Source: Flavobacteriales bacterium (GTDB lineage: Bacteria; Bacteroidota; Bacteroidia; Flavobacteriales_D; Sanyastnellaceae). From it: a DNA stretch of 64,000 nucleotides. The notes below the pieces were generated by a model. That model worked only from the letters and a program-made list of their open reading frames with translations, was not told where the DNA came from and made no database searches. Every line of letters starts with the position of its first letter. Within the stretch, counting starts at the first letter, position 1. Where the stretch lies: positions 1 through 64,000 of the forward strand of contig PKEB01000005.1 in NCBI GenBank assembly GCA_002863125.1. Direction: 5' to 3'. This document shows, in pieces, positions 1 through 64,000 of this stretch. The translations under genes and the position numbers were made by a program.

Positions 1-713
1 TTGCCTCGGTAGGCATGCGCTTTCGCTAACAACGCCGTGGCCGCTCCCCACGTGGCGCGTCCAATCTCCGATACAGAGATGGCACTGCGCTTGGGCAGCG
101 ATTCGCGTGCTGAGGTCAAGTCTGCGATGATTTGGTCCCACACCTCCGCTTGCGGCGTGCGGCCCTGTTGGTACTCGCTCGGAGAAAGGTTGTTCAAAAT
201 GAGCGGCACATCGCCAAAGACGGTCACCAAGTTGAAGTACCAGTACGCCCGGATGAACGCCGCCTCACCGAGGTAGCGTGCCTGCTCCGTAGGGTCCATC
301 TCGATGTTGGGAACGTTGTTCAACGCCAAGTTGCAGTACGCAATGCCGCGGTACGCCACTTGCCATTCACCAAGCAAAATGCGGCTTGACGAATTGCCCT
401 GGAAGTTTTCAAACAACAACAAGTCGGGCTCATCCCCATCACCTGAGCCTCCCTTGAAGGAGTCATCGGAGCAGATATCGCCGAAATACCAGCGGAAGTG
501 AGCGGCCAATTGCGCGCTGCCCTGGATGTTGGTGACCTCCTGTTGGAGGTTGTTGTAGCAGGCGATGGTCGCTGCTTCCGCATCCTCAGGGGTCAGGTAG
601 TAGTTTGCCTCCGTAGAGCCTACCAAAGGCGTGATGTCGAGGAATTCCTGTTTGCACGCTACCAAAGAGACAGCGAGGAATCCAATCAAATAGAGTGTTT
701 TCTGTTGTTTCAT
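1..713 (-). CDS. SusD-like glycan-binding outer-membrane lipoprotein, 3' end outside window
   Basis: This open frame runs off the left edge, so only about 237 N-terminal residues are present. It starts MKQQKTLYLIGFLAV and has a lipobox (LVAC, Cys about residue 20), so it should be a surface or outer-membrane lipoprotein. The sequence then reads like a SusD/RagB N-terminal domain: EFLDITP just after the Cys, a YYLTPEDAEAA segment, and an AAFIRAYWYFNLV segment typical of the TPR-like helices that dock on SusC. It lies 11 bp downstream of the susC-like gene in the same direction, the canonical order. In the family, SusD binds the oligosaccharide and forms the lid of the SusC transporter. The substrate cannot be read from this fragment. 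Confidence 0.93.
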   Translation of the reverse strand, partial: MKQQKTLYLIGFLAVSLVACKQEFLDITPLVGSTEANYYLTPEDAEAATIACYNNLQQEVTNIQGSAQLAAHFRWYFGDICSDDSFKGGSGDGDEPDLLLFENFQGNSSSRILLGEWQVAYRGIAYCNLALNNVPNIEMDPTEQARYLGEAAFIRAYWYFNLVTVFGDVPLILNNLSPSEYQQGRTPQAEVWDQIIADLTSARESLPKRSAISVSEIGRATWGAATALLAKAHAYRG

Positions 714-724
714 AGGTATGCGCA

Positions 725-3700
725 TTAGAAGTTGACGTTAACACCAGCCATGAAGGTCCGCGCCGCCGGATAGAATCCACGGTCGATGCCGATCTCCAAG
801 GTGCCCCGCGTGCCAATCTCCGGGTCGAGGCCAGAATAGCTCGTGAAGGTGAACAAATTGCTTGCAGCCACATAAATACGACACTTGCCAATCTGCAAAC
901 GTTGCATCACGCTCGCTGGCAAGGTGTACCCCACCTGCACATTCTTGATGCGCAAGAACGATCCGTCCTCGACGAATCGGTCGGAGATGCGGTTGTTCTG
1001 GTTCGGATCGCTGTGGGAAATACGCGGGTACAAATCGCTTGTGCCCTCTCCGGTCCAGCGCTCCAAGGCTGCGACGGGAAGGTTTGTGGTATTCAAATCA
1101 TAACGGAACACCCCATTCAACACGTCGTTGCCGTGGGTGCCCTGCAGGAACAAGCTGAAGTCGAACGCCTTGTAGTTCATCGAAGCGTTGAAACCGTAGG
1201 TGAAATCCGGATGGGGATTGCCGATCATGGTTTTGTCATCGGCATCGATGGTGCCGTCGCCGTTCTGATCGACGAAAATCACATCACCAGCTTGTGCGTT
1301 TGGCAAGGCCTCGTAGGCTGCAGCTTCTTCATCCGTCTGGAAAATACCTGCTGTTTCGTATCCGTAGAAGTACGCCATGGGCATGCCGATTTCCGTGTAA
1401 GCCACCAAATCGCCAATGCCGAAGACTGAACCGGTGCTGATGGGCTGGCCACCCTCACCCAAATCCGTCACTTCATTGCGAATGAAGGAGATGTTACCTC
1501 CCACTTCGTATTCCACCAAACCTTTCTGGTTGCGGTGGTTGACCATGAACTCAAACCCTGAGTTCTTCGCTGACGCCACATTCGTAGCAGAAGGCAAGAA
1601 TCCGACCACGCCAGGAAGTGGAACCACCGCCAACATGTCGTTCGTGTTCTTGACGAAGTAGTCGGCGACAATGTTCAACTTGCCTTTGTACAAGTCGGCG
1701 TCCACACCGATGTTGGTCTGCTCGACTGTCTCCCACTTCAAATCGGGGTTGGACGTGTTAATGGGACCTGCACCGTTGACCTGCACCTGTTCGCTGCCGA
1801 AGGTGTAGTTAAGGCCGTTGTAGATGAGCGAGGTGTAATCGAAGTTGCCGATGCCGTCCGCGTTTCCATTCTGTCCCCAGCTAGCGCGAAGCTTCAAGAA
1901 GTCAATCCAGTCTTTCTCGGCCACCCAAGGCAGCTCGGTCATGTTGTACGCAGCGGAGAATGAGGGGAAGATGCCGTACCGGTTGTTTTTACCGAATCGG
2001 GATGAACCGTCGCGGCGCACTGTGCCGGCCAATGACCACGCCTCACCGAGGCTGTAGTTAACGCGAACAAACTGTCCAATGAAGGACGATTCTGAAATGC
2101 CGCCGTTCGCAGTGGGTGCTTGCTCAGCGTTGTTCATGCTGTTGCTGAGGTACGCGAACAGGACGTCATTGGAGGCCAAGCTGTCCCGTGAACCGTAAAA
2201 GTTGGTATTCACGTTGTTCAGTGCGGAGTATCCAGCGATGACCTGCAGGTCGTCTCCGTTCTTCAACTCCTTTTCGTAGTTCAATGTATTCTCCCACTGC
2301 CAGTTGCTCCACTTGTTTTCGCCGAGCACCAACGAGTTGACCTCGCGGAATTCATACGCCGGACGGTTGGGATCGTTGGGGCCGATGCCCAAGTCGAAGG
2401 ATGGGTAGAAAATGCGTTGGGACCCCAATGATAAGTCGACCGACATGGTCGACCGGAACTTTAAGTTCGAGAGGATGTCAAATTCCGCAAACGTGGAACC
2501 GACAAATCGGTTGGTGGTCCAAAAATCGTTGTTCAATGCGATTTGGTTCGCCGGGTTCGCGATATCCGAATCGATGAATTCACTGTATGCGTAGGATCCA
2601 TCCGGACGTTGCGCCGTGGTGATTGGATCCATATTGAGTGCGCGTCCGACGGGAGTCGCGAACTCGTTGTTTTCGGCAAGAGCCGAACGATTCAAGTGCG
2701 TGAAGTTCACGTTCTGTCCCATGCGGAAGCGCTCACCGCCGTCTTGGCGGGTATTGATGCGGAAAGTGTAGCGCTCGAAGCGCCCCTTCTCACCGCCGAT
2801 GATGCCGTCTTGCGTGAAGTAGCTTCCGCCCACAGCGGTTGACGACGTCTTCGTGCCTTTTGTAAAGCTGAACGAATGGTTCATCATGGGCGCTCGCTGG
2901 AAGATTTCATCCTGCCAGTCGAAACCTTCACCCAACGCTGCTGGGTTGCTCAATGCCTCAAGCGGCGCCAGTCCTGCAGCGGAACGGCTTTCGTTCATGA
3001 GAATCGCGTACTCCTCTGCATTCAAGAGGGCCATGTATTTCCATGGTTCCTGGATGCCGTAGTAGCTCTCGTAGGTAATTTGAGGCTTCTGCCCTTTGCT
3101 GCCTGTTTTGGTTGTAATCAAGACCACACCGTTACCACCACGCGCACCGTAGATGGCCGCAGAAGCCGCATCCTTGAGGATGGAGATGGACTCGATGTCC
3201 GCAGGGTTCAAGTAGTCAATGCCACCGCTGGGGATGCCGTCGATGACGTACAACGGTTCTGCGTTGTTCAAAGAACCAGTTCCGCGGATGCGGATGGATT
3301 GGGTGGATCCGGGCTGCCCTGAATTCTGGGTCACCTGTACCCCGGCGGCACGGCCTTGAAGGGCCTGCTCAGTTCGGAGCACGGGCAAAGACGTGATTTC
3401 TTTGGTGTCGATGGTACCGACCGCTCCGGAAATCTTGCTTCGCTTTTGGTTGCCGTAACCGACGACGATGACCTCTTCCAACCCAGCGATGTCAGCGTCC
3501 AATTGGACGTTCGTGGATTGGCCGGCAGTGACTGCCACCTCCTTGCTCCTGTACCCAATGAATGAGAACACGAGCGCGACTTCATCGCCCGACACGGGCA
3601 GCGTGAATTTTCCATCGATGTCCGAAAAGGTCGCGTTCTGCGTCCCTTTCTCGACCACTGTGACCCCGGGCAAGCCAATGCCGTCTTCAGCGGCGGTCAC

Positions 3701-3784
3701 CGTCCCGGAGACCATCCTTCCCTGAGAGAAGGAGGTCGCCAGGATGGCACCGATGAATCCAAATGCTAAAAGCAGTTTTTTCAT
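725..3784 (-). CDS. SusC/RagA-type TonB-linked outer-membrane transporter
   Basis: 1019 residues, full length for the family. A signal peptide (MKKLLLAFGFIGAILATSFS) precedes a carboxypeptidase-D-like regulatory domain (about 22-100, GTVTAAEDGIGLPGVTVV). Then come the plug with the SusC hallmark EEVIVVGYGNQKRSK and a 22-strand-type barrel ending in a terminal Phe (GVNVNF). It should import oligosaccharides across the outer membrane using TonB energy, with the SusD partner immediately downstream. Upstream in the same direction lie a secreted repeat protein and a GH3 enzyme, so it belongs to a polysaccharide utilisation locus. The GH3 and the nearby GH16 suggest a beta-glucan substrate, but the sequence does not prove it. 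Confidence 0.96.
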   Translation of the reverse strand: MKKLLLAFGFIGAILATSFSQGRMVSGTVTAAEDGIGLPGVTVVEKGTQNATFSDIDGKFTLPVSGDEVALVFSFIGYRSKEVAVTAGQSTNVQLDADIAGLEEVIVVGYGNQKRSKISGAVGTIDTKEITSLPVLRTEQALQGRAAGVQVTQNSGQPGSTQSIRIRGTGSLNNAEPLYVIDGIPSGGIDYLNPADIESISILKDAASAAIYGARGGNGVVLITTKTGSKGQKPQITYESYYGIQEPWKYMALLNAEEYAILMNESRSAAGLAPLEALSNPAALGEGFDWQDEIFQRAPMMNHSFSFTKGTKTSSTAVGGSYFTQDGIIGGEKGRFERYTFRINTRQDGGERFRMGQNVNFTHLNRSALAENNEFATPVGRALNMDPITTAQRPDGSYAYSEFIDSDIANPANQIALNNDFWTTNRFVGSTFAEFDILSNLKFRSTMSVDLSLGSQRIFYPSFDLGIGPNDPNRPAYEFREVNSLVLGENKWSNWQWENTLNYEKELKNGDDLQVIAGYSALNNVNTNFYGSRDSLASNDVLFAYLSNSMNNAEQAPTANGGISESSFIGQFVRVNYSLGEAWSLAGTVRRDGSSRFGKNNRYGIFPSFSAAYNMTELPWVAEKDWIDFLKLRASWGQNGNADGIGNFDYTSLIYNGLNYTFGSEQVQVNGAGPINTSNPDLKWETVEQTNIGVDADLYKGKLNIVADYFVKNTNDMLAVVPLPGVVGFLPSATNVASAKNSGFEFMVNHRNQKGLVEYEVGGNISFIRNEVTDLGEGGQPISTGSVFGIGDLVAYTEIGMPMAYFYGYETAGIFQTDEEAAAYEALPNAQAGDVIFVDQNGDGTIDADDKTMIGNPHPDFTYGFNASMNYKAFDFSLFLQGTHGNDVLNGVFRYDLNTTNLPVAALERWTGEGTSDLYPRISHSDPNQNNRISDRFVEDGSFLRIKNVQVGYTLPASVMQRLQIGKCRIYVAASNLFTFTSYSGLDPEIGTRGTLEIGIDRGFYPAARTFMAGVNVNF

Positions 3785-3833
3785 CAGAATTCAGTTCGTT
3801 CCAGCATTGCTGGATTTAATTGGTGTCCTGTGA

Positions 3834-5576
3834 TTATTGGACTTTGATCAGTTTCTCCGTCGCAACGACTCCATTCATATTCAACTGAACGAAGTATACA
3901 CCTGCCGCTTCTGAGCTCATGTCGAGCGTCCAGACTGGGGTGTTCGCAAGCAACAGCACGCGCTCAACTAAGGCCCCGTTGAAGGACACAATGCTCACTT
4001 CGCAAGGGGCATTATTGGCGCCTTGCATGCGCAACTCAACGATGTCGTTGGTGATACTAGGGACGAGCTTGAAGTCCATACCTCCCAACTCCATTATGTT
4101 GTCTGGGGTGCAAACGTCACACGAGTTGAAGCAGTATGCGATGGTTTCAACGGACGCTTCTTCGTCGAAGAATAAGTAACGATTCGTGTAAACCGAGTCA
4201 GCTGTCGTGACTGTGCACTCGCCGTGAACGATGGGATCAAATACTTCTTCCACACCGCTGTTGACGAACTTGTATTCGTGTCCGCCAGGCAACAAGTCGA
4301 GGGTCACCTCGTAGATGCCGTCGCCGTCATCGTCAGCCAAAGGAGTCGCCGTGTTGTCCCAGCCGTTGATGGAGCCACCGAAAATAGTCACACCGCTCAC
4401 GACCAATTGCTCGCTCATGTCGACCTTGAAGGTGACCGGTACTGGGCTGATCATTTCACAAGAACCGTCTTCGCTGCACTGGCCGAAGCACGTGCTGACC
4501 ACCGTGTTACCCGTTACTTCAGGCAAGAAACGATCGTTGAAGTTATCTGGGTTGGCGCAAGGCAAACCAGCGATATTCTCCTTGCACGACCAGTCTCCAC
4601 ACGCACCGTTGGTGAACGTGTAGTAGCTGCTGAATCCAGCCTCTACCTCTAAGGTGATGGAGTAGATGCCGTCACCGTCGTCGTCGGTCATCTGGTTGTC
4701 GCCCGGGTTGCCGAAGTTTCCACCTCCAGCGAGGTAAACACCTGTAGGATCAACATCTTCCAATTCCATGTTGAGGTTGAATGTCACGGTGAACAGGCTG
4801 TCGTTTCCGCCGCCGCCGCCATTCGAACCCTCGCAGGCCGAGCAGGAGTTGTAGCACACCACGTCCAAGGTCATGGGCTCCGTTCCGGTGGTCAACGCGC
4901 GGTTGGTGTAGCCGTCAATGGTGCTGGTGCAAGGATCACCTTCGGTGAATTCCTCTTGGTTGCTCCACCCGTCCAACGTGAACTTGTACTCGTAGGACAT
5001 CTCGTTGTCGAGCTCGATGGCGAGCTCGTAGACGCCGTCTGCGTCGTCGTCGGTCATCTCTGCGCAAGAACCACACCAGCCGTTGAAGCTGCCGTTCAGG
5101 TTGACCGCACCGTAGCTGCCCGCGTAATCAGACATATCCACGCGGAAGGTCACAGCCGATGCAGGCGGTGGAGCTTGGCAAGAGCCGTCTTCTGAGCATT
5201 GACCAAAGCAGGTACTGATGGTCATGTCGCCGTTGATTTCAGGCAGGATGCGGTCATTCCAATTGGCTGGATCTGAACAAGGGAGGCCCTGCAGGTTCTC
5301 TTTGCAGCTCCAGTCGGGGCAATTTCCGTTGAGGAAAATGTAGTTGCCTCCCGAATCTTCATTATTGATAACAACATCAACACTGTATACGCCGTCCCCG
5401 TCCGGGTCGGTCAATTCATGCTCGGTGGGGCCACCGATGACACCGCCGCCGAGGTAGACACCTCCTTCGGACACGGTTTCGTTCTCCATGTTGAGATTAA
5501 AAGTCACAACGGATGTTTGTGCCCACGAAGTGACGGCAACAAGCATTGCGAACATGCTTAGGAAAACGTTTTTCAT
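3834..5576 (-). CDS. Secreted glycan-binding-like repeat protein with T9SS sorting domain
   Basis: 580 residues. It has a Sec signal peptide (MKNVFLSMFAMLVAVTSWAQ) and four modules of about 110 residues in the order A-B-A-B. A modules (about 22-135 and 262-375) share VTFNLNME, WSCKEN and CFGQCSEDGSC. B modules (about 140-248 and 378-486) share VTF(R/K)VDMS, a central DDD/ADGVYE-type acidic turn and NRYL/NRAL. The modules resemble starch-binding/CBM48-like beta sandwiches seen in Bacteroidota surface proteins. The last about 75 residues form a T9SS type A sorting domain ending GVYFVQLNMNGVVATEKLIKV. It sits between GH3 and susC, where SusE/F-like binding proteins usually occur, so it probably binds the target glycan at the cell surface. 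Ligand unknown. Confidence 0.82.
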   Translation of the reverse strand: MKNVFLSMFAMLVAVTSWAQTSVVTFNLNMENETVSEGGVYLGGGVIGGPTEHELTDPDGDGVYSVDVVINNEDSGGNYIFLNGNCPDWSCKENLQGLPCSDPANWNDRILPEINGDMTISTCFGQCSEDGSCQAPPPASAVTFRVDMSDYAGSYGAVNLNGSFNGWCGSCAEMTDDDADGVYELAIELDNEMSYEYKFTLDGWSNQEEFTEGDPCTSTIDGYTNRALTTGTEPMTLDVVCYNSCSACEGSNGGGGGNDSLFTVTFNLNMELEDVDPTGVYLAGGGNFGNPGDNQMTDDDGDGIYSITLEVEAGFSSYYTFTNGACGDWSCKENIAGLPCANPDNFNDRFLPEVTGNTVVSTCFGQCSEDGSCEMISPVPVTFKVDMSEQLVVSGVTIFGGSINGWDNTATPLADDDGDGIYEVTLDLLPGGHEYKFVNSGVEEVFDPIVHGECTVTTADSVYTNRYLFFDEEASVETIAYCFNSCDVCTPDNIMELGGMDFKLVPSITNDIVELRMQGANNAPCEVSIVSFNGALVERVLLLANTPVWTLDMSSEAAGVYFVQLNMNGVVATEKLIKVQ

Positions 5577-5598
5577 TGTAAGAGTTTATGGTTTGGGT

Positions 5599-7884
5599 TC
5601 ATTGTATGCGGAAGGATGCTGATTCATCAGCAATTTTTAAGGTAAAGGCACCGGGCTCAACACGGCTAATGAGGTCCGTGTGTACGAAGGACAGGGCGCT
5701 TACTGGCAATTTGATGCCGTAAGTGACCGTCTCACCGGGCCCAATAAACACGCGATCGAAATCACGAAGGCGCTGAACACTCGGTGTAATGGACGCCACA
5801 TGGTCTTGCGCGTAGACCAGCACCAATTCATTGACCGTGCGATCCCCGGTGTTCGTAATATCGATGATGCCGCGAATCGAATCGCCCACGCTGAACGTGG
5901 AATCTACCAGCGAAAAATTGCTGTATTCAACGCTTGAGTAGCTCAAGCCGTGTCCAAAGGGGTATTGCGGATTGTAGCCACCCGAAGAGGAGCCCGGATT
6001 GCCGCGTTCAGCAAATTTGTAGTCGTAGGTCAAGTGCGATGACGGGTAGCGCGGCCACGTGAAAGGCAAACGGCCGCTCGGATTGTATGATCCGTCGAGC
6101 ACTTGCGCGATGGCTTGTCCTCCATAATCACCCGGCAAGTAGGCCATGATCACTGCATCCATCAGCGGTTCGATGTCCGCAAACGTTCTCGGCCGGCCTT
6201 CAATGAACACCCCGATGATGGGCACGTTTAACGCATGCACAGCACGAACCAATTCCTTCTGGTTGCTGAACAAACTCAAGTCCTCGTCGTTGCCAACGAA
6301 TTCGGTGTAGGGCATCTCGCCCAAGGCCAACACCACACACGCGGGTCTCGTCGCTCGAATCGCCCGAGCAATCTTGTCAATGTCATCCGACCCAAAATCC
6401 ATGGTCAGCGGGCTGTCAGCAATGCGATTTGAACCAAAATGCTCGGCCATGGCTTCCGCCAGGTGCGGCCGACCCGGCGTGTTGAAACGCGTATTCGTCC
6501 CCTGCCATGTACCGGTCCACCCGCCATTCAGGGCGTTCAGGCTATGGGCTGTCGGTCCCGTTACGAACACGGTGCCTGTCCCTCCGATGGGCAAGATGGG
6601 CCGATCTGGGTAGACGGCATGCTGGCCTTCATTCTTCAGGACCGTGATGGATTCCAAGGCCGCGCGCGCTGCTGGTCCTTCGAATTGTGATTTGTCCGGG
6701 TAGGTATCCAAGGCCGGCGGCATGCCTGCTGTTTCGAATAACCCCAATTCCCATTTCATATTGAGGATTCGCCGAACCGAAAGGTCGATACGTTCCATGC
6801 TGATCGTGCCCTCTTGCACCAACTCAACCAAGGCCTCGCTGAATTCGAGATCTAATGGGACCATGCTCATATCAATTCCCGCTTCGATGCCCATGCGCGT
6901 TGCCTCTTTGTTGTCTTCGGCCACCATGTGCCGGGTGTAGAGGTAGCGAATGTCTTCCCAATCGGATACGACCACGCCTTCGAAACCCAACTCATCGCGC
7001 AGCAAGTCGGTCAACAAGTACCGGTTGGCGTGCACCGGGATGCCGTTTATTTCACCACTGTTCACCATGACGGACATGGCTCCTGCATCGATGGCAGCTT
7101 GGAACGAGGGAAGGAAATATTCGCGCAACTCGCGTTCTGGAATCCAGGCGGGGGTGCGGTCTTTTCCGGACAACGAGTAGCCGTAACCAAAGAAATGCTT
7201 CAACGTTGCGGCGAATGGGACGTCTCCGTTCTGGTACCCCTCGACCATAGCTACGCCGAGACGAGAAGCGAGTAGCGGGTCTTCTCCGAAGGTTTCCCAA
7301 AAACGCGGCCAGCGGGGATCGCGGCCCAAATCGAGTACGGGCGAAAAATTCCACGGAATGCCGCACGCAGCAACCTGCTCGGCGGTGGCCGCTGCGTTTT
7401 TTCGAACGAGCGATTCATTCCATGTGGCGGCCAACCCGATTTGCTGTGGACCAAGCACTGCCTCCGCCGTGTACGTTGGACCGTGTATGGCATCGACCCC
7501 GTACAGAACAGGAATGCCCGATGCTTTGCGCGCCGCATGCTCCTGAATCCCCGTGATGAATTCGTGCCATTTCTCCGGCGAATGGGCATGATTTCCGCAA
7601 TTGAGAATGCTTCCCACCTGATAATCAACGAGGGCCTCCATTGCACGCGACGAATCGAGGTGCTGAGGCTCGATGATTGTTTTGTTTTCCTTTTGCAAGA
7701 TAGCTCCCAAAGTGAGCTGGGTCATCTCCCCCACCTTGGCCTCCAAACTCATCGTTGCGATTAGGGAATCAACGAACGCCTGTTTCTCCGTGACTTCGCC
7801 TTTGGGTCCACCGCTGCATGCAACGAGGCTCAGTAGGAATATACCTACGGCACAGGGAGTTGTCAATTTGGAAAGAAAGTTCAT
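5599..7884 (-). CDS. GH3 family beta-glucosidase, lipoprotein
   Basis: 761 residues from the ATG at 7884. A longer frame reaches 7950, but this start gives a proper lipoprotein signal (MNFLSKLTTP..., lipobox LVAC followed by SGG). The GH3 N-terminal barrel has KHFFGYG and the nucleophile motif GVVVSDWEDI, with the catalytic Asp at about residue 308. The C-terminal alpha/beta sandwich carries the acid/base region and a fibronectin-III-like end. Family knowledge indicates exo-acting release of glucose from beta-1,3/1,4-glucan oligosaccharides (xylosidase is an alternative). It is the first gene of the minus-strand unit GH3, repeat protein, susC, susD. The divergent GH2 gene begins 163 bp away. 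Confidence 0.93.
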   Translation of the reverse strand: MNFLSKLTTPCAVGIFLLSLVACSGGPKGEVTEKQAFVDSLIATMSLEAKVGEMTQLTLGAILQKENKTIIEPQHLDSSRAMEALVDYQVGSILNCGNHAHSPEKWHEFITGIQEHAARKASGIPVLYGVDAIHGPTYTAEAVLGPQQIGLAATWNESLVRKNAAATAEQVAACGIPWNFSPVLDLGRDPRWPRFWETFGEDPLLASRLGVAMVEGYQNGDVPFAATLKHFFGYGYSLSGKDRTPAWIPERELREYFLPSFQAAIDAGAMSVMVNSGEINGIPVHANRYLLTDLLRDELGFEGVVVSDWEDIRYLYTRHMVAEDNKEATRMGIEAGIDMSMVPLDLEFSEALVELVQEGTISMERIDLSVRRILNMKWELGLFETAGMPPALDTYPDKSQFEGPAARAALESITVLKNEGQHAVYPDRPILPIGGTGTVFVTGPTAHSLNALNGGWTGTWQGTNTRFNTPGRPHLAEAMAEHFGSNRIADSPLTMDFGSDDIDKIARAIRATRPACVVLALGEMPYTEFVGNDEDLSLFSNQKELVRAVHALNVPIIGVFIEGRPRTFADIEPLMDAVIMAYLPGDYGGQAIAQVLDGSYNPSGRLPFTWPRYPSSHLTYDYKFAERGNPGSSSGGYNPQYPFGHGLSYSSVEYSNFSLVDSTFSVGDSIRGIIDITNTGDRTVNELVLVYAQDHVASITPSVQRLRDFDRVFIGPGETVTYGIKLPVSALSFVHTDLISRVEPGAFTLKIADESASFRIQ

Positions 7885-7971
7885 GAAGACGGAGCGCGTT
7901 TTCTGCAGTGAGATTACGCCGGGTTCATTGCTCGGGCGATAGGTGTGCAAGTTACACGCTTAATTTGACAT

Positions 7972-8012
7972 AGCTGGCAGATTCGGCAGCCTTTTTTTGC
8001 CCCAGCTGGCAG
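7972..8012. repeat. Direct repeat AGCTGGCAG x2 in the GH3/GH2 divergent gap
   Basis: The 9-mer AGCTGGCAG occurs at 7972-7980 and again at 8004-8012, three helical turns apart. Both copies are in the only intergenic gap of the polysaccharide locus, between two divergent glycoside hydrolase genes. It could be a regulator binding site; a chance repeat is also possible. Just downstream lies TATCTTGT, a -7-like element for the GH2 gene. Confidence 0.25.
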
Positions 8013-8047
8013 GGCGTTTTATCTTGTCGAATTGCACCATGGTCCCC

Positions 8048-10579
8048 ATGCAAAAAACACCCCCCATCGCCCCATTCGTCACTGGAGGAGTTTGGTTCAT
8101 CATTGCGCTGGCCGTCGCCTCGTTATCCGGCTGTGAAAGACCTATAACACCTGATTTTGTTGGCATTAACAACTGGGAACTCTACCTCCCAAAAACGCAT
8201 GAATGGTTGCCCGTAACAGTACCCGGAGACGCCGTAACCGACTTGCTCAAACACGAACGAATACCGGACCCCTTTTTTGGAACCTACGAGGATTCGCTTC
8301 AGTGGTTGGAACAGCAAAATTGGGTGTACCGAACACGCGTTTTGGTTTCCGATCATGCAACGGAGTCGGTGCTGCGATTTGAAGGTTTGGACACGTACGC
8401 GAGCATCGTCGTCAACGATTCCCTGCTGCTGGAAACCGACAATGCCCACCGGGCTTACGAGGTGGCTTTGCCGCCGTCCGAGGATGCCTGGAACATTGAG
8501 GTAACCCTCCATTCTCCAGTCGAACGCGGCCAGGCCATCTTGGATGCACAGCCGCGCAACATTCCCGTCAGCAATGAAATAAAACCGATTGGTCAGCAGA
8601 CGAGCAGCGTGACGCGTAAGCCGTATTACCACTTCGGCTGGGATTGGGGACCACGGCTGGTTTCTGCGGGCATCTCAGGTCCGGTCACCATTGTGCCAGC
8701 CGCCCAACCGCAGGCCTCATCGAACCGGATTCAAACCGCAATTGCGGCGGATGGGACGGCCCTTCTCACGTTTGAGTCGGAGCATGTTTGGCCCACCGGA
8801 TCGTGGACCTTGACCCACCCCGACGGAAAACAAGAACGCATCGGAGCGAACCCGACCGGTGGCGCCCACACCATCGTGACGCCCAAACTGTGGTGGCCAA
8901 ACGGCTTGGGCGACCAACCGCTCTACCGATTGACATGGACACCCGATTCGCCTGCCCTTCATTCGCTTCATTGGAACATCGGACTCCGGACCATCGAATG
9001 GGTACGAGAGCCAGACGCATGGGGCCGGTCATTCGCCTGTCACGTCAATGGGGTGCGGGTTCAAGCACGGGGAGCCAATGTGATCCCGGCTGACTTCTTC
9101 ACGGTGCGCAGCAGCGTAAACGAGCTGTCCCGGCTCCAAAGTGCCGTCGATGCCAACATGAACATGGTGAGGGTCTGGGGCGGTGCCTCCTATCCCAGTG
9201 AACAGTTTTACCATTTCTGCGATTCCGCCGGGCTGTTGGTGTGGCAAGACTTCATGTTCGCTTGCGCCATGGTGCCCAGCGATTCTGCCTACGTGGCCAA
9301 CGTCACGGCTGAAGCAGAGCACCAAGTCAAACGGCTTCGTCATCGGCCGTCACTCGCCCTCTGGTGTGGCAACAACGAGTCGCAAAAGGCTTGGGAAAGC
9401 TGGGGGTGGCCGGATTTATTTGACTTGCACGGTGCGGATTCGATTGCGACGGAGGAGGCCTATGCAGCTGTGTTCCACTACGCCCTCCCATCGGTCGTGG
9501 AAAGCGAATCCGATGCCTTTTATTGGCCGTCCTCCCCCGCTCGAGATCCACGAGCGGCTTATGCATTGGATTCCGGTGATGAGCACGCTTGGCGCGTCTG
9601 GTTCGATACGCTGGATTTTGACTATTTCTCCGCGCACGACGGACGGTTTGCAAGTGAGTATGGATTGCAGAGTTTGCCCGATGCATGGACACTTTCGAAG
9701 GTGGGCATTCATGCCTTCGAAGACGAGGCACTGCAATTCCGGCAACGCTCGAAGATGGAATGGTTGAAGCCCGGGCTGGACGGTTGGGGCATGATGCGCA
9801 TCTACGCCCGGCGCTATGCTGCGGACCCCGCAGCGGAAGACCCTCGACACACCCCATTGGAACGGTGGATTTACCTGACCCAATTCGCCCAAGCCCTCGG
9901 GCTGCGGGAAGCACTCGAACGGCACCGCACGAGCGATGGACGATACGCTGGCTCTTTGTACTGGCAGTTGAGTGACGTTTGGCCCACCGTATCGTGGTCG
10001 ACGGTGGATTATTACGGCCGTTGGAAACTGGCACATCATGCCGTCCAGCAAACCAACAAACCCCGGTGCGTTCAACGCGCTCACGGGTGCTCGACCGAGA
10101 CGTTGTTCGCCTTCAACGACGCACCAGAGGCATTGGAATCCACTGCCCTTCAGGTTGCCTTACTCACTATCGAGGGTGACACTTTGCATGTCGAAAATTT
10201 TGAAGTTGATGTACCCGCCTTCTCCCACGAAGTCCTGGAACTTGGCGAAGCCTTCAACACGCCAAAAGGCATCCTGCGCTGGACGTGGAGCAGAGGTACG
10301 GGAGCCATTCTCGACGAGGGAACGCACCTACACGCCAAGCCCGCCGAAGTAGACTGGCCCGACGCCACCATTGAAACGGTCTGGAAAGGCGATTCCTTGG
10401 TGTTGACATCCGATCACGTCGCACTGGGGGTGCGCCTTCAATTGGAGGGCGTTCGGTTTGAAGAAAACGGGTTCATGCTCCTCCCGAACGAACCCAAAAC
10501 CTTGCGGTTCCAGACCACGGGTTCTCAAAATGCGGCGCGTGACGCACTGAGCGTAGAGCATTTTGCCCAGTATCAATAG
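8048..10579 (+). CDS. GH2 family beta-mannosidase, lipoprotein
   Basis: 843 residues from the ATG at 8048. In-frame ATGs at 8039 and further upstream would add a few residues. The N-terminus is a lipoprotein signal with Cys at about 29 (ASLSGC). The order is jelly-roll sugar-binding domain, Ig-like domain and TIM barrel. The acid/base motif LWCGNNE (Glu about 444) and the nucleophile motif ASEYGLQSLP (Glu about 537) match exo-beta-mannosidases rather than beta-galactosidases. It should remove terminal beta-mannose from mannan oligosaccharides or N-glycans in the periplasm. It is divergent from the GH3/susCD unit, so it may belong to the same locus. Its 3' end overlaps the next gene by 7 bp tail to tail. 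Confidence 0.93.
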   Translation: MQKTPPIAPFVTGGVWFIIALAVASLSGCERPITPDFVGINNWELYLPKTHEWLPVTVPGDAVTDLLKHERIPDPFFGTYEDSLQWLEQQNWVYRTRVLVSDHATESVLRFEGLDTYASIVVNDSLLLETDNAHRAYEVALPPSEDAWNIEVTLHSPVERGQAILDAQPRNIPVSNEIKPIGQQTSSVTRKPYYHFGWDWGPRLVSAGISGPVTIVPAAQPQASSNRIQTAIAADGTALLTFESEHVWPTGSWTLTHPDGKQERIGANPTGGAHTIVTPKLWWPNGLGDQPLYRLTWTPDSPALHSLHWNIGLRTIEWVREPDAWGRSFACHVNGVRVQARGANVIPADFFTVRSSVNELSRLQSAVDANMNMVRVWGGASYPSEQFYHFCDSAGLLVWQDFMFACAMVPSDSAYVANVTAEAEHQVKRLRHRPSLALWCGNNESQKAWESWGWPDLFDLHGADSIATEEAYAAVFHYALPSVVESESDAFYWPSSPARDPRAAYALDSGDEHAWRVWFDTLDFDYFSAHDGRFASEYGLQSLPDAWTLSKVGIHAFEDEALQFRQRSKMEWLKPGLDGWGMMRIYARRYAADPAAEDPRHTPLERWIYLTQFAQALGLREALERHRTSDGRYAGSLYWQLSDVWPTVSWSTVDYYGRWKLAHHAVQQTNKPRCVQRAHGCSTETLFAFNDAPEALESTALQVALLTIEGDTLHVENFEVDVPAFSHEVLELGEAFNTPKGILRWTWSRGTGAILDEGTHLHAKPAEVDWPDATIETVWKGDSLVLTSDHVALGVRLQLEGVRFEENGFMLLPNEPKTLRFQTTGSQNAARDALSVEHFAQYQ

Positions 10580-11019
10580 ACCTTCAGGATGGCGTGCCTC
10601 GCGCCGTTGATCTCGAAAAACTCGCCTGCTCGCTTGCCGAGCATGGCTTGAGCAGCTGGAGATACTGGCGAAAGGGCATAAACCGGTTTGGCACATTCCA
10701 CCGGCAGTTTACCAAATGAAATGGAGATGAAATAGATGATGCGTTCGGTTTCAACCGCGGCACCGCGCGCCGCAACGTCGCATGGCGTATCGGTTAGTTG
10801 CTGCAACTCCGATTGGTTTCGCAGTGCCTTTTCCCGTTGCTGATTCAACTGCTGCAGCTCTTGGTCCACCATGGCCCGCGCTGTTTCGTGCTTATCCCCT
10901 GCTGAACTTTTGGTATCTGCTTGCCTACTTTCCTGAAGCGCCGCCATATCCGCTTGCAAGCGTTTCAACGCGTCCCGTACTCCGGCGTACATCATTTCCA
11001 ACCAGGCTTTCTTTTTCAT
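10573..11019 (-). CDS. GreA/GreB-like C-terminal domain protein
   Basis: 148 residues starting MKKKAWLEMM. A coiled-coil N-terminal half (about 15-85) contains the family signature SSAGDKHETARAM. It is followed by a small FKBP-like domain (YALSPVSPAAQAMLGK and a GEFFEING turn) as in the C-terminal domain of GreA/GreB. Bacteroidota genomes usually carry one copy, often mis-annotated as 3-oxoacyl-ACP synthase. By analogy it may bind the RNA polymerase secondary channel; this is not demonstrated. The frame is open back to 11073, but 11019 fits the family length and is preceded by a -7-like element. Confidence 0.8.
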   Translation of the reverse strand: MKKKAWLEMMYAGVRDALKRLQADMAALQESRQADTKSSAGDKHETARAMVDQELQQLNQQREKALRNQSELQQLTDTPCDVAARGAAVETERIIYFISISFGKLPVECAKPVYALSPVSPAAQAMLGKRAGEFFEINGARHAILKVY

Positions 11020-11024
11020 TGAAA

Positions 11025-11032
11025 CAAAACTA
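11025..11032 (-). promoter_or_regulatory. -7 element TAGTTTTG before the GreA-like gene
   Basis: On the minus strand TAGTTTTG, a perfect TAnnTTTG, lies five bases before the ATG at 11019. Transcription would start at or next to the start codon. This also supports the shorter start. Confidence 0.55.
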
Positions 11033-11088
11033 AGCCCGCTATTCATCTTCTCAGGTATCATTTGAACCTGCAACTCCGCTCAGTGGTT

Positions 11089-11096
11089 TAAATTCG
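11089..11096 (+). promoter_or_regulatory. -7 element TAAATTCG four bases before ATG of cupredoxin gene
   Basis: TAAATTCG differs from TAnnTTTG at one base and is followed by CGTC and then the ATG at 11101. A transcript starting about five bases after the element would be leaderless. Confidence 0.55.
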
Positions 11097-11100
11097 CGTC

Positions 11101-11979
11101 ATGATTGGGAGTCTCCGTCCTCTGTTTTTAAGGTGCATCGGACTGGTGGGTTTTATGCTCGCCACAATGCTCACGTTCGGGCAGGATTCCTTGTTCATCA
11201 TGCGCGGTGCTTGGGATCAAATCCCCGAAGCCCCTGAAGTGCTCAGGCTGAACGCCTCGGCTGATTGGTCCGAGCAAAACGCCGTTTTTGAACGCGAAGC
11301 TGCTACTGCTTCAAACCTTGTCGTTGTCAATGCAGACACCACGAGCCATGTTTGGGCGCTTCTCATAGGCGAAACCGATGGCATCACCATTGAACCCGGA
11401 GATACCGCGGTGGTCGACTTGCCCGCTCTGCCTATGGGAACCTACCGTCTCGGATTGATCGACGGCGAGGGCATCGGATTGGGCGCCCAGAGCATGTTGC
11501 AAGTGGGGCTCCAGTCGGATGGAGACCCCGTCTTGTTTCACTGGAATTTGTGCGATTGGGAAACTCAGCAGATGGCATCTTGGAGCAGCGGCACGGAGCC
11601 TGACCCAACGGCGGCATACGTTCCGAATTACTTCTCCATCAACGAGCAAACGTATCCTACAACCCTCGAAGACCCCAATGCCCTTGTCAGCGTGGCTTTG
11701 GGTGACACCTGTTGGATTGCGGTTGCGAACCACGGACAAATGGACCACGTACTGCACTTCCATGGTTTCCATGTGGAGGTGCTATCAAGCAACCTGCAGC
11801 CCGCCCGAATCGGCTGGTCAAAGGACACCGTTCCTGTGAAAAAAGGAGAAGGTATGACGGTGCAACTCGTTGCCAATCAAGCCGGCATTTATCCAGTGCA
11901 CGACCACAACCTCATCGCCGTGACCAACGCGGGTTTTTACCCGGGTGGCATGCTCACGCAAATCATCGTCGACCCATGA
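11101..11979 (+). CDS. Secreted cupredoxin protein, multicopper-oxidase C-terminal-half-like, T1 Cys replaced
   Basis: 292 residues with a Sec signal (cleavage near FGQ, about 27). The second half is a multicopper-oxidase-type cupredoxin domain: HVLHFHGFHVEV (His 216, 219, 221, 224) and later YPVHDHN (His 267 and 269). In laccases the latter motif is HCH, and the Cys binds type 1 copper and passes electrons to the trinuclear site. Here the Cys position is Asp268 and the following His ligand is also missing. The protein therefore keeps candidate type 2/3 ligands but cannot form a normal type 1 site. It overlaps the next cupredoxin gene by 4 bp (ATGA), so the two are translationally coupled. 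Confidence 0.8.
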   Translation: MIGSLRPLFLRCIGLVGFMLATMLTFGQDSLFIMRGAWDQIPEAPEVLRLNASADWSEQNAVFEREAATASNLVVVNADTTSHVWALLIGETDGITIEPGDTAVVDLPALPMGTYRLGLIDGEGIGLGAQSMLQVGLQSDGDPVLFHWNLCDWETQQMASWSSGTEPDPTAAYVPNYFSINEQTYPTTLEDPNALVSVALGDTCWIAVANHGQMDHVLHFHGFHVEVLSSNLQPARIGWSKDTVPVKKGEGMTVQLVANQAGIYPVHDHNLIAVTNAGFYPGGMLTQIIVDP

Positions 11980-13136
11980 GCAGCGTCCAGCACATTCTTC
12001 GCACTGTGGTGCTCATCAGCACGGTCTGGCTTGCGCCCTCTCTTTACGCCCAACAGCAGCCTCCGCAGCTGTTTTCTGGGATGGAGGGGTATACGTTTCT
12101 CCCGGATGGCACACCGGTGCCAATTTGGGGATATGGCTGGGTTGCCGATGGATTCATTACGCTTCCTGCACCACTGCTCACCTACACAGAGGGCGAGTCG
12201 GTGCAGTTGAATTTCACAAACCCAAGTCCTGAGAGCCACACGATCCACCTGCATGGGCTGGATGTCGACCAAGCAAATGACGGCGTCCCCGGAACGAGCT
12301 TTTTGGTGACGACGGGGGACGATGCCACGTATTCCTTCGACGCCGATTACCCCGGCACATTCCTCTACCACTGCCATGTCACAACAACGTTGCACTTGAC
12401 AATGGGGATGTACGGCATGGTCTTGGTCACCCGCCCGGACTATACATTGTTCGAAGGCGGACCTACCTACGCTGAGGATTTTCCCTTGCTCTTCAGCGAC
12501 TTGGAAATCGCCACCAACTTAGATCCAGTGGGCTCCTACCCTTTCCACGACATCCGTCCAGACGTGTTCATGATCAACGGTGAGTCAGGTAGCCAGCTCG
12601 AAGCCCCCGAGCGCATCGTACACTTTGAACCGGGCCAGCCGCTCGCGCTTCGATTGGGATCCATGGCCTACAGCCGCGTAGTATGCCAATTCCCGCCGGA
12701 ATTGAATGCTACGTGTTACATGAGCGATGGGCGCCCTATCCCAACCCCTTTCGAGCCAGATGCATTGGAAATTTATCCCGGTGAGCGTTTCACTGTTTTG
12801 GTGGATCCCGAGCCTGGCTGGGACGGAACGCTTCCCTGTGAATTTTGGAACATGGTTGATGAAACCCTCGAATCCGTAGAGAACATCCACATCCGGGACG
12901 CTGCTCTAAAGGTTGAGGAACCTCAATTCATCGGCACAACGGGCTACCCAAATCCAACACGGGAGCACATCACGTGGGATGATGCACGGCAAATAGAGGT
13001 ATGGAATGCCTACGGCGCAGCGGTGGCAGACCTTCGCTTCGAACGGGGCGTCCTGGATGTAGCCGGCTGGCCTGTAGGTACCTACGTCGCCCGCATTGAC
13101 GGTGGCCGCAGTGTGCGGTTCGTCGTCATCGAATGA
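11976..13136 (+). CDS. Secreted multicopper-oxidase-like protein with intact type 1 Cys and T9SS-type tail
   Basis: 386 residues from the ATG at 11976, inside the stop of the upstream cupredoxin gene. A signal peptide ends near SLYAQ (about 26). Domain 1 has HTIHLHG (His 88, 91, 93) and YHCHVTTTLHLTMGM (Cys133, His140, Met145), a complete type 1 site plus trinuclear-site histidines. A second cupredoxin-like domain (about 190-310) lacks copper ligands. The last about 70 residues (GYPNPTREHI... ending FVVIE) resemble a T9SS type A sorting domain. Together with the upstream protein it supplies the four His-x-His motifs of a laccase. The substrate (phenol, metal ion or other) is unknown. The 3' end overlaps the convergent adhesin gene by 11 bp. 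Confidence 0.82.
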   Translation: MSSVQHILRTVVLISTVWLAPSLYAQQQPPQLFSGMEGYTFLPDGTPVPIWGYGWVADGFITLPAPLLTYTEGESVQLNFTNPSPESHTIHLHGLDVDQANDGVPGTSFLVTTGDDATYSFDADYPGTFLYHCHVTTTLHLTMGMYGMVLVTRPDYTLFEGGPTYAEDFPLLFSDLEIATNLDPVGSYPFHDIRPDVFMINGESGSQLEAPERIVHFEPGQPLALRLGSMAYSRVVCQFPPELNATCYMSDGRPIPTPFEPDALEIYPGERFTVLVDPEPGWDGTLPCEFWNMVDETLESVENIHIRDAALKVEEPQFIGTTGYPNPTREHITWDDARQIEVWNAYGAAVADLRFERGVLDVAGWPVGTYVARIDGGRSVRFVVIE

Positions 13137-16100
13137 GGGTAACGTGGCCGCGCCACTCCCGCTGAGCAGGACGTTGCGCGCGGGATTCCACACGCAAGAC
13201 CCAGGTGTACGCATCGTTCATGCCGAAATGTGTGCTTTCTTGTCCCGCTTGGCCAATCCAGTATTCCTCCAGATCGTGGGATTCCCAAATGAGTTGACCG
13301 TAACGATTGAACACGCGCAACCAGTAGCTGTCCACCAATTCAGGAGCTGAAATTTCAGGGCGCCACCCGTCGTTGACACCGTCTGAATAGCCGTTGGTGG
13401 GCGGGGTGAAAGCATTGGGAACAAAAACCTGAAGGTTCTCTTCAACTTCGATCTCCATCATGGCCTCGCCCTCGCAACCGAAGGCATTGACCACCAGGAC
13501 GTGAACGGCATAGGTCCCCGGTTGGTCGTAGGTGTGCGTGCCGTCCCAATTGGTTGAGAGCGTGCCGTCGCCAAAGTCCCACAGGGCTTCGCCTGCGTCG
13601 GAAAGGTTTCCGAAAGTCCATGAGCTGTTCAGCGGATCGGGATTCTCGAATGTTCCCGCGTATGGGTTGGCTTCGAAGTCAACATAGGGACTCGGGAATA
13701 CGGTGATGCTGTCCGTCAGTTCGACGGTATTTTCGCATCCGCGTTCATCCACAACGTGCAGCATCAATTGATACGCGCCCGGTTGGTTCAATACCAATAC
13801 GGAATCGAGGCCAGGCAACGGCGACTGCACACCTGACTGCCAGAGACTGAGGGTTGATTCAGCTTCGCCATAAGCCGCATTCAACTGCACCTCCAAGGGT
13901 CCACATCCCATCATGGGTTCCGCACTCAAGGCAGCGGAAGGAAGCGGCAAGGCCTCGATGGAGTCCAACGCCACTTGGGAGCATCCCCATGCGTTCGTCA
14001 ACACCGCCCCAACCGCATGCCAGCCCAAGCTCAGGAGCGGAATCGAAGCCGTATCTCCTGTCGCCACCCATTCGCCATTGACGTTCCATTGGATTTCGTC
14101 CGTTGCATCTGCAGCAGCTGTAACTTCAACATCGGCAGGGAAACCGCATACCGCGTCATCCGCAAGGGAAATGGCAACATTGGGCTGAGGCCATACGTCA
14201 ATTTCTTTGCTTGCAAATCCTGCGCAACCGTTAGCATCTACCAAACTCACTCCTACAACCGAGGTATGCACTGTATCCACGGTTTCGAAAGCAATTTCCA
14301 AGGTTGCTTCGGCGCCCGCTTCCGCGCCATTCAGGACCCAATTCCAGTCCGATGAACCGGCGATGCCCTCGACCGAGAACACGACCTGCAGCGGGCTGCA
14401 TCCCGCATCGACATCCGAGAATACATCAAATTCAGGGGCTGCGTAGACCATAACCGGCCACGGCGCACTGGAACCACATCCCGTTTCAGCATCGTAGGCG
14501 AAAACCTCGAATTCCACCGTCCCGGCCTCGGCCGGTTCGAACAACATCGAATCGGACGCAACCAATTGATCCGCCCAATTCCATTCCACCGCATCCGCAT
14601 TGAGGGCGTCAACCGTCAACATCAATTCTGAAGCCACGCAAGCGGATGAAGCGGTCATTGAAAAATCCAATTCAGGCACCGGCACAACTTCCATAATCAA
14701 TGTGTCCTGGGTGGCGCAAGAACCCTGACCGGCCTCGACAACCAAACTGTGCGCGCCCAAGCCCAATGCCTGAACATCGATCAAACCAGTTGACGCGTCC
14801 AAAACAGCAGATGCGGTTACGTCAACGGCCGACCAGGTTACCGCCACTGAACCGTTCTCAGCAGCGAGCTCAAGCTGTGCGTTGGATGCACATGCTGCTG
14901 TGTCGGGACCAGCAAGCACTTGGTAAGGGGCACCCACAATCAAGTCGATGGTATCACGGGCGGCACATCCGGCCTCCGGAACAAACGTGTACTCCACGCC
15001 ATAAGCCCCGGGTTCGAGCGTTTCTGGGTGAAGGAAATCGAATGAGTCAATCGCCAGCACAGCGGCGCCCAACCCGGCAAACATCGTCGTCCCCGCTTCG
15101 GAAGCCGCAGCGTAATCGGAAAGATCAACCGGGATGGCCTGGTTGCACACAGCCAGCGATTCCACGGCATCTACCGAGGACACTTCCAGCACCACTACGT
15201 CCCAGTCTGTGCTGTTGCTGCACCCCCAATCGTCGGTGGCACTGACGGCTACGGCGTGGGTGCCTTCGGTCGGCCACAGCACGCTCAGTAAAGTCGTATC
15301 TCCTGGAACGGTGGTTTCGTCTATCGACCATTCCACAGCCACTGGAAATGCAGCGGCCTGCACATCAACTTCCAAGACCAACACCGAATCGGGGCAAACT
15401 TCACCATCAGAAACCACCGCGAGTTCTGGCTTGGCGTGAACCTCCAATTCCAGGTCCGATGAAACCGTGCACACCTCACCAGTATGAATAAAGGCATAGG
15501 CATGGGTGCCCGTCGGAACGAGGCTCAAGTCCACCGCATCCGGAGTATCAGCACTCAAACCCAGGCCTTCCCAGAAGCCTGCCAGCGCTGCGGGGGTCGG
15601 GAGAATGGCCAGCCCTTGATCTTCGCAAGCGTGCACTTTAGGACCCAAATCAAATTCAATGGGCGCAACCACTTCGGTCGGCAATTCCGCTTCATTGGCG
15701 CAGCCCGTATCATCGATGACTGCGTAGGTCAACGTGTACGTTCCTTCTGCAGCAGCCGACGCATTGAACAATCCCGATTCAACGCCAGTGCCGGCCCAAA
15801 TCCCATTGTCCGGCGTAGCCGCAGGCAATTCCACTGTGCCCTCATTGGCGCACACCGCCCATTCCGACTGCAAGGAAATTTCAGGAAGTGCCTGAACTTC
15901 CCATTGCAAGGTTGCCGATGATTCACATCCCAGCGAATCGGTAACGGCGATGGATGTTGCGACCGTTCCGGGATTCAACAAGGGTCCAGCACTCGCGGCC
16001 CAAGGAGAATCGCCTGCAGCAACCGCGGGTGCTTCCCACACAAACGTGTACAATGTCAAATCCGTTGCTCCTTCGATGGCGACCTCCCCAAATGCCGAAT

Positions 16101-18582
16101 CACCAGCACAAACGACGGCATTGTTCAGCACCGTCAGCGCGGGCAATGCAGCAACCTCGACATCCGTACTATCACTCACGGCGCAGGAGGCTGTACCCAC
16201 CGTGTACACCAAAACGTGCGTTCCAACCCCCGTCGCGGCGGGGTCGAACATGGTTTGACCTGCATTGAGTTGGACGGTTCCTTCCCATGTGCCACCAGCC
16301 GGTTCAAATCCCGCCAATTCGACGGGAGCAGCGTCTGCACATACCAATACCGATGGCCCGGCAGAAACGACCGGTGGTGCAGACACACTCATCATGACTG
16401 TATCGGCATTCACACAGCCCATAGCGCCCGTCACGGTATACACTAAATCGAACTCGCCTTCCCCCACTTCAGCAGGATTGAAGGTGCTGGCCGTTTCGTT
16501 GACACCCGGTCCGCTCCAACCGCCCATCTCGCCTTCCGTCGTGGGAAGCGAAACAGCATAGTCTTGGTTGCAAGTGGCATCCAACGCCGGTGCAGTGGCA
16601 TCGGGAAGGGCGATCGGGCTCACAAAAGCAACGGCATCGTCCTGGCATCCCGCATCATCGGTCACCATCAATTCAACGGCAATCATCGACGCACCCGCAA
16701 TGGCCATGATGAAAGGAGCACCCGAGGTGCCAAAATTGACCTCACTGGACCAGTCGAACTGGTATTCACTGGTTGCATCAATCGTTCCTCCACCCGCATA
16801 CGCCTCGAGCCAAACGGTATCGCCGTCGCAAGCGAGGCTGCCTTCGGTAGAAAGGAAAACGGTGGGGTTTTCGAGGACTTCCCACACCATCGTATCCGAT
16901 GTGGCACAGGAGCCTTCACCCAAATGATAAACCAAGTCGTGGTGACCGGGGAGCAATTCCGCGAGGTCAATCACTCCGGTGTTGGCATCGGCGATGCCGG
17001 GTCCGGACCACGATCCACCTTCTTGCGCCGAACCCAACACCGCCAGCTCGGTACTTTCGCACAAGACGGTATCCATGCCCGCAACAGCCTGAACTGGTGC
17101 TTCCACTTGTAGCGTCAATGAATCACTGGATTGACATCCATAGGCATCTTCATACGTATACACCAACTCGTGCGCGCCAAGTCCGAACGCACCCGGAACC
17201 CACTCGTTTAATACGGTCCCGTCGAGGGTGGTCCACCAGCCGCCTTCTGGCGATGCTGTGGGGAACTCTTCGGCAATCAGTTGGTCGCAACCCGTCCAAG
17301 ACGCCGGCGTTTCAACGACCGGCAACGGAACAACCTCAATCTCGTGGGCCACGGTATCAGCACACCCGTAGTCGGGAAGCCACGCCGGGTAAGGATCAAA
17401 CACCAACGCCGCTTCGACCGTGTGGAAACCGGAAACTGGCTCGCCTTCCCAAACAAATCCTGTAGAGGTCGTGGTCGAAGACGTTGGAGCCCAAACTGTA
17501 TCGGCCGGAATCCCATCGACAATCCACTCCACGGAAGTATCCCAGCCGTACGAAGTGATGTTGGCCTCGAGGTCAACGGCATCGCCTGCACACGCCACAT
17601 CATCAGCCGCAATGGAAATCGAAGGAACAAAAAATCCATACGCATTGAAACCAACACTGGTGGCACACTGCACGGCTCCATGATCAACGGTCGTATACAC
17701 CGAACCGAGCACCTGCGAGCCAACAGTATAGCGTGCGGACAGATCACCGGCTTGGCCGCCTTGAAGCAATTCAGAGTTTGAACTCCACGTAAACTCACCT
17801 TCGCCTTCGGCAACGAAGTCCACATACGAACCCAGACAGTACCACGAATGTGAGGAACTCACCGACAAAGCCGGTGTCGGATAGACAGTCACCTGCACCG
17901 TATCGGCATGACTTCCGCATGCATTCGATGCCCACGCCACCACTTCATTTGAACCGGATGTTCCAAATGCCTGAATGAGGGGTGCAGGAAAAGCCAGGGT
18001 ATCCCAGGCCGATCCTACGCCCCATGCAAAAGATGTGAGGGCAGTATCGCCCGGATTCACGAGCACCTGAATCGTTCCTTCCACACCCGCGCACAATTCC
18101 GGCACATCCGAAATGGTCACATCCGGTACACCAGCCACCGCCACCAAGGCCGCGCCGGAGGTTCCTGTGCATCCTTCACCGGAATTATCCACGACCGTCA
18201 GTTCGACCTGGTACACGCCGGACTCTAAAAATTCGATGGACGGAAATTCATCGGTTGCAGAAGCACCGCCTGCCCAGGTGTAATCACCTCCGCTAACGTG
18301 CCACAGAAAGGAATACCCGGCTGTAGACGTCGGCTCCAGCGTGTGGGCCAAAGAAGTTGCGAATGGTGCACAGGTTACTTCGTTCGCCAGTTCTACACCA
18401 AAGCCAGCGCTAAGCGGATGGCAATCGCACGGCTCCGGGCAATCTTGAGCCACCGCTGTTCCTGCGCACAGAAGAACCCAGCAGTAAAGTGCCAGGTGCA
18501 TCAGAATGCCCGCGAGCGCGGTTGAAGTTTTTCTTTCATTCATACGCATAGGCATACGTAGATGGAGTGTAAAACGTTTCAT
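13126..18582 (-). CDS. Giant PKD/Ig-like repeat adhesin with gliding-motility (T9SS type B) C-terminal domain
   Basis: 1818 residues. A signal peptide (cleaved near TAVAQ) is followed by many tandem beta-sandwich repeats of about 80-90 residues. Each has a Cys near the start, a GGxWxGPG-type turn and a GxHxLVYT-type strand. Closer to the end are PKD-like modules (WDFGDGT...HTYDQPGTY at about 1690). The C-terminus (VFVPNAFTP... WLRVFNRYGQLIWES...) is the gliding-motility-associated type B sorting domain, so it is exported by T9SS and displayed on the surface. Start choice is uncertain: ATGs at 18555, 18549 and 18543 are also possible, and the last gives a more usual signal peptide. Likely role is adhesion; ligand unknown. 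Confidence 0.85.
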   Translation of the reverse strand: MKRFTLHLRMPMRMNERKTSTALAGILMHLALYCWVLLCAGTAVAQDCPEPCDCHPLSAGFGVELANEVTCAPFATSLAHTLEPTSTAGYSFLWHVSGGDYTWAGGASATDEFPSIEFLESGVYQVELTVVDNSGEGCTGTSGAALVAVAGVPDVTISDVPELCAGVEGTIQVLVNPGDTALTSFAWGVGSAWDTLAFPAPLIQAFGTSGSNEVVAWASNACGSHADTVQVTVYPTPALSVSSSHSWYCLGSYVDFVAEGEGEFTWSSNSELLQGGQAGDLSARYTVGSQVLGSVYTTVDHGAVQCATSVGFNAYGFFVPSISIAADDVACAGDAVDLEANITSYGWDTSVEWIVDGIPADTVWAPTSSTTTSTGFVWEGEPVSGFHTVEAALVFDPYPAWLPDYGCADTVAHEIEVVPLPVVETPASWTGCDQLIAEEFPTASPEGGWWTTLDGTVLNEWVPGAFGLGAHELVYTYEDAYGCQSSDSLTLQVEAPVQAVAGMDTVLCESTELAVLGSAQEGGSWSGPGIADANTGVIDLAELLPGHHDLVYHLGEGSCATSDTMVWEVLENPTVFLSTEGSLACDGDTVWLEAYAGGGTIDATSEYQFDWSSEVNFGTSGAPFIMAIAGASMIAVELMVTDDAGCQDDAVAFVSPIALPDATAPALDATCNQDYAVSLPTTEGEMGGWSGPGVNETASTFNPAEVGEGEFDLVYTVTGAMGCVNADTVMMSVSAPPVVSAGPSVLVCADAAPVELAGFEPAGGTWEGTVQLNAGQTMFDPAATGVGTHVLVYTVGTASCAVSDSTDVEVAALPALTVLNNAVVCAGDSAFGEVAIEGATDLTLYTFVWEAPAVAAGDSPWAASAGPLLNPGTVATSIAVTDSLGCESSATLQWEVQALPEISLQSEWAVCANEGTVELPAATPDNGIWAGTGVESGLFNASAAAEGTYTLTYAVIDDTGCANEAELPTEVVAPIEFDLGPKVHACEDQGLAILPTPAALAGFWEGLGLSADTPDAVDLSLVPTGTHAYAFIHTGEVCTVSSDLELEVHAKPELAVVSDGEVCPDSVLVLEVDVQAAAFPVAVEWSIDETTVPGDTTLLSVLWPTEGTHAVAVSATDDWGCSNSTDWDVVVLEVSSVDAVESLAVCNQAIPVDLSDYAAASEAGTTMFAGLGAAVLAIDSFDFLHPETLEPGAYGVEYTFVPEAGCAARDTIDLIVGAPYQVLAGPDTAACASNAQLELAAENGSVAVTWSAVDVTASAVLDASTGLIDVQALGLGAHSLVVEAGQGSCATQDTLIMEVVPVPELDFSMTASSACVASELMLTVDALNADAVEWNWADQLVASDSMLFEPAEAGTVEFEVFAYDAETGCGSSAPWPVMVYAAPEFDVFSDVDAGCSPLQVVFSVEGIAGSSDWNWVLNGAEAGAEATLEIAFETVDTVHTSVVGVSLVDANGCAGFASKEIDVWPQPNVAISLADDAVCGFPADVEVTAAADATDEIQWNVNGEWVATGDTASIPLLSLGWHAVGAVLTNAWGCSQVALDSIEALPLPSAALSAEPMMGCGPLEVQLNAAYGEAESTLSLWQSGVQSPLPGLDSVLVLNQPGAYQLMLHVVDERGCENTVELTDSITVFPSPYVDFEANPYAGTFENPDPLNSSWTFGNLSDAGEALWDFGDGTLSTNWDGTHTYDQPGTYAVHVLVVNAFGCEGEAMMEIEVEENLQVFVPNAFTPPTNGYSDGVNDGWRPEISAPELVDSYWLRVFNRYGQLIWESHDLEEYWIGQAGQESTHFGMNDAYTWVLRVESRAQRPAQREWRGHVTLIR

Positions 18583-18773
18583 TCAGTGCTAACAACCGTT
18601 CAATCAGGATTTTAATCAAGGTTGTTGCTACTCATACCCCTGAGAAAGTCATTGTTGCCGTAAGTCTGTTCCTCCGGGAAATGTGTTGGGGATAAACTTT
18701 CCCAAGTCGAAGCAGTGATGTACTTTTTACGCACGGCAATTTCCCGCACTTTTTATCGGTTTTTTCATTCAAA

Positions 18774-20063
18774 ATGAACAGAAAATGGAATTTTCTGCTG
18801 CTTTCCGCATTGGTTGCAGCCACCCTTGTCGTTGGTGTTGATTACGACACAATTCAATCCCAAACCGCTTCGTACGATTCCGGTGACATCGCCTGGATGG
18901 TGGTCGCCAGCGCATTCGTCCTGTTGATGACGCCCGGTCTCGCCTTCTTTTACGGCGGCATGGTGAACAAAAAGAACGTCATCTCTACGATGCTTCAGAG
19001 TTTTGTCGCCCTTGGGGTAATCAGCGTGGTTTGGGTGGCTGTAGGTTTTAGCCTGTGCTTTGGGGATTCCATTGGTGGCATCATCGGCGATCCGCGGACT
19101 TACCTTGCTTTCCGAGGTGTTGGTTTGGTGCCCAATGGGGATTTTGCAGAGACCATTCCCTTCTTGCTCTTTGCGCTCTTTCAGCTGAAGTTTGCCATCA
19201 TCACGCCCGCTTTGATTACCGGGAGTTTCGCGGGCCGCATACGATTCCGCGCCTACATCTTGTTCATGGTGCTCTTCAGCTTGGTCATTTACCCGCCATT
19301 GGCGCACATGACCTGGCATCCCGACGGAATACTTCGCAACTGGGGCGTACTGGATTTCGCCGGCGGTACGGTGGTGCACATGTCTGCTGGATTTGCCGCA
19401 TTGGCAGGTGCGTTGTTCTTAGGCAAACGCAATGAGGTGGACGACCAACCGGCCAACATTCCGTTCGTCATCCTCGGTACGGGGCTGCTGTGGTTTGGGT
19501 GGTTCGGATTCAACGCAGGTTCTGCACTTGGCGCCAATGCCGATGCCGTGAAAGCCTTTGCCAACACCAATCTGGCGAGCGCTACGGCGATGATTACGTG
19601 GGTGTTCTACGACCGGTTCCAGAACCGCAAAATGTCTGCCCTCAATGCCTGCATCGGTGCCATCGTTGGCCTTGTCGCCATCACGCCGGCCGCAGGTTTC
19701 GTGTCCATTTCCCACAGCATTTTCATCGGCTTCATCGCATCACTGATCAGCAACTGGGCCATCCGGTTCCAGTCGCGTTTTGCCATTGATGATACACTGG
19801 ACGTGTTCGCCAGCCACGGCATTGGTGGCTTGGTGGGCATGGTGCTCACCGGTGTTTTCGCCGAAGAAGTGGGGTTGATTCACGGCGATTTGACCGTTTT
19901 CGTTCGCCACCTCATCGCGTTGGTCGGGGTTGCGGTTGGGGTCTTCGCCCTCAGCTATGCCCTCTATTTTGTGGTGAACCAAATCATTCCGATGAGGGTA
20001 CGAACCGATCAAGAGCAGCGAGGTTTGGACCACTCACAACACGGGGAACGTTTGAATACGTGA
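18774..20063 (+). CDS. amt: Ammonium transporter Amt
   Basis: 429 residues with an N-terminal signal-like helix and about 11 membrane segments. The family signatures are present: FFYGGMVNKKNV, DFAGGTVVHMSAG with the first pore His (about 202), and FASHGIGG with the second pore His (about 348). It conducts ammonium/ammonia across the inner membrane. No glnB/glnK gene is adjacent, which is unusual for amt outside Bacteroidota. The 190 bp before it hold no recognisable gene. Confidence 0.95.
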   Translation: MNRKWNFLLLSALVAATLVVGVDYDTIQSQTASYDSGDIAWMVVASAFVLLMTPGLAFFYGGMVNKKNVISTMLQSFVALGVISVVWVAVGFSLCFGDSIGGIIGDPRTYLAFRGVGLVPNGDFAETIPFLLFALFQLKFAIITPALITGSFAGRIRFRAYILFMVLFSLVIYPPLAHMTWHPDGILRNWGVLDFAGGTVVHMSAGFAALAGALFLGKRNEVDDQPANIPFVILGTGLLWFGWFGFNAGSALGANADAVKAFANTNLASATAMITWVFYDRFQNRKMSALNACIGAIVGLVAITPAAGFVSISHSIFIGFIASLISNWAIRFQSRFAIDDTLDVFASHGIGGLVGMVLTGVFAEEVGLIHGDLTVFVRHLIALVGVAVGVFALSYALYFVVNQIIPMRVRTDQEQRGLDHSQHGERLNT

Positions 20064-20148
20064 GCACTTATGAACTCAACTCGAACGGATACAAACTCTA
20101 CTGTGCAATTGTCGCACGAACGACTTTCAAAGTGGTAACATTGTAATT

Positions 20149-21321
20149 GTGTACATCACCCAAGCCAACATCCACGCCTGTAGGAAAGAAATCACGAAGG
20201 CTTGGGGACGCTCGGTGCAAACGCAACGGGATTGCGTTGCCTTGGCGGAAGCCATTTTTGAGAAGACGAACAAAAAAGTAGCCAGCCACACCCTGCGACG
20301 GTTTTTCGGTCTCGTGGCGTTCGATGGGCAATTCCGGAAAAGCACCCTCGACACCTTAGCGAATTATGCAGGTCACGAGTCGTGCGATGATTTTTTGGAT
20401 CGGCTGAAACAAGAGGAAGACCTGGTCGAATTGTTGGTTCGCTTGCAGGTTCAGAACGTCGAGATTGATGAATATTACATCAATCGGCTCATCGAACGCG
20501 ACATTTCGATGGAGTCCGTTATGATGGCGGGCCACCTCATCAACATGCGGTTGGAGCAAAACGACCAAGAACGCATTATCCGTCTGTTTCAAGCGCTCGA
20601 ACCGGTGAGCAGGGAGAGGCACCGGTACCATGCCATCGTATCTGTTTTTGCCCACTACGTTGGCCCCAAGTTTCATGCCCTTGAAGACGAGGGCTTCATG
20701 GTTCGGCTCATGAAGGAAACCCCATTGATCGATTTGGTGCTTGCATTCTACGTGCCCGTGATGGAATTGGACGCGGGATACGGTCGGCTCATCGAGATGA
20801 TGTTGGGTACATCCGATGACAGCGAGCATCAAGCATTTGGGCACAGCTTGCTCGCAACACGGGCCCTTCTCGAAAATCAACGCGAACAAGCCCACAACCA
20901 ATTCAATGCCATTCCAGCGGGCACGTACTTCCCCATTCTGGCCGGACGAATTGCCGTATTGGATTACCTCTTAAACGATGTAAGCGAGGCAGAGATCCCA
21001 AACCGTTTTGCCCCTCCCGCGAACGAAGAGATTTTCTATTTCAAAGCCATCACCCCGTTACTCGTCGCTTTCGACCGAGTCGAATTGTTGGAACGTTTCA
21101 TTGATGAGCACAAACTGCTCTCCGTCACGGCTCAACATTGGATGGAGGAATCGGTCAAAAAACAAACAGAATTGGCCATGGCGTGGATCCTCGCCAAGCG
21201 CGGAAAAATAGCCGAGAGCAAAGCAACCTTGGGCCTGCTCAAAGACACCACATTCCCACGCGATTATCAGGGCACCTCGCGGCTCATTATCGAAGCCACG
21301 GAAGCGTTGTTGCAGCCCTAA
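20149..21321 (+). CDS. Bacteroidota-specific protein with N-terminal HTH-like module, function unknown
   Basis: 390 residues from a GTG start at 20149. No ATG fits, and TAACATTG, a -7-like element, lies five bases before it. The first about 80 residues contain KKVASHTLRRFFGL and STLDTLANYAGHESCDDF, a pattern common to Bacteroidota proteins that looks like a DNA-binding helix-turn-helix module. The remaining 300 residues are alpha-helical and TPR-like (for example ALEPVSRERHRYHAIVSVF and AMAWILAKRGKIAESKATL). No signal peptide or membrane segment is visible. It may be a cytosolic regulator or scaffold. It ends one base before the convergent PH-domain gene. Confidence 0.72.
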   Translation: MYITQANIHACRKEITKAWGRSVQTQRDCVALAEAIFEKTNKKVASHTLRRFFGLVAFDGQFRKSTLDTLANYAGHESCDDFLDRLKQEEDLVELLVRLQVQNVEIDEYYINRLIERDISMESVMMAGHLINMRLEQNDQERIIRLFQALEPVSRERHRYHAIVSVFAHYVGPKFHALEDEGFMVRLMKETPLIDLVLAFYVPVMELDAGYGRLIEMMLGTSDDSEHQAFGHSLLATRALLENQREQAHNQFNAIPAGTYFPILAGRIAVLDYLLNDVSEAEIPNRFAPPANEEIFYFKAITPLLVAFDRVELLERFIDEHKLLSVTAQHWMEESVKKQTELAMAWILAKRGKIAESKATLGLLKDTTFPRDYQGTSRLIIEATEALLQP

Positions 21322-22824
21322 TCACATCCACGGTCGATTCGTGGATTCTGCTTGATAGAGCACCACGTCACGGAGCTGCGCAGCCGTCTCTTTTGGAATG
21401 AATCGAACGACCACTGGGCCTGCAGCCGTGTAAATACGCGCATGAGCAAGTGACCGGCGACGCATCAACCAACTTTCAGTGAGGACAACGCGCTGGGCCT
21501 TTCGCAACTCGGTTCGAATGTGCCTTTTGCGAAGCCAACCCGTGAACATGCGCAGTTGCTCATTTGAAACGATGAGCCGAACACCGCGAAATTGATGAAC
21601 GGCCGCCACAGCCAACCAGACGGCCCAGCCCAAAGCGCAGACCTGCATCCACACCTCGCCCCAAATCAATAGCGGTGCTACGACAGCTGCACGAATCAAC
21701 AGCATGCGAATGAGCATCAACCGGTGGGGTCGAACTTCAGCTTTCTCCCCTGAAAAGGGAGGGAACAACATCGCATTGAGCCGCTCAGCGTGATCGGACT
21801 CCAACCCGGGAATGGCCATGTTCACCCCCCCTTGCGATGGGTCCGATTGAGCCCGTGCTTGGTGGACTTTGAACGTTTCAAAACCAACCAAACGTTGCAG
21901 CACACTGCTACTGCCTTCCAGCATTTGCACCTTGTGCAGGGGGATTTTGAACTCAAATTTTTTCAGCAATCCACCTGATAATTCCAGCCCCTCAGCCTGT
22001 GCTCGCACCTGCAATTCGTAGTACCTCAGCACCGCACCTATGAGGGAGACCAGCATGCCCACGACAACGACCCCAATGGTGAAAATCGGGATCAGAAGCA
22101 CCCATAAAAACTTCAGCAAAAACCACGTGTACATGGGCACGTCCGATAGCCAATCCGAAAGCACGCCCTCCAAAGGTTCCGCCAAGGCGACAATGGAACC
22201 AAAAGCAATCATCGCATTGCGCAAATGATTCTGGGTCAGGCCGACTTTGAACAGCCGACCCCAAGACAAGGCAATCAACTGCTCACCATCCCGTTCATCG
22301 GCCGGTGCAGGTGTCCCTGCAGACTGCTCGTTCACTTCAGAAGACAACACCGCCTTCAAGGCTTTCGCATCCTGAACCTTCAGGGCAGCCAACTCAACTT
22401 CTGCGCCGCTCGATCCGGCCGTGTCCACTTTCAGGCTCATGACCCCAAACACCCGCTGCAAAAGCGATTGCTCCAGATTGACCATCTGGATGCGTTCGAA
22501 CGCAATCGTAATGCGTTCTCGCTCCAATAGCCCGCGGCGAATGACCAAGGCATCATCCGTGACTTGGAAGGTGAATTTCCAGTACTGAACCACGGCACTC
22601 AGACAGGCGATGATCAACACCCCAAGGCCGATCCATTCCCCATAGGCACGGAGGTTATCCGAAACGGCCGCTCCGGCGATGATCGGCCAGAACCCCCGAA
22701 TGAAGATCCATGTGTACTTGAGTATGTACTGAAAAACAGCCGTCGGATGCTGCCTCCGAGCCGGTGGATGTGCCGCTTTTGGCTGGGACGCTTCGGCTGA
22801 ATTAGGGTTGGCTGACTCGTTCAT
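21322..22824 (-). CDS. Bacterial PH-domain membrane protein, YdbT-like
   Basis: 500 residues with pairs of membrane helices near residues 35-80, 220-270 and 370-410. Three bPH2 (PF03703-type) repeats alternate with them: about 80-165 (FQVTDDALVIRRGLLERERITIAF and RIQMVNLEQSLLQRVFGV), about 270-345, and about 420-495. This is the YdbT architecture. It overlaps the upstream YdbS-like gene by 23-25 bp, so the pair is co-translated as in Bacillus ydbST. The family is linked to envelope stress and peptide resistance in Bacillus; the role here is unknown. Confidence 0.85.
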   Translation of the reverse strand: MNESANPNSAEASQPKAAHPPARRQHPTAVFQYILKYTWIFIRGFWPIIAGAAVSDNLRAYGEWIGLGVLIIACLSAVVQYWKFTFQVTDDALVIRRGLLERERITIAFERIQMVNLEQSLLQRVFGVMSLKVDTAGSSGAEVELAALKVQDAKALKAVLSSEVNEQSAGTPAPADERDGEQLIALSWGRLFKVGLTQNHLRNAMIAFGSIVALAEPLEGVLSDWLSDVPMYTWFLLKFLWVLLIPIFTIGVVVVGMLVSLIGAVLRYYELQVRAQAEGLELSGGLLKKFEFKIPLHKVQMLEGSSSVLQRLVGFETFKVHQARAQSDPSQGGVNMAIPGLESDHAERLNAMLFPPFSGEKAEVRPHRLMLIRMLLIRAAVVAPLLIWGEVWMQVCALGWAVWLAVAAVHQFRGVRLIVSNEQLRMFTGWLRKRHIRTELRKAQRVVLTESWLMRRRSLAHARIYTAAGPVVVRFIPKETAAQLRDVVLYQAESTNRPWM

Positions 22825-23326
22825 CCAATTGTTGCCTGAGGCGTTTGGCCCGTTCTACATCCATGCCCGGAACGCGCAAATTAGCGCCGGAGTTCCCCGC
22901 GGTATACAACTTCAAGGTGCACACGTCGAATGCACGCGCCACGGGGCCTTGGACAACCTCGCTGTGCTGAATCCGGTTGAATGGCACCGTCACGGTCTCG
23001 CGCTTGAAAAATCCCGATCGGTAGCTCAAGTCGTGCTCGCGCACCAGCACACCCCGCAACGGAAAACCTTTGATCTCCTCAATGGCCCATACCACGCCAA
23101 GCGCTATGGCAATTCCAAGGGCCACCCACACCCCCCACCGCAGGGTATTTACCGCTGTCCATTCGAAATACATCAGGACACCGATGGCAGCGAAAACGAC
23201 CAGCATGACCCCGGCATAAACCGCCGCGCGCAGTGAACGGTAGCGTTGCGGAAGCCCTTCAAATTCCGTTTCAATCAAGGAAGGAAGCGCATCAATACGC
23301 AAGGAGTCATTCGAAAACACGGGCAT
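22802..23326 (-). CDS. Bacterial PH-domain membrane protein, YdbS-like
   Basis: 174 residues from the ATG at 23326 (the frame is open to 23368, but the extra residues add nothing). Two membrane helices (about 38-90) are followed by one bPH2 domain (about 95-165) with GVLVREHDLSYRSGFFKRE and PFNRIQHSEVVQGP. It is the first member of a YdbS/YdbT-like pair. Its stop lies within the start region of the larger partner. Confidence 0.85.
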   Translation of the reverse strand: MPVFSNDSLRIDALPSLIETEFEGLPQRYRSLRAAVYAGVMLVVFAAIGVLMYFEWTAVNTLRWGVWVALGIAIALGVVWAIEEIKGFPLRGVLVREHDLSYRSGFFKRETVTVPFNRIQHSEVVQGPVARAFDVCTLKLYTAGNSGANLRVPGMDVERAKRLRQQLDERVSQP

Positions 23327-23397
23327 ACGATTGGTGCGATGAAAGTACGCGAATCCGCGCAATTTCAATGGCTACCACAGCATGATTCCCCGAAACG

Positions 23398-23436
23398 AAA
23401 AAGGGACAGCGGCTTCACGAGCCCCCGTCCCCTTTC
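23398..23436 (-). terminator. Rho-independent terminator after the SulP gene
   Basis: Reading the minus strand, AAAGGGGAC pairs with GTCCCTTT (one bulge) around an inner GGCT/AGCC hairpin, followed by TTTTTCGTTTCG. It lies 20 bp past the SulP stop codon at 23456 and separates it from the PH-domain pair. Confidence 0.75.
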
Positions 23437-23455
23437 CAATCTGGTATTCTGCGGT

Positions 23456-24730
23456 TTATTCGCCTTTGTCAGCCATCAAACGGCCGCAAATCAAGGCAAC
23501 TACCAGACCGATGCCCAACCCTTTGAGAAGGTCGATGAACACAATGGCCAAAATGGTCACCACGAAAGGAATGAAGTGCTTCATCCCGCTCGCGTACATA
23601 CGCTTGAAGGTCGCCGGCTTGGCCAATTTGTAACCGACCACGAACAGCACCGCAGCGAGGCTGCCGAGTGGGATGTACGTGAGCAATGTCGGTGCCAACA
23701 GGAAGAACAAAAGCAACCATGCACCGTGCAAGATTGCACTGAGTTTGGTCGCATTGCCCGTCTGGATATTGGCCGATGAACGAACGATCACCTGGGTGAT
23801 TGGCAATCCACCAATCAAACCGCTTACCGTGTTTCCAACCCCTTGTGCTAGGAGCTCACGGTTGGTTGGCGTGATGCGCTGCTCGGGATCCAATTTGTCC
23901 GTCGCCTCGACGCACAGCAACGTCTCCAAACTCGCAACCACAGCGATGGTCGCCGCCAAAATCCAAATTGTGCTGTTACCGATGGCAGAGAAATCAGGGA
24001 ATGTCAACAAGGAACCCCACGCCGACGCATCAATACCATTGGCTGCGTGGGTTGTTGGCACATCGACCAATTGTTTTGTCGTCAGTGCACCGCTTCCACT
24101 GCGGGTGATAAGGTTTACAGCAATTCCAGCAAGGACTGCTGTCAATGAACCCGACAACACCTTCGTAAACTTCTGGGCCTTCATGAACGACGTTTCCCAC
24201 AAGAGCAAGATGGCGAGGCACACGAACGTGACTACTGTCGCCGTAGCCGAGGCGTAGCTGATGTTATCTCCGAGGAGCAACAGTACATCAAAGACCTTGT
24301 CGGCCTTTGTTGTCCCTTCTGCGCCTGCATACCCGAGTCCGTGTGGGATTTGTTTGATGAAAATGATGATGCCGATGGCAGCGAGCATCCCTGAAATAAC
24401 GCTGGAGGGAAAGTACTTGCCGACAACACCTGCACGTACGATGCCCAACACCAATTGCGCTAAGCCGCCGATGACAACGGCGAGCAGAAAGGCTTCAAAT
24501 CCCACTTCTTGAATGCCGTCATAAACAATGACCGCAAGTCCTGCAGCCGGACCAGATACGCCGACATGGCTACCTGAAATGGGCGCAACGATGAGTCCGC
24601 CAATGATACCGGCAATCAAGCCGGCGATGGGCTCCGCGCCCGAGGCCAATGCAATGCCCAGGCAGAGCGGCAATGCGACCAAAAAAACGACCAAGGACGC
24701 TGGAGCATCCTTTCCAATGTGCTTAAACAT
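23456..24730 (-). CDS. SulP family anion transporter lacking a STAS domain
   Basis: 424 residues from the ATG at 24730, about 11-12 membrane segments. SulP core motifs are visible: ISGSHVGVSGPAAG near residue 60 and a LGNTVSGLIGGLPITQVIVRSSANIQ-like region near 310 (GVGNTVSGLIGG, then IVRSSAN). The protein stops about 10 residues after the last helix (LICGRLMADKGE), so the cytoplasmic STAS domain normally attached to SulP proteins is absent. The gene is not frameshifted: the frame ends cleanly before a terminator. Substrate could be sulfate, bicarbonate or another anion. No carbonic anhydrase gene is adjacent. Confidence 0.9.
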   Translation of the reverse strand: MFKHIGKDAPASLVVFLVALPLCLGIALASGAEPIAGLIAGIIGGLIVAPISGSHVGVSGPAAGLAVIVYDGIQEVGFEAFLLAVVIGGLAQLVLGIVRAGVVGKYFPSSVISGMLAAIGIIIFIKQIPHGLGYAGAEGTTKADKVFDVLLLLGDNISYASATATVVTFVCLAILLLWETSFMKAQKFTKVLSGSLTAVLAGIAVNLITRSGSGALTTKQLVDVPTTHAANGIDASAWGSLLTFPDFSAIGNSTIWILAATIAVVASLETLLCVEATDKLDPEQRITPTNRELLAQGVGNTVSGLIGGLPITQVIVRSSANIQTGNATKLSAILHGAWLLLFFLLAPTLLTYIPLGSLAAVLFVVGYKLAKPATFKRMYASGMKHFIPFVVTILAIVFIDLLKGLGIGLVVALICGRLMADKGE

Positions 24731-24790
24731 GATGTTTGAGAAATAAATGATGAACGAATGACAAAGCAGTCTACCGGACTGCACAACGCA

Positions 24791-25126
24791 TTACACCATC
24801 ATTTCCGGGGGCTCAAACACGCCCCTTCGGTAAGGAGCACTCCATTGCCTATTCGCCGCAACCGAGCGGCTGAGGACGGTCAACGACATGACTTTGGGGT
24901 TCCAATCGGACCATTCCGACCATTTTTTCACCTCGTCGTCTGCTGCCTCTTCTTCGCCTTGTTTGTTTTCCTCGCTGCGCTCATCGTCCGCATCGGACAT
25001 CAACCACACCACTTCTTCCTCGCCGCTGTTGAATGCCGAAGCGCAGGGCATCGCCACCCAACACACAATGGACAGAATACCGAGGGCACATGCCCAAAAC
25101 GCCCGGTATGTCGACGTGAAAATCAC
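24791..25126 (-). CDS. Small secreted or membrane-anchored protein, unknown
   Basis: 111 residues from a GTG at 25126. An N-terminal hydrophobic segment (FWACALGILSIVCWVAMPCA) is a signal peptide or anchor. A very acidic stretch follows (about 33-66, rich in Glu/Asp), then a basic C-terminal tail. No family recognised. The start is supported by TAGTTTAG placed four bases before the GTG. It is 60 bp upstream of the SulP gene in the same direction. Confidence 0.65.
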   Translation of the reverse strand: MIFTSTYRAFWACALGILSIVCWVAMPCASAFNSGEEEVVWLMSDADDERSEENKQGEEEAADDEVKKWSEWSDWNPKVMSLTVLSRSVAANRQWSAPYRRGVFEPPEMMV

Positions 25127-25130
25127 AGCG

Positions 25131-25138
25131 CTAAACTA
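25131..25138 (-). promoter_or_regulatory. -7-like element TAGTTTAG four bases before GTG start
   Basis: Minus-strand TAGTTTAG, then CGCT, then GTG at 25126. Same spacing as at nine other genes in the window; predicts a leaderless transcript and fixes the non-ATG start. Confidence 0.5.
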
Positions 25139-25221
25139 ATCGATAGAACCGAGGGGTTGACCTTTAAAATTGTCAAAGTTTCCCACCTGAAAGCAATTCC
25201 GTTGGAGGGTAATCGAACCCA

Positions 25222-26445
25222 TCACAGCAAGATGGAGGGTGAAAAATTCACAGCAATCCACCCCCACTGCTGCCATGCATTCGCCAAGGCCGCCCTGTTC
25301 TGCGATGCGTACATGGCTTCGGTTGCACGCATGACCGACCAGCCGAACGAGGCTTGGACAAAATCTGTCGGTTTGAATACCACCACGGCATCCACTTCAT
25401 TGGCGTACAAATTGTCAAACGAAGGGCTGTAGAACCGATGGTACCGCACATCCCAGTGTGCCTTCCAAGCTGCTTTACCAAATGGCTTCGTCCAGTGGAT
25501 GCGCGCATCGGCCATGCCGTTGGCGGGCAGTCCGACGTAAAAATGATCCATCCAACCGTAGTGGCGGTGGTTGGTACCGAGGAAGGGATGGAATGCTCGT
25601 CCCCGTGCGTCGCCTTCGAGCCAGTCCAGTGCGACAAGCGCCTTACCCAAGTTGCCGAAGGCGCCGTGCAGCTCGGCCACCCCCATGAACGATGTCGGTT
25701 GGCCGTTGCGTTGTTCTTGTGCATAGGCCTCCACCACCCATGACACCGCCTCGTTTTTCGTCTTCCCAGTCCATGTCGCTCCTGACGTCAACACCGAGGC
25801 GGTGGGGTCAAGCGAATTTTTCTGATCGAAGTAAAGGAAGGATAACCGATGCCGATCGGAAGTGTACACATGGTATCCCATGATGCGGGTCAATCCTGCG
25901 GGGGCATCCCACGTCAACGCCGCAGTCGTTGTGCCCAGCGCAGTGGTTTGATCCCACCGGAAACCGTCCAAGAATCGGCCGTATTGCGACCAATTCACCG
26001 CGCCTACGATGCGCTCATTGTCAAATGCAATGCGCTGACGACCAACCGTGATGCGGGTTTTGGCATTCGGTTTCCACGCCCCCCATGACTCGGTCGCCGC
26101 AAGGGCTCCGTACGTCGGGGTATTGCCAGCCATGTCGCCAAAGGTGCGGACGTCTTGGAATCCAAGGCGCACTTCCCACTTTTCCGTCCCGTGGTGCCAG
26201 GTCAAGCGCGTGCGCTGCATGGTCAACAATTCACCCGCCTCGCCCGGTTGGCGAAGGCGTTTGTATCCATCTCTCCATTCCGTTCGCGGCCTGACCTGAA
26301 GGGTGACCCGGTCCTCTGTGTCATCCGCATCCTGCGCTTGAACCTCCGGGCAGGCCAACAGGCTCAAAACGCCTGCCAAGATTGCTACATATTGCCGCAG
26401 GCCGAGGGATGGCTTGGCTCGTTCGTACTTTCTCTTGCTGCTCAT
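25222..26445 (-). CDS. Alginate-export-family outer-membrane barrel
   Basis: 407 residues from the ATG at 26445; the frame is open to 26568, but only this start gives a clean signal peptide ending near VQAQ. The mature protein is one beta barrel. It carries the motifs RTRLTWHHG, SWGAWKPNAKTRITVGRQRIAFDNERIVG and GFRWDQTTALG, which match the Alginate_exp/AlgE-like family. Such proteins are porin-like channels of the outer membrane, in Bacteroidota often of unknown substrate. No alginate biosynthesis genes are nearby, so export of alginate is not implied. The A-rich bases just before the ATG are typical of translation initiation in this phylum. Confidence 0.8.
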   Translation of the reverse strand: MSSKRKYERAKPSLGLRQYVAILAGVLSLLACPEVQAQDADDTEDRVTLQVRPRTEWRDGYKRLRQPGEAGELLTMQRTRLTWHHGTEKWEVRLGFQDVRTFGDMAGNTPTYGALAATESWGAWKPNAKTRITVGRQRIAFDNERIVGAVNWSQYGRFLDGFRWDQTTALGTTTAALTWDAPAGLTRIMGYHVYTSDRHRLSFLYFDQKNSLDPTASVLTSGATWTGKTKNEAVSWVVEAYAQEQRNGQPTSFMGVAELHGAFGNLGKALVALDWLEGDARGRAFHPFLGTNHRHYGWMDHFYVGLPANGMADARIHWTKPFGKAAWKAHWDVRYHRFYSPSFDNLYANEVDAVVVFKPTDFVQASFGWSVMRATEAMYASQNRAALANAWQQWGWIAVNFSPSILL

Positions 26446-26600
26446 TTTTTCTGAACGTTTGGGAACGCAAAGTAACCGCACACGGAAGACGCTGACAACC
26501 TGCATGGCGCGGCCGGGCGATCTTGGTTCCTGAGACGTGAAGGGGCGCATGAACATCGCCGCGAACAAGGTGTTACATTTTTGATTTGCAGCACATTACC

Positions 26601-27449
26601 ATGAAGTCTTTTTTGCTTGACAGCGCCAATGCTGTGCTTTCGGAATCCACCCGCTCCCGGGTGGAACGTGGATTGGTGGGCCTAGCGTTGGGCATGTTCA
26701 TGCTCCACCTGTTGCTGTACGGCATCAACCTCATCTTCGAATTCAATTGGCCGGCGGCGTACTTCAGTCACCCCTTGCAGACCCTGTACACGCCGTTCTC
26801 TGCCATTCTTGTCGCGGAGGTGTACCTGCTCATCCACTACCTGCCAACGTCGTTTGCACGGTCCATGGGCAAGCAGATGGAAATTGTCGCCCTGATTGAA
26901 ATCCGGTCCGTATTCAAGGACGTGGACTTCACGACCAAATGGCCGTGGGATGCCGATTTCTTCCCGCATTTGTTGGGAGCAATGGTCGTTGGCACCATCC
27001 TGGTGGCCTTCTACCGCGTGCTGCCGCGGCGAATTGCGCGCATCGAGGAAATGGAGTTGCAGCGTTTCATCGAATTCAAAAAAATCCTCGCGGGCTTCCT
27101 ATTCGCCTACCTCATCTTCCTGAGCGGGTGGTCATTCTTCACCTGGGCGTACGACCTCTACGCCGGTTCAGACTGGGCGTTGCACGATCCCAATGATTTC
27201 TTTTACAACGACTTTTTCACGGCGCTGATTTTGGTCGACGTCTTGCTCTTGGTGATTTCGTTTCGCTACCTGTCCGATTTCGGCCTCGTTTTCCGGAATT
27301 GCGGATTCATCATTGGAACCATCCTGCTCCGCCGTGCCCTTGTGATTGAGCCCTGGCACGCACTCGCCTATGAAACGACGAGTGCACTATTGGCATTGCT
27401 CGTGCTCCTTTTGCACCGCGGATTGACGAGCAAAGAGCCTGAAGACTAA
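26601..27449 (+). CDS. Integral membrane protein, unknown
   Basis: 282 residues from the ATG at 26601, with about six hydrophobic helices (about 24-50, 58-82, 120-142, 160-185, 205-225, 238-275). Charged loops include TTKWPWDADFFPHL and DWALHDPNDFFYNDFF. It has no Sec signal and no recognised domain. Helices spaced around aromatic and acidic residues suggest an inner-membrane sensor or channel-like protein, but nothing specific can be claimed. It ends 13 bp from the convergent peptidase gene. Confidence 0.7.
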   Translation: MKSFLLDSANAVLSESTRSRVERGLVGLALGMFMLHLLLYGINLIFEFNWPAAYFSHPLQTLYTPFSAILVAEVYLLIHYLPTSFARSMGKQMEIVALIEIRSVFKDVDFTTKWPWDADFFPHLLGAMVVGTILVAFYRVLPRRIARIEEMELQRFIEFKKILAGFLFAYLIFLSGWSFFTWAYDLYAGSDWALHDPNDFFYNDFFTALILVDVLLLVISFRYLSDFGLVFRNCGFIIGTILLRRALVIEPWHALAYETTSALLALLVLLLHRGLTSKEPED

Positions 27450-27462
27450 CGCCGCAAGTCCA

Positions 27463-28500
27463 TCACTGCACCTCCACGGTTCCTTCAAGCGTCGTCCCAA
27501 ACATGGAGACGCCACGGCCGTCCGGTGAAGACCACGCCCGGAACATGCCGGCACTGTTGCAGACCAATGCGATGGTTCCCGAGGCATCCAGCGCGACCAC
27601 ACCTCCATCGCCTCCCAGTTCACCCATTTCGTCAAAAATGGCATTGCGACACGCCTCGACCAGCGATTCGTCACCGTGCAGCATCCGACCGTGGATGTCT
27701 TGTGCAACACCGGTTCGAATGAAGTACTCCCCCCACCCGGTAGCGGAAACGGCACAGGTGCGGTTGTCCGCCCAAGTCCCTGCGCCAATGATGGGACTGT
27801 CGCCTATGCGGCCGTGCTTTTTGTAGGTCATCCCACCGGTCGAGGTCCCGGCTGCCAGGTTCCCTTGGCTGTCCAGCGCAACGCATCCAACGGTCCCTTT
27901 TTTGTCGGCGAGTGCATCTGATTTTGCAGCCCTCCGCTTGGCCCGTAGGTAGCGCTTGTGCGCCTTCTCTGTGAAAAACCACTCGTCCAAAGCCGGCTCG
28001 TGGCCCATAGCGGCAGCAAACGCTCCAGCTCCGTGCCCGCTGAAAAACACGTGTTCGCTCGAATCCATGACCGAACGGGCCACCGATATGGGGTGGCGGT
28101 ACCCGCGAATTCCGGTCACGGCGCCGCAATTGCGGGTGAAGCCATCGGCAATGGAAGCATCCAATTCCTGAATTCCCTCAGCGGTGAAAACCGCCCCGCG
28201 CCCTGCATTGAAGAGCGAATCGTCCTCCATGATCCGAATGACCGTCTCCACGGCCTCAACGCTGTTCCCCCCTTGCTGAAGCACCTCTTCTCCCGCGGCG
28301 AGCGCGGCAGACAAGGAAGCGGTATAAGCCGCCTGTTGCTCCGCCGTCAAGTCTTCTTCTCCAAAGTGCCCCGCCCCGCCGTGAATCGCGATGGCCCAAT
28401 TGCGCCGCACCTCCATCTCTTGCTCAGGCCCCGGCGACCCGCAGCCGATGGCAGCAGCGATGAACACCGCAGCCCATGTTGCTCTGTGTTTGTGTGTCAT
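27463..28500 (-). CDS. Isoaspartyl peptidase/L-asparaginase (Ntn hydrolase), lipoprotein
   Basis: 345 residues. The lipoprotein signal has Cys at about 20 (AAIGCGSP). The Ntn-hydrolase family signatures are an alpha subunit starting WAIAIHGGAGHF and the autocleavage site KKGTVGCVALD, where Thr203 becomes the N-terminal nucleophile of the beta subunit. The substrate-binding segment GRIGDSPIIGAGTWAD also matches. It cleaves isoaspartyl dipeptides or asparagine, here in the periplasm. Its start overlaps the stop of the upstream dioxygenase-methyltransferase gene by 4 bp (ATGA). Confidence 0.92.
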   Translation of the reverse strand: MTHKHRATWAAVFIAAAIGCGSPGPEQEMEVRRNWAIAIHGGAGHFGEEDLTAEQQAAYTASLSAALAAGEEVLQQGGNSVEAVETVIRIMEDDSLFNAGRGAVFTAEGIQELDASIADGFTRNCGAVTGIRGYRHPISVARSVMDSSEHVFFSGHGAGAFAAAMGHEPALDEWFFTEKAHKRYLRAKRRAAKSDALADKKGTVGCVALDSQGNLAAGTSTGGMTYKKHGRIGDSPIIGAGTWADNRTCAVSATGWGEYFIRTGVAQDIHGRMLHGDESLVEACRNAIFDEMGELGGDGGVVALDASGTIALVCNSAGMFRAWSSPDGRGVSMFGTTLEGTVEVQ

Positions 28501-29912
28501 GGTTTCGCCTGATTAAAGGGTTTTCTGCCGGACACGAACAATTTACCGTTGTGGGATTCTACCCCCACGGACTGATCGTATCCAATGGTCGTCATTTCAA
28601 TGTCCACAAACCCAGCAGTTTGCATCAGTTCTCTAAGGCGGGCGGAAGAGCAGTAATGCAAGAAGGCCAAGTGTTCACCCCGCGCCCTCCGGTAAAAAAC
28701 ATCCCCTTCCTCGTACCCTTGAGGACCTAGCCGTTGTTCTTGAAATTGCTTAAGGGCCTCAGGTCCCCACTCGTGCTCATCTTCCGCATCAAACGCATCG
28801 AAGTAAAACGCCCCACCGGATTTGAGCATATCGAAGGAAGCTTGGATGATGTTTTGGCGGGTCGTTCGGTTCGGCAGATGACCATAAGCGTACAGCAAGG
28901 TGACCGCATCGAAGGCAGTTTCCGTCATGAATTCCGCTGGATGACGCAAGGATGCTACATGCACATCGAGGCCACGAGCAGTGGCTTGCGTCGCCATCTC
29001 TTTGCACATGTCCACACCTTCCATGGCGTAACCGAGCCCTGATTCCGTCCGGATTTCCACAGCGCGCCTCCCCGTACCACACGCGAGGTGCATGACCCGT
29101 TCCACCGGTTGTGCATGCGCGAGGGTGCGAAGGCCCTCTGCCACCAAGCGGTCAATAGCCGACGTGTATTGACGGCGCTTCAGAATTTGGGCATCGAGGG
29201 CATCGTATTGGTTCGCGTGTTCAGCGAAATACCCTTCAATCATACGTTCAATGGCATCGGCATCGGGTTTGGGAACAACATTGCATTGCACATGGGAAGC
29301 TTCTGGAGGCGGCGCATAGCGGAATGCCTCCCGCTCGATGCGCCGGTAATTCGAGGCCGGAAGGTGGATGGAGGCCGTGGGGGCAGTTTCGTTGCAGGTC
29401 ATGGCAGAGCCCGTTGCCAGATTGTACAAAACCAGGCCGTTCAAGTCCTTCAACGCCGGGTGATAAAAATGCAAGGTCACCAATGCTTCGCTCGCACTCC
29501 CGTTGCGGATTTTGTGGATCGTACCGTCGGGCTCGGGCACCATTCCTTTCGGAAGCGCCCGCAATACGTCCTTTTTGCGAAGAACCCCATCGTCAAGTGA
29601 ATAGGTCACATTCTCAAGGACGCCTTGGAGGCAAACCACGGTACCCCAAAACCCCTCGTGGTGATGCACAGCACTCTCCACCCCTGTGGGCCAATGCAAC
29701 AACACCACCTCAAACGGCTCGAGGCAGAGGATGTTCCGGGCATAGTCATTGGCTGATTCCACTTCAGGGACGTGGGCCGCCCAATCACAGCCGGTCCAAT
29801 CGATGCCCTCGACCCAATTGCACAACCCTTCGTAGGTCAGGGGTTGCGGTGCGTGTTGGGCTAAGTTGGCGCAAACGTCCGCGAGTTTGAATGAATGAGA
29901 AGGTGCAGGCAT
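28497..29912 (-). CDS. Fusion: cysteine-dioxygenase-type cupin plus SAM-dependent methyltransferase
   Basis: 471 residues, no signal peptide. Residues about 50-165 are a thiol-dioxygenase cupin: VESAVHHHEGFWGTVVCLQG gives the metal ligands His83 and His85 in the bacterial CDO context, and GTIHKIRN gives His133. Residues about 225-465 are a class I methyltransferase with motif I VMHLACGTGRRAVEI (about 273-287), then GVDMCKEMA and a TLLYAYGHL motif IV region. In bacteria CDO oxidises cysteine (or 3-mercaptopropionate) to the sulfinate; what the methyltransferase adds to this is unknown. It is translationally coupled to the isoaspartyl peptidase downstream. Confidence 0.85.
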   Translation of the reverse strand: MPAPSHSFKLADVCANLAQHAPQPLTYEGLCNWVEGIDWTGCDWAAHVPEVESANDYARNILCLEPFEVVLLHWPTGVESAVHHHEGFWGTVVCLQGVLENVTYSLDDGVLRKKDVLRALPKGMVPEPDGTIHKIRNGSASEALVTLHFYHPALKDLNGLVLYNLATGSAMTCNETAPTASIHLPASNYRRIEREAFRYAPPPEASHVQCNVVPKPDADAIERMIEGYFAEHANQYDALDAQILKRRQYTSAIDRLVAEGLRTLAHAQPVERVMHLACGTGRRAVEIRTESGLGYAMEGVDMCKEMATQATARGLDVHVASLRHPAEFMTETAFDAVTLLYAYGHLPNRTTRQNIIQASFDMLKSGGAFYFDAFDAEDEHEWGPEALKQFQEQRLGPQGYEEGDVFYRRARGEHLAFLHYCSSARLRELMQTAGFVDIEMTTIGYDQSVGVESHNGKLFVSGRKPFNQAKP

Positions 29913-29970
29913 GGGTTAGCTGGCTACTCCGACAAGATAGGCAGCGTGCCTTCCTCCTTCCAAATTGGCG

Positions 29971-29978
29971 TACCTTTC
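29971..29978 (+). promoter_or_regulatory. -7 element TACCTTTC four bases before GH16 start
   Basis: TACCTTTC, then CAGT, then ATG at 29983. One mismatch to TAnnTTTG; predicts a leaderless mRNA and supports the start that gives the signal peptide. Confidence 0.5.
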
Positions 29979-29982
29979 CAGT

Positions 29983-31512
29983 ATGCGCAAACTCCACCTC
30001 TCCTGTCGCTGCTTGGCCTTCGCCGTGGGGGCTTTGGTACTCGTTCCGAACCTCGCTGCCGCGCAAACCGACTGCGAATGGAATCCCGATTTCGAGCAGG
30101 ATTATGCCATCGGCATCACCGATATTTTGGCCATTCTCGGCATCTTCGGCGCCGTTGACAACGACCAGGACGGACTGTGGGATGTGAACGATCTGTGCGA
30201 GGACACAACGGCGTGCAATTACGATGCAAACCCGACGGAAGCGTGCCTGTATGAAGATGCGTTCGGTGTGTGTGGCGGAGACGGATTCTTTCCTGAATTG
30301 CTCATAGGCTCTTGGCAATTCACCACCGCTGCCGGTGCGATTGTGGTTGGTCCCGACCCATACAGCGATGCTTGGTACAGCAGTGAGGCCAATGGCTTGC
30401 AAAGTGCGCAGTACGACGACATCTATACCTTTCACCTAGATGGATCCTTAACCACCAATTACAACGGATCCATTATCGATGCCTTTACAAACTACGCGGA
30501 GGTTGCATACAACTGCTCCTCGCCTGTCACCCAATTCCTCCCCGGCGGAGGCACCTCGGGAGAAGATGCCTTTGCATTGCTTGCGGGAAATGGAACGTGC
30601 GCGTGCCCTTTCATCGGAACCAACGATGCCGGTTTGGTGTATGACATTGTCTCCGTAGATGAGTCCACATTGGTCTTGCACGCCCAAGGGGACAATGCGG
30701 ATTGCAACGCAGCCGGGCTGTTCTTCACGTTCACCTTCACGCGTATCGCAGATGACACGGGAGATGCAGAGGACGGGGAAGGATACCCTGCTGCCGATTC
30801 GTACGAGGGCATGACCTTGGTGTGGTCGGATGAATTTGACGGCAACAGTGTGAACCTCAACAACTGGACGTATGACCTCGGCGCATCCGGATGGGGCAAC
30901 AACGAGTGGCAAAATTACACCAACAGTTCGGAAAACAGCTCGGTAACTGATGGCTATTTGACCATCACCGCGCGGCAAGAAGGCTCGGGGTACACTTCGG
31001 CTCGCTTGAAGTCACAGGGGCTTCAGTCCTTTCAATACGGGCGCATGGACATCCGGGCCAAGTTGCCTCAAGGCCAAGGCATCTGGCCTGCGCTTTGGAT
31101 GCTCGGTGAAAATTTCAGCAGCACGGGGTGGCCGGCCTGTGGCGAGATTGACATCATGGAGTTGGTGGGGCATCAGCCATCCACTGTACACGGGACAGCC
31201 CATTGGGGGAGCAGCTGGGATGTCCATCAATACACAGGGTCGAGCACCACGTTGCCTAATGGTGAAACGTTCAGTGACGCCTTCCACCTCTTCTCGGTCA
31301 TCTGGGAAGAGAACCACATCACCTGGCTGATGGACGACCAAGTGTTTTTCTCCATTGACAACAACCAGATGAACGGCCAGCCCTACCCCTTCAATGCGCC
31401 ATTCTTCTTCATCATGAACATTGCCGTAGGCGGAAATTGGCCAGGTTATCCCGACGCGTCAACTGAATTCCCGCAGCAAATGGTTGTGGACTGCGTTCGT
31501 GTTTTTCAATAA
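29983..31512 (+). CDS. GH16 family laminarinase-like endo-beta-glucanase
   Basis: 509 residues with a Sec signal (cleaved near LAAAQ, about 28). The N-terminal region (about 36-75) carries a dockerin/EF-hand-like motif (IGITDILAILGIFG and DNDQDGLWDVNDLC) and a Cys-rich linker. A second module (about 108-255) of unknown type follows. The C-terminal GH16 domain (about 270-509) has the catalytic motif GEIDIMELVG with Glu388, Asp390 and Glu393. This form matches bacterial laminarinases (endo-1,3-beta-glucanases). There is no T9SS tail: the protein ends with the catalytic domain. It would feed the GH3/susCD system at the left edge if that system handles laminarin. Confidence 0.92.
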   Translation: MRKLHLSCRCLAFAVGALVLVPNLAAAQTDCEWNPDFEQDYAIGITDILAILGIFGAVDNDQDGLWDVNDLCEDTTACNYDANPTEACLYEDAFGVCGGDGFFPELLIGSWQFTTAAGAIVVGPDPYSDAWYSSEANGLQSAQYDDIYTFHLDGSLTTNYNGSIIDAFTNYAEVAYNCSSPVTQFLPGGGTSGEDAFALLAGNGTCACPFIGTNDAGLVYDIVSVDESTLVLHAQGDNADCNAAGLFFTFTFTRIADDTGDAEDGEGYPAADSYEGMTLVWSDEFDGNSVNLNNWTYDLGASGWGNNEWQNYTNSSENSSVTDGYLTITARQEGSGYTSARLKSQGLQSFQYGRMDIRAKLPQGQGIWPALWMLGENFSSTGWPACGEIDIMELVGHQPSTVHGTAHWGSSWDVHQYTGSSTTLPNGETFSDAFHLFSVIWEENHITWLMDDQVFFSIDNNQMNGQPYPFNAPFFFIMNIAVGGNWPGYPDASTEFPQQMVVDCVRVFQ

Positions 31513-31566
31513 CCGGATGCGCATGGCGTTGTCAATGAGCGCCAACGCCGATACCCAACGATTCGG

Positions 31567-33123
31567 TTAGAGGAGGTAGTTCATCGAAGAGAACGAGCTG
31601 TGCCCCCCTGCAATCACCTCCTCGACCAATCCCTGTTGATCGGCAGAGCAGGCCACAAGCGTGCGAATCGAGAACGAACGCAGCGCGGCTTTCACGCTCA
31701 AGGTGGCCACGGCGCTGTCTTTTCGGCCCGTGAACGGCAGGGTATCTGGTCCGCGTTGGCAGGAGGCGTTGATGTTGACCCGGCACACCTGGTTCACCAT
31801 GTGGTCGATGCATTGGCCCGCGATCTGGGCGTCGCGGGTAAAGATGCTCACCTGCTGGCCGTAATCGCTCTCGGCGATATCTGTCAACACTTCTTCAAAA
31901 TCCTCGAAGTCCAATACCGGACAGACTGGGCCGAACTGTTCCTCCTTGAAAATCGTCGTATCACGGCTCACCGGGTGCAGGATGGCTGGGAAGAAACAAT
32001 TCCCGTCCACTTGTCCACCGCGTTCGTTGACCACCCGTGCACCCGCTTCGACCGCCTCGTTCACGTAATCTTGCATGTAGCCCACCTTCCCCACTTCAGG
32101 CAGCGGCGTGATGTCTGAATTTTCGAAAGGACTTCCCCACTTCAGTGCATCCGTTGCAGCCGCAAAAGCGCTAAGAAATTCATCCCGCACATCCTTGTGA
32201 ACGTAGATGACCTTCAACGCTGTACAGCGCTGGCCGTTGAAACTCCAAGCGCCCTTGACGCATTCCTTGACGGCCAGGTCGATGTCAGCATCCGGGAAAA
32301 TTACTGCTGGGTTTTTCGCTTCCAGCCCCAGCACCTGACGCACGCGGTTGGGCTTAGGGTGTTGGCTGATGAGCGCATTGCTTGACTTGCTGTTGCCAAT
32401 CAAAGCGAGCACGTCGATGTGGCCGGTCTGCATAATGGGTGAAGCCAAGGTGCGGCCTCGGCCAAAAATGATGTTGACCACTCCAGGAGGAAAACTCTCA
32501 GCGAATGCTTCCAACAACGGCGTAATCAGCAAAACCCCATATTTGGCAGGTTTGAAGACAACCGTGTTGCCCATCAACAGTGCGGGCAAGAGCACACAAA
32601 AGGTTTCATTCAACGGGTAATTGAACGGACCCAAACACAGCACCACCCCGATGGGTCCGCGACGAATTTGGGCGAGTGTCCCGTCAACCGACATGATGTG
32701 GCTGCCCTCGCGGTGCAGATTCTTGTATTCATCGATGGTCTCCTGTAGGTAGGTTACCGTGCGGTCAAATTCCTTCTCTGCATCCGAACGCTTTTTACAG
32801 ATCTCCCACATCAACAAGTTCACCACCTCATCGCGCTTCGGCACCATTAACTCGATGAATTTCTCCATGGCCGCGATGCGGTCTGCTGCCGGAGCCGTTG
32901 GCCAAGCGCCTCGGCCGTGGTCGTAAGCGGACTTGGCGGCCTCCAAAGCCTTCATTCCCTCTTCACTCGGCAAGTCTGGTGTTGAACCCAACAAAACACG
33001 TTCGCCCTCGTCGTCCGTTATGGGACTCCACACTTGCGCCTTGGCTCCTTTCCACGCCTCGAGCTTGCCGTCAATCAGAAAATGGGTGTGGTCGATGACC
33101 TTAGTTTGCTGTTGAATTGTCAT
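31567..33123 (-). CDS. gapN: NADP-dependent glyceraldehyde-3-phosphate dehydrogenase (non-phosphorylating)
   Basis: 518 residues, aldehyde dehydrogenase superfamily. Visible catalytic features are GPFNYPLNETF (oxyanion Asn about 168), GLEAKNP (general base Glu about 268) and FNGQRCTALK (nucleophile Cys300). The N-terminal CKKRSDAEKEFDRTV segment and overall pattern match GapN rather than general ALDHs. It oxidises glyceraldehyde 3-phosphate directly to 3-phosphoglycerate and makes NADPH. Start at 33123 gives MTIQQQTKV; 33138 is a possible alternative. Confidence 0.9.
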   Translation of the reverse strand: MTIQQQTKVIDHTHFLIDGKLEAWKGAKAQVWSPITDDEGERVLLGSTPDLPSEEGMKALEAAKSAYDHGRGAWPTAPAADRIAAMEKFIELMVPKRDEVVNLLMWEICKKRSDAEKEFDRTVTYLQETIDEYKNLHREGSHIMSVDGTLAQIRRGPIGVVLCLGPFNYPLNETFCVLLPALLMGNTVVFKPAKYGVLLITPLLEAFAESFPPGVVNIIFGRGRTLASPIMQTGHIDVLALIGNSKSSNALISQHPKPNRVRQVLGLEAKNPAVIFPDADIDLAVKECVKGAWSFNGQRCTALKVIYVHKDVRDEFLSAFAAATDALKWGSPFENSDITPLPEVGKVGYMQDYVNEAVEAGARVVNERGGQVDGNCFFPAILHPVSRDTTIFKEEQFGPVCPVLDFEDFEEVLTDIAESDYGQQVSIFTRDAQIAGQCIDHMVNQVCRVNINASCQRGPDTLPFTGRKDSAVATLSVKAALRSFSIRTLVACSADQQGLVEEVIAGGHSSFSSMNYLL

Positions 33124-33366
33124 GGAATAGATAACCAAATAATTCGCACATTGTTTATGAGCGACCCCAGCGCGGGCACAGACGGCGCGAAATCAAGCAC
33201 AAAACTCAACGTGAGAAAGACTGAAAACGTATGCGAAGCGTGTGAGCTGAATCACATGAGAATCGACGTACGGCGTGTATTTTCGTCCAATGTCAAATTT
33301 CATCGATTGGATCAGTCAACCGTGGCCATGGTACGCGGCCGGACAGGTCAAAACTGCCTCACTGAC

Positions 33367-34569
33367 ATGATGAAAGCAGCGGTTATTGGAGGGGGTGCTG
33401 CTGGGTTCTTTGCTGCCCTGTCCATTCGACAGCATCATCCGCAGGCGACCATCGCGCTATTCGAGAAATCGAACAAGGTGTTGGCCAAGGTAAAGGTCAG
33501 TGGAGGCGGTCGGTGCAACGTCACAAACGCCACCTTTTCCGCAAGCGGCTTGTCCAAATGCTACCCGCGGGGTGGCAAATCACTCAAAAAAGTGTTCGAT
33601 CAATTCCAGGCCGAGGACTCCATAAAGTGGTTCGAAGCTCGCGGCGTCCGCCTTCACACCGAAGCAGACGGCCGCATGTTCCCGACGACCAACGACTCGC
33701 AAACCATTGTGGATTGCCTGACGCGAGCAGCTGCAGATGCCGGCATCGCGGTGCGCATGCAGACGCCGGTAAGACAATTGTCTCCTTCAGCAAGCGGTTG
33801 GACGGTGAACGGCGAGGCTTTCCATTGTGTCGTGGTCGCTACCGGTGGGAGTCCCACGGCCAAGGGGTTTGATTGGCTCCGTGCTCTCGGACATCGCATT
33901 GCTGAACCTGTTCCTTCGCTCTTCACATTCAACATGCCCGGCAATTCCATCACCGAGTTGATGGGAGTCGTTGTGCCCCGCGCCATTGCCCGGGTGCAAG
34001 GGACCAAATTATCCGAGGAAGGACCCATCCTAATTACCCATTGGGGAATGAGCGGCCCTGGCATTTTGAAGCTGTCCGCTTGGGGGGCACGAGAATTGGC
34101 AACCCGCAATTACCACTTCACTGCCCAAATCAATTGGATTGGCGAACCCAATGAGGACAAGGCTCGGCATGCATTGGATCTTGCAATGCCCGATATCCGC
34201 AGGAAAAAACTGGGAAACGCATGTCCCTGGGACCTTCCGAGAAAATTCTGGGCCTACCTCCTCGATCGAGCAGGTTGTGACGCCAACCAACCGTGGATGG
34301 ATTTGGGCAAAAAAGACTGCAACCGCCTGCTCAACACGCTCCTCAATGACGCCCACGTAGTCCGCGGGAAAACGACGTTCAAGGAAGAGTTTGTGACGTG
34401 CGGAGGCGTGGAGCTCAGCGAAGTCAATTTCAACACCATGGAAAGCCGCATTGCGCCCGGTTTGTACTTCGCCGGGGAAGTCCTTGATGTGGATGGCATT
34501 ACCGGCGGATTCAACTTCCAAGCCGCTTGGTCAACGGGATTTGTCGCCGGACAGCTGAAGGGCCACTGA
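33367..34569 (+). CDS. BaiN/HI0933-like FAD/NAD(P)-dependent oxidoreductase
   Basis: 400 residues starting MMKAAVIGGGAAGFF; a longer open frame begins at 33034, but its extra 111 codons run antisense through the gapN start and carry no conserved sequence. The Rossmann motif GGGAAGFFAAL is at the start, the family signature VSGGGRCNVTN is at about 48-58, and the C-terminal FAD motif is GLYFAGEVLDVDG plus GGFNFQAAWSTG. Length and motifs fit the HI0933 family of flavoproteins. The physiological substrate of most members is unknown; BaiN acts on bile acids in gut bacteria. Confidence 0.9.
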   Translation: MMKAAVIGGGAAGFFAALSIRQHHPQATIALFEKSNKVLAKVKVSGGGRCNVTNATFSASGLSKCYPRGGKSLKKVFDQFQAEDSIKWFEARGVRLHTEADGRMFPTTNDSQTIVDCLTRAAADAGIAVRMQTPVRQLSPSASGWTVNGEAFHCVVVATGGSPTAKGFDWLRALGHRIAEPVPSLFTFNMPGNSITELMGVVVPRAIARVQGTKLSEEGPILITHWGMSGPGILKLSAWGARELATRNYHFTAQINWIGEPNEDKARHALDLAMPDIRRKKLGNACPWDLPRKFWAYLLDRAGCDANQPWMDLGKKDCNRLLNTLLNDAHVVRGKTTFKEEFVTCGGVELSEVNFNTMESRIAPGLYFAGEVLDVDGITGGFNFQAAWSTGFVAGQLKGH

Positions 34570-34586
34570 AGGGCTTTGTTTTCCCA

Positions 34587-34594
34587 TAGATTCG
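34587..34594 (+). promoter_or_regulatory. -7-like element TAGATTCG four bases before the pterin dehydratase start
   Basis: TAGATTCG, then CAAC, then ATG at 34599. One mismatch to TAnnTTTG at the leaderless spacing, within the 29-bp gap after the flavoprotein gene. Confidence 0.45.
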
Positions 34595-34598
34595 CAAC

Positions 34599-34838
34599 AT
34601 GGCATGGGATCAAACACCGGAGCGATGGGTGCGTGAATTTCAATTTGATGATTTCCGGGCTGCGATGGCATTTCTTAATCGAGTGGCCGATGTGGCCGAG
34701 GAGCTCGGACACCATCCCGAAATCTTCAACGTGTACGGCAGGGTGCGCCTTACGTTAACTACTCACGACGCGGGAAATGTGGTGACTGAAAAGGACCACC
34801 GACTGGCGGCGGCCATCGATGCGTTGCTCGAAGACTAA
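34599..34838 (+). CDS. 4a-hydroxytetrahydrobiopterin dehydratase (PCD/DCoH)
   Basis: 79 residues, usual length for the family. The active-site region GHHPEIFNVYGRVRLTLTTHDAGN holds the conserved His pair (38-39) and a third His (56). The C-terminal EKDHRLAAAIDAL helix is also typical. It dehydrates the 4a-carbinolamine formed by aromatic amino acid hydroxylases, or serves in molybdopterin or carbinolamine repair. No phenylalanine hydroxylase gene is in the window. Confidence 0.9.
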   Translation: MAWDQTPERWVREFQFDDFRAAMAFLNRVADVAEELGHHPEIFNVYGRVRLTLTTHDAGNVVTEKDHRLAAAIDALLED

Positions 34839-34843
34839 GGCGT

Positions 34844-35071
34844 TCAGCCTTCCCGGTCCATGTGCACGCGGTACCGAACGGCATCGCCAAAAAAGGCCAG
34901 TCCGGCCATGAACACGATGAGACCCGCTGTTCCTTCCGCGCCCCATGCCCACCAAGCTGCGCCATCCATCCGGAGCGCCAATGCGTCCAGTGTGACGGAC
35001 AACCCCGCACCGATTAAGGTGCATCCAATGGCCCCGTTGCGAAACCAAAGCCTGCGGTACTTTTTCTCCAT
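34844..35071 (-). CDS. Small two-helix membrane protein, unknown
   Basis: 75 residues from the ATG at 35071 (MEKKYRRLWFRN...). Two hydrophobic helices (about 13-33 and 42-63) follow a basic N-terminus; the C-terminus DAVRYRVHMDREG is cytosolic-looking. No family recognised. It is tail to tail with the dehydratase, 5 bp apart. Confidence 0.6.
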   Translation of the reverse strand: MEKKYRRLWFRNGAIGCTLIGAGLSVTLDALALRMDGAAWWAWGAEGTAGLIVFMAGLAFFGDAVRYRVHMDREG

Positions 35072-35123
35072 ACCGCAAGGTAGCGCAGCCAAGGGCTGTC
35101 TACTTGATCGGAGGCAATCTTGT

Positions 35124-35131
35124 TAACTTCA
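35124..35131 (+). promoter_or_regulatory. -7-like element TAACTTCA four bases before the rhodanese start
   Basis: TAACTTCA, CCCC, then ATG at 35136. A TTG that could serve as the -33 element lies 17 bases upstream at 35104-35106. Confidence 0.45.
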
Positions 35132-35135
35132 CCCC

Positions 35136-35450
35136 ATGTTCTTCTCACCCAAAAGCGACTTGTCGCCCCAAGAATTCAAGGCCCAACTGGAAGCAACCAA
35201 TGGCACGGTCATCGATTGCCGCACCGCTGGCGAATGTGCTTTGGGGACTTGGCCCGATGCACAACAGTTGGACTGGCTCAAAGGCGAAATCCACCAAGCC
35301 ATCGACGGACTGGATAAGTCGGGCACCTACTTCCTGTATTGCAAATCGGGCGGACGATCCGGTCAAGCCGCACGCTTCATGAAAGCCCATGGCTTCACGG
35401 ATGTGCACAACGTAGGCGGCTACAGCGCCATTGCCGATTTAGCCAAATGA
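35136..35450 (+). CDS. Single-domain rhodanese-like sulfurtransferase
   Basis: 104 residues, cytosolic. The active-site loop YCKSGGRSGQAA places the persulfide-forming Cys at 69, with the conserved VIDCRTAGE strand at 25-33 and a NVGGYSAI C-terminal segment. It transfers sulfane sulfur to an unknown acceptor. Followed by a strong bidirectional terminator. Confidence 0.88.
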   Translation: MFFSPKSDLSPQEFKAQLEATNGTVIDCRTAGECALGTWPDAQQLDWLKGEIHQAIDGLDKSGTYFLYCKSGGRSGQAARFMKAHGFTDVHNVGGYSAIADLAK

Positions 35451-35467
35451 ACGGCACAGCAGGGCAT

Positions 35468-35500
35468 TAAAAAAGGGAGGCGCAGGGCCTCCCTTTCTGT
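35468..35500. terminator. Bidirectional rho-independent terminator
   Basis: AAAGGGAGGC at 35472-35481 and GCCTCCCTTT at 35487-35496 form a perfect 10-bp stem with a 5-base loop. The minus strand continues into a T run, the plus strand into TTTCTGTTG. It closes both the rhodanese gene and the minus-strand receptor operon. Confidence 0.88.
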
Positions 35501-35517
35501 TGTCGGAGCGGTATTGC

Positions 35518-36324
35518 TTACTCGACTTCGACGTGAAATCCGGTCTCCGTTTCGTTTCCGGCTCCGTCGGTCGCTTTCATTTCGAAATGGCATTCGCCCG
35601 CGAGGTCGGCCGGGACACTCACAGTCTCATCAAACGCGAACTCTGTTTCACCGGCAGGCGCCAGTTCCACTTCCCAAATGACCGTTTCGGTGGCCTCATC
35701 GATGAATTCCAAGACCGCAGACGCGATGCCGTCGCTGTCGCTCACGGTTCCTACCACGTTGATGTTCGCGCCGGGTGCCCAGACAGGTTCATCGTGCCAT
35801 TCGCTTGGATCAGTTCCGCCAACTGATGTAAGGGTAAACTCAGGAATGTAATCGTTCTCAACATGCAATTTGGTAATGTAATCTGAAGCTACATTTCCCT
35901 CTTCGTCAACAATGGATACAATAACGTCCCAGATTCCCCTCGCTGTGTTTGGTACATCCGTATGGAAATCCACCTCAGCTTCAGTACCGGTGAGGGACAG
36001 GGTTTCTAACACTTCCCAATCAGTTCCACTGTGCAAAATGAGGCCATGATCATCCTCGCCGGTCCCTTCCTCGCCTTCATGGGCATGGTCTGCAGCGTTG
36101 TGAATGTCATAGCGCACTTCGCTGAGGCCTTCGTTATCACAGAAGACGTCTTCAATGTCAAGGTGATCGCCAGCCATGGCTTCAATTTCGTCCGCCAATA
36201 TGCTGTTCGCACTCGCTTCTGGAGTGCATACCGTTGGTGCCTCTTCATCTGTTTTTTGGCAAGAAACCAAGGTCAATGCTGCGGTCAATACCACGGCAAA
36301 ATTCAATGCAATTTTTGTGTTCAT
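35518..36324 (-). CDS. DUF4625-like lipoprotein
   Basis: 268 residues from the ATG at 36324, with a lipobox (TLVSCQK). The mature part has two Ig-like modules: one contains RGIWDVIVSIVDEEGN, the other VSDSDGIASAVLEF and CHFEMKATDGAGNETE. A His/Glu-rich segment (HNAADHAHEGEEGTGEDDH, about 93-111) lies between Cys-containing stretches. DUF4625 lipoproteins are often found beside TonB receptors. The gene overlaps the upstream receptor gene by 4 bp (ATGA). Probably an outer-membrane lipoprotein partner in metal capture, inferred from the His/acidic run and context. Confidence 0.8.
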   Translation of the reverse strand: MNTKIALNFAVVLTAALTLVSCQKTDEEAPTVCTPEASANSILADEIEAMAGDHLDIEDVFCDNEGLSEVRYDIHNAADHAHEGEEGTGEDDHGLILHSGTDWEVLETLSLTGTEAEVDFHTDVPNTARGIWDVIVSIVDEEGNVASDYITKLHVENDYIPEFTLTSVGGTDPSEWHDEPVWAPGANINVVGTVSDSDGIASAVLEFIDEATETVIWEVELAPAGETEFAFDETVSVPADLAGECHFEMKATDGAGNETETGFHVEVE

Positions 36325-38624
36325 TTTAATGTAGATTTTTGGTTTTGCTTCAGCGAAGCGCTGAAACGTAATTCGACCCATCGACCCTGAGCCACCAGGC
36401 CCAGTGCGCGATAGGCGCTGATGTGATCAAGCCACGCCGTGTTCAGGACGTTGTGCACGCGGAGCGACCAAGTCCCCTTTCGCATGGTTTGATTCAAAGA
36501 GAGATCAGCAAGCAACGCACCCGGTGTGGACGATTCGTTGCGCGCTGTAAGGGTCGCCGGGGCAATGGCTCTGGCTGTCGCTTTTAACGCGCTGCCTTTG
36601 CCAGTCCGGCCTTCCCATGAGATCAGAAGCTGTGATGGTGTTGTAAACGGCAATCCCAGCCCCGTGCGCAAATCCCATTGGCCAAGCACCGACCCTGCCG
36701 CTTCCCACGTGTGGCGGTCCTGGGTACGGGTCAGCGTGGCCTCCATTCCCGTGCGAAACGCATCGTTGGCCTCGAACCGGTGAATGAGCCCGGCATGGGA
36801 TATGGGTGCAAATCGAGGACTTGGTGTCAATGAGATGAATCCGCGGTGCAAGGCTGCAAACCCATCGGCTCGCCAACTCCAACCCCGGTTCGAGCCGGCG
36901 CGTTTTAGTTGGCACCGCCCTTCCGCGGTCCACTCTGGTGTCAACTCGGGATTTCCTTGCTCAAACCGGAATGTTCCGTGGTGGATGCCGTTCGCCCCCC
37001 ACTCGTAGTTGCTCGGGACGCGCCCGTGAAAGGCGAATGTCGTCGTGCCGCTCACGCCGCGTTTGTCCCAGCGAAACGGGCGTTGCCACGCAACCATACC
37101 ACCGGGGGTTAACTTCTCGAACGCCGTCGCACGGACATCTTCGCCCACGACATCTCCCGACGCATTGAACAGCGGCTCTGTATACCCATCTTGAGCGGCA
37201 TGCACCGCATCCACACGGACCGAAAGCGTTGAGCGCGTCAATACCGTCTCGCCAATGGCTGATATGCGCACCCGCCGGTGGCTGGGAAGCAAAAACTCCC
37301 ATCCCGCCATTTGGACTTCCTGGGCTTCCAGCTGAAAACCAAACGTAGTGTGCGGGCCAATGCGCTTGAATTCAACGAACCCATTCCATTCTTCCAGCGA
37401 CAGACTCAAGTCCGAATCCGGGAGCGGTCCCCAGCCGTGAGCGTGGGGCGGAGCAAATTCTTGACGCTGGTTCCACGAGGAAGCCGCTTTGGCAGTCCAT
37501 TGTTGACCCGTGACCGTCGAAGGTCCTTGCAACGTAAACACGGCTTGGACACGCGAGGCGTGCTGCTGCGGAATGTCGATGTCAAATATGGCATCGCTGG
37601 GCGCCAAGTCACCTTGCATGGGAACACCAATAATTCCCGGAAACAGCCCTTGGCGCACATCGGAGAAGCGCATTGCCAGCCCGCCGACCCACTGGTTCTG
37701 AAACCGGCGACCCACACCGGCGACAGCGTGCAACGCACGGCCCCCAGTATTGGGCAGTTGTCCCGTTTCGAGGGTGTACGTACGGCCGATGTAGGAGAAG
37801 GACCGCTGGGGAACTTGATTGGCGCCAAATTGTGCTCCGGAGATACCGGCATGCCAATGGCGGTCATCGCGTGAATCAGTGTGCAGGATAAAGACCTGTC
37901 CTCTGGAGTTGCCGAACCGTGCAGCGCTGCCCCAGCGGGTATTCACTCCGTTCGTGTTCATCAACGATGGCGACTCAAAACGCAGGCCGCCACCAGCCGA
38001 TTCTGGTCCCATCCACACGTGACCACCCCCGGCAGTCCACGTATTGGCCACTTGCAATTCCGGCGCCACCAGGACACCGTGGTCGCTGCCCCAACGTCCG
38101 CCTTGTTGCGAGACGCCATCCTCCAACACAGCAACACGAGACCCATACAGTCCTCGGATCACTGGCTGGATCAGCCCCGCTCCCAAATCCAAGCTCTGCA
38201 GGCCAGGCGTCCGATCCAATTGTTGCATCAGCTCACCCGAACGCAGCTCCTGGCTTTCCATTTCGGACGGGCCGACAGTTGCGATTAACGCCTGCCCTAA
38301 TTCCACCTGCAACTCTTCGAGCCAGATGTCCGTGTGACCGTCGGTAACCGCCAGCCGCTGCGAGGCAAACCCCACGCAACTCACGGCAATGGTATCCACG
38401 CCATGGGGACACGACACGCGAAATGCACCCGCTGCATCCGAAGATGTAACTAGGCCACACGGTCGAGCCATGACCAGGACACCTGGCAATTTATGTTGGG
38501 TTGAGGCGTGAAGAATGTGCCCCTCCACCACGGTATACCTCTCGCTTTGCGCAAACGAATGCGTACAAAGCATGAGGAACAATGCACACCAAGTCCAAGC
38601 CCGGTTTGGCATTGCAAACGTCAT
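36321..38624 (-). CDS. TonB-dependent outer-membrane receptor, probable metal uptake
   Basis: 767 residues from the ATG at 38624 (38612 is an alternative). The signal peptide ends near HSFAQ. A carboxypeptidase-like domain (about 30-105) is followed by the plug (LDRTPGLQSLDLGAGLIQPVIRGLYGSRVAVLEDGV) and a barrel ending with a LRVHNVLNTAWLDHIS segment. The plug and barrel style match FecA/ZnuD-type metal receptors, not SusC. It lies between a His-rich small protein (upstream) and a DUF4625 lipoprotein (downstream, coupled), a grouping that points to zinc or another transition metal. Substrate inferred from neighbours only. Confidence 0.85.
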   Translation of the reverse strand: MTFAMPNRAWTWCALFLMLCTHSFAQSERYTVVEGHILHASTQHKLPGVLVMARPCGLVTSSDAAGAFRVSCPHGVDTIAVSCVGFASQRLAVTDGHTDIWLEELQVELGQALIATVGPSEMESQELRSGELMQQLDRTPGLQSLDLGAGLIQPVIRGLYGSRVAVLEDGVSQQGGRWGSDHGVLVAPELQVANTWTAGGGHVWMGPESAGGGLRFESPSLMNTNGVNTRWGSAARFGNSRGQVFILHTDSRDDRHWHAGISGAQFGANQVPQRSFSYIGRTYTLETGQLPNTGGRALHAVAGVGRRFQNQWVGGLAMRFSDVRQGLFPGIIGVPMQGDLAPSDAIFDIDIPQQHASRVQAVFTLQGPSTVTGQQWTAKAASSWNQRQEFAPPHAHGWGPLPDSDLSLSLEEWNGFVEFKRIGPHTTFGFQLEAQEVQMAGWEFLLPSHRRVRISAIGETVLTRSTLSVRVDAVHAAQDGYTEPLFNASGDVVGEDVRATAFEKLTPGGMVAWQRPFRWDKRGVSGTTTFAFHGRVPSNYEWGANGIHHGTFRFEQGNPELTPEWTAEGRCQLKRAGSNRGWSWRADGFAALHRGFISLTPSPRFAPISHAGLIHRFEANDAFRTGMEATLTRTQDRHTWEAAGSVLGQWDLRTGLGLPFTTPSQLLISWEGRTGKGSALKATARAIAPATLTARNESSTPGALLADLSLNQTMRKGTWSLRVHNVLNTAWLDHISAYRALGLVAQGRWVELRFSASLKQNQKSTLK

Positions 38625-38705
38625 GAAGGTTCTGCCATTCCTACGCTTCGGCGAAGGCTTCGTCATGAAGGTTGGAAAAATGGAGATAAACGGAAAAACG
38701 AGGCG

Positions 38706-39101
38706 TTAGCTCCTAACCGGTGGGCCGCGTTCACTCCAGCTGGTCTGCCATGTTGCCTCATGGAAACCCGGACATGGGCGTACGGAAAACACGCATGCAT
38801 TAATTGCTCCTTTCGCATTTGCTTCAAAGCGGATGGATACGCCTTGCACCGGGCTAAAATCCCAACCGCAAATGGTGCATACATGCTCATCAACCAACCA
38901 ATGGTCTTCGGCATGCGTGCCGCCCCACTCTGTGCATCCATCGTGATGGTGCGCGTGGTGCCCGTGGTGATGGTGGTGGTTACAGCCAGCGACCACGTGC
39001 CCGAATTGGTGATGCACCTCCAGGCCAATCACCAGTGCCCAAACCGAGAGCAAGGTGCCGGCAAACAAGGAACGCTTATACGTGTTGAACTGGGCAATCA
39101 T
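38706..39101 (-). CDS. His-rich small envelope protein
   Basis: 131 residues from the ATG at 39101. A membrane helix/signal (about 11-28) is followed by VHHQFGH, a His cluster (ten His between 42 and 53) and a DEHVCTICGW motif (Cys75, Cys78). The end ERGPPVRS is reminiscent of small Bacteroidota envelope proteins that end in R-x-PP. The residues suit metal binding at the inner-membrane surface. First gene of the minus-strand set with a TonB receptor and DUF4625 lipoprotein; divergent from a second TonB receptor. Confidence 0.75.
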   Translation of the reverse strand: MIAQFNTYKRSLFAGTLLSVWALVIGLEVHHQFGHVVAGCNHHHHHGHHAHHHDGCTEWGGTHAEDHWLVDEHVCTICGWDFSPVQGVSIRFEANAKGAINACVFSVRPCPGFHEATWQTSWSERGPPVRS

Positions 39102-39108
39102 GGGAGCG

Positions 39109-39116
39109 CAAAGGTA
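39109..39116 (-). promoter_or_regulatory. -7 element TACCTTTG before the His-rich gene
   Basis: Minus-strand TACCTTTG, a perfect TAnnTTTG, seven bases before ATG 39101. Leader would be about three bases or fewer. Confidence 0.5.
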
Positions 39117-39131
39117 GGCCATTCAAGCAAA

Positions 39132-39160
39132 GGGAATTTTCAAAAATTCAGAAAACTCCC
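39132..39160. promoter_or_regulatory. Nested palindrome between divergent TonB systems, candidate operator
   Basis: GAATTTT-CA-AAAATTC (39134-39149) is a perfect 7-2-7 inverted repeat. It is nested in a wider one, GGGAATTTTC (39132-39141) and GAAAACTCCC (39151-39160), with one mismatch. It lies midway between the two divergent -7 elements, where a metal-responsive repressor could control both operons. It does not resemble the palindromes near the zur-like gene. Confidence 0.4.
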
Positions 39161-39186
39161 GACCTCCAGCGCCTGCATTCGTGCCG

Positions 39187-39194
39187 TAATTTTG
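39187..39194 (+). promoter_or_regulatory. -7 element TAATTTTG before the Cys-plug TonB receptor
   Basis: TAATTTTG, a perfect TAnnTTTG, seven bases before ATG 39202. Mirror arrangement of the element before the divergent His-rich gene. No clear -33 element is visible. Confidence 0.5.
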
Positions 39195-39201
39195 GCCCTT
39201 C

Positions 39202-41490
39202 ATGAGACGCAACTTGGGTCGATTCACTTTACTTCTTGCTGCAAGCATCCTGATGACGGTTCAAGCCATCGGCCAAGCGTCCCTGACCGGCACGGTTTCA
39301 TCCGATGACAAAGCGATCGGGTTCTCAGCCACGGTGTTCATTGAGGGAAGCGCTCTGGGTGGAGCCACCAATGAGCTCGGCATGTACCAGATCCGCGGAA
39401 TTCCCGCCGGGACGTATTCAGTCGTCGCGTCCGCGGTCGGTTACGTCAGGGTGCAAAAGCGGGTGACGCTGCCCGCTTCGGGATCGGTCGTACTGGATTT
39501 CAATTTGGCAGAAGACCTGGAGTTACTCGGTGAGGTGGTCGTGTCGGGGACGATGAAAGCTGTAAACAAATTGGAGAGCGCCGTTCCGGTTGAAGTCTAT
39601 ACTCCCCGGTTTTTCAAAGCGAATCCCACCCCATCCGTCTATGAAGCATTGCAGACAGTGAATGGCGTGCGGCCCCAAGTCAATTGCGCCGTGTGCAACA
39701 CGGGCGACATCCACATCAACGGATTGGAAGGGCCCTACACGATGGTGTTGATTGACGGCATGCCCATTGTCAGTGGCCTATCTACCGTCTATGGCCTGAA
39801 TGGCATCCCAGCATCGCTCATCGAGCGGGTTGAAGTCGTGAAAGGACCCGCGAGCACGCTCTATGGCTCGGAGGCAGTTGGGGGCCTGATTAACATCATC
39901 ACGAAGCAAACGACCAATGCCCCGCGCATCGCAGCCGACGTTTTCGGCACCACGTGGGGGGAGGTCAATGCCGATGTCGCCGCCACGTTCAACGCCGGCA
40001 AACGTGCTGAGACGATGGTTGGAGTCAACCGGTTTTATTTCGGTCAACGTATCGACAATGACGGTGATGGTTTTACCGACATGACCCTTCAAGACCGGCT
40101 CTCCATCTTCAACAAATGGAACTTCAAGCGCGCTCAGAACCGCGTGTTCACGTTGGCCGCGCGGTTCGTTCAGGAAGAGCGATTTGGGGGCGATGTGGAT
40201 TGGGAAGAAGCGGAGCACCGCGGCGGAAACGAGGTCTACGGGGAAAGCATCTACACCGACCGTTGGGAGGCATTCGGCGTCTATGAACTGCCGATGGAGG
40301 AACATGTACAGGTGCAGTTCAGTGCCAACGGTCACGCGCAGAATTCAGTCTATGGCGAGACCGAGTACATCGCGGATCAGCGCATTGGTTTTGGGCAACT
40401 CCTTTGGGACAAAGCATTGGGAGCACACCATGCCGTACTCGCCGGTTTGACGATGCGCTACACATACTACGACGACAACACGCCGGCAACGGCCACTGCG
40501 GACAGCTTGGCACCTCAAAACCTGCCGACCCATGCCTACCTCCCTGGTGTTTTTGTGCAAAACGAACTATCCATCAACTCCCAGAACAAACTGCTGGTCG
40601 GCATCCGGTACGACCGCAACTCCCTGCATGGCAACATCTTCACACCTCGCCTCAATTATAAATGGAATTCCTTGGACAAGCTGAACACGCTGCGGGTCTC
40701 ATTTGGCACAGGGTACCGCGTTGCGAACGTTTTCACCGAAGACCACGCTGCCTTGACCGGTGCGCGGGAGGTAATCATTGCAGAAGATTTACTACCGGAG
40801 ACCTCGATCAACGGGAACGTCAACTACGTGCGCCGCATTTACACGCGCGACGAGGCTATTATCGGCTTGGATGCGACCGTGTTTTATACCCACTTCGATA
40901 ACAAGATTTTCCCGGATTATGACACCGACCCCAGCCAAATCCGATACACCAACCTCGAAGGGTTTTCGGTATCGCAAGGGGTATCATTGAATGTCGATGC
41001 CGTGAAGGAGGGGTTCAAGCTCAACGCCGGTGTCACCGCCATGAACGTTTTCTCCGAACAGCAAGGCGTGCGCGAACGGCAGCCGCTCACGGAGCAATTT
41101 TCGGGCACATGGTCCATCGGTTATGCGTTTGACCGAGCAGGACTCTCCATCGATTACACCGGGTACGTCTACAGCCCGATGGATCTGCCCACCTTGACCA
41201 CGGAGGACTTCGTCGATCCCCGACCGGCGCAATCCCCCTGGTACAGCATCCAAAACCTCCAATGCACCAAGCGATTCGACAACGGGCTGACGTGTTATGC
41301 AGGTGCCAAAAACCTCTTGAATTGGACACCTTGGGACCACCTGCCTCCCGGCGTGTCATACATGGGAAACACCCAAGACCCCTTCGAGCAAAACACCCCG
41401 CCCGGTGAGTTGGTGTTTGATCCGGCATACGTGTACGGGCCGAACCAGGGCATTCGCGGATTCGTCGGGCTGAAATGGGCCCTGAACTGA
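39202..41490 (+). CDS. TonB-dependent receptor with Cys-pair plug, probable metal (copper-type) receptor
   Basis: 762 residues with a signal peptide (cleaved near AIGQ), a carboxypeptidase-like domain (about 27-110), a plug and a barrel. The plug carries RPQVNCAVCNTGDIHINGLEG followed by GPYTMVLIDGMPIVSGLSTVYGL, the signature of a Bacteroidota receptor group with a CxxC pair. Its members usually sit near heavy-metal genes. The downstream gene, 8 bp away, encodes a thioredoxin-fold protein that could reduce the Cys pair. Substrate (copper, iron or other) is inferred, not shown. Confidence 0.88.
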   Translation: MRRNLGRFTLLLAASILMTVQAIGQASLTGTVSSDDKAIGFSATVFIEGSALGGATNELGMYQIRGIPAGTYSVVASAVGYVRVQKRVTLPASGSVVLDFNLAEDLELLGEVVVSGTMKAVNKLESAVPVEVYTPRFFKANPTPSVYEALQTVNGVRPQVNCAVCNTGDIHINGLEGPYTMVLIDGMPIVSGLSTVYGLNGIPASLIERVEVVKGPASTLYGSEAVGGLINIITKQTTNAPRIAADVFGTTWGEVNADVAATFNAGKRAETMVGVNRFYFGQRIDNDGDGFTDMTLQDRLSIFNKWNFKRAQNRVFTLAARFVQEERFGGDVDWEEAEHRGGNEVYGESIYTDRWEAFGVYELPMEEHVQVQFSANGHAQNSVYGETEYIADQRIGFGQLLWDKALGAHHAVLAGLTMRYTYYDDNTPATATADSLAPQNLPTHAYLPGVFVQNELSINSQNKLLVGIRYDRNSLHGNIFTPRLNYKWNSLDKLNTLRVSFGTGYRVANVFTEDHAALTGAREVIIAEDLLPETSINGNVNYVRRIYTRDEAIIGLDATVFYTHFDNKIFPDYDTDPSQIRYTNLEGFSVSQGVSLNVDAVKEGFKLNAGVTAMNVFSEQQGVRERQPLTEQFSGTWSIGYAFDRAGLSIDYTGYVYSPMDLPTLTTEDFVDPRPAQSPWYSIQNLQCTKRFDNGLTCYAGAKNLLNWTPWDHLPPGVSYMGNTQDPFEQNTPPGELVFDPAYVYGPNQGIRGFVGLKWALN

Positions 41491-41498
41491 AGCTTGGC

Positions 41499-41993
41499 AT
41501 GATGAGGTACGCGCACTTGGTTTTATTGGGGGCGGCTTGGTTGGCCGGAAGCGTCACAGGTGCTGCACAGGACACACTCAACCGTTCGATTCAATCGCTC
41601 GAGCAACGGATGGAGACTGAAGGCAAACTCGGTGTGGTGTTCTTTTACACGGAATGGTGCGCCGTGTGCCACGCCATGGAGCACGTGGCATTGCAGAATC
41701 CGGAAGTGCGTCGCCTATTGGATGACCGCTTCGCTTTCGTCGCCTTTGATGCCGAGTCCGAGGTGCCGGTGGAATTTGGTGGGCAGGTGTTTCGCTACCG
41801 GCCGAGTGGGGTGCGCGCGGGCATCCACGAGTGGACATTGGAGTTGGCCTCGGTCGACGGCAAGATCAACTACCCCACCCTCACTGTTTTCAACGCGCAA
41901 AATGAAATCCTGTTCCAACACAGCGGCCTGCTAGGCAAGGAAGCGCTCATCGCAGTTTTGAAGGAGCTGGCGGGTGAATCCAACGGCCGTTAG
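41499..41993 (+). CDS. Periplasmic thioredoxin-fold protein with CxxC
   Basis: 164 residues, signal peptide cleaved near TGAAQ (about 24). The active site EWCAVCHAM (Cys54, Cys57) and the cis-Pro segment INYPTLTVF are present; the overall pattern fits DsbD-gamma/thioredoxin_7 proteins. It probably acts as a reductant in the periplasm. In the same direction and 8 bp after the Cys-plug receptor, so likely co-transcribed. Overlaps the convergent gene end by 4 bp. Confidence 0.85.
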   Translation: MMRYAHLVLLGAAWLAGSVTGAAQDTLNRSIQSLEQRMETEGKLGVVFFYTEWCAVCHAMEHVALQNPEVRRLLDDRFAFVAFDAESEVPVEFGGQVFRYRPSGVRAGIHEWTLELASVDGKINYPTLTVFNAQNEILFQHSGLLGKEALIAVLKELAGESNGR

Positions 41994-42679
41994 CACGGTT
42001 CACCGAAGCTGCTCAACAACTCAAGTACGTCGGAAACCGCCACCTGGCCGTCGCCGTTGATGTCGGCACTGCAGCCCTCGGTGCAGCCAAATTCAGAGAG
42101 CAACAGCAAGAGGTCAGCGATGGATACCGTCAAATCCGCATTCAGGTCGGAAGGGCATCCAATCACAGGCAAGGCTTCACCTTCGCCGATGAGGCCGTCG
42201 CAATTGTTGTCCACCCCTTCTGCCGTTGGCGGTGCACCGGGGTAAGCTGTGGCGTCGTTGTCGTCGCAATCGCACACGTTGGACTCTCCGTCGGCGTCGG
42301 CATCCACGATCCCCGCACAGGTTTCAAATCCCGCTTGGCAATTGGCTTGCACGCACGCCTCGCAGTCGGCTTCGGAACCGAAGGCACAGGCGAAGAAGCA
42401 GCTGTTGGTCACGCACGTACTTTGCTCCGCGAAACACGTCACGCAACCCGTGGACATCGCTGGCACCCCGCTCTGGATGCAATCCTGAAAGCAGGCGGTG
42501 ATATCGTTGGATAAAAAGCACGAAAACCCACAGTCAAAAACGACTCCATTGATGGCCTCCCCTTCGTTGCACAAAAGCTCGAGGTCGTCCGCGGAGCACT
42601 GCGCTACGGATGAGGAGAGCACGCCCAAGGCTAAGAAACATGCAGCGACCAAGCGCCGAAAATGGGCGTATCTGAACAT
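41990..42679 (-). CDS. Secreted Cys-rich protein with MopE-like and dockerin-like calcium repeats
   Basis: 229 residues, signal peptide cleaved near SSVAQ. Residues about 30-125 are Cys-rich (around 18 Cys, several in CxxC/CxxxC spacing). A MopE-type calcium motif follows (CDCDDNDATAYPGA and DNNCDG). The C-terminus has paired dockerin-like loops (DLNADLTVSIADLLLLLSEF and DINGDGQVAVSDVLELLSSF). These would bind calcium and may act as an attachment or interaction module. The motif recurs near the N-terminus of the GH16 enzyme. Function of the Cys-rich part unknown. Confidence 0.75.
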   Translation of the reverse strand: MFRYAHFRRLVAACFLALGVLSSSVAQCSADDLELLCNEGEAINGVVFDCGFSCFLSNDITACFQDCIQSGVPAMSTGCVTCFAEQSTCVTNSCFFACAFGSEADCEACVQANCQAGFETCAGIVDADADGESNVCDCDDNDATAYPGAPPTAEGVDNNCDGLIGEGEALPVIGCPSDLNADLTVSIADLLLLLSEFGCTEGCSADINGDGQVAVSDVLELLSSFGEPC

Positions 42680-42762
42680 GTTAATAATACAATTACGTAG
42701 CATTTACGTTCACTGTATCAATTCAGAATCGAACAGGCGAACTCGTTACTCAAGTGAACCAT

Positions 42763-43149
42763 TCAATCTCGGGTATACGGCAATGGACCTACGGGCACAT
42801 CAGTACCAGGAGTAACATATGTTACGGTAATCCGCGCACCCTTTTCACCTGCGTCGACAAGCAATCGCTGTCCATCATAAATCTCGACAGAGTATAGCGT
42901 ATTTGCCGAAACCTGCAGAAGGCTCAGAATCTCTTTGTTCTGGTCATCCATAACACGAACGACTCCACCTGACTCTGCGGTTTGAATAAGAGCAAGTGCC
43001 GGCAGAAACGGGGCGGGTATGTCATCTTGGCCCGGGCCTCCCCCAGTTAGTAACCAAGAGCCCTTCGGCGGGATTTCAATCGTCACAGGCCCTTGGCCTG
43101 CGACCGCCTGAGCCCAGCTGAAAATGGATAACAAAAGAATTAGGCGCAT
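42763..43149 (-). CDS. Small secreted protein, unknown
   Basis: 128 residues with a signal peptide (MRLILLLSIFSWAQAVAGQ). The mature part is beta-rich with a Gly-rich turn (LLTGGGPGQDD) and a C-terminal VTYVTPGTDVPVG. No family recognised. It is 35 bp downstream of the tetR gene in the same direction, so it may belong to the alkB-tetR unit. Confidence 0.65.
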   Translation of the reverse strand: MRLILLLSIFSWAQAVAGQGPVTIEIPPKGSWLLTGGGPGQDDIPAPFLPALALIQTAESGGVVRVMDDQNKEILSLLQVSANTLYSVEIYDGQRLLVDAGEKGARITVTYVTPGTDVPVGPLPYTRD

Positions 43150-43184
43150 GATTCCATAACACGCACCCCGAACTAAGGTTCTGA

Positions 43185-43850
43185 CTACGCGGACAAACGA
43201 CCGGAAACGAGCTCTTTTGCGGCTTTGGACAGGTACGGCTTGAGCACCGTGAATATGTGGCTAATCCCCTTATACCTTAGCGTACTACCCTCTGCTTCGG
43301 GGTATTTCTTGTGGGAGAAGTCCATCCAATACCGACCCAACACAAGAATGATTTCCGATACTGCTTGTGGATCTTCTATTCTGAAGTTGAGAAGACCGTG
43401 CTTTGCCGCGTGCAGCATACGCCCTTCTGTCCAACCATCCAAGAAGTCATTGATTGCTTGCACCTTCACCAGCTCAGAATCTTCCGCCTTGAGCAGGGTG
43501 TTGAAGTCATCCCGCAGCAAATAGCGGAAGTCCCAAATAACATCATACGAACGAAAAATGCCGTCGATAATGACCGTTGCATCGTCCGAATCTGCTGAGG
43601 TATTTTCTAACGCGAAGACAGTCTGAAGCAACTCCATGTGGGCCGCCAGAATATCTTTTTTTGAGCGAAAATGGTACCATAGCGTACCCTCCAAAACGTC
43701 CGCATGCTCAGCGATTGAAGCGGTGGTGACCGCTCCGAACCCGCGCTGATTAAATAACACGAGACTCGTTGCTAAGATTTGGTCGCGCGTTTTCTTCGAG
43801 AACAGATCGAGGGTTCCCGGCGTCAACATCCCACTTGTGGCGTCAGTCAT
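43185..43850 (-). CDS. TetR family transcriptional regulator, probable repressor of alkB
   Basis: 221 residues. The N-terminal helix-turn-helix is ILATSLVLFNQRGFGAVTTASIAEHADVLEGTLWYHFRSK (about 25-65 region), followed by an all-helical ligand domain with HMELLQTVF and DFNTLLKAEDSEL. It overlaps the alkB stop by 8 bp, so it is co-expressed with the monooxygenase. Two matching palindromes in the alkB promoter make autoregulation in response to a hydrocarbon or fatty acid likely (inference). Confidence 0.9.
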   Translation of the reverse strand: MTDATSGMLTPGTLDLFSKKTRDQILATSLVLFNQRGFGAVTTASIAEHADVLEGTLWYHFRSKKDILAAHMELLQTVFALENTSADSDDATVIIDGIFRSYDVIWDFRYLLRDDFNTLLKAEDSELVKVQAINDFLDGWTEGRMLHAAKHGLLNFRIEDPQAVSEIILVLGRYWMDFSHKKYPEAEGSTLRYKGISHIFTVLKPYLSKAAKELVSGRLSA

Positions 43851-44898
43851 GAGCGAGTTGCGGCTTCATTTGCGCGGGGACGCGCGGATTCATAACGTAG
43901 AACCAAAGCGGCGGCACTAAGCTCAACAAGATGGAGGCCGGATAGCCCAGCGGTAACGTGGGGGTCTCCGCGTGGCTGTTCAGTACTTGGTACTTTTTGG
44001 CCGACTTGAAATGGTGGTCGCTGTGACGGGTCAACTCATACAAAACGATTCGGCCGATGTGCGAATTGGAATTCCACGAGTGGTACGGCTGCACACGTTC
44101 GTATCGACCGGATTCCAATTTGTGCCGAAGCAGCCCGTAGTGTTCGATGTAGTTGATGCTTTCGAGGAACAAAAATGCGAGAACCCCTGCCCCTAACGCG
44201 AACACCATCGTTTCAAACGAGAACACATACCAAACCGCACCCAAGTAAGCAGGCTGGATGAGGTGGTACCACAGCATGTCGTTTTTGGGGGAAAGGAAGG
44301 ACAGCTTTTGGCGCTTGAGCAACTGCGCCTGGAGTCGCCACGCATTGATGTATTGCTTGGTGACCGAAGTGAACCAAAAACCATAGACCGTCTGGTTGTA
44401 CCGAGCTGTGGCGCCATCTTCAGGTGTGGCCACGTTCATGTGGTGACCAAAATTGTGCTCGATGAAGAAGTGCATGTACAAGCACGGCATGTAAAGCAAC
44501 TTGCTCACCAAGCGCGCCGGCAATTCGGCACGGTGCCCCAACTCGTGGGCCACATTGATGCCATTGGTTGCCAGAAGGATACCGGCAGACAGCAACAACC
44601 CCACCACCTCGTAGGTGGCATATGTATGGGTTTGGACTTGGAAGAAAAAGAAGGCCATCAACCCAAAAACAATCGGCACATTGGCATACAGCATCGCATC
44701 GAAAATCCACATCCGGTTCTTCTTCACCGCTGTGTCATTATCCAAATTCGCAGCACTCCCGCCAGCGACGAGGTCCAACACGGGCAAGATGACAAAGGCA
44801 TAAATCACAGCCGAATAGGTCCAGATTCCTGTCGAATCAAACGAGAGGTAGGCCGACACTGGAACCGTATAGGCAAGGAGGTACTTGAGGTCTTTCAT
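43843..44898 (-). CDS. alkB: AlkB-type membrane alkane 1-monooxygenase
   Basis: 351 residues with about six membrane helices. The four His signatures of the membrane fatty acid desaturase/hydroxylase family are complete: HELGHR (118-123), EHNFGHH (147-153), NYIEHYG (249-255) and RHSDHH (291-296). The NYIEHYGLLR form is diagnostic of AlkB hydroxylases. It hydroxylates terminal carbons of medium-chain alkanes using a di-iron centre, and needs rubredoxin and rubredoxin reductase; neither is encoded in this window. Followed by an overlapping tetR gene; preceded by two palindromic operators. Confidence 0.93.
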   Translation of the reverse strand: MKDLKYLLAYTVPVSAYLSFDSTGIWTYSAVIYAFVILPVLDLVAGGSAANLDNDTAVKKNRMWIFDAMLYANVPIVFGLMAFFFFQVQTHTYATYEVVGLLLSAGILLATNGINVAHELGHRAELPARLVSKLLYMPCLYMHFFIEHNFGHHMNVATPEDGATARYNQTVYGFWFTSVTKQYINAWRLQAQLLKRQKLSFLSPKNDMLWYHLIQPAYLGAVWYVFSFETMVFALGAGVLAFLFLESINYIEHYGLLRHKLESGRYERVQPYHSWNSNSHIGRIVLYELTRHSDHHFKSAKKYQVLNSHAETPTLPLGYPASILLSLVPPLWFYVMNPRVPAQMKPQLAHD

Positions 44899-44910
44899 GT
44901 ATTACAACTA

Positions 44911-44934
44911 CGTCTTGGGTGTTTACCCAAGACG
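44911..44934. promoter_or_regulatory. Operator 1 of alkB-tetR (10-bp inverted repeat)
   Basis: CGTCTTGGGT and ACCCAAGACG separated by GTTT, a perfect palindrome with 10-bp arms. It covers the expected transcription start of alkB. It shares the core TTGGGT-N4-ACCCAA with operator 2, 34 bp away centre to centre. Confidence 0.8.
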
Positions 44935-44965
44935 CAAAGTAACCCCATTTGGGTAAATACCCAAA
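44935..44965 (-). promoter_or_regulatory. alkB promoter
   Basis: On the minus strand, TTTG at 44965-44962 (-33 element), then 20 bases, then TACTTTG at 44941-44935 (-7 element, one base short of TAnnTTTG). The -33 lies inside operator 2, and the start point falls inside operator 1. Confidence 0.6.
44948..44965. promoter_or_regulatory. Operator 2 of alkB-tetR (8-bp inverted repeat)
   Basis: TTTGGGTA and TACCCAAA separated by AA, perfect 8-bp arms, with the same TTGGGT-N4-ACCCAA core as operator 1. It overlaps the -33 element of the alkB promoter. Confidence 0.8.
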
Positions 44966-44990
44966 AAAAAACACTTGCTACTCCAAGGGC

Positions 44991-45638
44991 TTACTTCGCA
45001 CCCAAGTTGAAACCAACCGAAATAGTGAGGCGGTAACCGGTCTCGCGCATACGAACGACGTTGAAATAGTCATTAATGTCTACGATGCCATCCAGTCCGG
45101 ATTCTTTTGGTCCCATCTTGTCTGGAACAAATGCAATGTTGATGGGCATGTTTAGATCGCCCTTTGTGTAGTTGAATCCGGCCGCAAAGACGAACGACAA
45201 TCCTGTTGGCGATAGGTTAGGACCTGTGGCAAATTCAAACCCGCTCTCGCCGCGGACGCCAACCAAACTAGATAGTGAAGGCAGTATCAAGCCCTTCTCC
45301 ATACCAGCAACTAAAACCACCCACTCAACGAGTCCAACAATTGGACCACCTGTATCGGCAAAGCGCGTTTCGAACTGCCATCCGTATTGGGTAGTCCAGG
45401 TGAAAGGCAAGTTACCAAACTCAATGTACTGCAAGCTGTCCATTTCGTGAACCCGGTTCAAAAACTGGGACGTACTACCGTCACCAACCATAGTGATACC
45501 GAAACGCGGACCGGAAAGGTTGGCGACATCACCACTGGAAGTGGATGGTGAGCCCGTATTTCCAGCCAAGGTCTGGGCTGAACCGATTGAAGAAAATAGA
45601 ACGGCGAAAACGACAAGAATCAATTTAGTGTTATTCAT
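44991..45638 (-). CDS. Outer-membrane beta-barrel-like protein, unknown
   Basis: 215 residues from the ATG at 45638; the frame is open to 45800 without conserved sequence. Signal peptide cleaved near GSAQ (about 22). The mature part reads as alternating beta strands ending with YRLTISVGFNLGAK, typical of a small outer-membrane barrel. It lies 92 bp upstream of alkB in the same direction, with the alkB operators between, so a role in hydrocarbon passage is conceivable but only from position. Confidence 0.65.
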   Translation of the reverse strand: MNNTKLILVVFAVLFSSIGSAQTLAGNTGSPSTSSGDVANLSGPRFGITMVGDGSTSQFLNRVHEMDSLQYIEFGNLPFTWTTQYGWQFETRFADTGGPIVGLVEWVVLVAGMEKGLILPSLSSLVGVRGESGFEFATGPNLSPTGLSFVFAAGFNYTKGDLNMPINIAFVPDKMGPKESGLDGIVDINDYFNVVRMRETGYRLTISVGFNLGAK

Positions 45639-45856
45639 ATTAAAATTATTTGTACGAAAATAGATGATATACGTGCATCTTATTGCATCATCCACACCGA
45701 AAAACGACAAATACCCGCACCACAAGAGTCCGGTAGCTTCGTAAAAACGCACGTCATCAATACAAGTCAGGCGCAAACCTGTTAACAACTGCACGAGCAA
45801 CCGTGCGAAGGCCGATCATTTGGGCCTTTTCTTGAGCATATCAAAACCCTTATTTC

Positions 45857-46258
45857 ATGAAAAAGCAAATTCTCGGAACCCTCTTTGGCTTTCTCGCACT
45901 GTTTGGATTCGGTGCGATTTACTACGGCATTTTGACTGCCGATGCTGCGGCTGAAATGATGGCCCAATACGAAGGCTGTCTGCACGCACCCAACATGGGG
46001 CTCATTGTCCTCGGCAATATTTTGGGTGCCTACCTCTTGGTCTACGTGTTTGACAAAATGGGCGTCGACGATGCCAAAAGCGGGGCTTACCAAGGCGCCA
46101 TGATCATGGCCATCGTCTTTGGCATCTTTCAGGCTTTTGCCACAGCCCAGTACACCTTCTATGATGCATCATTCGCCATGATCGAATGGGTCATCGGCAT
46201 CATCCATGGCATCCTCGGCGGAGCAGCCATAGGCGCTTACAATTCTAAATTGGCGTAA
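45857..46258 (+). CDS. Small integral membrane protein, four helices, unknown
   Basis: 133 residues, four hydrophobic helices (about 5-27, 47-66, 78-98, 107-128). Short conserved-looking segments are MGLIVLGNILGAYLLVYVF and AMIEWVIGIIHGILGGA. Similar small membrane proteins occur across Bacteroidota without known function. Followed by a rho-independent terminator. Confidence 0.72.
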   Translation: MKKQILGTLFGFLALFGFGAIYYGILTADAAAEMMAQYEGCLHAPNMGLIVLGNILGAYLLVYVFDKMGVDDAKSGAYQGAMIMAIVFGIFQAFATAQYTFYDASFAMIEWVIGIIHGILGGAAIGAYNSKLA

Positions 46259-46278
46259 TAGCGCATGTTCCTCTATAG

Positions 46279-46308
46279 AAAAGCGGGTCCTTCGGGGCCT
46301 GCTTTTTT
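46279..46308 (+). terminator. Rho-independent terminator after the small membrane protein gene
   Basis: AGCGGGTCC and GGGCCTGCT pair around a TTCG tetraloop, followed by TTTTTT. It lies 20 bp after the stop codon at 46258. Confidence 0.85.
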
Positions 46309-46336
46309 GTTGCTCCTCATTGCGGCGACACCGCGC

Positions 46337-46344
46337 TACTTTTG
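46337..46344 (+). promoter_or_regulatory. -7 element TACTTTTG four bases before the nuclease/phosphatase gene
   Basis: TACTTTTG (perfect TAnnTTTG), TACC, then ATG at 46349. A terminator ends just upstream, so this gene needs its own promoter; the start would be leaderless. Confidence 0.6.
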
Positions 46345-46348
46345 TACC

Positions 46349-47404
46349 ATGACCACGCCTGCACGATTGGCCTTGATTGGCCTGCTATTTTTCGCCCGCA
46401 CTGCCTACGGGCAAACACTGGATGATTTGGAGTTTGGCTTGCCCAACACGCTCGACATCGCCACATGGAACATCGAGTGGTTTCCGAAGAACGGAAACGC
46501 CACCATCGAGCGGGTGCAGACCATCGTCCAGAACCTCGACATCGACCTCTGGGCCATCCAAGAAATCGACGATACGACCGCCTTCAAAGGCATGATCGAT
46601 GCAATCGATGGATACGAATACGTGCTCATGGACGGTTGGTTCGGGGGATTGGTATACGTTTACAGCACCGATGCCATCGAGGTGCTCAACGCCTATGAAA
46701 TCTACACGGCCTCGACGTTTTGGAATCCGTTTCCACGGTCGCCGCTGGTGCTCCATTTTGCCTTTGAAGGCGAATCGTTTTACGCAATCAACAACCACTT
46801 TAAATGTTGCGGCAACGGAACCATCAACTGGTCCGATGCTTACGATGAAGAAACGCGGCGTCATGAGGCGTGCGTACTGCTCAATGAATACATCCAGCAA
46901 GGGTTGCCGGAGGAGCGGGTCATCTTGCTCGGGGACCTGAACGACCTCATCCAAGAGCCCGCTGCCAATAATGTGTTCGCACCGTTCTTGGACCTGCCAA
47001 ACGAATACGTATTTGCTGACATGGCCATTGCAGAAGGTCTCAGTTCCGGCTGGTCCTTCCCGGGTTGGCCATCGCACTTGGACCACCTACTTCTGTCCAA
47101 TGAGGTCTTTGAAGATTTCGCGTCACCCTCGACGGTGGTCGAGTGCCTTGATATCGCCTCCTTCATGCCGGGTGGGTGGTCCGAATTCGACACGAACGTA
47201 AGCGATCACCGGCCGGTAGTGTTGCAAATGCAGGTTACCCCATTGGATTTGGAGGCGCTGCAAACCGCAAACCCTCAACTCATGCGCATCACCGATGCGC
47301 TCGGACGCGAGTGCCGGTATGCTCCCGGCCGCTTGCTCCTCTATCATTTTGACGACGGCTCGGTCTTCAAACACATAAGCCTCAGCGCCCAGCCGCCCTA
47401 CTGA
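46349..47404 (+). CDS. Secreted endonuclease/exonuclease/phosphatase family protein
   Basis: 351 residues from the ATG at 46349, signal peptide cleaved near TAYGQ. EEP-fold motifs in order: ATWNIEWFPK (metal/Asn), IQEIDD (catalytic Glu), NNHFKCCGNG (catalytic His), LLGDLND (Asp/Asn) and SDHRPVVLQ (His of the last strand). It should hydrolyse phosphodiester bonds, most likely extracellular DNA or RNA. The C-terminal about 60 residues (LMRITDALGREC... HISLSAQPPY) look like a degraded T9SS sorting domain. Confidence 0.85.
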   Translation: MTTPARLALIGLLFFARTAYGQTLDDLEFGLPNTLDIATWNIEWFPKNGNATIERVQTIVQNLDIDLWAIQEIDDTTAFKGMIDAIDGYEYVLMDGWFGGLVYVYSTDAIEVLNAYEIYTASTFWNPFPRSPLVLHFAFEGESFYAINNHFKCCGNGTINWSDAYDEETRRHEACVLLNEYIQQGLPEERVILLGDLNDLIQEPAANNVFAPFLDLPNEYVFADMAIAEGLSSGWSFPGWPSHLDHLLLSNEVFEDFASPSTVVECLDIASFMPGGWSEFDTNVSDHRPVVLQMQVTPLDLEALQTANPQLMRITDALGRECRYAPGRLLLYHFDDGSVFKHISLSAQPPY

Positions 47405-47475
47405 TTCATTCGGTTGATGCAGAAAGGCCTTTGGCGCGTCCAATCAAGGCCATCATCATGTCCTCCACCTTAGTG

Positions 47476-47505
47476 TTGGATTGACTAGCAGACGACCTAA
47501 ATTTG
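47476..47505 (+). promoter_or_regulatory. Promoter: TTG at -33 and TAAATTTG at -7, before the esterase gene
   Basis: TTG (47476-47478), 19 bases, then TAAATTTG (47498-47505), the best match to the Bacteroidota promoter consensus in this window. It is followed by ACCA and an in-frame TTG at 47510; the ATG start at 47531 would have a leader of about 21 bases. Confidence 0.65.
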
Positions 47506-47530
47506 ACCATTGACGAACACTCCTTTCTTA

Positions 47531-48727
47531 ATGATCCAAAAAACCTCCCTACCCTTTCTGATCGAAGTCCGAACGAGCCTGCTCCTTATTGGGGTCTTAT
47601 TCGTTACCGCGCTCTCAGCGCAGCTCACCACTGAATCCCTAACCGTTGACGGACAAACGCGAACGTATTTGCAATATGTCCCTATGGATTTTGATGCTGT
47701 GGAAGAAGTGCCTCTGGTGTTGTGTTTTCACGGAGGTGCAGGAGTGGCAGAAGATCAGCTGGCCATCGGAGATCTGCGGGATACCGCTGACGAGGAGCGC
47801 TTCATCCTTGTTTACCCCCAGGCGTTACCCGACCCCAACGATGGCGGTTCCACCAATTGGCAAGTCGTCACGAGCGGTGACTTGCCGTTCACGGTCCCGA
47901 ATCCGCACAGCGACATTGATTTTGTGGGGGCCTTGATTGACGAGATGCACACGCTTCATGGTGTGGACCTCACCCGTGTCTACGCAATGGGGTATTCCAA
48001 CGGCGGCGGATTTGTGTACGACCTCGCCTGCCGCTTGAATGATCACATCACCGGTGTAGGGGCCGTGGCGCGCACCATGTACGCCGAGTCCTACGCCAAT
48101 TGCGAAACGACCCACCCCACACCCGTTGTTACCATCTTGGGTACGAACGACTTCAACTCGAATTACGATGGCGTCGTTTACAATGGCACGTTGTATTACC
48201 ACAGCAGCGACGAAGGGAACGCTTTGTGGATCGATGAAAACGAACTGCTACCCGACGCTGACATAGTTGAGCTGCCAGACCTGAACATCTCGGACGGCAG
48301 CACCGTGGAACGCTACCAATGGTCCGATGCCGATGGGTGCCGAGAGCTGACACATTACAAAGTCTTGGGCGGTGATCACGACTGGCCGGGAGCGTGGGGC
48401 AACATGGACATCATCAGCCATGAGGTGATTTGGGACCACCTGAAAGAATTTGACATGAACGGCCGTATCTCCTGCGGATCGCTTGCCTTGGATAATGCAG
48501 AGGTCGCCTCATGGACCCTCGCCCCGAATCCGGCCTCATCCCAATTGATAGTACTCGGGGAGCACATCACCTCATCCGCGCCCTTCTGCATCTTCAATTC
48601 CGCTGGCGTTCGTTGCCTCGAGGGCACCGTTACATCCCCGCGCACGGCCATCAGCCTCCAAGGCCTTGCATCGGGCCGTTATTGGATTCACCTCAATGGC
48701 GAAACGCGCATTTTCATCGTTCAGTAA
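47531..48727 (+). CDS. Secreted PHB-depolymerase/feruloyl-esterase-type alpha/beta hydrolase with T9SS domain
   Basis: 398 residues from the ATG at 47531; a TTG at 47510 is also possible and sits at the leaderless spacing from the promoter. Signal peptide ends near ALSAQ. The hydrolase has VLCFHGGAG (oxyanion region), the nucleophile elbow GYSNGG (Ser156) and a catalytic-His region GGDHDWPGAWGNMDI. The C-terminus (SWTLAPNPASSQL... YWIHLNGETRIFIV) is a T9SS type A sorting domain. The family includes feruloyl and acetylxylan esterases and PHB depolymerases; substrate not deducible. A related enzyme is at 53513-54958. Confidence 0.87.
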   Translation: MIQKTSLPFLIEVRTSLLLIGVLFVTALSAQLTTESLTVDGQTRTYLQYVPMDFDAVEEVPLVLCFHGGAGVAEDQLAIGDLRDTADEERFILVYPQALPDPNDGGSTNWQVVTSGDLPFTVPNPHSDIDFVGALIDEMHTLHGVDLTRVYAMGYSNGGGFVYDLACRLNDHITGVGAVARTMYAESYANCETTHPTPVVTILGTNDFNSNYDGVVYNGTLYYHSSDEGNALWIDENELLPDADIVELPDLNISDGSTVERYQWSDADGCRELTHYKVLGGDHDWPGAWGNMDIISHEVIWDHLKEFDMNGRISCGSLALDNAEVASWTLAPNPASSQLIVLGEHITSSAPFCIFNSAGVRCLEGTVTSPRTAISLQGLASGRYWIHLNGETRIFIVQ

Positions 48728-48737
48728 GGCGAGCCCC

Positions 48738-49361
48738 TCACCTTTGGCGCATACGGCCTAGCCGCAATCCGGCAGAAACGCGCCATCCGGAGGGCGGAGG
48801 GAAAAGTGCGGTGGACTCGATGTAGGCGCCCGAATAATCATCGTTGGCCCACGTTCCACCAAGGTATGCATCTACGACCCAGCAACCGAGCAATCGCTGG
48901 TATCCAACTTGCAAAGACCCACCGAAAGCGGACCAACTGGGATCACCGAACGTGTTGGGCTCAACGAATTGGTACCGAGCAAAGCCCAAAAAACCCGCAG
49001 CTGCTGCGTAAACACCTTGGCAGCGCGCATGGGCACGCGGGTACCAACGCATGTAAGGTTCAGTGATCAACCCTCGCTTTATGGCATGCTCTTCCGGGTA
49101 CCATGGGTGGGGTCCACTTTTGAACTCCATGAATCGCTCGCGATGGATGAAATCCAATTCTAGGCCTAGGGAGTAGTGAGCACCAACAGATTGCTCAAAG
49201 CCCAATGCCCATCGCCCGACAAATGCATCGGTCGCATTCCACTTGAACGCCGTTGTTGAACCCTTCTCGTTTCCTTCCGTTTGGGCGATCAGATGCCACG
49301 TAGAGCTTGCGACAAATATCCATAGCAACACACTGCGCATCATAATCTTCATAACATTCAT
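48738..49361 (-). CDS. DUF3575-like outer-membrane protein
   Basis: 207 residues, signal peptide near the start (several Met codons at 49361, 49352, 49343 and 49340 are possible). The mature part alternates beta strands and includes WALGFEQSVGAHYSLGLELDF, EPYMRWYPR and VDAYLGGTWA, a pattern seen in DUF3575 barrels of Bacteroidota. Function unknown. It is convergent with the esterase gene, 10 bp apart. Confidence 0.7.
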   Translation of the reverse strand: MNVMKIMMRSVLLWIFVASSTWHLIAQTEGNEKGSTTAFKWNATDAFVGRWALGFEQSVGAHYSLGLELDFIHRERFMEFKSGPHPWYPEEHAIKRGLITEPYMRWYPRAHARCQGVYAAAAGFLGFARYQFVEPNTFGDPSWSAFGGSLQVGYQRLLGCWVVDAYLGGTWANDDYSGAYIESTALFPPPSGWRVSAGLRLGRMRQR

Positions 49362-49429
49362 GGCTTCAAAACGTTGTTATCGGTAGATGGTTGCTTCCGC
49401 CTTCATATTTGAACTTCTCGGTTGAATCA

Positions 49430-49855
49430 TCACTCCAAGAATTGGCAGCGGTTGTAAGCCTCCACGGCACTTTTAACTTCGTGGCGTGCAGCCCTGTCCC
49501 GCGCTGCTCCGAGGGTCATCCAAAATCCGCCTACGGCCGCATTAAAGGCGCCAACAGTATGCTCATTTTCGAGCTGAACCGCTCCTGTGACAGATTGAAC
49601 GATTCCAATATTGGCCAAACCCCCGCTCCAGATTCGCTTACGCCTGGCGGCAAGAAAGTGATCTCGAGCTTGAGGGCATGCACTGCACAACCTCGCCGCT
49701 GCAGCAGGTCCATATACGTACCCATCAAGTACCACTCTGATTCCACGTTTCCACACGCCTTGCTGGACCGCCATAACGCCGGCCGGACTTGCGGTGCCTT
49801 GTCCCCAACTTGAAAAGTACATTAACAAGCAGAGCGTGATTATGAAGTAGCGCAT
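49430..49855 (-). CDS. Small secreted protein, unknown
   Basis: 141 residues, signal peptide (MRYFIITLCLLMYFSSWGQ). The mature part is helical with a central CSACPQARDHFLAARRKR segment and GFWMTLGAARDRAARHE. No family recognised. The start is supported by TAGCTTGC placed four bases before the ATG. Confidence 0.62.
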   Translation of the reverse strand: MRYFIITLCLLMYFSSWGQGTASPAGVMAVQQGVWKRGIRVVLDGYVYGPAAAARLCSACPQARDHFLAARRKRIWSGGLANIGIVQSVTGAVQLENEHTVGAFNAAVGGFWMTLGAARDRAARHEVKSAVEAYNRCQFLE

Positions 49856-49859
49856 CAGG

Positions 49860-49867
49860 GCAAGCTA
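49860..49867 (-). promoter_or_regulatory. -7-like element TAGCTTGC four bases before ATG
   Basis: Minus-strand TAGCTTGC, CCTG, then ATG at 49855. Keeps the TAnnTT core at the leaderless spacing but not the final TG. Confidence 0.35.
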
Positions 49868-49927
49868 ATCGAAAACGTACACAAGCACCGAACGTATCGC
49901 GCCCATCGTGCATATGTATTGAAAAAA

Positions 49928-50995
49928 TTAGGGGCCGCCAAAGACATCCCAAGTTGGAAGTGCCTGCCAATCAAAATCAAAGAGGGCCGCGTTTTCCCAA
50001 TGACTTCCCTCGGAACTTGTCTCCCCCTGCGAAGCCACCCAATCGGGCGCCCAATAACACCAGCCCATGCAAACACCAGGCTCTAAATCATCCAATGCAG
50101 TTTGCAAGGCATCGAAGTAAGCCCACTGGCCCTCAGGCGTAAAAGGATAGCCCGGTGTCTCATCACCAAACCACCATAGGTTGTCCGTCCAATCCGCCCA
50201 ATCGGTTGTCCACGCATACGCAGTCTCTGCAATGAAAACGGGAATGCCCGCCGTTTCATACAACTCCGCAACCGCATCAGCAATGCCATCGATGTCCTGA
50301 AGGTGCCATTTGCTATATTGGCTCACGGCGGCAACATCAGGCGCGTAGCCGGCTTCAGCCAACTCCCCAAAGAACCACGGTGCCATTACGAGGTTCGAAA
50401 CGTGAACGGCCACTGGACAATTTGGGAATACATCCTCGACCGCACTGTGACCGGATTCTAACAACTCCGCGAGCGGTCCGAATCCATCGCTGATCCCTCC
50501 GTGCGGTAACATCATTCCAGGGTCGATCTCGTTTCCGAGTTGGATTAGTGCCGGTTCAATTCCATTTACTTCCATCGCCTTCAACGTGCACTCCAACCAA
50601 CAGAGCATGGAAGCCTGAACTTCTTCAAACGATCCACTGCTCCAGGCAGCGGGGATTTCTTGATGAGCCGGATCGGCCCACGTGTCGCTGAAATGGTAAT
50701 CAATCATGAGACTAACGCCCAACGAATCCCACCGTTTCGCTTCTGAAAGGACCTCCAGCCACGAGTTTCGAAGGTCCGGACTTGGATTGTGCCACACGCG
50801 CAACCGAACCAAATCCACCCCCTGCTCAGCCATCCATTGACGCGGCGATTCAATTTCAGCTCCTTCCTGATCTCGATAGAGCACTCCATCATACAGCATT
50901 TCGGGCAAAAATGATGCATCGACCCCTTTCCAAGATTGCGAGCGGACTGCTTGACTCAAGCCGAGAACGAAGAGTAAGACTGCAAAACGAACCAT
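49928..50995 (-). CDS. GH53 family endo-beta-1,4-galactanase
   Basis: 355 residues, signal peptide cleaved near AVRSQ. GH53 features: KGVDASFLPEM at the mature N-terminus, LVRLRVWHNP, the acid/base motif LIQLGNEID (Glu156) and the nucleophile motif VFIAETAYAWT (Glu257). It cleaves the beta-1,4-galactan backbone of arabinogalactan/pectin side chains. There is no lipobox and no T9SS tail, so it is probably periplasmic or released. No other galactan genes lie beside it. Confidence 0.93.
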   Translation of the reverse strand: MVRFAVLLFVLGLSQAVRSQSWKGVDASFLPEMLYDGVLYRDQEGAEIESPRQWMAEQGVDLVRLRVWHNPSPDLRNSWLEVLSEAKRWDSLGVSLMIDYHFSDTWADPAHQEIPAAWSSGSFEEVQASMLCWLECTLKAMEVNGIEPALIQLGNEIDPGMMLPHGGISDGFGPLAELLESGHSAVEDVFPNCPVAVHVSNLVMAPWFFGELAEAGYAPDVAAVSQYSKWHLQDIDGIADAVAELYETAGIPVFIAETAYAWTTDWADWTDNLWWFGDETPGYPFTPEGQWAYFDALQTALDDLEPGVCMGWCYWAPDWVASQGETSSEGSHWENAALFDFDWQALPTWDVFGGP

Positions 50996-50999
50996 GAAT

Positions 51000-51007
51000 G
51001 AAATATA
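51000..51007 (-). promoter_or_regulatory. -7 element TATATTTC four bases before the GH53 start
   Basis: Minus-strand TATATTTC, ATTC, then ATG at 50995. One mismatch to TAnnTTTG at the leaderless spacing. Confidence 0.5.
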
Positions 51008-51120
51008 CGCTAATGAATGCTGCTAGACACCGCAGGTGCGTTAAGGAAGCTTGAAGAGGTCTTCAACGCTGCATCTACAAAGCCATCACTAACTTGGGAA
51101 CAACTCAGCAATATATAGAC

Positions 51121-52260
51121 TCAGAATGCCTCACCAATGAAGAAATATATGCCGCTGCCTTCTGCTGTAAAGGCCATATCCAGTCGGGTATAAATATCCT
51201 TTTCTGGGAAGATTAAGAATCGGAGTCCCGCCCCACCAGCCGGCAAAAACTGATCCCATTCAAACGAGCGATCATCTCCAAATACCTGGCCAATCGACAT
51301 GAAAAAACTGGCGCCCACCCGCTTGGAAAAAGAAAAAGGCAAAATGCGGTATTCAACCTGACCCGCGATGAGGTTTTTGTCACGGAATCTTCCAAGGTAA
51401 TACCCACGCATCAGGCTTTCCCCTCCCATAAGTGCCAACATGTTAAAGGGCGGATTACCTGTTGTCAATTGACTGTATCCTTGCATAGCCAAAACCGTAT
51501 TCTCTCGAATCGGAAGGTATAAACGGGTATCTGCGATATAAGAGATAAAGTTGAAGTCACGCCCATCGCGTGAATGGTAATTTAAAAATCCCCATTCGCT
51601 GTAGACTCCTTTTCTTGGATTCATGGCATTGTGGATGTTATTGTAAATCACCCCCAATCCCACACCCATGTTTCTCGACCCCTTGCTTCCGACATCAGGC
51701 TCCGTAAAATCCTCGGTTGAATTCGAGTATTCGATACCCGTTAGCCCTTGGTAATCCAATTCGAGTCCACAATACAAGGACGGCCATGTTTCCCGCATAA
51801 TCCTCTCACGGATTAAGAGGTACTCTCCATCGATTACGCTTTGAACTTCTGCTGGGCTATTCCTGCCGATGCCATGGTAAAAAAGCGGGAAACTTTGGTA
51901 CCGTGCCTTTCCATAAAAAAACCACGTATTCTCGTCGCTATACAACGAATGGTCTAGCCACAGACCGTATTGATTCTCCAAGGTCAAAAAGGCGAACGAC
52001 TTGACCTCACTCAAACGGTTTTTCAAATCCCGATTCGCCGAATATACATACAGGCTCGAAACACCAAACTCCCAACTGGTCTCCGGCGCATACGCAAGAG
52101 TGGGATAATGAATCAACTTCGCCGCAGTCGAATCCTCTGCTTGACCAAAGAAACGCTCGAAATAGCGTTTGAGGACACCATTTGTTTCATGCTCATCTTG
52201 AGCAAAGCTGCTGGTGGCAATCCCGACCAACCAAACGATTAATGTGAATTGAATCCTCAT
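51121..52260 (-). CDS. Omp85/BamA-type outer-membrane surface-antigen domain protein
   Basis: 379 residues from the ATG at 52260, signal peptide cleaved near SSFAQ. The whole mature protein is a 16-strand-type barrel without POTRA domains. The Omp85 hallmark is present: MGGESLMRGYYLGRFRDKN, where the LMRGY segment corresponds to the conserved VRGY/F loop. Such POTRA-less members occur in Bacteroidota and may move lipids or proteins across the outer membrane. Local sequence is AT-richer than the neighbours. Confidence 0.85.
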   Translation of the reverse strand: MRIQFTLIVWLVGIATSSFAQDEHETNGVLKRYFERFFGQAEDSTAAKLIHYPTLAYAPETSWEFGVSSLYVYSANRDLKNRLSEVKSFAFLTLENQYGLWLDHSLYSDENTWFFYGKARYQSFPLFYHGIGRNSPAEVQSVIDGEYLLIRERIMRETWPSLYCGLELDYQGLTGIEYSNSTEDFTEPDVGSKGSRNMGVGLGVIYNNIHNAMNPRKGVYSEWGFLNYHSRDGRDFNFISYIADTRLYLPIRENTVLAMQGYSQLTTGNPPFNMLALMGGESLMRGYYLGRFRDKNLIAGQVEYRILPFSFSKRVGASFFMSIGQVFGDDRSFEWDQFLPAGGAGLRFLIFPEKDIYTRLDMAFTAEGSGIYFFIGEAF

Positions 52261-52312
52261 GCAATTGAAGTTCTTGGTCAAAGTACATCCTTTGGAGATA
52301 TGAACGGCCAAC

Positions 52313-52338
52313 AAAAAAGCCCTGGACAATTCCAGGGC
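52313..52338 (-). terminator. Rho-independent terminator after the NTF2-like lipoprotein gene
   Basis: Perfect 8-bp stem GCCCTGGA/TCCAGGGC with a 4-base loop, followed on the minus strand by TTTTTT. It lies 48 bp past the stop at 52386 and insulates the Omp85-type gene. Confidence 0.88.
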
Positions 52339-52385
52339 TCTTGCACAGAAAAGGCGCAATGCGATAACGAAGATTGACCGGCTTG

Positions 52386-52904
52386 TCACTCGGATGCATT
52401 GGCAGCTGTATAGGCAGCGGCCTCCGCATTTTGTGCATCCTCACTCCAATACCCGTGCAACTCTGCAATGACACCGTCCTGCCACTTATAGCTGAAGTGT
52501 CCCCGGTTGGAATAACTCTCACCGGTTGTTTGGCCGTTGCCCGTCCAGGTGAACCAGGCACGCGACCAAACCGACCCATCGCTCCAGTACTCGGTTTGGA
52601 TGCTTGCATCATCAATGGCAATCTCATTGTACAAGGCATCGTGGTGCATCTTAAAGCCACCCATCAGGTTATCACGGCCTGAGAATTCGACGTTGTTGAT
52701 TTTGCACAAAACATTCTCGGCATACATGTCCATAACGTCCCACTCATTGAGGACGTACTTGTCAAATAGCAGCTCAATTTGAGCGGATCGCTCATCGTCT
52801 GTGGCAACGACGGATTGTTCTGTGGCCGCAGAGTCTTCTGGAGCCGTGCAGCCAAACAATATGACCACGGCACAAATCGAAGAGGTGAAAAACAGTTTAT
52901 TCAT
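52386..52904 (-). CDS. NTF2/SnoaL-like lipoprotein
   Basis: 172 residues with a lipobox (ILFGCTAP). The mature part (about 45-155) follows the NTF2/SnoaL cone fold: a helix with LFDKYVLNEWDVMDMYAENV, then strands FSGRDNLMGGFKMHHDAL and NRGHFSYKWQDGVIAELHGYW. Such domains bind small hydrophobic ligands or act as non-catalytic scaffolds. Function unknown. Confidence 0.78.
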   Translation of the reverse strand: MNKLFFTSSICAVVILFGCTAPEDSAATEQSVVATDDERSAQIELLFDKYVLNEWDVMDMYAENVLCKINNVEFSGRDNLMGGFKMHHDALYNEIAIDDASIQTEYWSDGSVWSRAWFTWTGNGQTTGESYSNRGHFSYKWQDGVIAELHGYWSEDAQNAEAAAYTAANASE

Positions 52905-53022
52905 GGGGTTACATTTATGGATGAAAAGAACGAATTAGCAACCATTGAATCAATTGATTATGAATGAAATGTTAATTAGTTTCCATTTCGAGATTTCAAT
53001 TCGTCGCAAGCAGAAATAGCCC

Positions 53023-53499
53023 ATGAATGAAGAACAGGAAGGCCTGACTTTTGTCCCTTACACGCCCACGTACAGACAGGCCTTTTTTGACCTGAATGCG
53101 GCTTGGCTGAATGCCTACTTCCTGCTCGAGCCTTTCGACATCGAGGTGCTTTCCGATCCTGAAAAAATGGTGATCGCGCCCGGCGGGGCCATCTTCATCG
53201 GCCTATTGAAGGGGCAGGCCGTCGCGACGTTTGCGCTGACGCCTCAAGGCGAAGGCAAGGTGGAATTGAACAAAATGGCCGTCGACGAGGAGCACCGCGG
53301 CAAGGGGTTTGGCCACCAAATGATGGAATACATCCTGCGCGTTTGCCGCCAGCGGGAGGTGCACACGCTGGAACTCTACTCTCACACGTCACTCAAACCG
53401 GCCATCCACCTCTATGAAACGTACGGTTTCAAGCCCGTGCCTGTCCCCGACGACTGCGTCTACGACCGAGCGGACATCCGCATGCAGATAACGTTGTAA
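53023..53499 (+). CDS. GNAT family N-acetyltransferase
   Basis: 158 residues. The acetyl-CoA binding motif is KMAVDEEHRGKGFGHQMME (about 86-104), with the expected RGKGFG pyrophosphate loop and a downstream HLYETYGFKPV. Substrate unknown. Monocistronic; tail to tail with the esterase gene. Confidence 0.9.
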   Translation: MNEEQEGLTFVPYTPTYRQAFFDLNAAWLNAYFLLEPFDIEVLSDPEKMVIAPGGAIFIGLLKGQAVATFALTPQGEGKVELNKMAVDEEHRGKGFGHQMMEYILRVCRQREVHTLELYSHTSLKPAIHLYETYGFKPVPVPDDCVYDRADIRMQITL

Positions 53500-53512
53500 T
53501 GGCGGGCGACCG

Positions 53513-54958
53513 TCACTCCTCAGCCCGGAAAATCTTGCGCACTTGGCCGTTGGAAAGCCGCTCGATTACGAGTTGTCCGGCCGCATTGGCTGGACAAGGA
53601 CGCCCCAGCATGTCCCACGTGCCTTGCACAGTTGATTGAGCCGATGGCAGGTCGGGCTCGATGCTCAATGGTAAGTTGATGTTGCACGTGCTTTCGAAAA
53701 ATTCCCATGCCACCAAGCTCGCATCGATGTCCATGTTGCCCCATGCGCCAGGCCAGTCGTGGCCGCCCCCGATGACTCTGTACAGTTCGAGCCGCGGACA
53801 AGCCGTTTCGTTGGACCACGCCATGACCTCCACCTCGCTGCCGTCGGTCGCATCGGTGTTAGGCAGTTCCTCCGTGCCTTCACTGACCAATCCAAATAGG
53901 TCCACGAGGAAATCCATGGTCTCCGGAATGCTCGGGTACGCTCCCCAACCGTCTTGGTTAGTGGGATCGCCATCGTAGTACGTTACATCGTCCTCTGTGC
54001 CGTGAATTTCGAGGATGTTGGTGGTCGAATACGGATTGCAAGCATCCATGATGTCTTGCATGATCATGCCCGCAACCGGCGCCACCGCCTGAAACACGGT
54101 CGAGGCCTGGCACGCCAACAAGTAGCAAAAGTCGCCCCCGTTGGACATTCCTGTCGCATACACCGCCGTCTCGTCCAGCGCGTAGTTTGATTGCAGGTAG
54201 TCGTTTAAGGCCAGCGTAAAGGCCACATCGTCCACGTTTTCATTGAATTGAAAGTCATACCCCACATTGAAAAAGGCATTCCCATATGAATCGTCGGTTC
54301 CCTGCGGGTAGCAGACCGCAAAACCGAATTCCTCTGCCAGTGCATTGAACCCCGAATACTGCATGATATCATCCGCGCTACCCGTGTATCCATGAAAGAC
54401 GAACACCAATGGGCAATCCGCAGGTGCGGACTCGGGATGGTAATAAATGTACTGCCGTTCCCACGCCTCCGAATTGACCGTGTGCTCAAAGGTTTCGAAG
54501 TAAACGCAACTGCCGTCATCGGTGTTGGCTCCTTGAACAAAATTCAAGGCGTCCTGCTCCGTGCAGCCTGGCAAGCTCGTATCGCACGTGGCTTCCCCGA
54601 CCTCGAAGGCGAGGTAGCCCGCGTAGCCATCGTCCAGCGTGAACGTGTCTGGAAACCCTTCTAGGGGCAGCGAGCTGGAGATTGCTCCCCCATTCCACCC
54701 ATCGCCCCATGAGTCAGCGACCGAAAAAAAGTAGCACCCGTCCTCTAAGCACAGCACTTGGTCTGACGTTGTCCAGTTCGACTCGCCTTGAAACGATGCA
54801 ATGAACATCGGCTCGCTGCCTTCCAAAGCATGGAAGAGTTCCCAAGACATCTCATCACCCCATTGGGCGGTTGACGTTTGAATGCTAACCTCCGTGAACT
54901 CACATTGCGCATAGGCTTGGAGTGAAATACAGCAAAAAAGAACTTGTAACCATTTCAT
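53513..54958 (-). CDS. Secreted PHB-depolymerase/feruloyl-esterase-type alpha/beta hydrolase, two-domain
   Basis: 481 residues, signal peptide (MKWLQVLFCCISLQAYAQ). An N-terminal beta domain (about 20-125) has DSWGDGWNGG, common in secreted Bacteroidota proteins. A short Cys-containing linker (about 127-155) is followed by the hydrolase: FVFHGYTG, nucleophile elbow GMSNGG (Ser272) and GGGHDWPGAWGNMDID. The last about 35 residues (TWDMLGRPC... VRKIFRAE) resemble a T9SS sorting tail. The GHDWPGAWGNMDI block is shared with the hydrolase at 47531-48727, so the two are paralogues. Confidence 0.87.
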   Translation of the reverse strand: MKWLQVLFCCISLQAYAQCEFTEVSIQTSTAQWGDEMSWELFHALEGSEPMFIASFQGESNWTTSDQVLCLEDGCYFFSVADSWGDGWNGGAISSSLPLEGFPDTFTLDDGYAGYLAFEVGEATCDTSLPGCTEQDALNFVQGANTDDGSCVYFETFEHTVNSEAWERQYIYYHPESAPADCPLVFVFHGYTGSADDIMQYSGFNALAEEFGFAVCYPQGTDDSYGNAFFNVGYDFQFNENVDDVAFTLALNDYLQSNYALDETAVYATGMSNGGDFCYLLACQASTVFQAVAPVAGMIMQDIMDACNPYSTTNILEIHGTEDDVTYYDGDPTNQDGWGAYPSIPETMDFLVDLFGLVSEGTEELPNTDATDGSEVEVMAWSNETACPRLELYRVIGGGHDWPGAWGNMDIDASLVAWEFFESTCNINLPLSIEPDLPSAQSTVQGTWDMLGRPCPANAAGQLVIERLSNGQVRKIFRAEE

Positions 54959-54991
54959 GGAGTGAGCGGCGTTTGGGGGTAAGGCTATTTC

Positions 54992-55276
54992 TCAAACCTG
55001 ATTAAGTTCATAGATTTCGTAGCTCTCCATCACAGCATCAAAAACAGGCTTTGACACTTGATTCGAACCGTTCAAAAATGCGTGCAATGCATCCATGTCG
55101 TGGACCACGATTTTAAACATGACTTTACGTTGGTCTGGCGCAACCGTTCCAATAGTCTTGCTCAAGTCAGCAATATTCTTCCGTTCAGCAATTCCTTCAT
55201 CAGACTGCATGAAACTCATAAATTTTGGGAACTGTCCCTCTTTAAGCATTCCAACAACGAGTATATTCTTCATCAT
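54992..55276 (-). CDS. Small cytosolic protein, unknown
   Basis: 94 residues from the ATG at 55276 (55273 is an alternative). Pattern beta-alpha-beta-beta-alpha-beta (MKNILVVGML, KVMFKIVVHDMDALHAFL, YEIYELNQV), as in ferredoxin-like dimeric barrels. No family recognised. Lies between the esterase and the fur-type gene in the same direction as both. Confidence 0.6.
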   Translation of the reverse strand: MMKNILVVGMLKEGQFPKFMSFMQSDEGIAERKNIADLSKTIGTVAPDQRKVMFKIVVHDMDALHAFLNGSNQVSKPVFDAVMESYEIYELNQV

Positions 55277-55342
55277 TTTTTTTTCGAAAGAAACAACCAA
55301 ACACGACTTGATTCAACGCGTGCCCCATTTTTATCTGCCTCG

Positions 55343-55723
55343 TCACCGCATGCAAGTAGCGCACTGCCCCTTGAGCAGCACCTGGGCCTCATCGACACGG
55401 TATTGATTCAGGGTCGGCACAGCCACTTCCTGCTCCAGGCAAACGACTTGACTGCACGAAGTACATTGGAAGTGAGCGTGGCTATGGACATGGCCGGATT
55501 GGTTGCATTCTTTGCACAGTGCGTAAAATCTGATGTTCTCGGAAGCGAGAAACGAATGCACTACTCCATCGTCTTCGAGCCGATCCAGCAACCTGTATAC
55601 AGTAGATCGGTTTACGTCGACTGGCAACCGCTCGATCAGAAGGTGGGCAGACAGCGCCTCCTGCGTGTTGCGGAATGCATCGAGCACCAATTCAAGATTT
55701 CGTGTTTTGCGGTGGACGCCCAT
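55343..55723 (-). CDS. Fur-family metalloregulator, probably Zur
   Basis: 126 residues from the ATG at 55723. Winged helix with VNRSTVYRLLDRLEDDGVV as recognition region. The metal-binding part has HVHSHAHFQCTSCSQVVCLE and a C-terminal QCATC, giving the two CxxC pairs of the structural zinc site and the His-rich sensing site. Zur rather than Fur is inferred from the divergent MerC-like and COG0523 genes, typical zinc-limitation targets. The 70-bp divergent gap carries two palindromes. Confidence 0.85.
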   Translation of the reverse strand: MGVHRKTRNLELVLDAFRNTQEALSAHLLIERLPVDVNRSTVYRLLDRLEDDGVVHSFLASENIRFYALCKECNQSGHVHSHAHFQCTSCSQVVCLEQEVAVPTLNQYRVDEAQVLLKGQCATCMR

Positions 55724-55746
55724 GGTCAATAACTAATGCGACTGTG

Positions 55747-55760
55747 TTGCAATAATGCAA
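55747..55760. promoter_or_regulatory. Palindrome TTGCA-N4-TGCAA in the zur-merC gap
   Basis: TTGCA (55747-55751), ATAA, TGCAA (55756-55760). Its TTG is a candidate -33 element for merC, 18 bases from TAATTTAG. Candidate Fur-family operator half of a double site. Confidence 0.55.
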
Positions 55761-55765
55761 TTTCA

Positions 55766-55778
55766 TGCTAATTTAGCA
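55766..55778. promoter_or_regulatory. Palindrome TGCTAA-T-TTAGCA in the zur-merC gap, candidate Zur box
   Basis: Perfect 6-1-6 inverted repeat, the symmetry of Fur/Zur boxes. It contains TAATTTAG (55769-55776), the likely -7 element of merC. A bound repressor would block that promoter. Confidence 0.62.
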
Positions 55779-55793
55779 CCTCATTCCATTTCC

Positions 55794-56198
55794 ATGGCAT
55801 CTTTTTCCCTCAAATCGGATTCTGTCGGAGCGGCAGCCAGTTTTCTGTGCATGATTCACTGCTTGGCCACGCCCTTCCTGTTTGTGGCACAAGCGTGTTC
55901 TAGCGCGTGTTGTAGCGGCGCCCCCACGTGGTGGCGAGCTGTTGATTTCGTCTTTCTTGTGGTATCCGGACTGGCCGTTTTTCGTTCCATGCAAACCAGT
56001 TCCAAACCGTGGGTTTGGCGAAGCTTGTGGGCGACCTGGGGCGTATTGGCGTGGTCGGTATTGATGGAAGCCTTCGCACCTGAACTTTTCTACCCTGCAG
56101 CCAAATACACGGCCGCTTCGGTGCTGATTGGCCTGCATATCTACAATATGAAATACTGCCAATGCGGCACGCCTGAATGCTCAGTACATGGTGGCTAA
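55794..56198 (+). CDS. MerC-domain membrane protein
   Basis: 134 residues from the ATG at 55794, four membrane helices. The MerC motif [15 protein letters not shown] has its Cys pair within the first helix. A second Cys cluster follows (ACSSACCSG), and a C-terminal Cys/His tail ([15 protein letters not shown]) faces the cytosol. MerC proteins carry mercuric ion; chromosomal MerC-domain proteins next to zur and COG0523 genes probably handle zinc (inference). Overlaps the GTPase gene by 11 bp. Confidence 0.85.
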
Positions 56199-57405
56199 CG
56201 CGAAACTTCCGGTAACTGTACTTTCCGGCTTCTTGGGAGCGGGCAAGACCACGTTGTTGAACCACATCCTTCACAACAAGCAAAACCTCAAGGTCGCTGT
56301 CATCGTGAATGACATGAGTGAGGTCAATGTCGATGCGAACCTTGTGGCCAGCGAAAACACTTTGTCCCGAACAGAGGAAAAGCTCGTCGAAATGAGCAAC
56401 GGTTGCATATGTTGCACCCTTCGCGAGGATTTAATGGAAGAAGTCGAACGGCTTGCCCTTGAAAAGCGATTCGATTATTTACTCATCGAAAGCACAGGCA
56501 TCAGCGAACCCATCCCAGTGGCGCAGACCTTCTCTTTCGTGGACGAAGACAACGGCATCGACCTCAGCCGTTTCAGCTACGTCGACACCATGGTAACGGT
56601 GGTGGACGCCGCCAATTTCTTTCGCGATTTTGGTAGCCCTGAGACCTTGGTCGACCGCAATCTGACCGACATTGAAGGAGACGACCGAACCATCGTGAAT
56701 CTGCTCACCGATCAAGTCGAATTTGCCAACGTCATCGTACTCAACAAGGTGGATGCGGTATCCGAAGAACACCTAGGCATCTTAAGGAGTACGCTCAAAA
56801 AACTCAATCCCAACGCCAACTTAGTGGAGACCAACTTCAGCAAAGTCGATCCCAAGCGGATTCTCAATACAGGGCTTTTTGATTTTGAAGAAGCCGAAGC
56901 CAGTGCCGGGTGGATTGAGGAATTGAACAAGGAAGAACACACACCTGAAACGGAGGAATACGGCATCGGATCGTTCGTTTACAGAAGCACCTTGCCGTTC
57001 GACCCCGATCGATTCTGGCATTACTTCCAAACTCGCTTCCCGGCCAATATCATTCGCAGCAAAGGCCTATTCTGGATTGCATCCCGTCCGGATCAGGCAT
57101 TGATTTGGGGACAGGCGGGCGGCTCAATCCGAACGGACAGTGCCGGTGTTTGGTGGTGCAGCATGCCGTTCTCCAAACGCATCCAATTTCTTTCCTTCAT
57201 CGAAAATCAAGATGAAATCGAAGCTGCTTGGGACCCTACGTTTGGGGATCGAAAAACCGAAATCGTCATCATCGGGCAAAACTTAGACGAGGCCCAAATC
57301 CGACAAGAATTGGACGCTTGCCTTGTGCCGTTGGATCGGCTCCACGAAAACTGGCAATTGGGCTTCCAAGATGAGTGGCCCGTGGAACGCAGCATTCCGT
57401 TGTAA
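56188..57405 (+). CDS. COG0523 GTPase, zinc-responsive metallochaperone subfamily
   Basis: 405 residues. G domain: Walker [10 protein letters not shown] (14-22), the variant switch [11 protein letters not shown] (40-50), metal site GCICC (72-76), ESTG (101-104) and NKVD near 195. The C-terminal domain (about 285-395) is the CobW_C type. The SEVNVD form, rather than EFGE, and pairing with zur point to the YciC/ZagA/ZigA group, which delivers zinc to key enzymes under starvation. Its start lies inside merC, so both are translated from one mRNA. Confidence 0.9.
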
Positions 57406-57577
57406 CGGTCGCACTTCTGCTCGTTACACCCTGATGATTTCAATTCAGTCACAATCACTATCATATTCAATTCGCCTGAAAGGCTGGAACATGCCACTGT
57501 AGGATCCTCGCACGATCTCTTCGTTTTGTAGCTCCAGAACAATACGCATTATTTGGTCCAAAGTATTCCAGTGAGCA

Positions 57578-57607
57578 TAAAAAACGGGTGAGCAAAAGCC
57601 CACCCGA
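57578..57607 (-). terminator. Orphan rho-independent terminator, minus strand
   Basis: Minus strand: CGGGTGGGC, TTTT, GCTCACCCG (one mismatch), then TTTTTT. No minus-strand gene ends here, so it may end an unannotated RNA transcribed from the interval up to about 57890. Confidence 0.6.
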
Positions 57608-57868
57608 TGTGCGTAGTGATAATTGAAAAAGCGAAAACTGCCAACTGCGTTCAGTCGTGCAGAACCATACTGAAAAGTAGTCCCTGCGAAAGGATTAAAC
57701 CACACTCACGCAGTACAAAACTGCACCTATATCAGAAGGTGTACAATAGCCCAAAACAGTTATTTTGAATCATTCTAAATAAGTGTTTATCTGGCCACTT
57801 TTTGCCATCTATGCTACAAAAGGCACGTCTTGTGCCGTATTCATGGCCGTTGGATGTCAAATCGTATA

Positions 57869-57890
57869 AATCAATCTATTTAGATTGATT
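57869..57890. promoter_or_regulatory. Perfect 22-bp palindrome before the Cys-rich gene
   Basis: Arms AATCAATCTA and TAGATTGATT separated by TT. It lies 62 bp before the ATG of the Cys-rich gene and within a possible divergent promoter region. Ten-base perfect arms make it a strong operator candidate; the regulator is unknown. Confidence 0.6.
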
Positions 57891-57952
57891 ATTAATAGGT
57901 GAGCGACATCCAACATAAAGAACCAGAAGAGCATTTAATCAGTTCTTTTTTC

Positions 57953-58183
57953 ATGATTAGTACTACATCCACCTGCACGAATTGCCTCCACTTAGGGGCA
58001 AAATTCCAATGCACCGTGCACGACATGAAGGTTGATTTCAATAACACCTGTGACAAACACGAACTTGCGTCCCGGCTTTCAGTGTCCTCTTCATGCTCCA
58101 ATTGTTCAGCGGTGAATACATCGAATTGCGCACATCCAGGTCAAGCTGCCCAAGACTTATTGTGCGTCGATTGGAAGCGTTGA
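57953..58183 (+). CDS. Cys-rich mini-protein with two zinc-knuckle-like repeats
   Basis: 76 residues from the ATG at 57953 (a GTG at 57899 would add 18). Repeat 1: CTNCLHLGAKFQC then HDMKV and TCDKHE. Repeat 2: CSNCSAVNTSNCAHPGQ then LLCVDW. Eight Cys in two C-x2-C...C...C groups, with His residues, suit zinc or iron binding as in small rubredoxin-like folds. No signal peptide. The start is 548 bp after the zinc-linked COG0523 gene and 62 bp after a perfect palindrome. Family not recognised. Confidence 0.62.
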   Translation: MISTTSTCTNCLHLGAKFQCTVHDMKVDFNNTCDKHELASRLSVSSSCSNCSAVNTSNCAHPGQAAQDLLCVDWKR

Positions 58184-58328
58184 GCGATTTCTTCAGGACA
58201 GGTGCATCAACATCCTGTTCTGACGTTTTGCGCAGGCAATAAATACGAGACCCGATTGCCATCAAAGTTTTGATTCAATCGAACAAGGAGACTGCAAGGT
58301 CACGCTCAGCAATGAGTGATGCTCCTGT

Positions 58329-59531
58329 TCAGCCCCTTGTTCTCATCGGCTGGATGCGCCAATAAGTGAGCGATCGCCATGCCCACTCGACCGGGCCGAA
58401 AGCGTAGCGGTCCATCCACCATTTCGACGCGATGATTTGCACGACCCAGATGGGGACAATGACGAGCCACAACCGCGCACGATCTAAGGTCCCGAACATC
58501 CCAAAGCCGTGGCCGTACATCAAGGTGGTGCAGATGACGGTTTGCGCGAGGTAGTTGGTCAATGCCATTCTTCCCACAGGAGCAAGCCACCGCTCCAGCT
58601 CATGCCTTGCTCCGCCTCCGCAAAGCCAGAGGATGCCCCCAACATAGCCCACTACGAGGAACACCATCCCCATGCTCCTGAAGAAACCTCCATAGAAAAA
58701 CACCTCCATCGCCCATTCGTGGGTTTGGCTGTAATGAAAGCCCCACCCGGTGATGGCCAAGCCCACCGCCAGACCGATGAGCGCAAGCCCGCCGTTCCAC
58801 CTCCGGCCCCTGCTACTGTCCAAAACGCCTGCCTTGTACAGCCCCATGCCCAGCAGCATCATCGCGGTCGCACGGAGGGCCAGCATGGGTAGGTACTCGG
58901 TTTGCAACGCCATGGCACCGGGAACACGGACCGTCATTTGGTCCACCCACGTTCCGCGCATGGCCGCCACCTCTTGGCCGATGGCCGCACTGCTCGGCGT
59001 CCAAAACTCCGCGAATCCTGCTACGTCCGCCTCCGTCCAATACGGCACCGACCACCCCATCATGGCATCCATCAGCAGCAAGAGCATCACGCTCGCACCC
59101 GATGCGATGAACAGATTGCGCGCGCTCCATTTGCGAAAGAAGAACAGCCACACCGAGCAAATGGCATAGGTGACCAAAATGTCCCCCACCCAAAGGAGGT
59201 AGGCATGCAGCAATCCGAAGACCAAAAGCCACCCGTTTCGCCTCATGTGAAATGCCCATGCAGATCGTCCCTTCCCCTCTACTTTATCAGTGAACAAGAC
59301 CACACTCGCTCCGAACAGCAGGGAAAAGAGGCCCATGAATTTCTCGTTGGCAAAGAGCTCCGAAACCACCAAGGCGACTTGATTCCAGCCGTGCAACACC
59401 CCATCCGCATGGGGGTTGAAGTAGTGGGCCTCGGGCAGCCCGAAGCTAATGATGTTCATGATGAGAATGCCCAACAGTGCAAAGCCCCTCATGACATCCA
59501 GTTGGTTGATGCGTGTGGTTATCGTCTTCAT
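58329..59531 (-). CDS. DUF418 family membrane protein
   Basis: 400 residues, about ten membrane helices. Family features: the N-terminal RINQLDVMRGFALLGILIMNI, FSLLFGASVVLF and the C-terminal DUF418 block (PVGRMALTNYLAQTVICTTLMYGHG, then FGPVEWAWRSLTY). These resemble acyltransferase-3-like membrane proteins; activity unknown. Preceded by TACTTTTG seven bases before the ATG. Confidence 0.9.
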   Translation of the reverse strand: MKTITTRINQLDVMRGFALLGILIMNIISFGLPEAHYFNPHADGVLHGWNQVALVVSELFANEKFMGLFSLLFGASVVLFTDKVEGKGRSAWAFHMRRNGWLLVFGLLHAYLLWVGDILVTYAICSVWLFFFRKWSARNLFIASGASVMLLLLMDAMMGWSVPYWTEADVAGFAEFWTPSSAAIGQEVAAMRGTWVDQMTVRVPGAMALQTEYLPMLALRATAMMLLGMGLYKAGVLDSSRGRRWNGGLALIGLAVGLAITGWGFHYSQTHEWAMEVFFYGGFFRSMGMVFLVVGYVGGILWLCGGGARHELERWLAPVGRMALTNYLAQTVICTTLMYGHGFGMFGTLDRARLWLVIVPIWVVQIIASKWWMDRYAFGPVEWAWRSLTYWRIQPMRTRG

Positions 59532-59538
59532 GCCGACT

Positions 59539-59546
59539 CAAAAGTA
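59539..59546 (-). promoter_or_regulatory. -7 element TACTTTTG before the DUF418 gene
   Basis: Minus-strand perfect TAnnTTTG, seven bases before ATG 59531, the same spacing as at 39109 and 39187. Confidence 0.55.
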
Positions 59547-59591
59547 ACGCTCACTTCGAATTCAGCCCCTTTCGCTAAAGAAAGCGTGAGG

Positions 59592-59599
59592 TACCTTGT
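59592..59599 (+). promoter_or_regulatory. -7-like element TACCTTGT four bases before a small gene
   Basis: TACCTTGT, TGCC, then ATG at 59604. Keeps the TAnnTT core at the leaderless spacing. Confidence 0.4.
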
Positions 59600-59603
59600 T
59601 GCC

Positions 59604-59795
59604 ATGGAAAAATCAACACCACCTCCAACCAAGGATTCTTTTTGGCATTACATCAATCCCGTCTGCCTCTCAGCAGGCATCATCGGACTCGCTTTGCATT
59701 TTGAAGTAAAGATGCTGGATCTGGGGTTGACCGGGTTGGGCCTTTGGGGGCTGACCGGCATTTGGGGACTTCAAAAAGAAGGGGTTATCAAATGA
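59604..59795 (+). CDS. Small membrane protein, unknown (63 residues)
   Basis: Starts MEKSTPPPTKDSFWHYI; two short hydrophobic stretches (about 17-31 and 36-56). A longer frame continues upstream to 58902, but that part is antisense to the DUF418 gene. No family recognised. The promoter element four bases before the ATG supports it. Confidence 0.6.
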   Translation: MEKSTPPPTKDSFWHYINPVCLSAGIIGLALHFEVKMLDLGLTGLGLWGLTGIWGLQKEGVIK

Positions 59796-59814
59796 ACGAA
59801 CTCCCTTGGTATTC

Positions 59815-59985
59815 ATGAAGCCGCTGAAAAAAGTGTTTTGGGTGGTCGTTATGCTGGCATTGATTGGGTCACTGGCGGATATGCGCAGCAGCCATCCCGT
59901 CCTTTTTTATGGAATGGTCCATACATGCATTGTCGTCTTGATTGACAGGAAACCTTGGTTAGAACGACCGGCTTTCCGAAATTGA
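59815..59985 (+). CDS. Small membrane protein, unknown (56 residues)
   Basis: Starts MKPLKKVFWVVVMLALIGSL; a basic N-terminus, one or two hydrophobic helices (about 8-20 and 27-43) and a basic tail DRKPWLERPAFRN. It sits 19 bp after the previous small gene and 5 bp before the serine hydrolase, so the three may be one operon. No family recognised. Confidence 0.5.
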   Translation: MKPLKKVFWVVVMLALIGSLADMRSSHPVLFYGMVHTCIVVLIDRKPWLERPAFRN

Positions 59986-59990
59986 GCTCC

Positions 59991-61241
59991 ATGATGCATC
60001 CACTTCGAATCCTCTGCCTCCTTGCCATTGCTGTTTCTCTCCACGCCTGCCAACGCGGCACTGAGCAGCAGGTGGGATTGAACACCGAGCCCGTCGCCCT
60101 CGACCTGTCGCAGGACGCTACCTGGTCGAGTCTGGCCACGGCCATTGAATCCGAGGTCGAAAAGGGAAGCATTCCTGGCGCCGTGCTCCTTCTCGCACGA
60201 GAAGGACAGGTTGTGGGCCACCAAGCTTTTGGCGTCAAGGACCCACACAGCGGGGAGCCCATGGATAAGAATGGCCTGTTCCGTATCTGCTCGATGACCA
60301 AGGCCACCACAGCCACGGCAGCCATGATCCTCTGGGAACGCGGTCAATTGGGACTTGATGACCCGGTGTCCATTTATCTTCCTGAATTCGCGAATATTGA
60401 GGTGTTGGACTCCCTCCGGGATGACTCCACAGGCGTGCATTCAGCCTTGCTCCGGCCCGTGACCATTCGCCACCTCATGACCCACACAAACGGCATCCCT
60501 TACGGTGACATTGGAGAGGAACGGTTTGCCAAGCTCTACGCCAAATACGGTGTCAACGACATCTTTCCCACGGACGGGAGGAGCACGCGTGAAAACATCA
60601 GCAGACTCACGCAGACTGGCCTGACCCATCAACCCGGCGAGGCCTGGACATACGGCCTCGGTCTCGACGTGCTTGTGGCTGTGTTGGAAGTCGCTTCAGG
60701 CGAACCCTATGCTGAATTCCTACGCACCGAACTGCTCGACCCCCTTGGCATGGACCACACGGCTTTTGTTCTTCCTCCAGAACACCAAGCCGATTTGGTC
60801 GAAGTGTGGGAAAAGGACAGCGCCGGTGTGTGGCAAAAACATAAGCATCCGAAATACACCACCGATTACCCCCTTCGTTCCGACTGGCCCATGTGTGCTG
60901 GGGGAGCCGGCCTGACTAGCTCTGCGCTGGACTATGCTCGGTTTCTTCAGATGATCATCGACAGGGGGGACATCCCCGGAGGCCGATTGCTAGAAGAATC
61001 CACCATCGACACCTTGCTCGCCGACCACGCGCCTGGACTCATCGATGACAACTGGCACCAAGGATTAGCATGTGCAGTGACAAATGAACCCGCAAACGGT
61101 GGGTTTTGGTGGGGAGGCTATTTCAACACCCAGTATTTCGGTAATTCTTCAACCGGAGAAATCGCAGTGCTCATGAAGCAGACCTACGGCCTCCGAAACG
61201 ACAACACTTCCTTGACCTTTTACGAGGTTATGAACCGGTGA
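59991..61241 (+). CDS. Beta-lactamase-fold serine hydrolase, lipoprotein
   Basis: 416 residues from the ATG at 59991; lipobox with Cys at 20 (SLHACQ). Class C/DD-peptidase motifs: SMTK (Ser101, Lys104), YGL in place of YxN (Tyr221), HLMTHTNGIPYG and GGAGLTSSALDYARF. Such proteins act as esterases, D-aminopeptidases or carboxypeptidases rather than antibiotic-destroying lactamases. Substrate unknown. Confidence 0.9.
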   Translation: MMHPLRILCLLAIAVSLHACQRGTEQQVGLNTEPVALDLSQDATWSSLATAIESEVEKGSIPGAVLLLAREGQVVGHQAFGVKDPHSGEPMDKNGLFRICSMTKATTATAAMILWERGQLGLDDPVSIYLPEFANIEVLDSLRDDSTGVHSALLRPVTIRHLMTHTNGIPYGDIGEERFAKLYAKYGVNDIFPTDGRSTRENISRLTQTGLTHQPGEAWTYGLGLDVLVAVLEVASGEPYAEFLRTELLDPLGMDHTAFVLPPEHQADLVEVWEKDSAGVWQKHKHPKYTTDYPLRSDWPMCAGGAGLTSSALDYARFLQMIIDRGDIPGGRLLEESTIDTLLADHAPGLIDDNWHQGLACAVTNEPANGGFWWGGYFNTQYFGNSSTGEIAVLMKQTYGLRNDNTSLTFYEVMNR

Positions 61242-61256
61242 TTTTGGGCTCCATAG

Positions 61257-61273
61257 CGGGCTCTAAAAGCCCG
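61257..61273 (+). terminator. Weak hairpin after the serine hydrolase gene
   Basis: CGGGCT/AGCCCG stem with a 5-base loop, 15 bp after the stop codon, without a following T run. May assist termination. Confidence 0.3.
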
Positions 61274-61357
61274 ATAATCCTGAACGACCAACGAATAAAG
61301 TGGAGCCGGCAAGACAGAAGCCCAACCAGAATTGTAAACCAACTGGCTGCATCAATA

Positions 61358-62134
61358 TCACGAGTCCAGATGATGGAATAACTCACGAATGATATCATCC
61401 ATATTTTGGTTCTCGGCCAGCACAGCCCAGTGTAGTGCGCCAGTCTCGCAATCTACAAATCTTAAAGAAGTTAACGTTGATTCTTGATCACACAATTGGC
61501 TAATCAATACCACCCCCTTAGCTCCGGACAATTTACCAGCATCGACTATACTTGACTCGTCATGGAGCCCCGTCAAATTTCGGTGTTGTTCTGAACTTAC
61601 AACATGGAGAGCCTGACGCTCTAGAACGCGAAACTTCTCCAATAATCGAATGCCAAGTGCGGCCTCAAGTGCTACGGAATTTGATGATCCATGACAAGGC
61701 TTATTCTCAAGGGCAACAACGAAAATATTAGAACCTACAGCCTCTTTCGTTTGCACTATCACACGGAGTGGAGAATATTCCTCTGATTGCGGCTGTAACT
61801 CGCCGTAAAATCCACGCGGGTAATCATCGATCCATTTCAATGGATATAGCAACCAACAAAAAACCAAAGACCACCAATTAATCCGTCCTGTTTTCTTGAT
61901 TTCAGTATTTAAATCCGCGTAGCCATCTTTTGCGATTCGCACATCGAGTATACTTCCAGAGACTTTGTCATCCCGGTGACGAATTGGTGTTTGCCCGATA
62001 TACTTTCCATCAGTAAAGACATTTGCTTCACTGGGAGACGAAGTAATCAAGATACTTTGCGAACACGACGGCAGCAGAATCAAAAGGACAAAGAACCAAG
62101 AACCCAACAGCTTTCTATGGATGTGAAAATTCAT
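61358..62134 (-). CDS. PEGA-domain lipoprotein with CsgG/LpoB-like C-terminal half
   Basis: 258 residues from the ATG at 62134; lipobox LLPSCSQ. Residues about 30-80 form a PEGA domain (ITSSPSEANVFTDGKYIGQTPI). A hydrophobic stretch (WWSLVFCWLLYPLKWI) follows. Residues about 125-255 resemble CsgG/LpoB-type domains: LGIRLLEKFRVLERQALHVV, then AGKLSGAKGVVLISQL. Likely an outer-membrane lipoprotein; function unknown. Lies in the AT-richer right end. Confidence 0.75.
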   Translation of the reverse strand: MNFHIHRKLLGSWFFVLLILLPSCSQSILITSSPSEANVFTDGKYIGQTPIRHRDDKVSGSILDVRIAKDGYADLNTEIKKTGRINWWSLVFCWLLYPLKWIDDYPRGFYGELQPQSEEYSPLRVIVQTKEAVGSNIFVVALENKPCHGSSNSVALEAALGIRLLEKFRVLERQALHVVSSEQHRNLTGLHDESSIVDAGKLSGAKGVVLISQLCDQESTLTSLRFVDCETGALHWAVLAENQNMDDIIRELFHHLDS

Positions 62135-62349
62135 CGATTGAAACAAGCAAACACTATGCCACTTTAATGACTACTTCAAGAGGCCAATCGAAAAAATGCA
62201 GTACAAGCAAGTCGAACGGCATCGTAAAATCTGGTAAATGAAGTGACAAAGCATGCACGCTTGCGTTCAGCCAGCGGCTCTTTTACCCACCATTGGCCAT
62301 TTGAACATTTGATAGGAAATTTGCCACTTCCTCTCAACGAATTCCGTAT

Positions 62350-62838
62350 TCAATCGCAAAACCAAGGATGCCTCGGAAAAGCGGTTTTATCAATCGCCTT
62401 ACCCGTCTCAACCCAGATTTTGATTCCTCCTATTACGGCATCGAGGTAAAGGCCCACTTGACGTCGTACAAACAATCCGAAAGCCAGTCCGCGAACGAGC
62501 TTCGGAAATTTCTTCACCGCAAGGGGTGTAACGGAAATTGACAGCTTACATGAATTTGAATCAAGGGGCTCAATGCGCCAAGCGACTTCGTTTTTGGGCT
62601 CACGTTTACTCCCAACTTTTAGGTCGTATCCAATACCTTCGAACCACGCGGTCGATTCGCGGGTAAAGGTGACTCCGTTTAGGTAGGTGATCACATCTGA
62701 CAATCCTTGGTTCGCTTCATTCTTAGTGTGCCTGAGAATGTAGGGATGGCACTCTTCAAGGTGATGATCTGAAGTGATAGCCGCCCAAAGAGTTGGAGCA
62801 GAAACTTGTATGATTTGGGTTGAGGTAATTGATTTCAT
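62350..62838 (-). CDS. SRPBCC (START-like) family protein
   Basis: 162 residues, no signal. Starts MKSITSTQIIQVSAPTLWAAITSDHHLEECHPYI, the usual SRPBCC opening; the central strands and the long C-terminal helix (AFGLFVRRQVGLYLDAVIGGI) complete the helix-grip fold. Such proteins bind hydrophobic ligands. No specific ligand is suggested. Confidence 0.8.
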   Translation of the reverse strand: MKSITSTQIIQVSAPTLWAAITSDHHLEECHPYILRHTKNEANQGLSDVITYLNGVTFTRESTAWFEGIGYDLKVGSKREPKNEVAWRIEPLDSNSCKLSISVTPLAVKKFPKLVRGLAFGLFVRRQVGLYLDAVIGGIKIWVETGKAIDKTAFPRHPWFCD

Positions 62839-63133
62839 CCTGATTGAAGGATCTCTTGTCTAGGGTAATCGCGAATCTCCAAGTTGTGGTTCAACCCATC
62901 GTAATCCCTTGGACATAATGTAAAAAGAACTCACATTTTTGGAGCAAGCGACTTGATGCAAAACCGAACGAATCTAAAGCTTTTGCTCTTATTTCATGAT
63001 TTTCTTTGTCCTTGTTACCACCCGTTTTTCCCTTGAGAAGCAAGAAAGGGGATCCGCATCATGAACTCCCAATGGATTGAGGATTGTTATTTATTCCAAA
63101 TCGAACGCCAAACTTCACTCGTAATGCCTGACA
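62839..63133. other. Non-coding interval, nothing recognised
   Basis: About 295 bp, AT-rich, with stops in all frames; no tRNA-like fold, terminator or clear promoter was found by eye. Confidence 0.5.
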
Positions 63134-63910
63134 CTATTCGTTAATCAAAACAGGCGCTTTACCATCAGTAATAATAAGTTTTGCATTTGGGGATGAGGCT
63201 AACTCCTGCAATACCTCTAGGCTGCGCCATGCAATGTTGTTATCCGTCATACCCTCTTGAATGATGATTTGAGCATCGCGGATGCCTTCAGCTTCAATTC
63301 GCTTTTTCTCGGCGTCCTGGCGAGCTGTCTGGAGCACAAACTCCATACGTTGAGCTTCTTGTTCCGCCTTTAGTTTATTCTCTACAGCAGCATACAACTC
63401 TGCAGGCAGTTCAATACTTTTCAGTAAGACAGCTTCCACGTCTATTCCACGCGGGGTTAAGGTCGCTGCCATTTTCTCTCGCACCGCCAGTTCAATTTCA
63501 TCTCTTTTACCCGAATGCATGTCTTTTGCTAAATACATGGCAGTTACGTCAGCTGCAGCAGATCGAAATGTGTTCTTAACAATCAGTTCATAGTCTCGTT
63601 CAGAGCCCAAATTCTGGATAATGCTTAACACAGCTTCAGGCTGAATCCTGTAAAGAATTGATACCTCGGTGAGAACATTCAACCCTTCCTTTGATGGCAA
63701 GGACAGCCTAAGTTCACCAGAAGTTGTGCGCGTGGGCAAGTCAATTAATACGGTAGTTAATGGGTTCACTATAATTAATCCATCCGTTTTGGTTGAAGGG
63801 TCTAATTTCCCAAGGCGTTGCTTAACATAGATTGTTCCTGGCTTCGCAATCGTGCAAGAAATCATGAATAACGGTAAGCATAGGAGCAACTGACTTTTTC
63901 TCATTTTCAT
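63134..63910 (-). CDS. SPFH/prohibitin-like domain lipoprotein
   Basis: 258 residues from the ATG at 63910 (63904 is an alternative). A lipoprotein signal with lipobox FMISCT replaces the usual N-terminal membrane helix of prohibitins. The SPFH domain spans about 25-190 (LTEVSILYRIQPEAVLSIIQNLG, LTPRGIDVEAVLLKSIELP). It is followed by the typical coiled-coil (AVENKLKAEQEAQRMEF... DAEKKRIEAEGIRDAQ). It probably forms ring-like oligomers on the periplasmic face of a membrane. Confidence 0.85.
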   Translation of the reverse strand: MKMRKSQLLLCLPLFMISCTIAKPGTIYVKQRLGKLDPSTKTDGLIIVNPLTTVLIDLPTRTTSGELRLSLPSKEGLNVLTEVSILYRIQPEAVLSIIQNLGSERDYELIVKNTFRSAAADVTAMYLAKDMHSGKRDEIELAVREKMAATLTPRGIDVEAVLLKSIELPAELYAAVENKLKAEQEAQRMEFVLQTARQDAEKKRIEAEGIRDAQIIIQEGMTDNNIAWRSLEVLQELASSPNAKLIITDGKAPVLINE

Positions 63911-64000
63911 ACTGCAAATAGGCCACACATTACATGATCCTCGACAAAATCAACTGCAGAATTATCCAATTTTCAGTTTAAGTTGTCCAAACTTCAAAAG

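Follow-up and report, generated by a model that had tools for sequence, protein, structure and literature searches.

The alkB-tetR operon analysed here very probably (we put the probability at about 0.85) carries a local, autoregulated circuit, in which the TetR-family protein encoded by the second gene would repress both genes through two palindromic operators at the promoter; TetR binding, repression, the ligand and the substrate of the enzyme are inferred. The circuit type itself is already known; what is specific is the operator code of a Bacteroidota alkB regulator, and in the open literature we found no earlier description of the operator sequence or of a Bacteroidota alkB TetR. The original prediction had proposed a self-contained, autoregulated alkane switch. 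The self-contained, autoregulated part is supported by a conserved operator core, by exact sites that are confined to the locus, and by a promoter geometry that recurs; the alkane part stands as putative.

Layout of the locus and its operators

The window is the whole stretch of DNA analysed, positions 1 to 64,000 of the forward strand of contig PKEB01000005.1, from the 2,274,441-base (2.27-Mb) genome of a Flavobacteriales bacterium (GCA_002863125.1; Sanyastnellaceae). The features at issue, in window coordinates, are as follows.

43185–43850, minus strand: tetR, TetR-family regulator, 221 aa (PF00440 and PF13972)
43843–43850, minus strand: overlap of alkB stop and tetR start, ATGACTGA, 8 nt (sequence read at the locus)
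43843–44898, minus strand: alkB, membrane di-iron monooxygenase, 351 aa (PF00487 match)
44911–44934, no strand assigned: proximal operator, CGTCTTGGGT-GTTT-ACCCAAGACG (25/28 loci)
44929–44930, minus strand: predicted transcription start, inside the proximal operator (from the 4–5 nt rule, PMC6847099)
44935–44942, minus strand: predicted −7 element, TTACTTTG (from spacing; an imperfect match to TAnnTTTG, one base off)
44948–44965, no strand assigned: distal operator, TTTGGGT-N4-ACCCAAA, TTTGGGTA-AA-TACCCAAA (core unique in the genome together with its proximal partner; 28/28 loci)
44962–44965, minus strand: predicted −33 element TTTG, within the distal operator (TTTG-to-TA spacing of 20–21 nt across loci; consensus from PMC6847099)

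The tetR gene adjoins alkB and is likely cotranscribed with it, as the two genes overlap by 8 nt and the pair is kept in 24 genomes; the offset between them is the same in most family loci. The overlap is confirmed and makes translational coupling, which had been asserted outright in the original prediction, plausible. Both operators lie within the 92-bp gap preceding alkB, between the stop codon of a codirectional upstream gene (44991, about 25 nt before the distal operator) and the alkB start (44898). At the other end of the operon, 35 nt past tetR, a 128-aa ORF (42763–43149, minus strand) with a signal-like N-terminus and without a Pfam match is kept in three relatives and may be a third operon gene.

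The two palindromes said to bracket the promoter were found exactly at 44911–44934 and 44948–44965, and the core they were said to share, TTGGGT-N4-ACCCAA, is exact in both and occurs nowhere else in the genome. A scan of all 2,274,441 bases for the exact 16-mer returned 2 copies in total, at 44915–44930 and 44949–44964, where about 0.14 sites are expected by chance for 12 fixed bases in a genome of this size; a reversed-pattern control returned 0 matches in the genome. The predicted separation of 34 bp holds centre to centre and corresponds to 13 bp edge to edge. In the proximal operator, CGTCTTGGGT-N4-ACCCAAGACG, conservation is limited to the inner TTGGGT-N4-ACCCAA. With a looser 18-mer and up to 3 mismatches, this genome gave 104 matches vs 99 for the control, which is background, and a wider regulon in the same genome was rejected on that basis.

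The tetR product has the N-terminal helix-turn-helix and all-helical ligand domain of the TetR family, with PF00440 and PF13972 above cut-offs, and its AlphaFold model (pLDDT 90) has the TetR fold and matches TetR structures. The best matches in both sequence and fold, 3nnr (Marinobacter) and 3rh2 (Shewanella), are uncharacterised TetRs of solved structure with an identity of only 23–27%. The recognition-helix region, LEGxLWYH, is invariant across 21 relatives.

Co-occurrence of the operators with TetR

The AlkB protein served as the sole query against 114 family genomes, and a TetR alignment was run against 399 genomes of the order; because the family set was picked by protein, the operator count is unbiased. 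AlkB matches were present in 77 of the 114 family genomes and an orthologous TetR (E below 1e-90) in 24, from three genera. All 24 carry a related AlkB, more than about 66% identical, alongside tetR (fragmented in G098 and G099), and an exact operator core stands just ahead of alkB in 23 of the 23 genomes with upstream DNA; the upstream DNA of the 24th, G052, is cut by a contig end, so that this genome is out of the operator count. Those 23 genomes hold 42 exact sites, 38 at alkB vs 4 elsewhere. No operator was found on the alkB contig in the 53 genomes that bear only distant, uncoupled AlkBs (about 38–57% identical).

When species genomes were scanned for the operator pair, at least 21 Bacteroidota loci were returned, and 18 of the 21 listed are at alkB or tetR; one of these 18 is from a record labelled no further than 'bacterium'. 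At least five such loci fall outside the family, by their record labels in Lewinella (L063), Bacteroidetes AG-390-M23 (L095), Flavobacterium SCGC AAA160-P02 (L144) and Flavobacteriaceae (L147 and L077); these five, having been selected by operator pair, support the link to alkB-tetR and not a rate of operator conservation. Over all 28 loci of alkB-tetR type (23 in the family and five outside), the distal operator is present in every one and the proximal operator in 25, the three that are without it (L019, L021 and L022) not forming a single clade on the TetR tree. The expectation in the original prediction that the operator core would be conserved beside orthologous alkB-tetR pairs is thus borne out in every readable family pair and in five loci elsewhere in Bacteroidota.

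Comparison of loci whose AlkBs are less than 75% identical shows operator arms that are 95.5% identical and spacers that are 55% identical over their four bases, vs 26.5% (chance level) for the 20 bases upstream and 31% for the last 14 bases before the ATG. The contrast between arms and flanks indicates that selection, rather than recent common descent, has kept the sites alike. Across loci, the consensus is yTTGGGT-[GA][TA]TT-ACCCAAA.

The adjacency of TetR is no proof of binding, and TetR proteins can act in trans; the sites could, in principle, bind another regulator encoded elsewhere, with the adjacent TetR acting on something else. The distribution of the sites makes this quite improbable: there are no further site copies in the genome, the presence of the operator tracks TetR across the 114 genomes, and the operator stays with TetR even at a locus with the opposite gene order and a different AlkB. 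That last case is a Flavobacteriaceae MAG (L077:2983-6290), in which the operator pair precedes tetR-alkB-aldehyde dehydrogenase, with tetR first; its TetR is 38% identical and keeps the recognition region as LEGTLWYH, and its AlkB is differently related.

In the class-wide TetR search (395 genomes), only the genome of the window itself was matched at 1e-25, and in the order-wide search (399 genomes) strong matches were confined to this family, and the system is therefore narrow in its distribution. We rejected the use of the operator pair as a marker for alkB in general, the same 12-base core pair being repeated around different spacers in Legionella, Rahnella, Hafnia and others. In these records (L035–L151), TTGGGTN4ACCCAA occurs as tandem and dispersed repeats with spacers CATG, CGCG and TGCC; these probably belong to families of palindromic repeats that have nothing to do with alkB.

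Promoter geometry and the proposed repression circuit

Relative to the consensus for the Bacteroidota primary sigma factor (TTTG at −33 and TAnnTTTG at −7), the −33 element here is exact, the spacing is 20–21 nt, and the −7 element is one base off; the latter can alternatively be read as TACTTTGC at 44941–44934. In F. johnsoniae, the promoter is TTTG/TANNTTTG with the start 4–5 nt past the −7 element, and the −33 motif is generally weak (PMC6847099). Across loci, the first bases of the distal operator on the alkB strand are TTTG or differ from it by a single base, and 20 or 21 nt separate them from the TA of the −7 element (for L022, this spacing was read by hand from the upstream sequence); the −7 box in other loci, at the same spacing, is TAnnTTGC or an exact TAnnTTTG. 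Inverted-repeat operators overlap the putative alkB promoter as had been predicted, with the −33 TTTG inside the distal operator and the predicted start inside the proximal one, and this geometry recurs across species.

The distances between operator centres vary from 28 to 39 bp, so that a promoter element, and not dimer–dimer contact, seems to set the position of each operator. Co-operative contact between two dimers is not needed, as these distances are off a single helical phase.

In the circuit that we propose, TetR, the product of the operon's second gene, would bind TTTGGGT-N4-ACCCAAA as a dimer. At the distal operator, which holds the −33 TTTG, binding of TetR and of RNA polymerase would involve the same bases and thus be competitive; the proximal operator, over the start point, would provide a second block; and repression would hold down the expression of alkB and tetR alike. 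The ligand that loosens TetR would be lipophilic, most likely a product of alkane oxidation (a fatty acid or a fatty alcohol, a guess made by analogy with AlkX and AlkU); it would turn both genes on, and the extra TetR so made would close the operon again once the ligand had been consumed.

Palindromes at this position could instead act as RNA and control translation or read-through, either as hairpins of the alkB leader or as a terminator for the gene upstream. The minus-strand RNA of the 68-nt stretch does fold unusually well (z = −6.4), and the codirectional gene ends about 25 nt ahead of the distal site. Nevertheless, what is conserved is sequence rather than pairing: the longer 10-bp stem present here (CGTC/GACG) is not conserved beyond the inner sequence, and in two loci position 7 changes from T to C with the partner A unchanged, which would break the RNA pair. 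In addition, neither hairpin is followed by a T-run on the transcribed strand, the predicted start inside the proximal palindrome would leave neither hairpin whole in the main transcript, and the upstream gene is not the same from locus to locus. We rejected the RNA reading on these grounds, despite the good folding, and consider it slightly less probable still than binding by another regulator. Least probable of all is activation, in which TetR would act from the distal site in a ligand-dependent way and the proximal site would serve as a brake. Activators do occur in the TetR family (PMC6921075), but the site kept in every locus lies across the −33 element and the second, usual one covers the start, positions that fit repression and not activation.

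Repression by TetR at alkB has precedents. AlkX, of M. tuberculosis and Dietzia, was shown by experiment to be a TetR repressor of alkB whose binding is weakened by palmitic acid (PMC9430723). In AlkX-alkB-rubAB, the TetR-family gene lies downstream in the alkB locus, as here, and its protein represses the alkB operon; the autoregulated feedback reported for Dietzia AlkX (PMC9430723) has a proposed counterpart here. The present locus differs from the AlkX circuit in belonging to Bacteroidota, in being without rubredoxin genes, and in having tetR directly overlap alkB. AlkU, a TetR repressor in the alk operon of Rhodococcus jostii RHA1, likewise represses alkB by experiment and has two inverted repeats at the alkB promoter (PMC6921075), but those repeats, GATTTacAAATC and ACAAATcTtcAtATTTGT, have other sequences and other positions than the operators described here, and the AlkU operon contains rubA1A2B. 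The likeness to AlkX and AlkU would accordingly be one of function, not of orthology, with an operator of its own in the present system.

The operator code would make alkB-tetR operons of this type recognisable from DNA alone, would flag uncultured, mostly marine bacteria whose AlkB is without a recognisable rubredoxin, and offers a candidate biosensor part that would work with Bacteroidota promoters.

AlkB and its electron supply

Residues 20–341 of AlkB match the solved alkane 1-monooxygenases 8f6t (E 7.7e-65) and 8sbb. Aligned to 8f6t, the protein carries the di-iron histidine motifs (HELGH, EHNxGHH, NYxEHYG and RHSDHH); like the two solved AlkBs it belongs to the same sequence family and retains NYIEHYG. 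In contrast to those AlkBs, it is encoded in a genome without a rubredoxin partner: a search with PF00301 for a rubredoxin, fused or separate, found none in this genome and none in 113 of the 114 family genomes, whereas a control search found PF00301 in 7 of 14 reference genomes. The result leaves the electron supply, and hence activity on alkanes, unexplained, and alkane hydroxylation by this AlkB is therefore putative. Dokdonia MAGs enriched on 13C-hexadecane are also without AlkG and AlkT (PMC10654063), and so the lack of a rubredoxin does not exclude AlkB activity; Bacteroidota AlkB may use another electron donor.

A wider reading, which we regard as possible but doubtful, is that the regulator and its operator form a module that is particular to marine Bacteroidota and goes with AlkBs of more than one type (mostly as alkB-tetR and once as tetR-alkB-aldehyde dehydrogenase) and controls a rubredoxin-independent AlkB, the true substrate of which would perhaps be biogenic lipids or hydrocarbons, not petroleum alkanes.

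Within the family, AlkBs fall into two classes, one coupled to tetR and with operators (24 genomes) and the other distant, uncoupled and without operators (53 genomes). At two loci, G098:C16 and G099:C6, alkB lies in pieces, in different frames, beside an intact tetR and operators, representing either a pseudogene or an assembly error.
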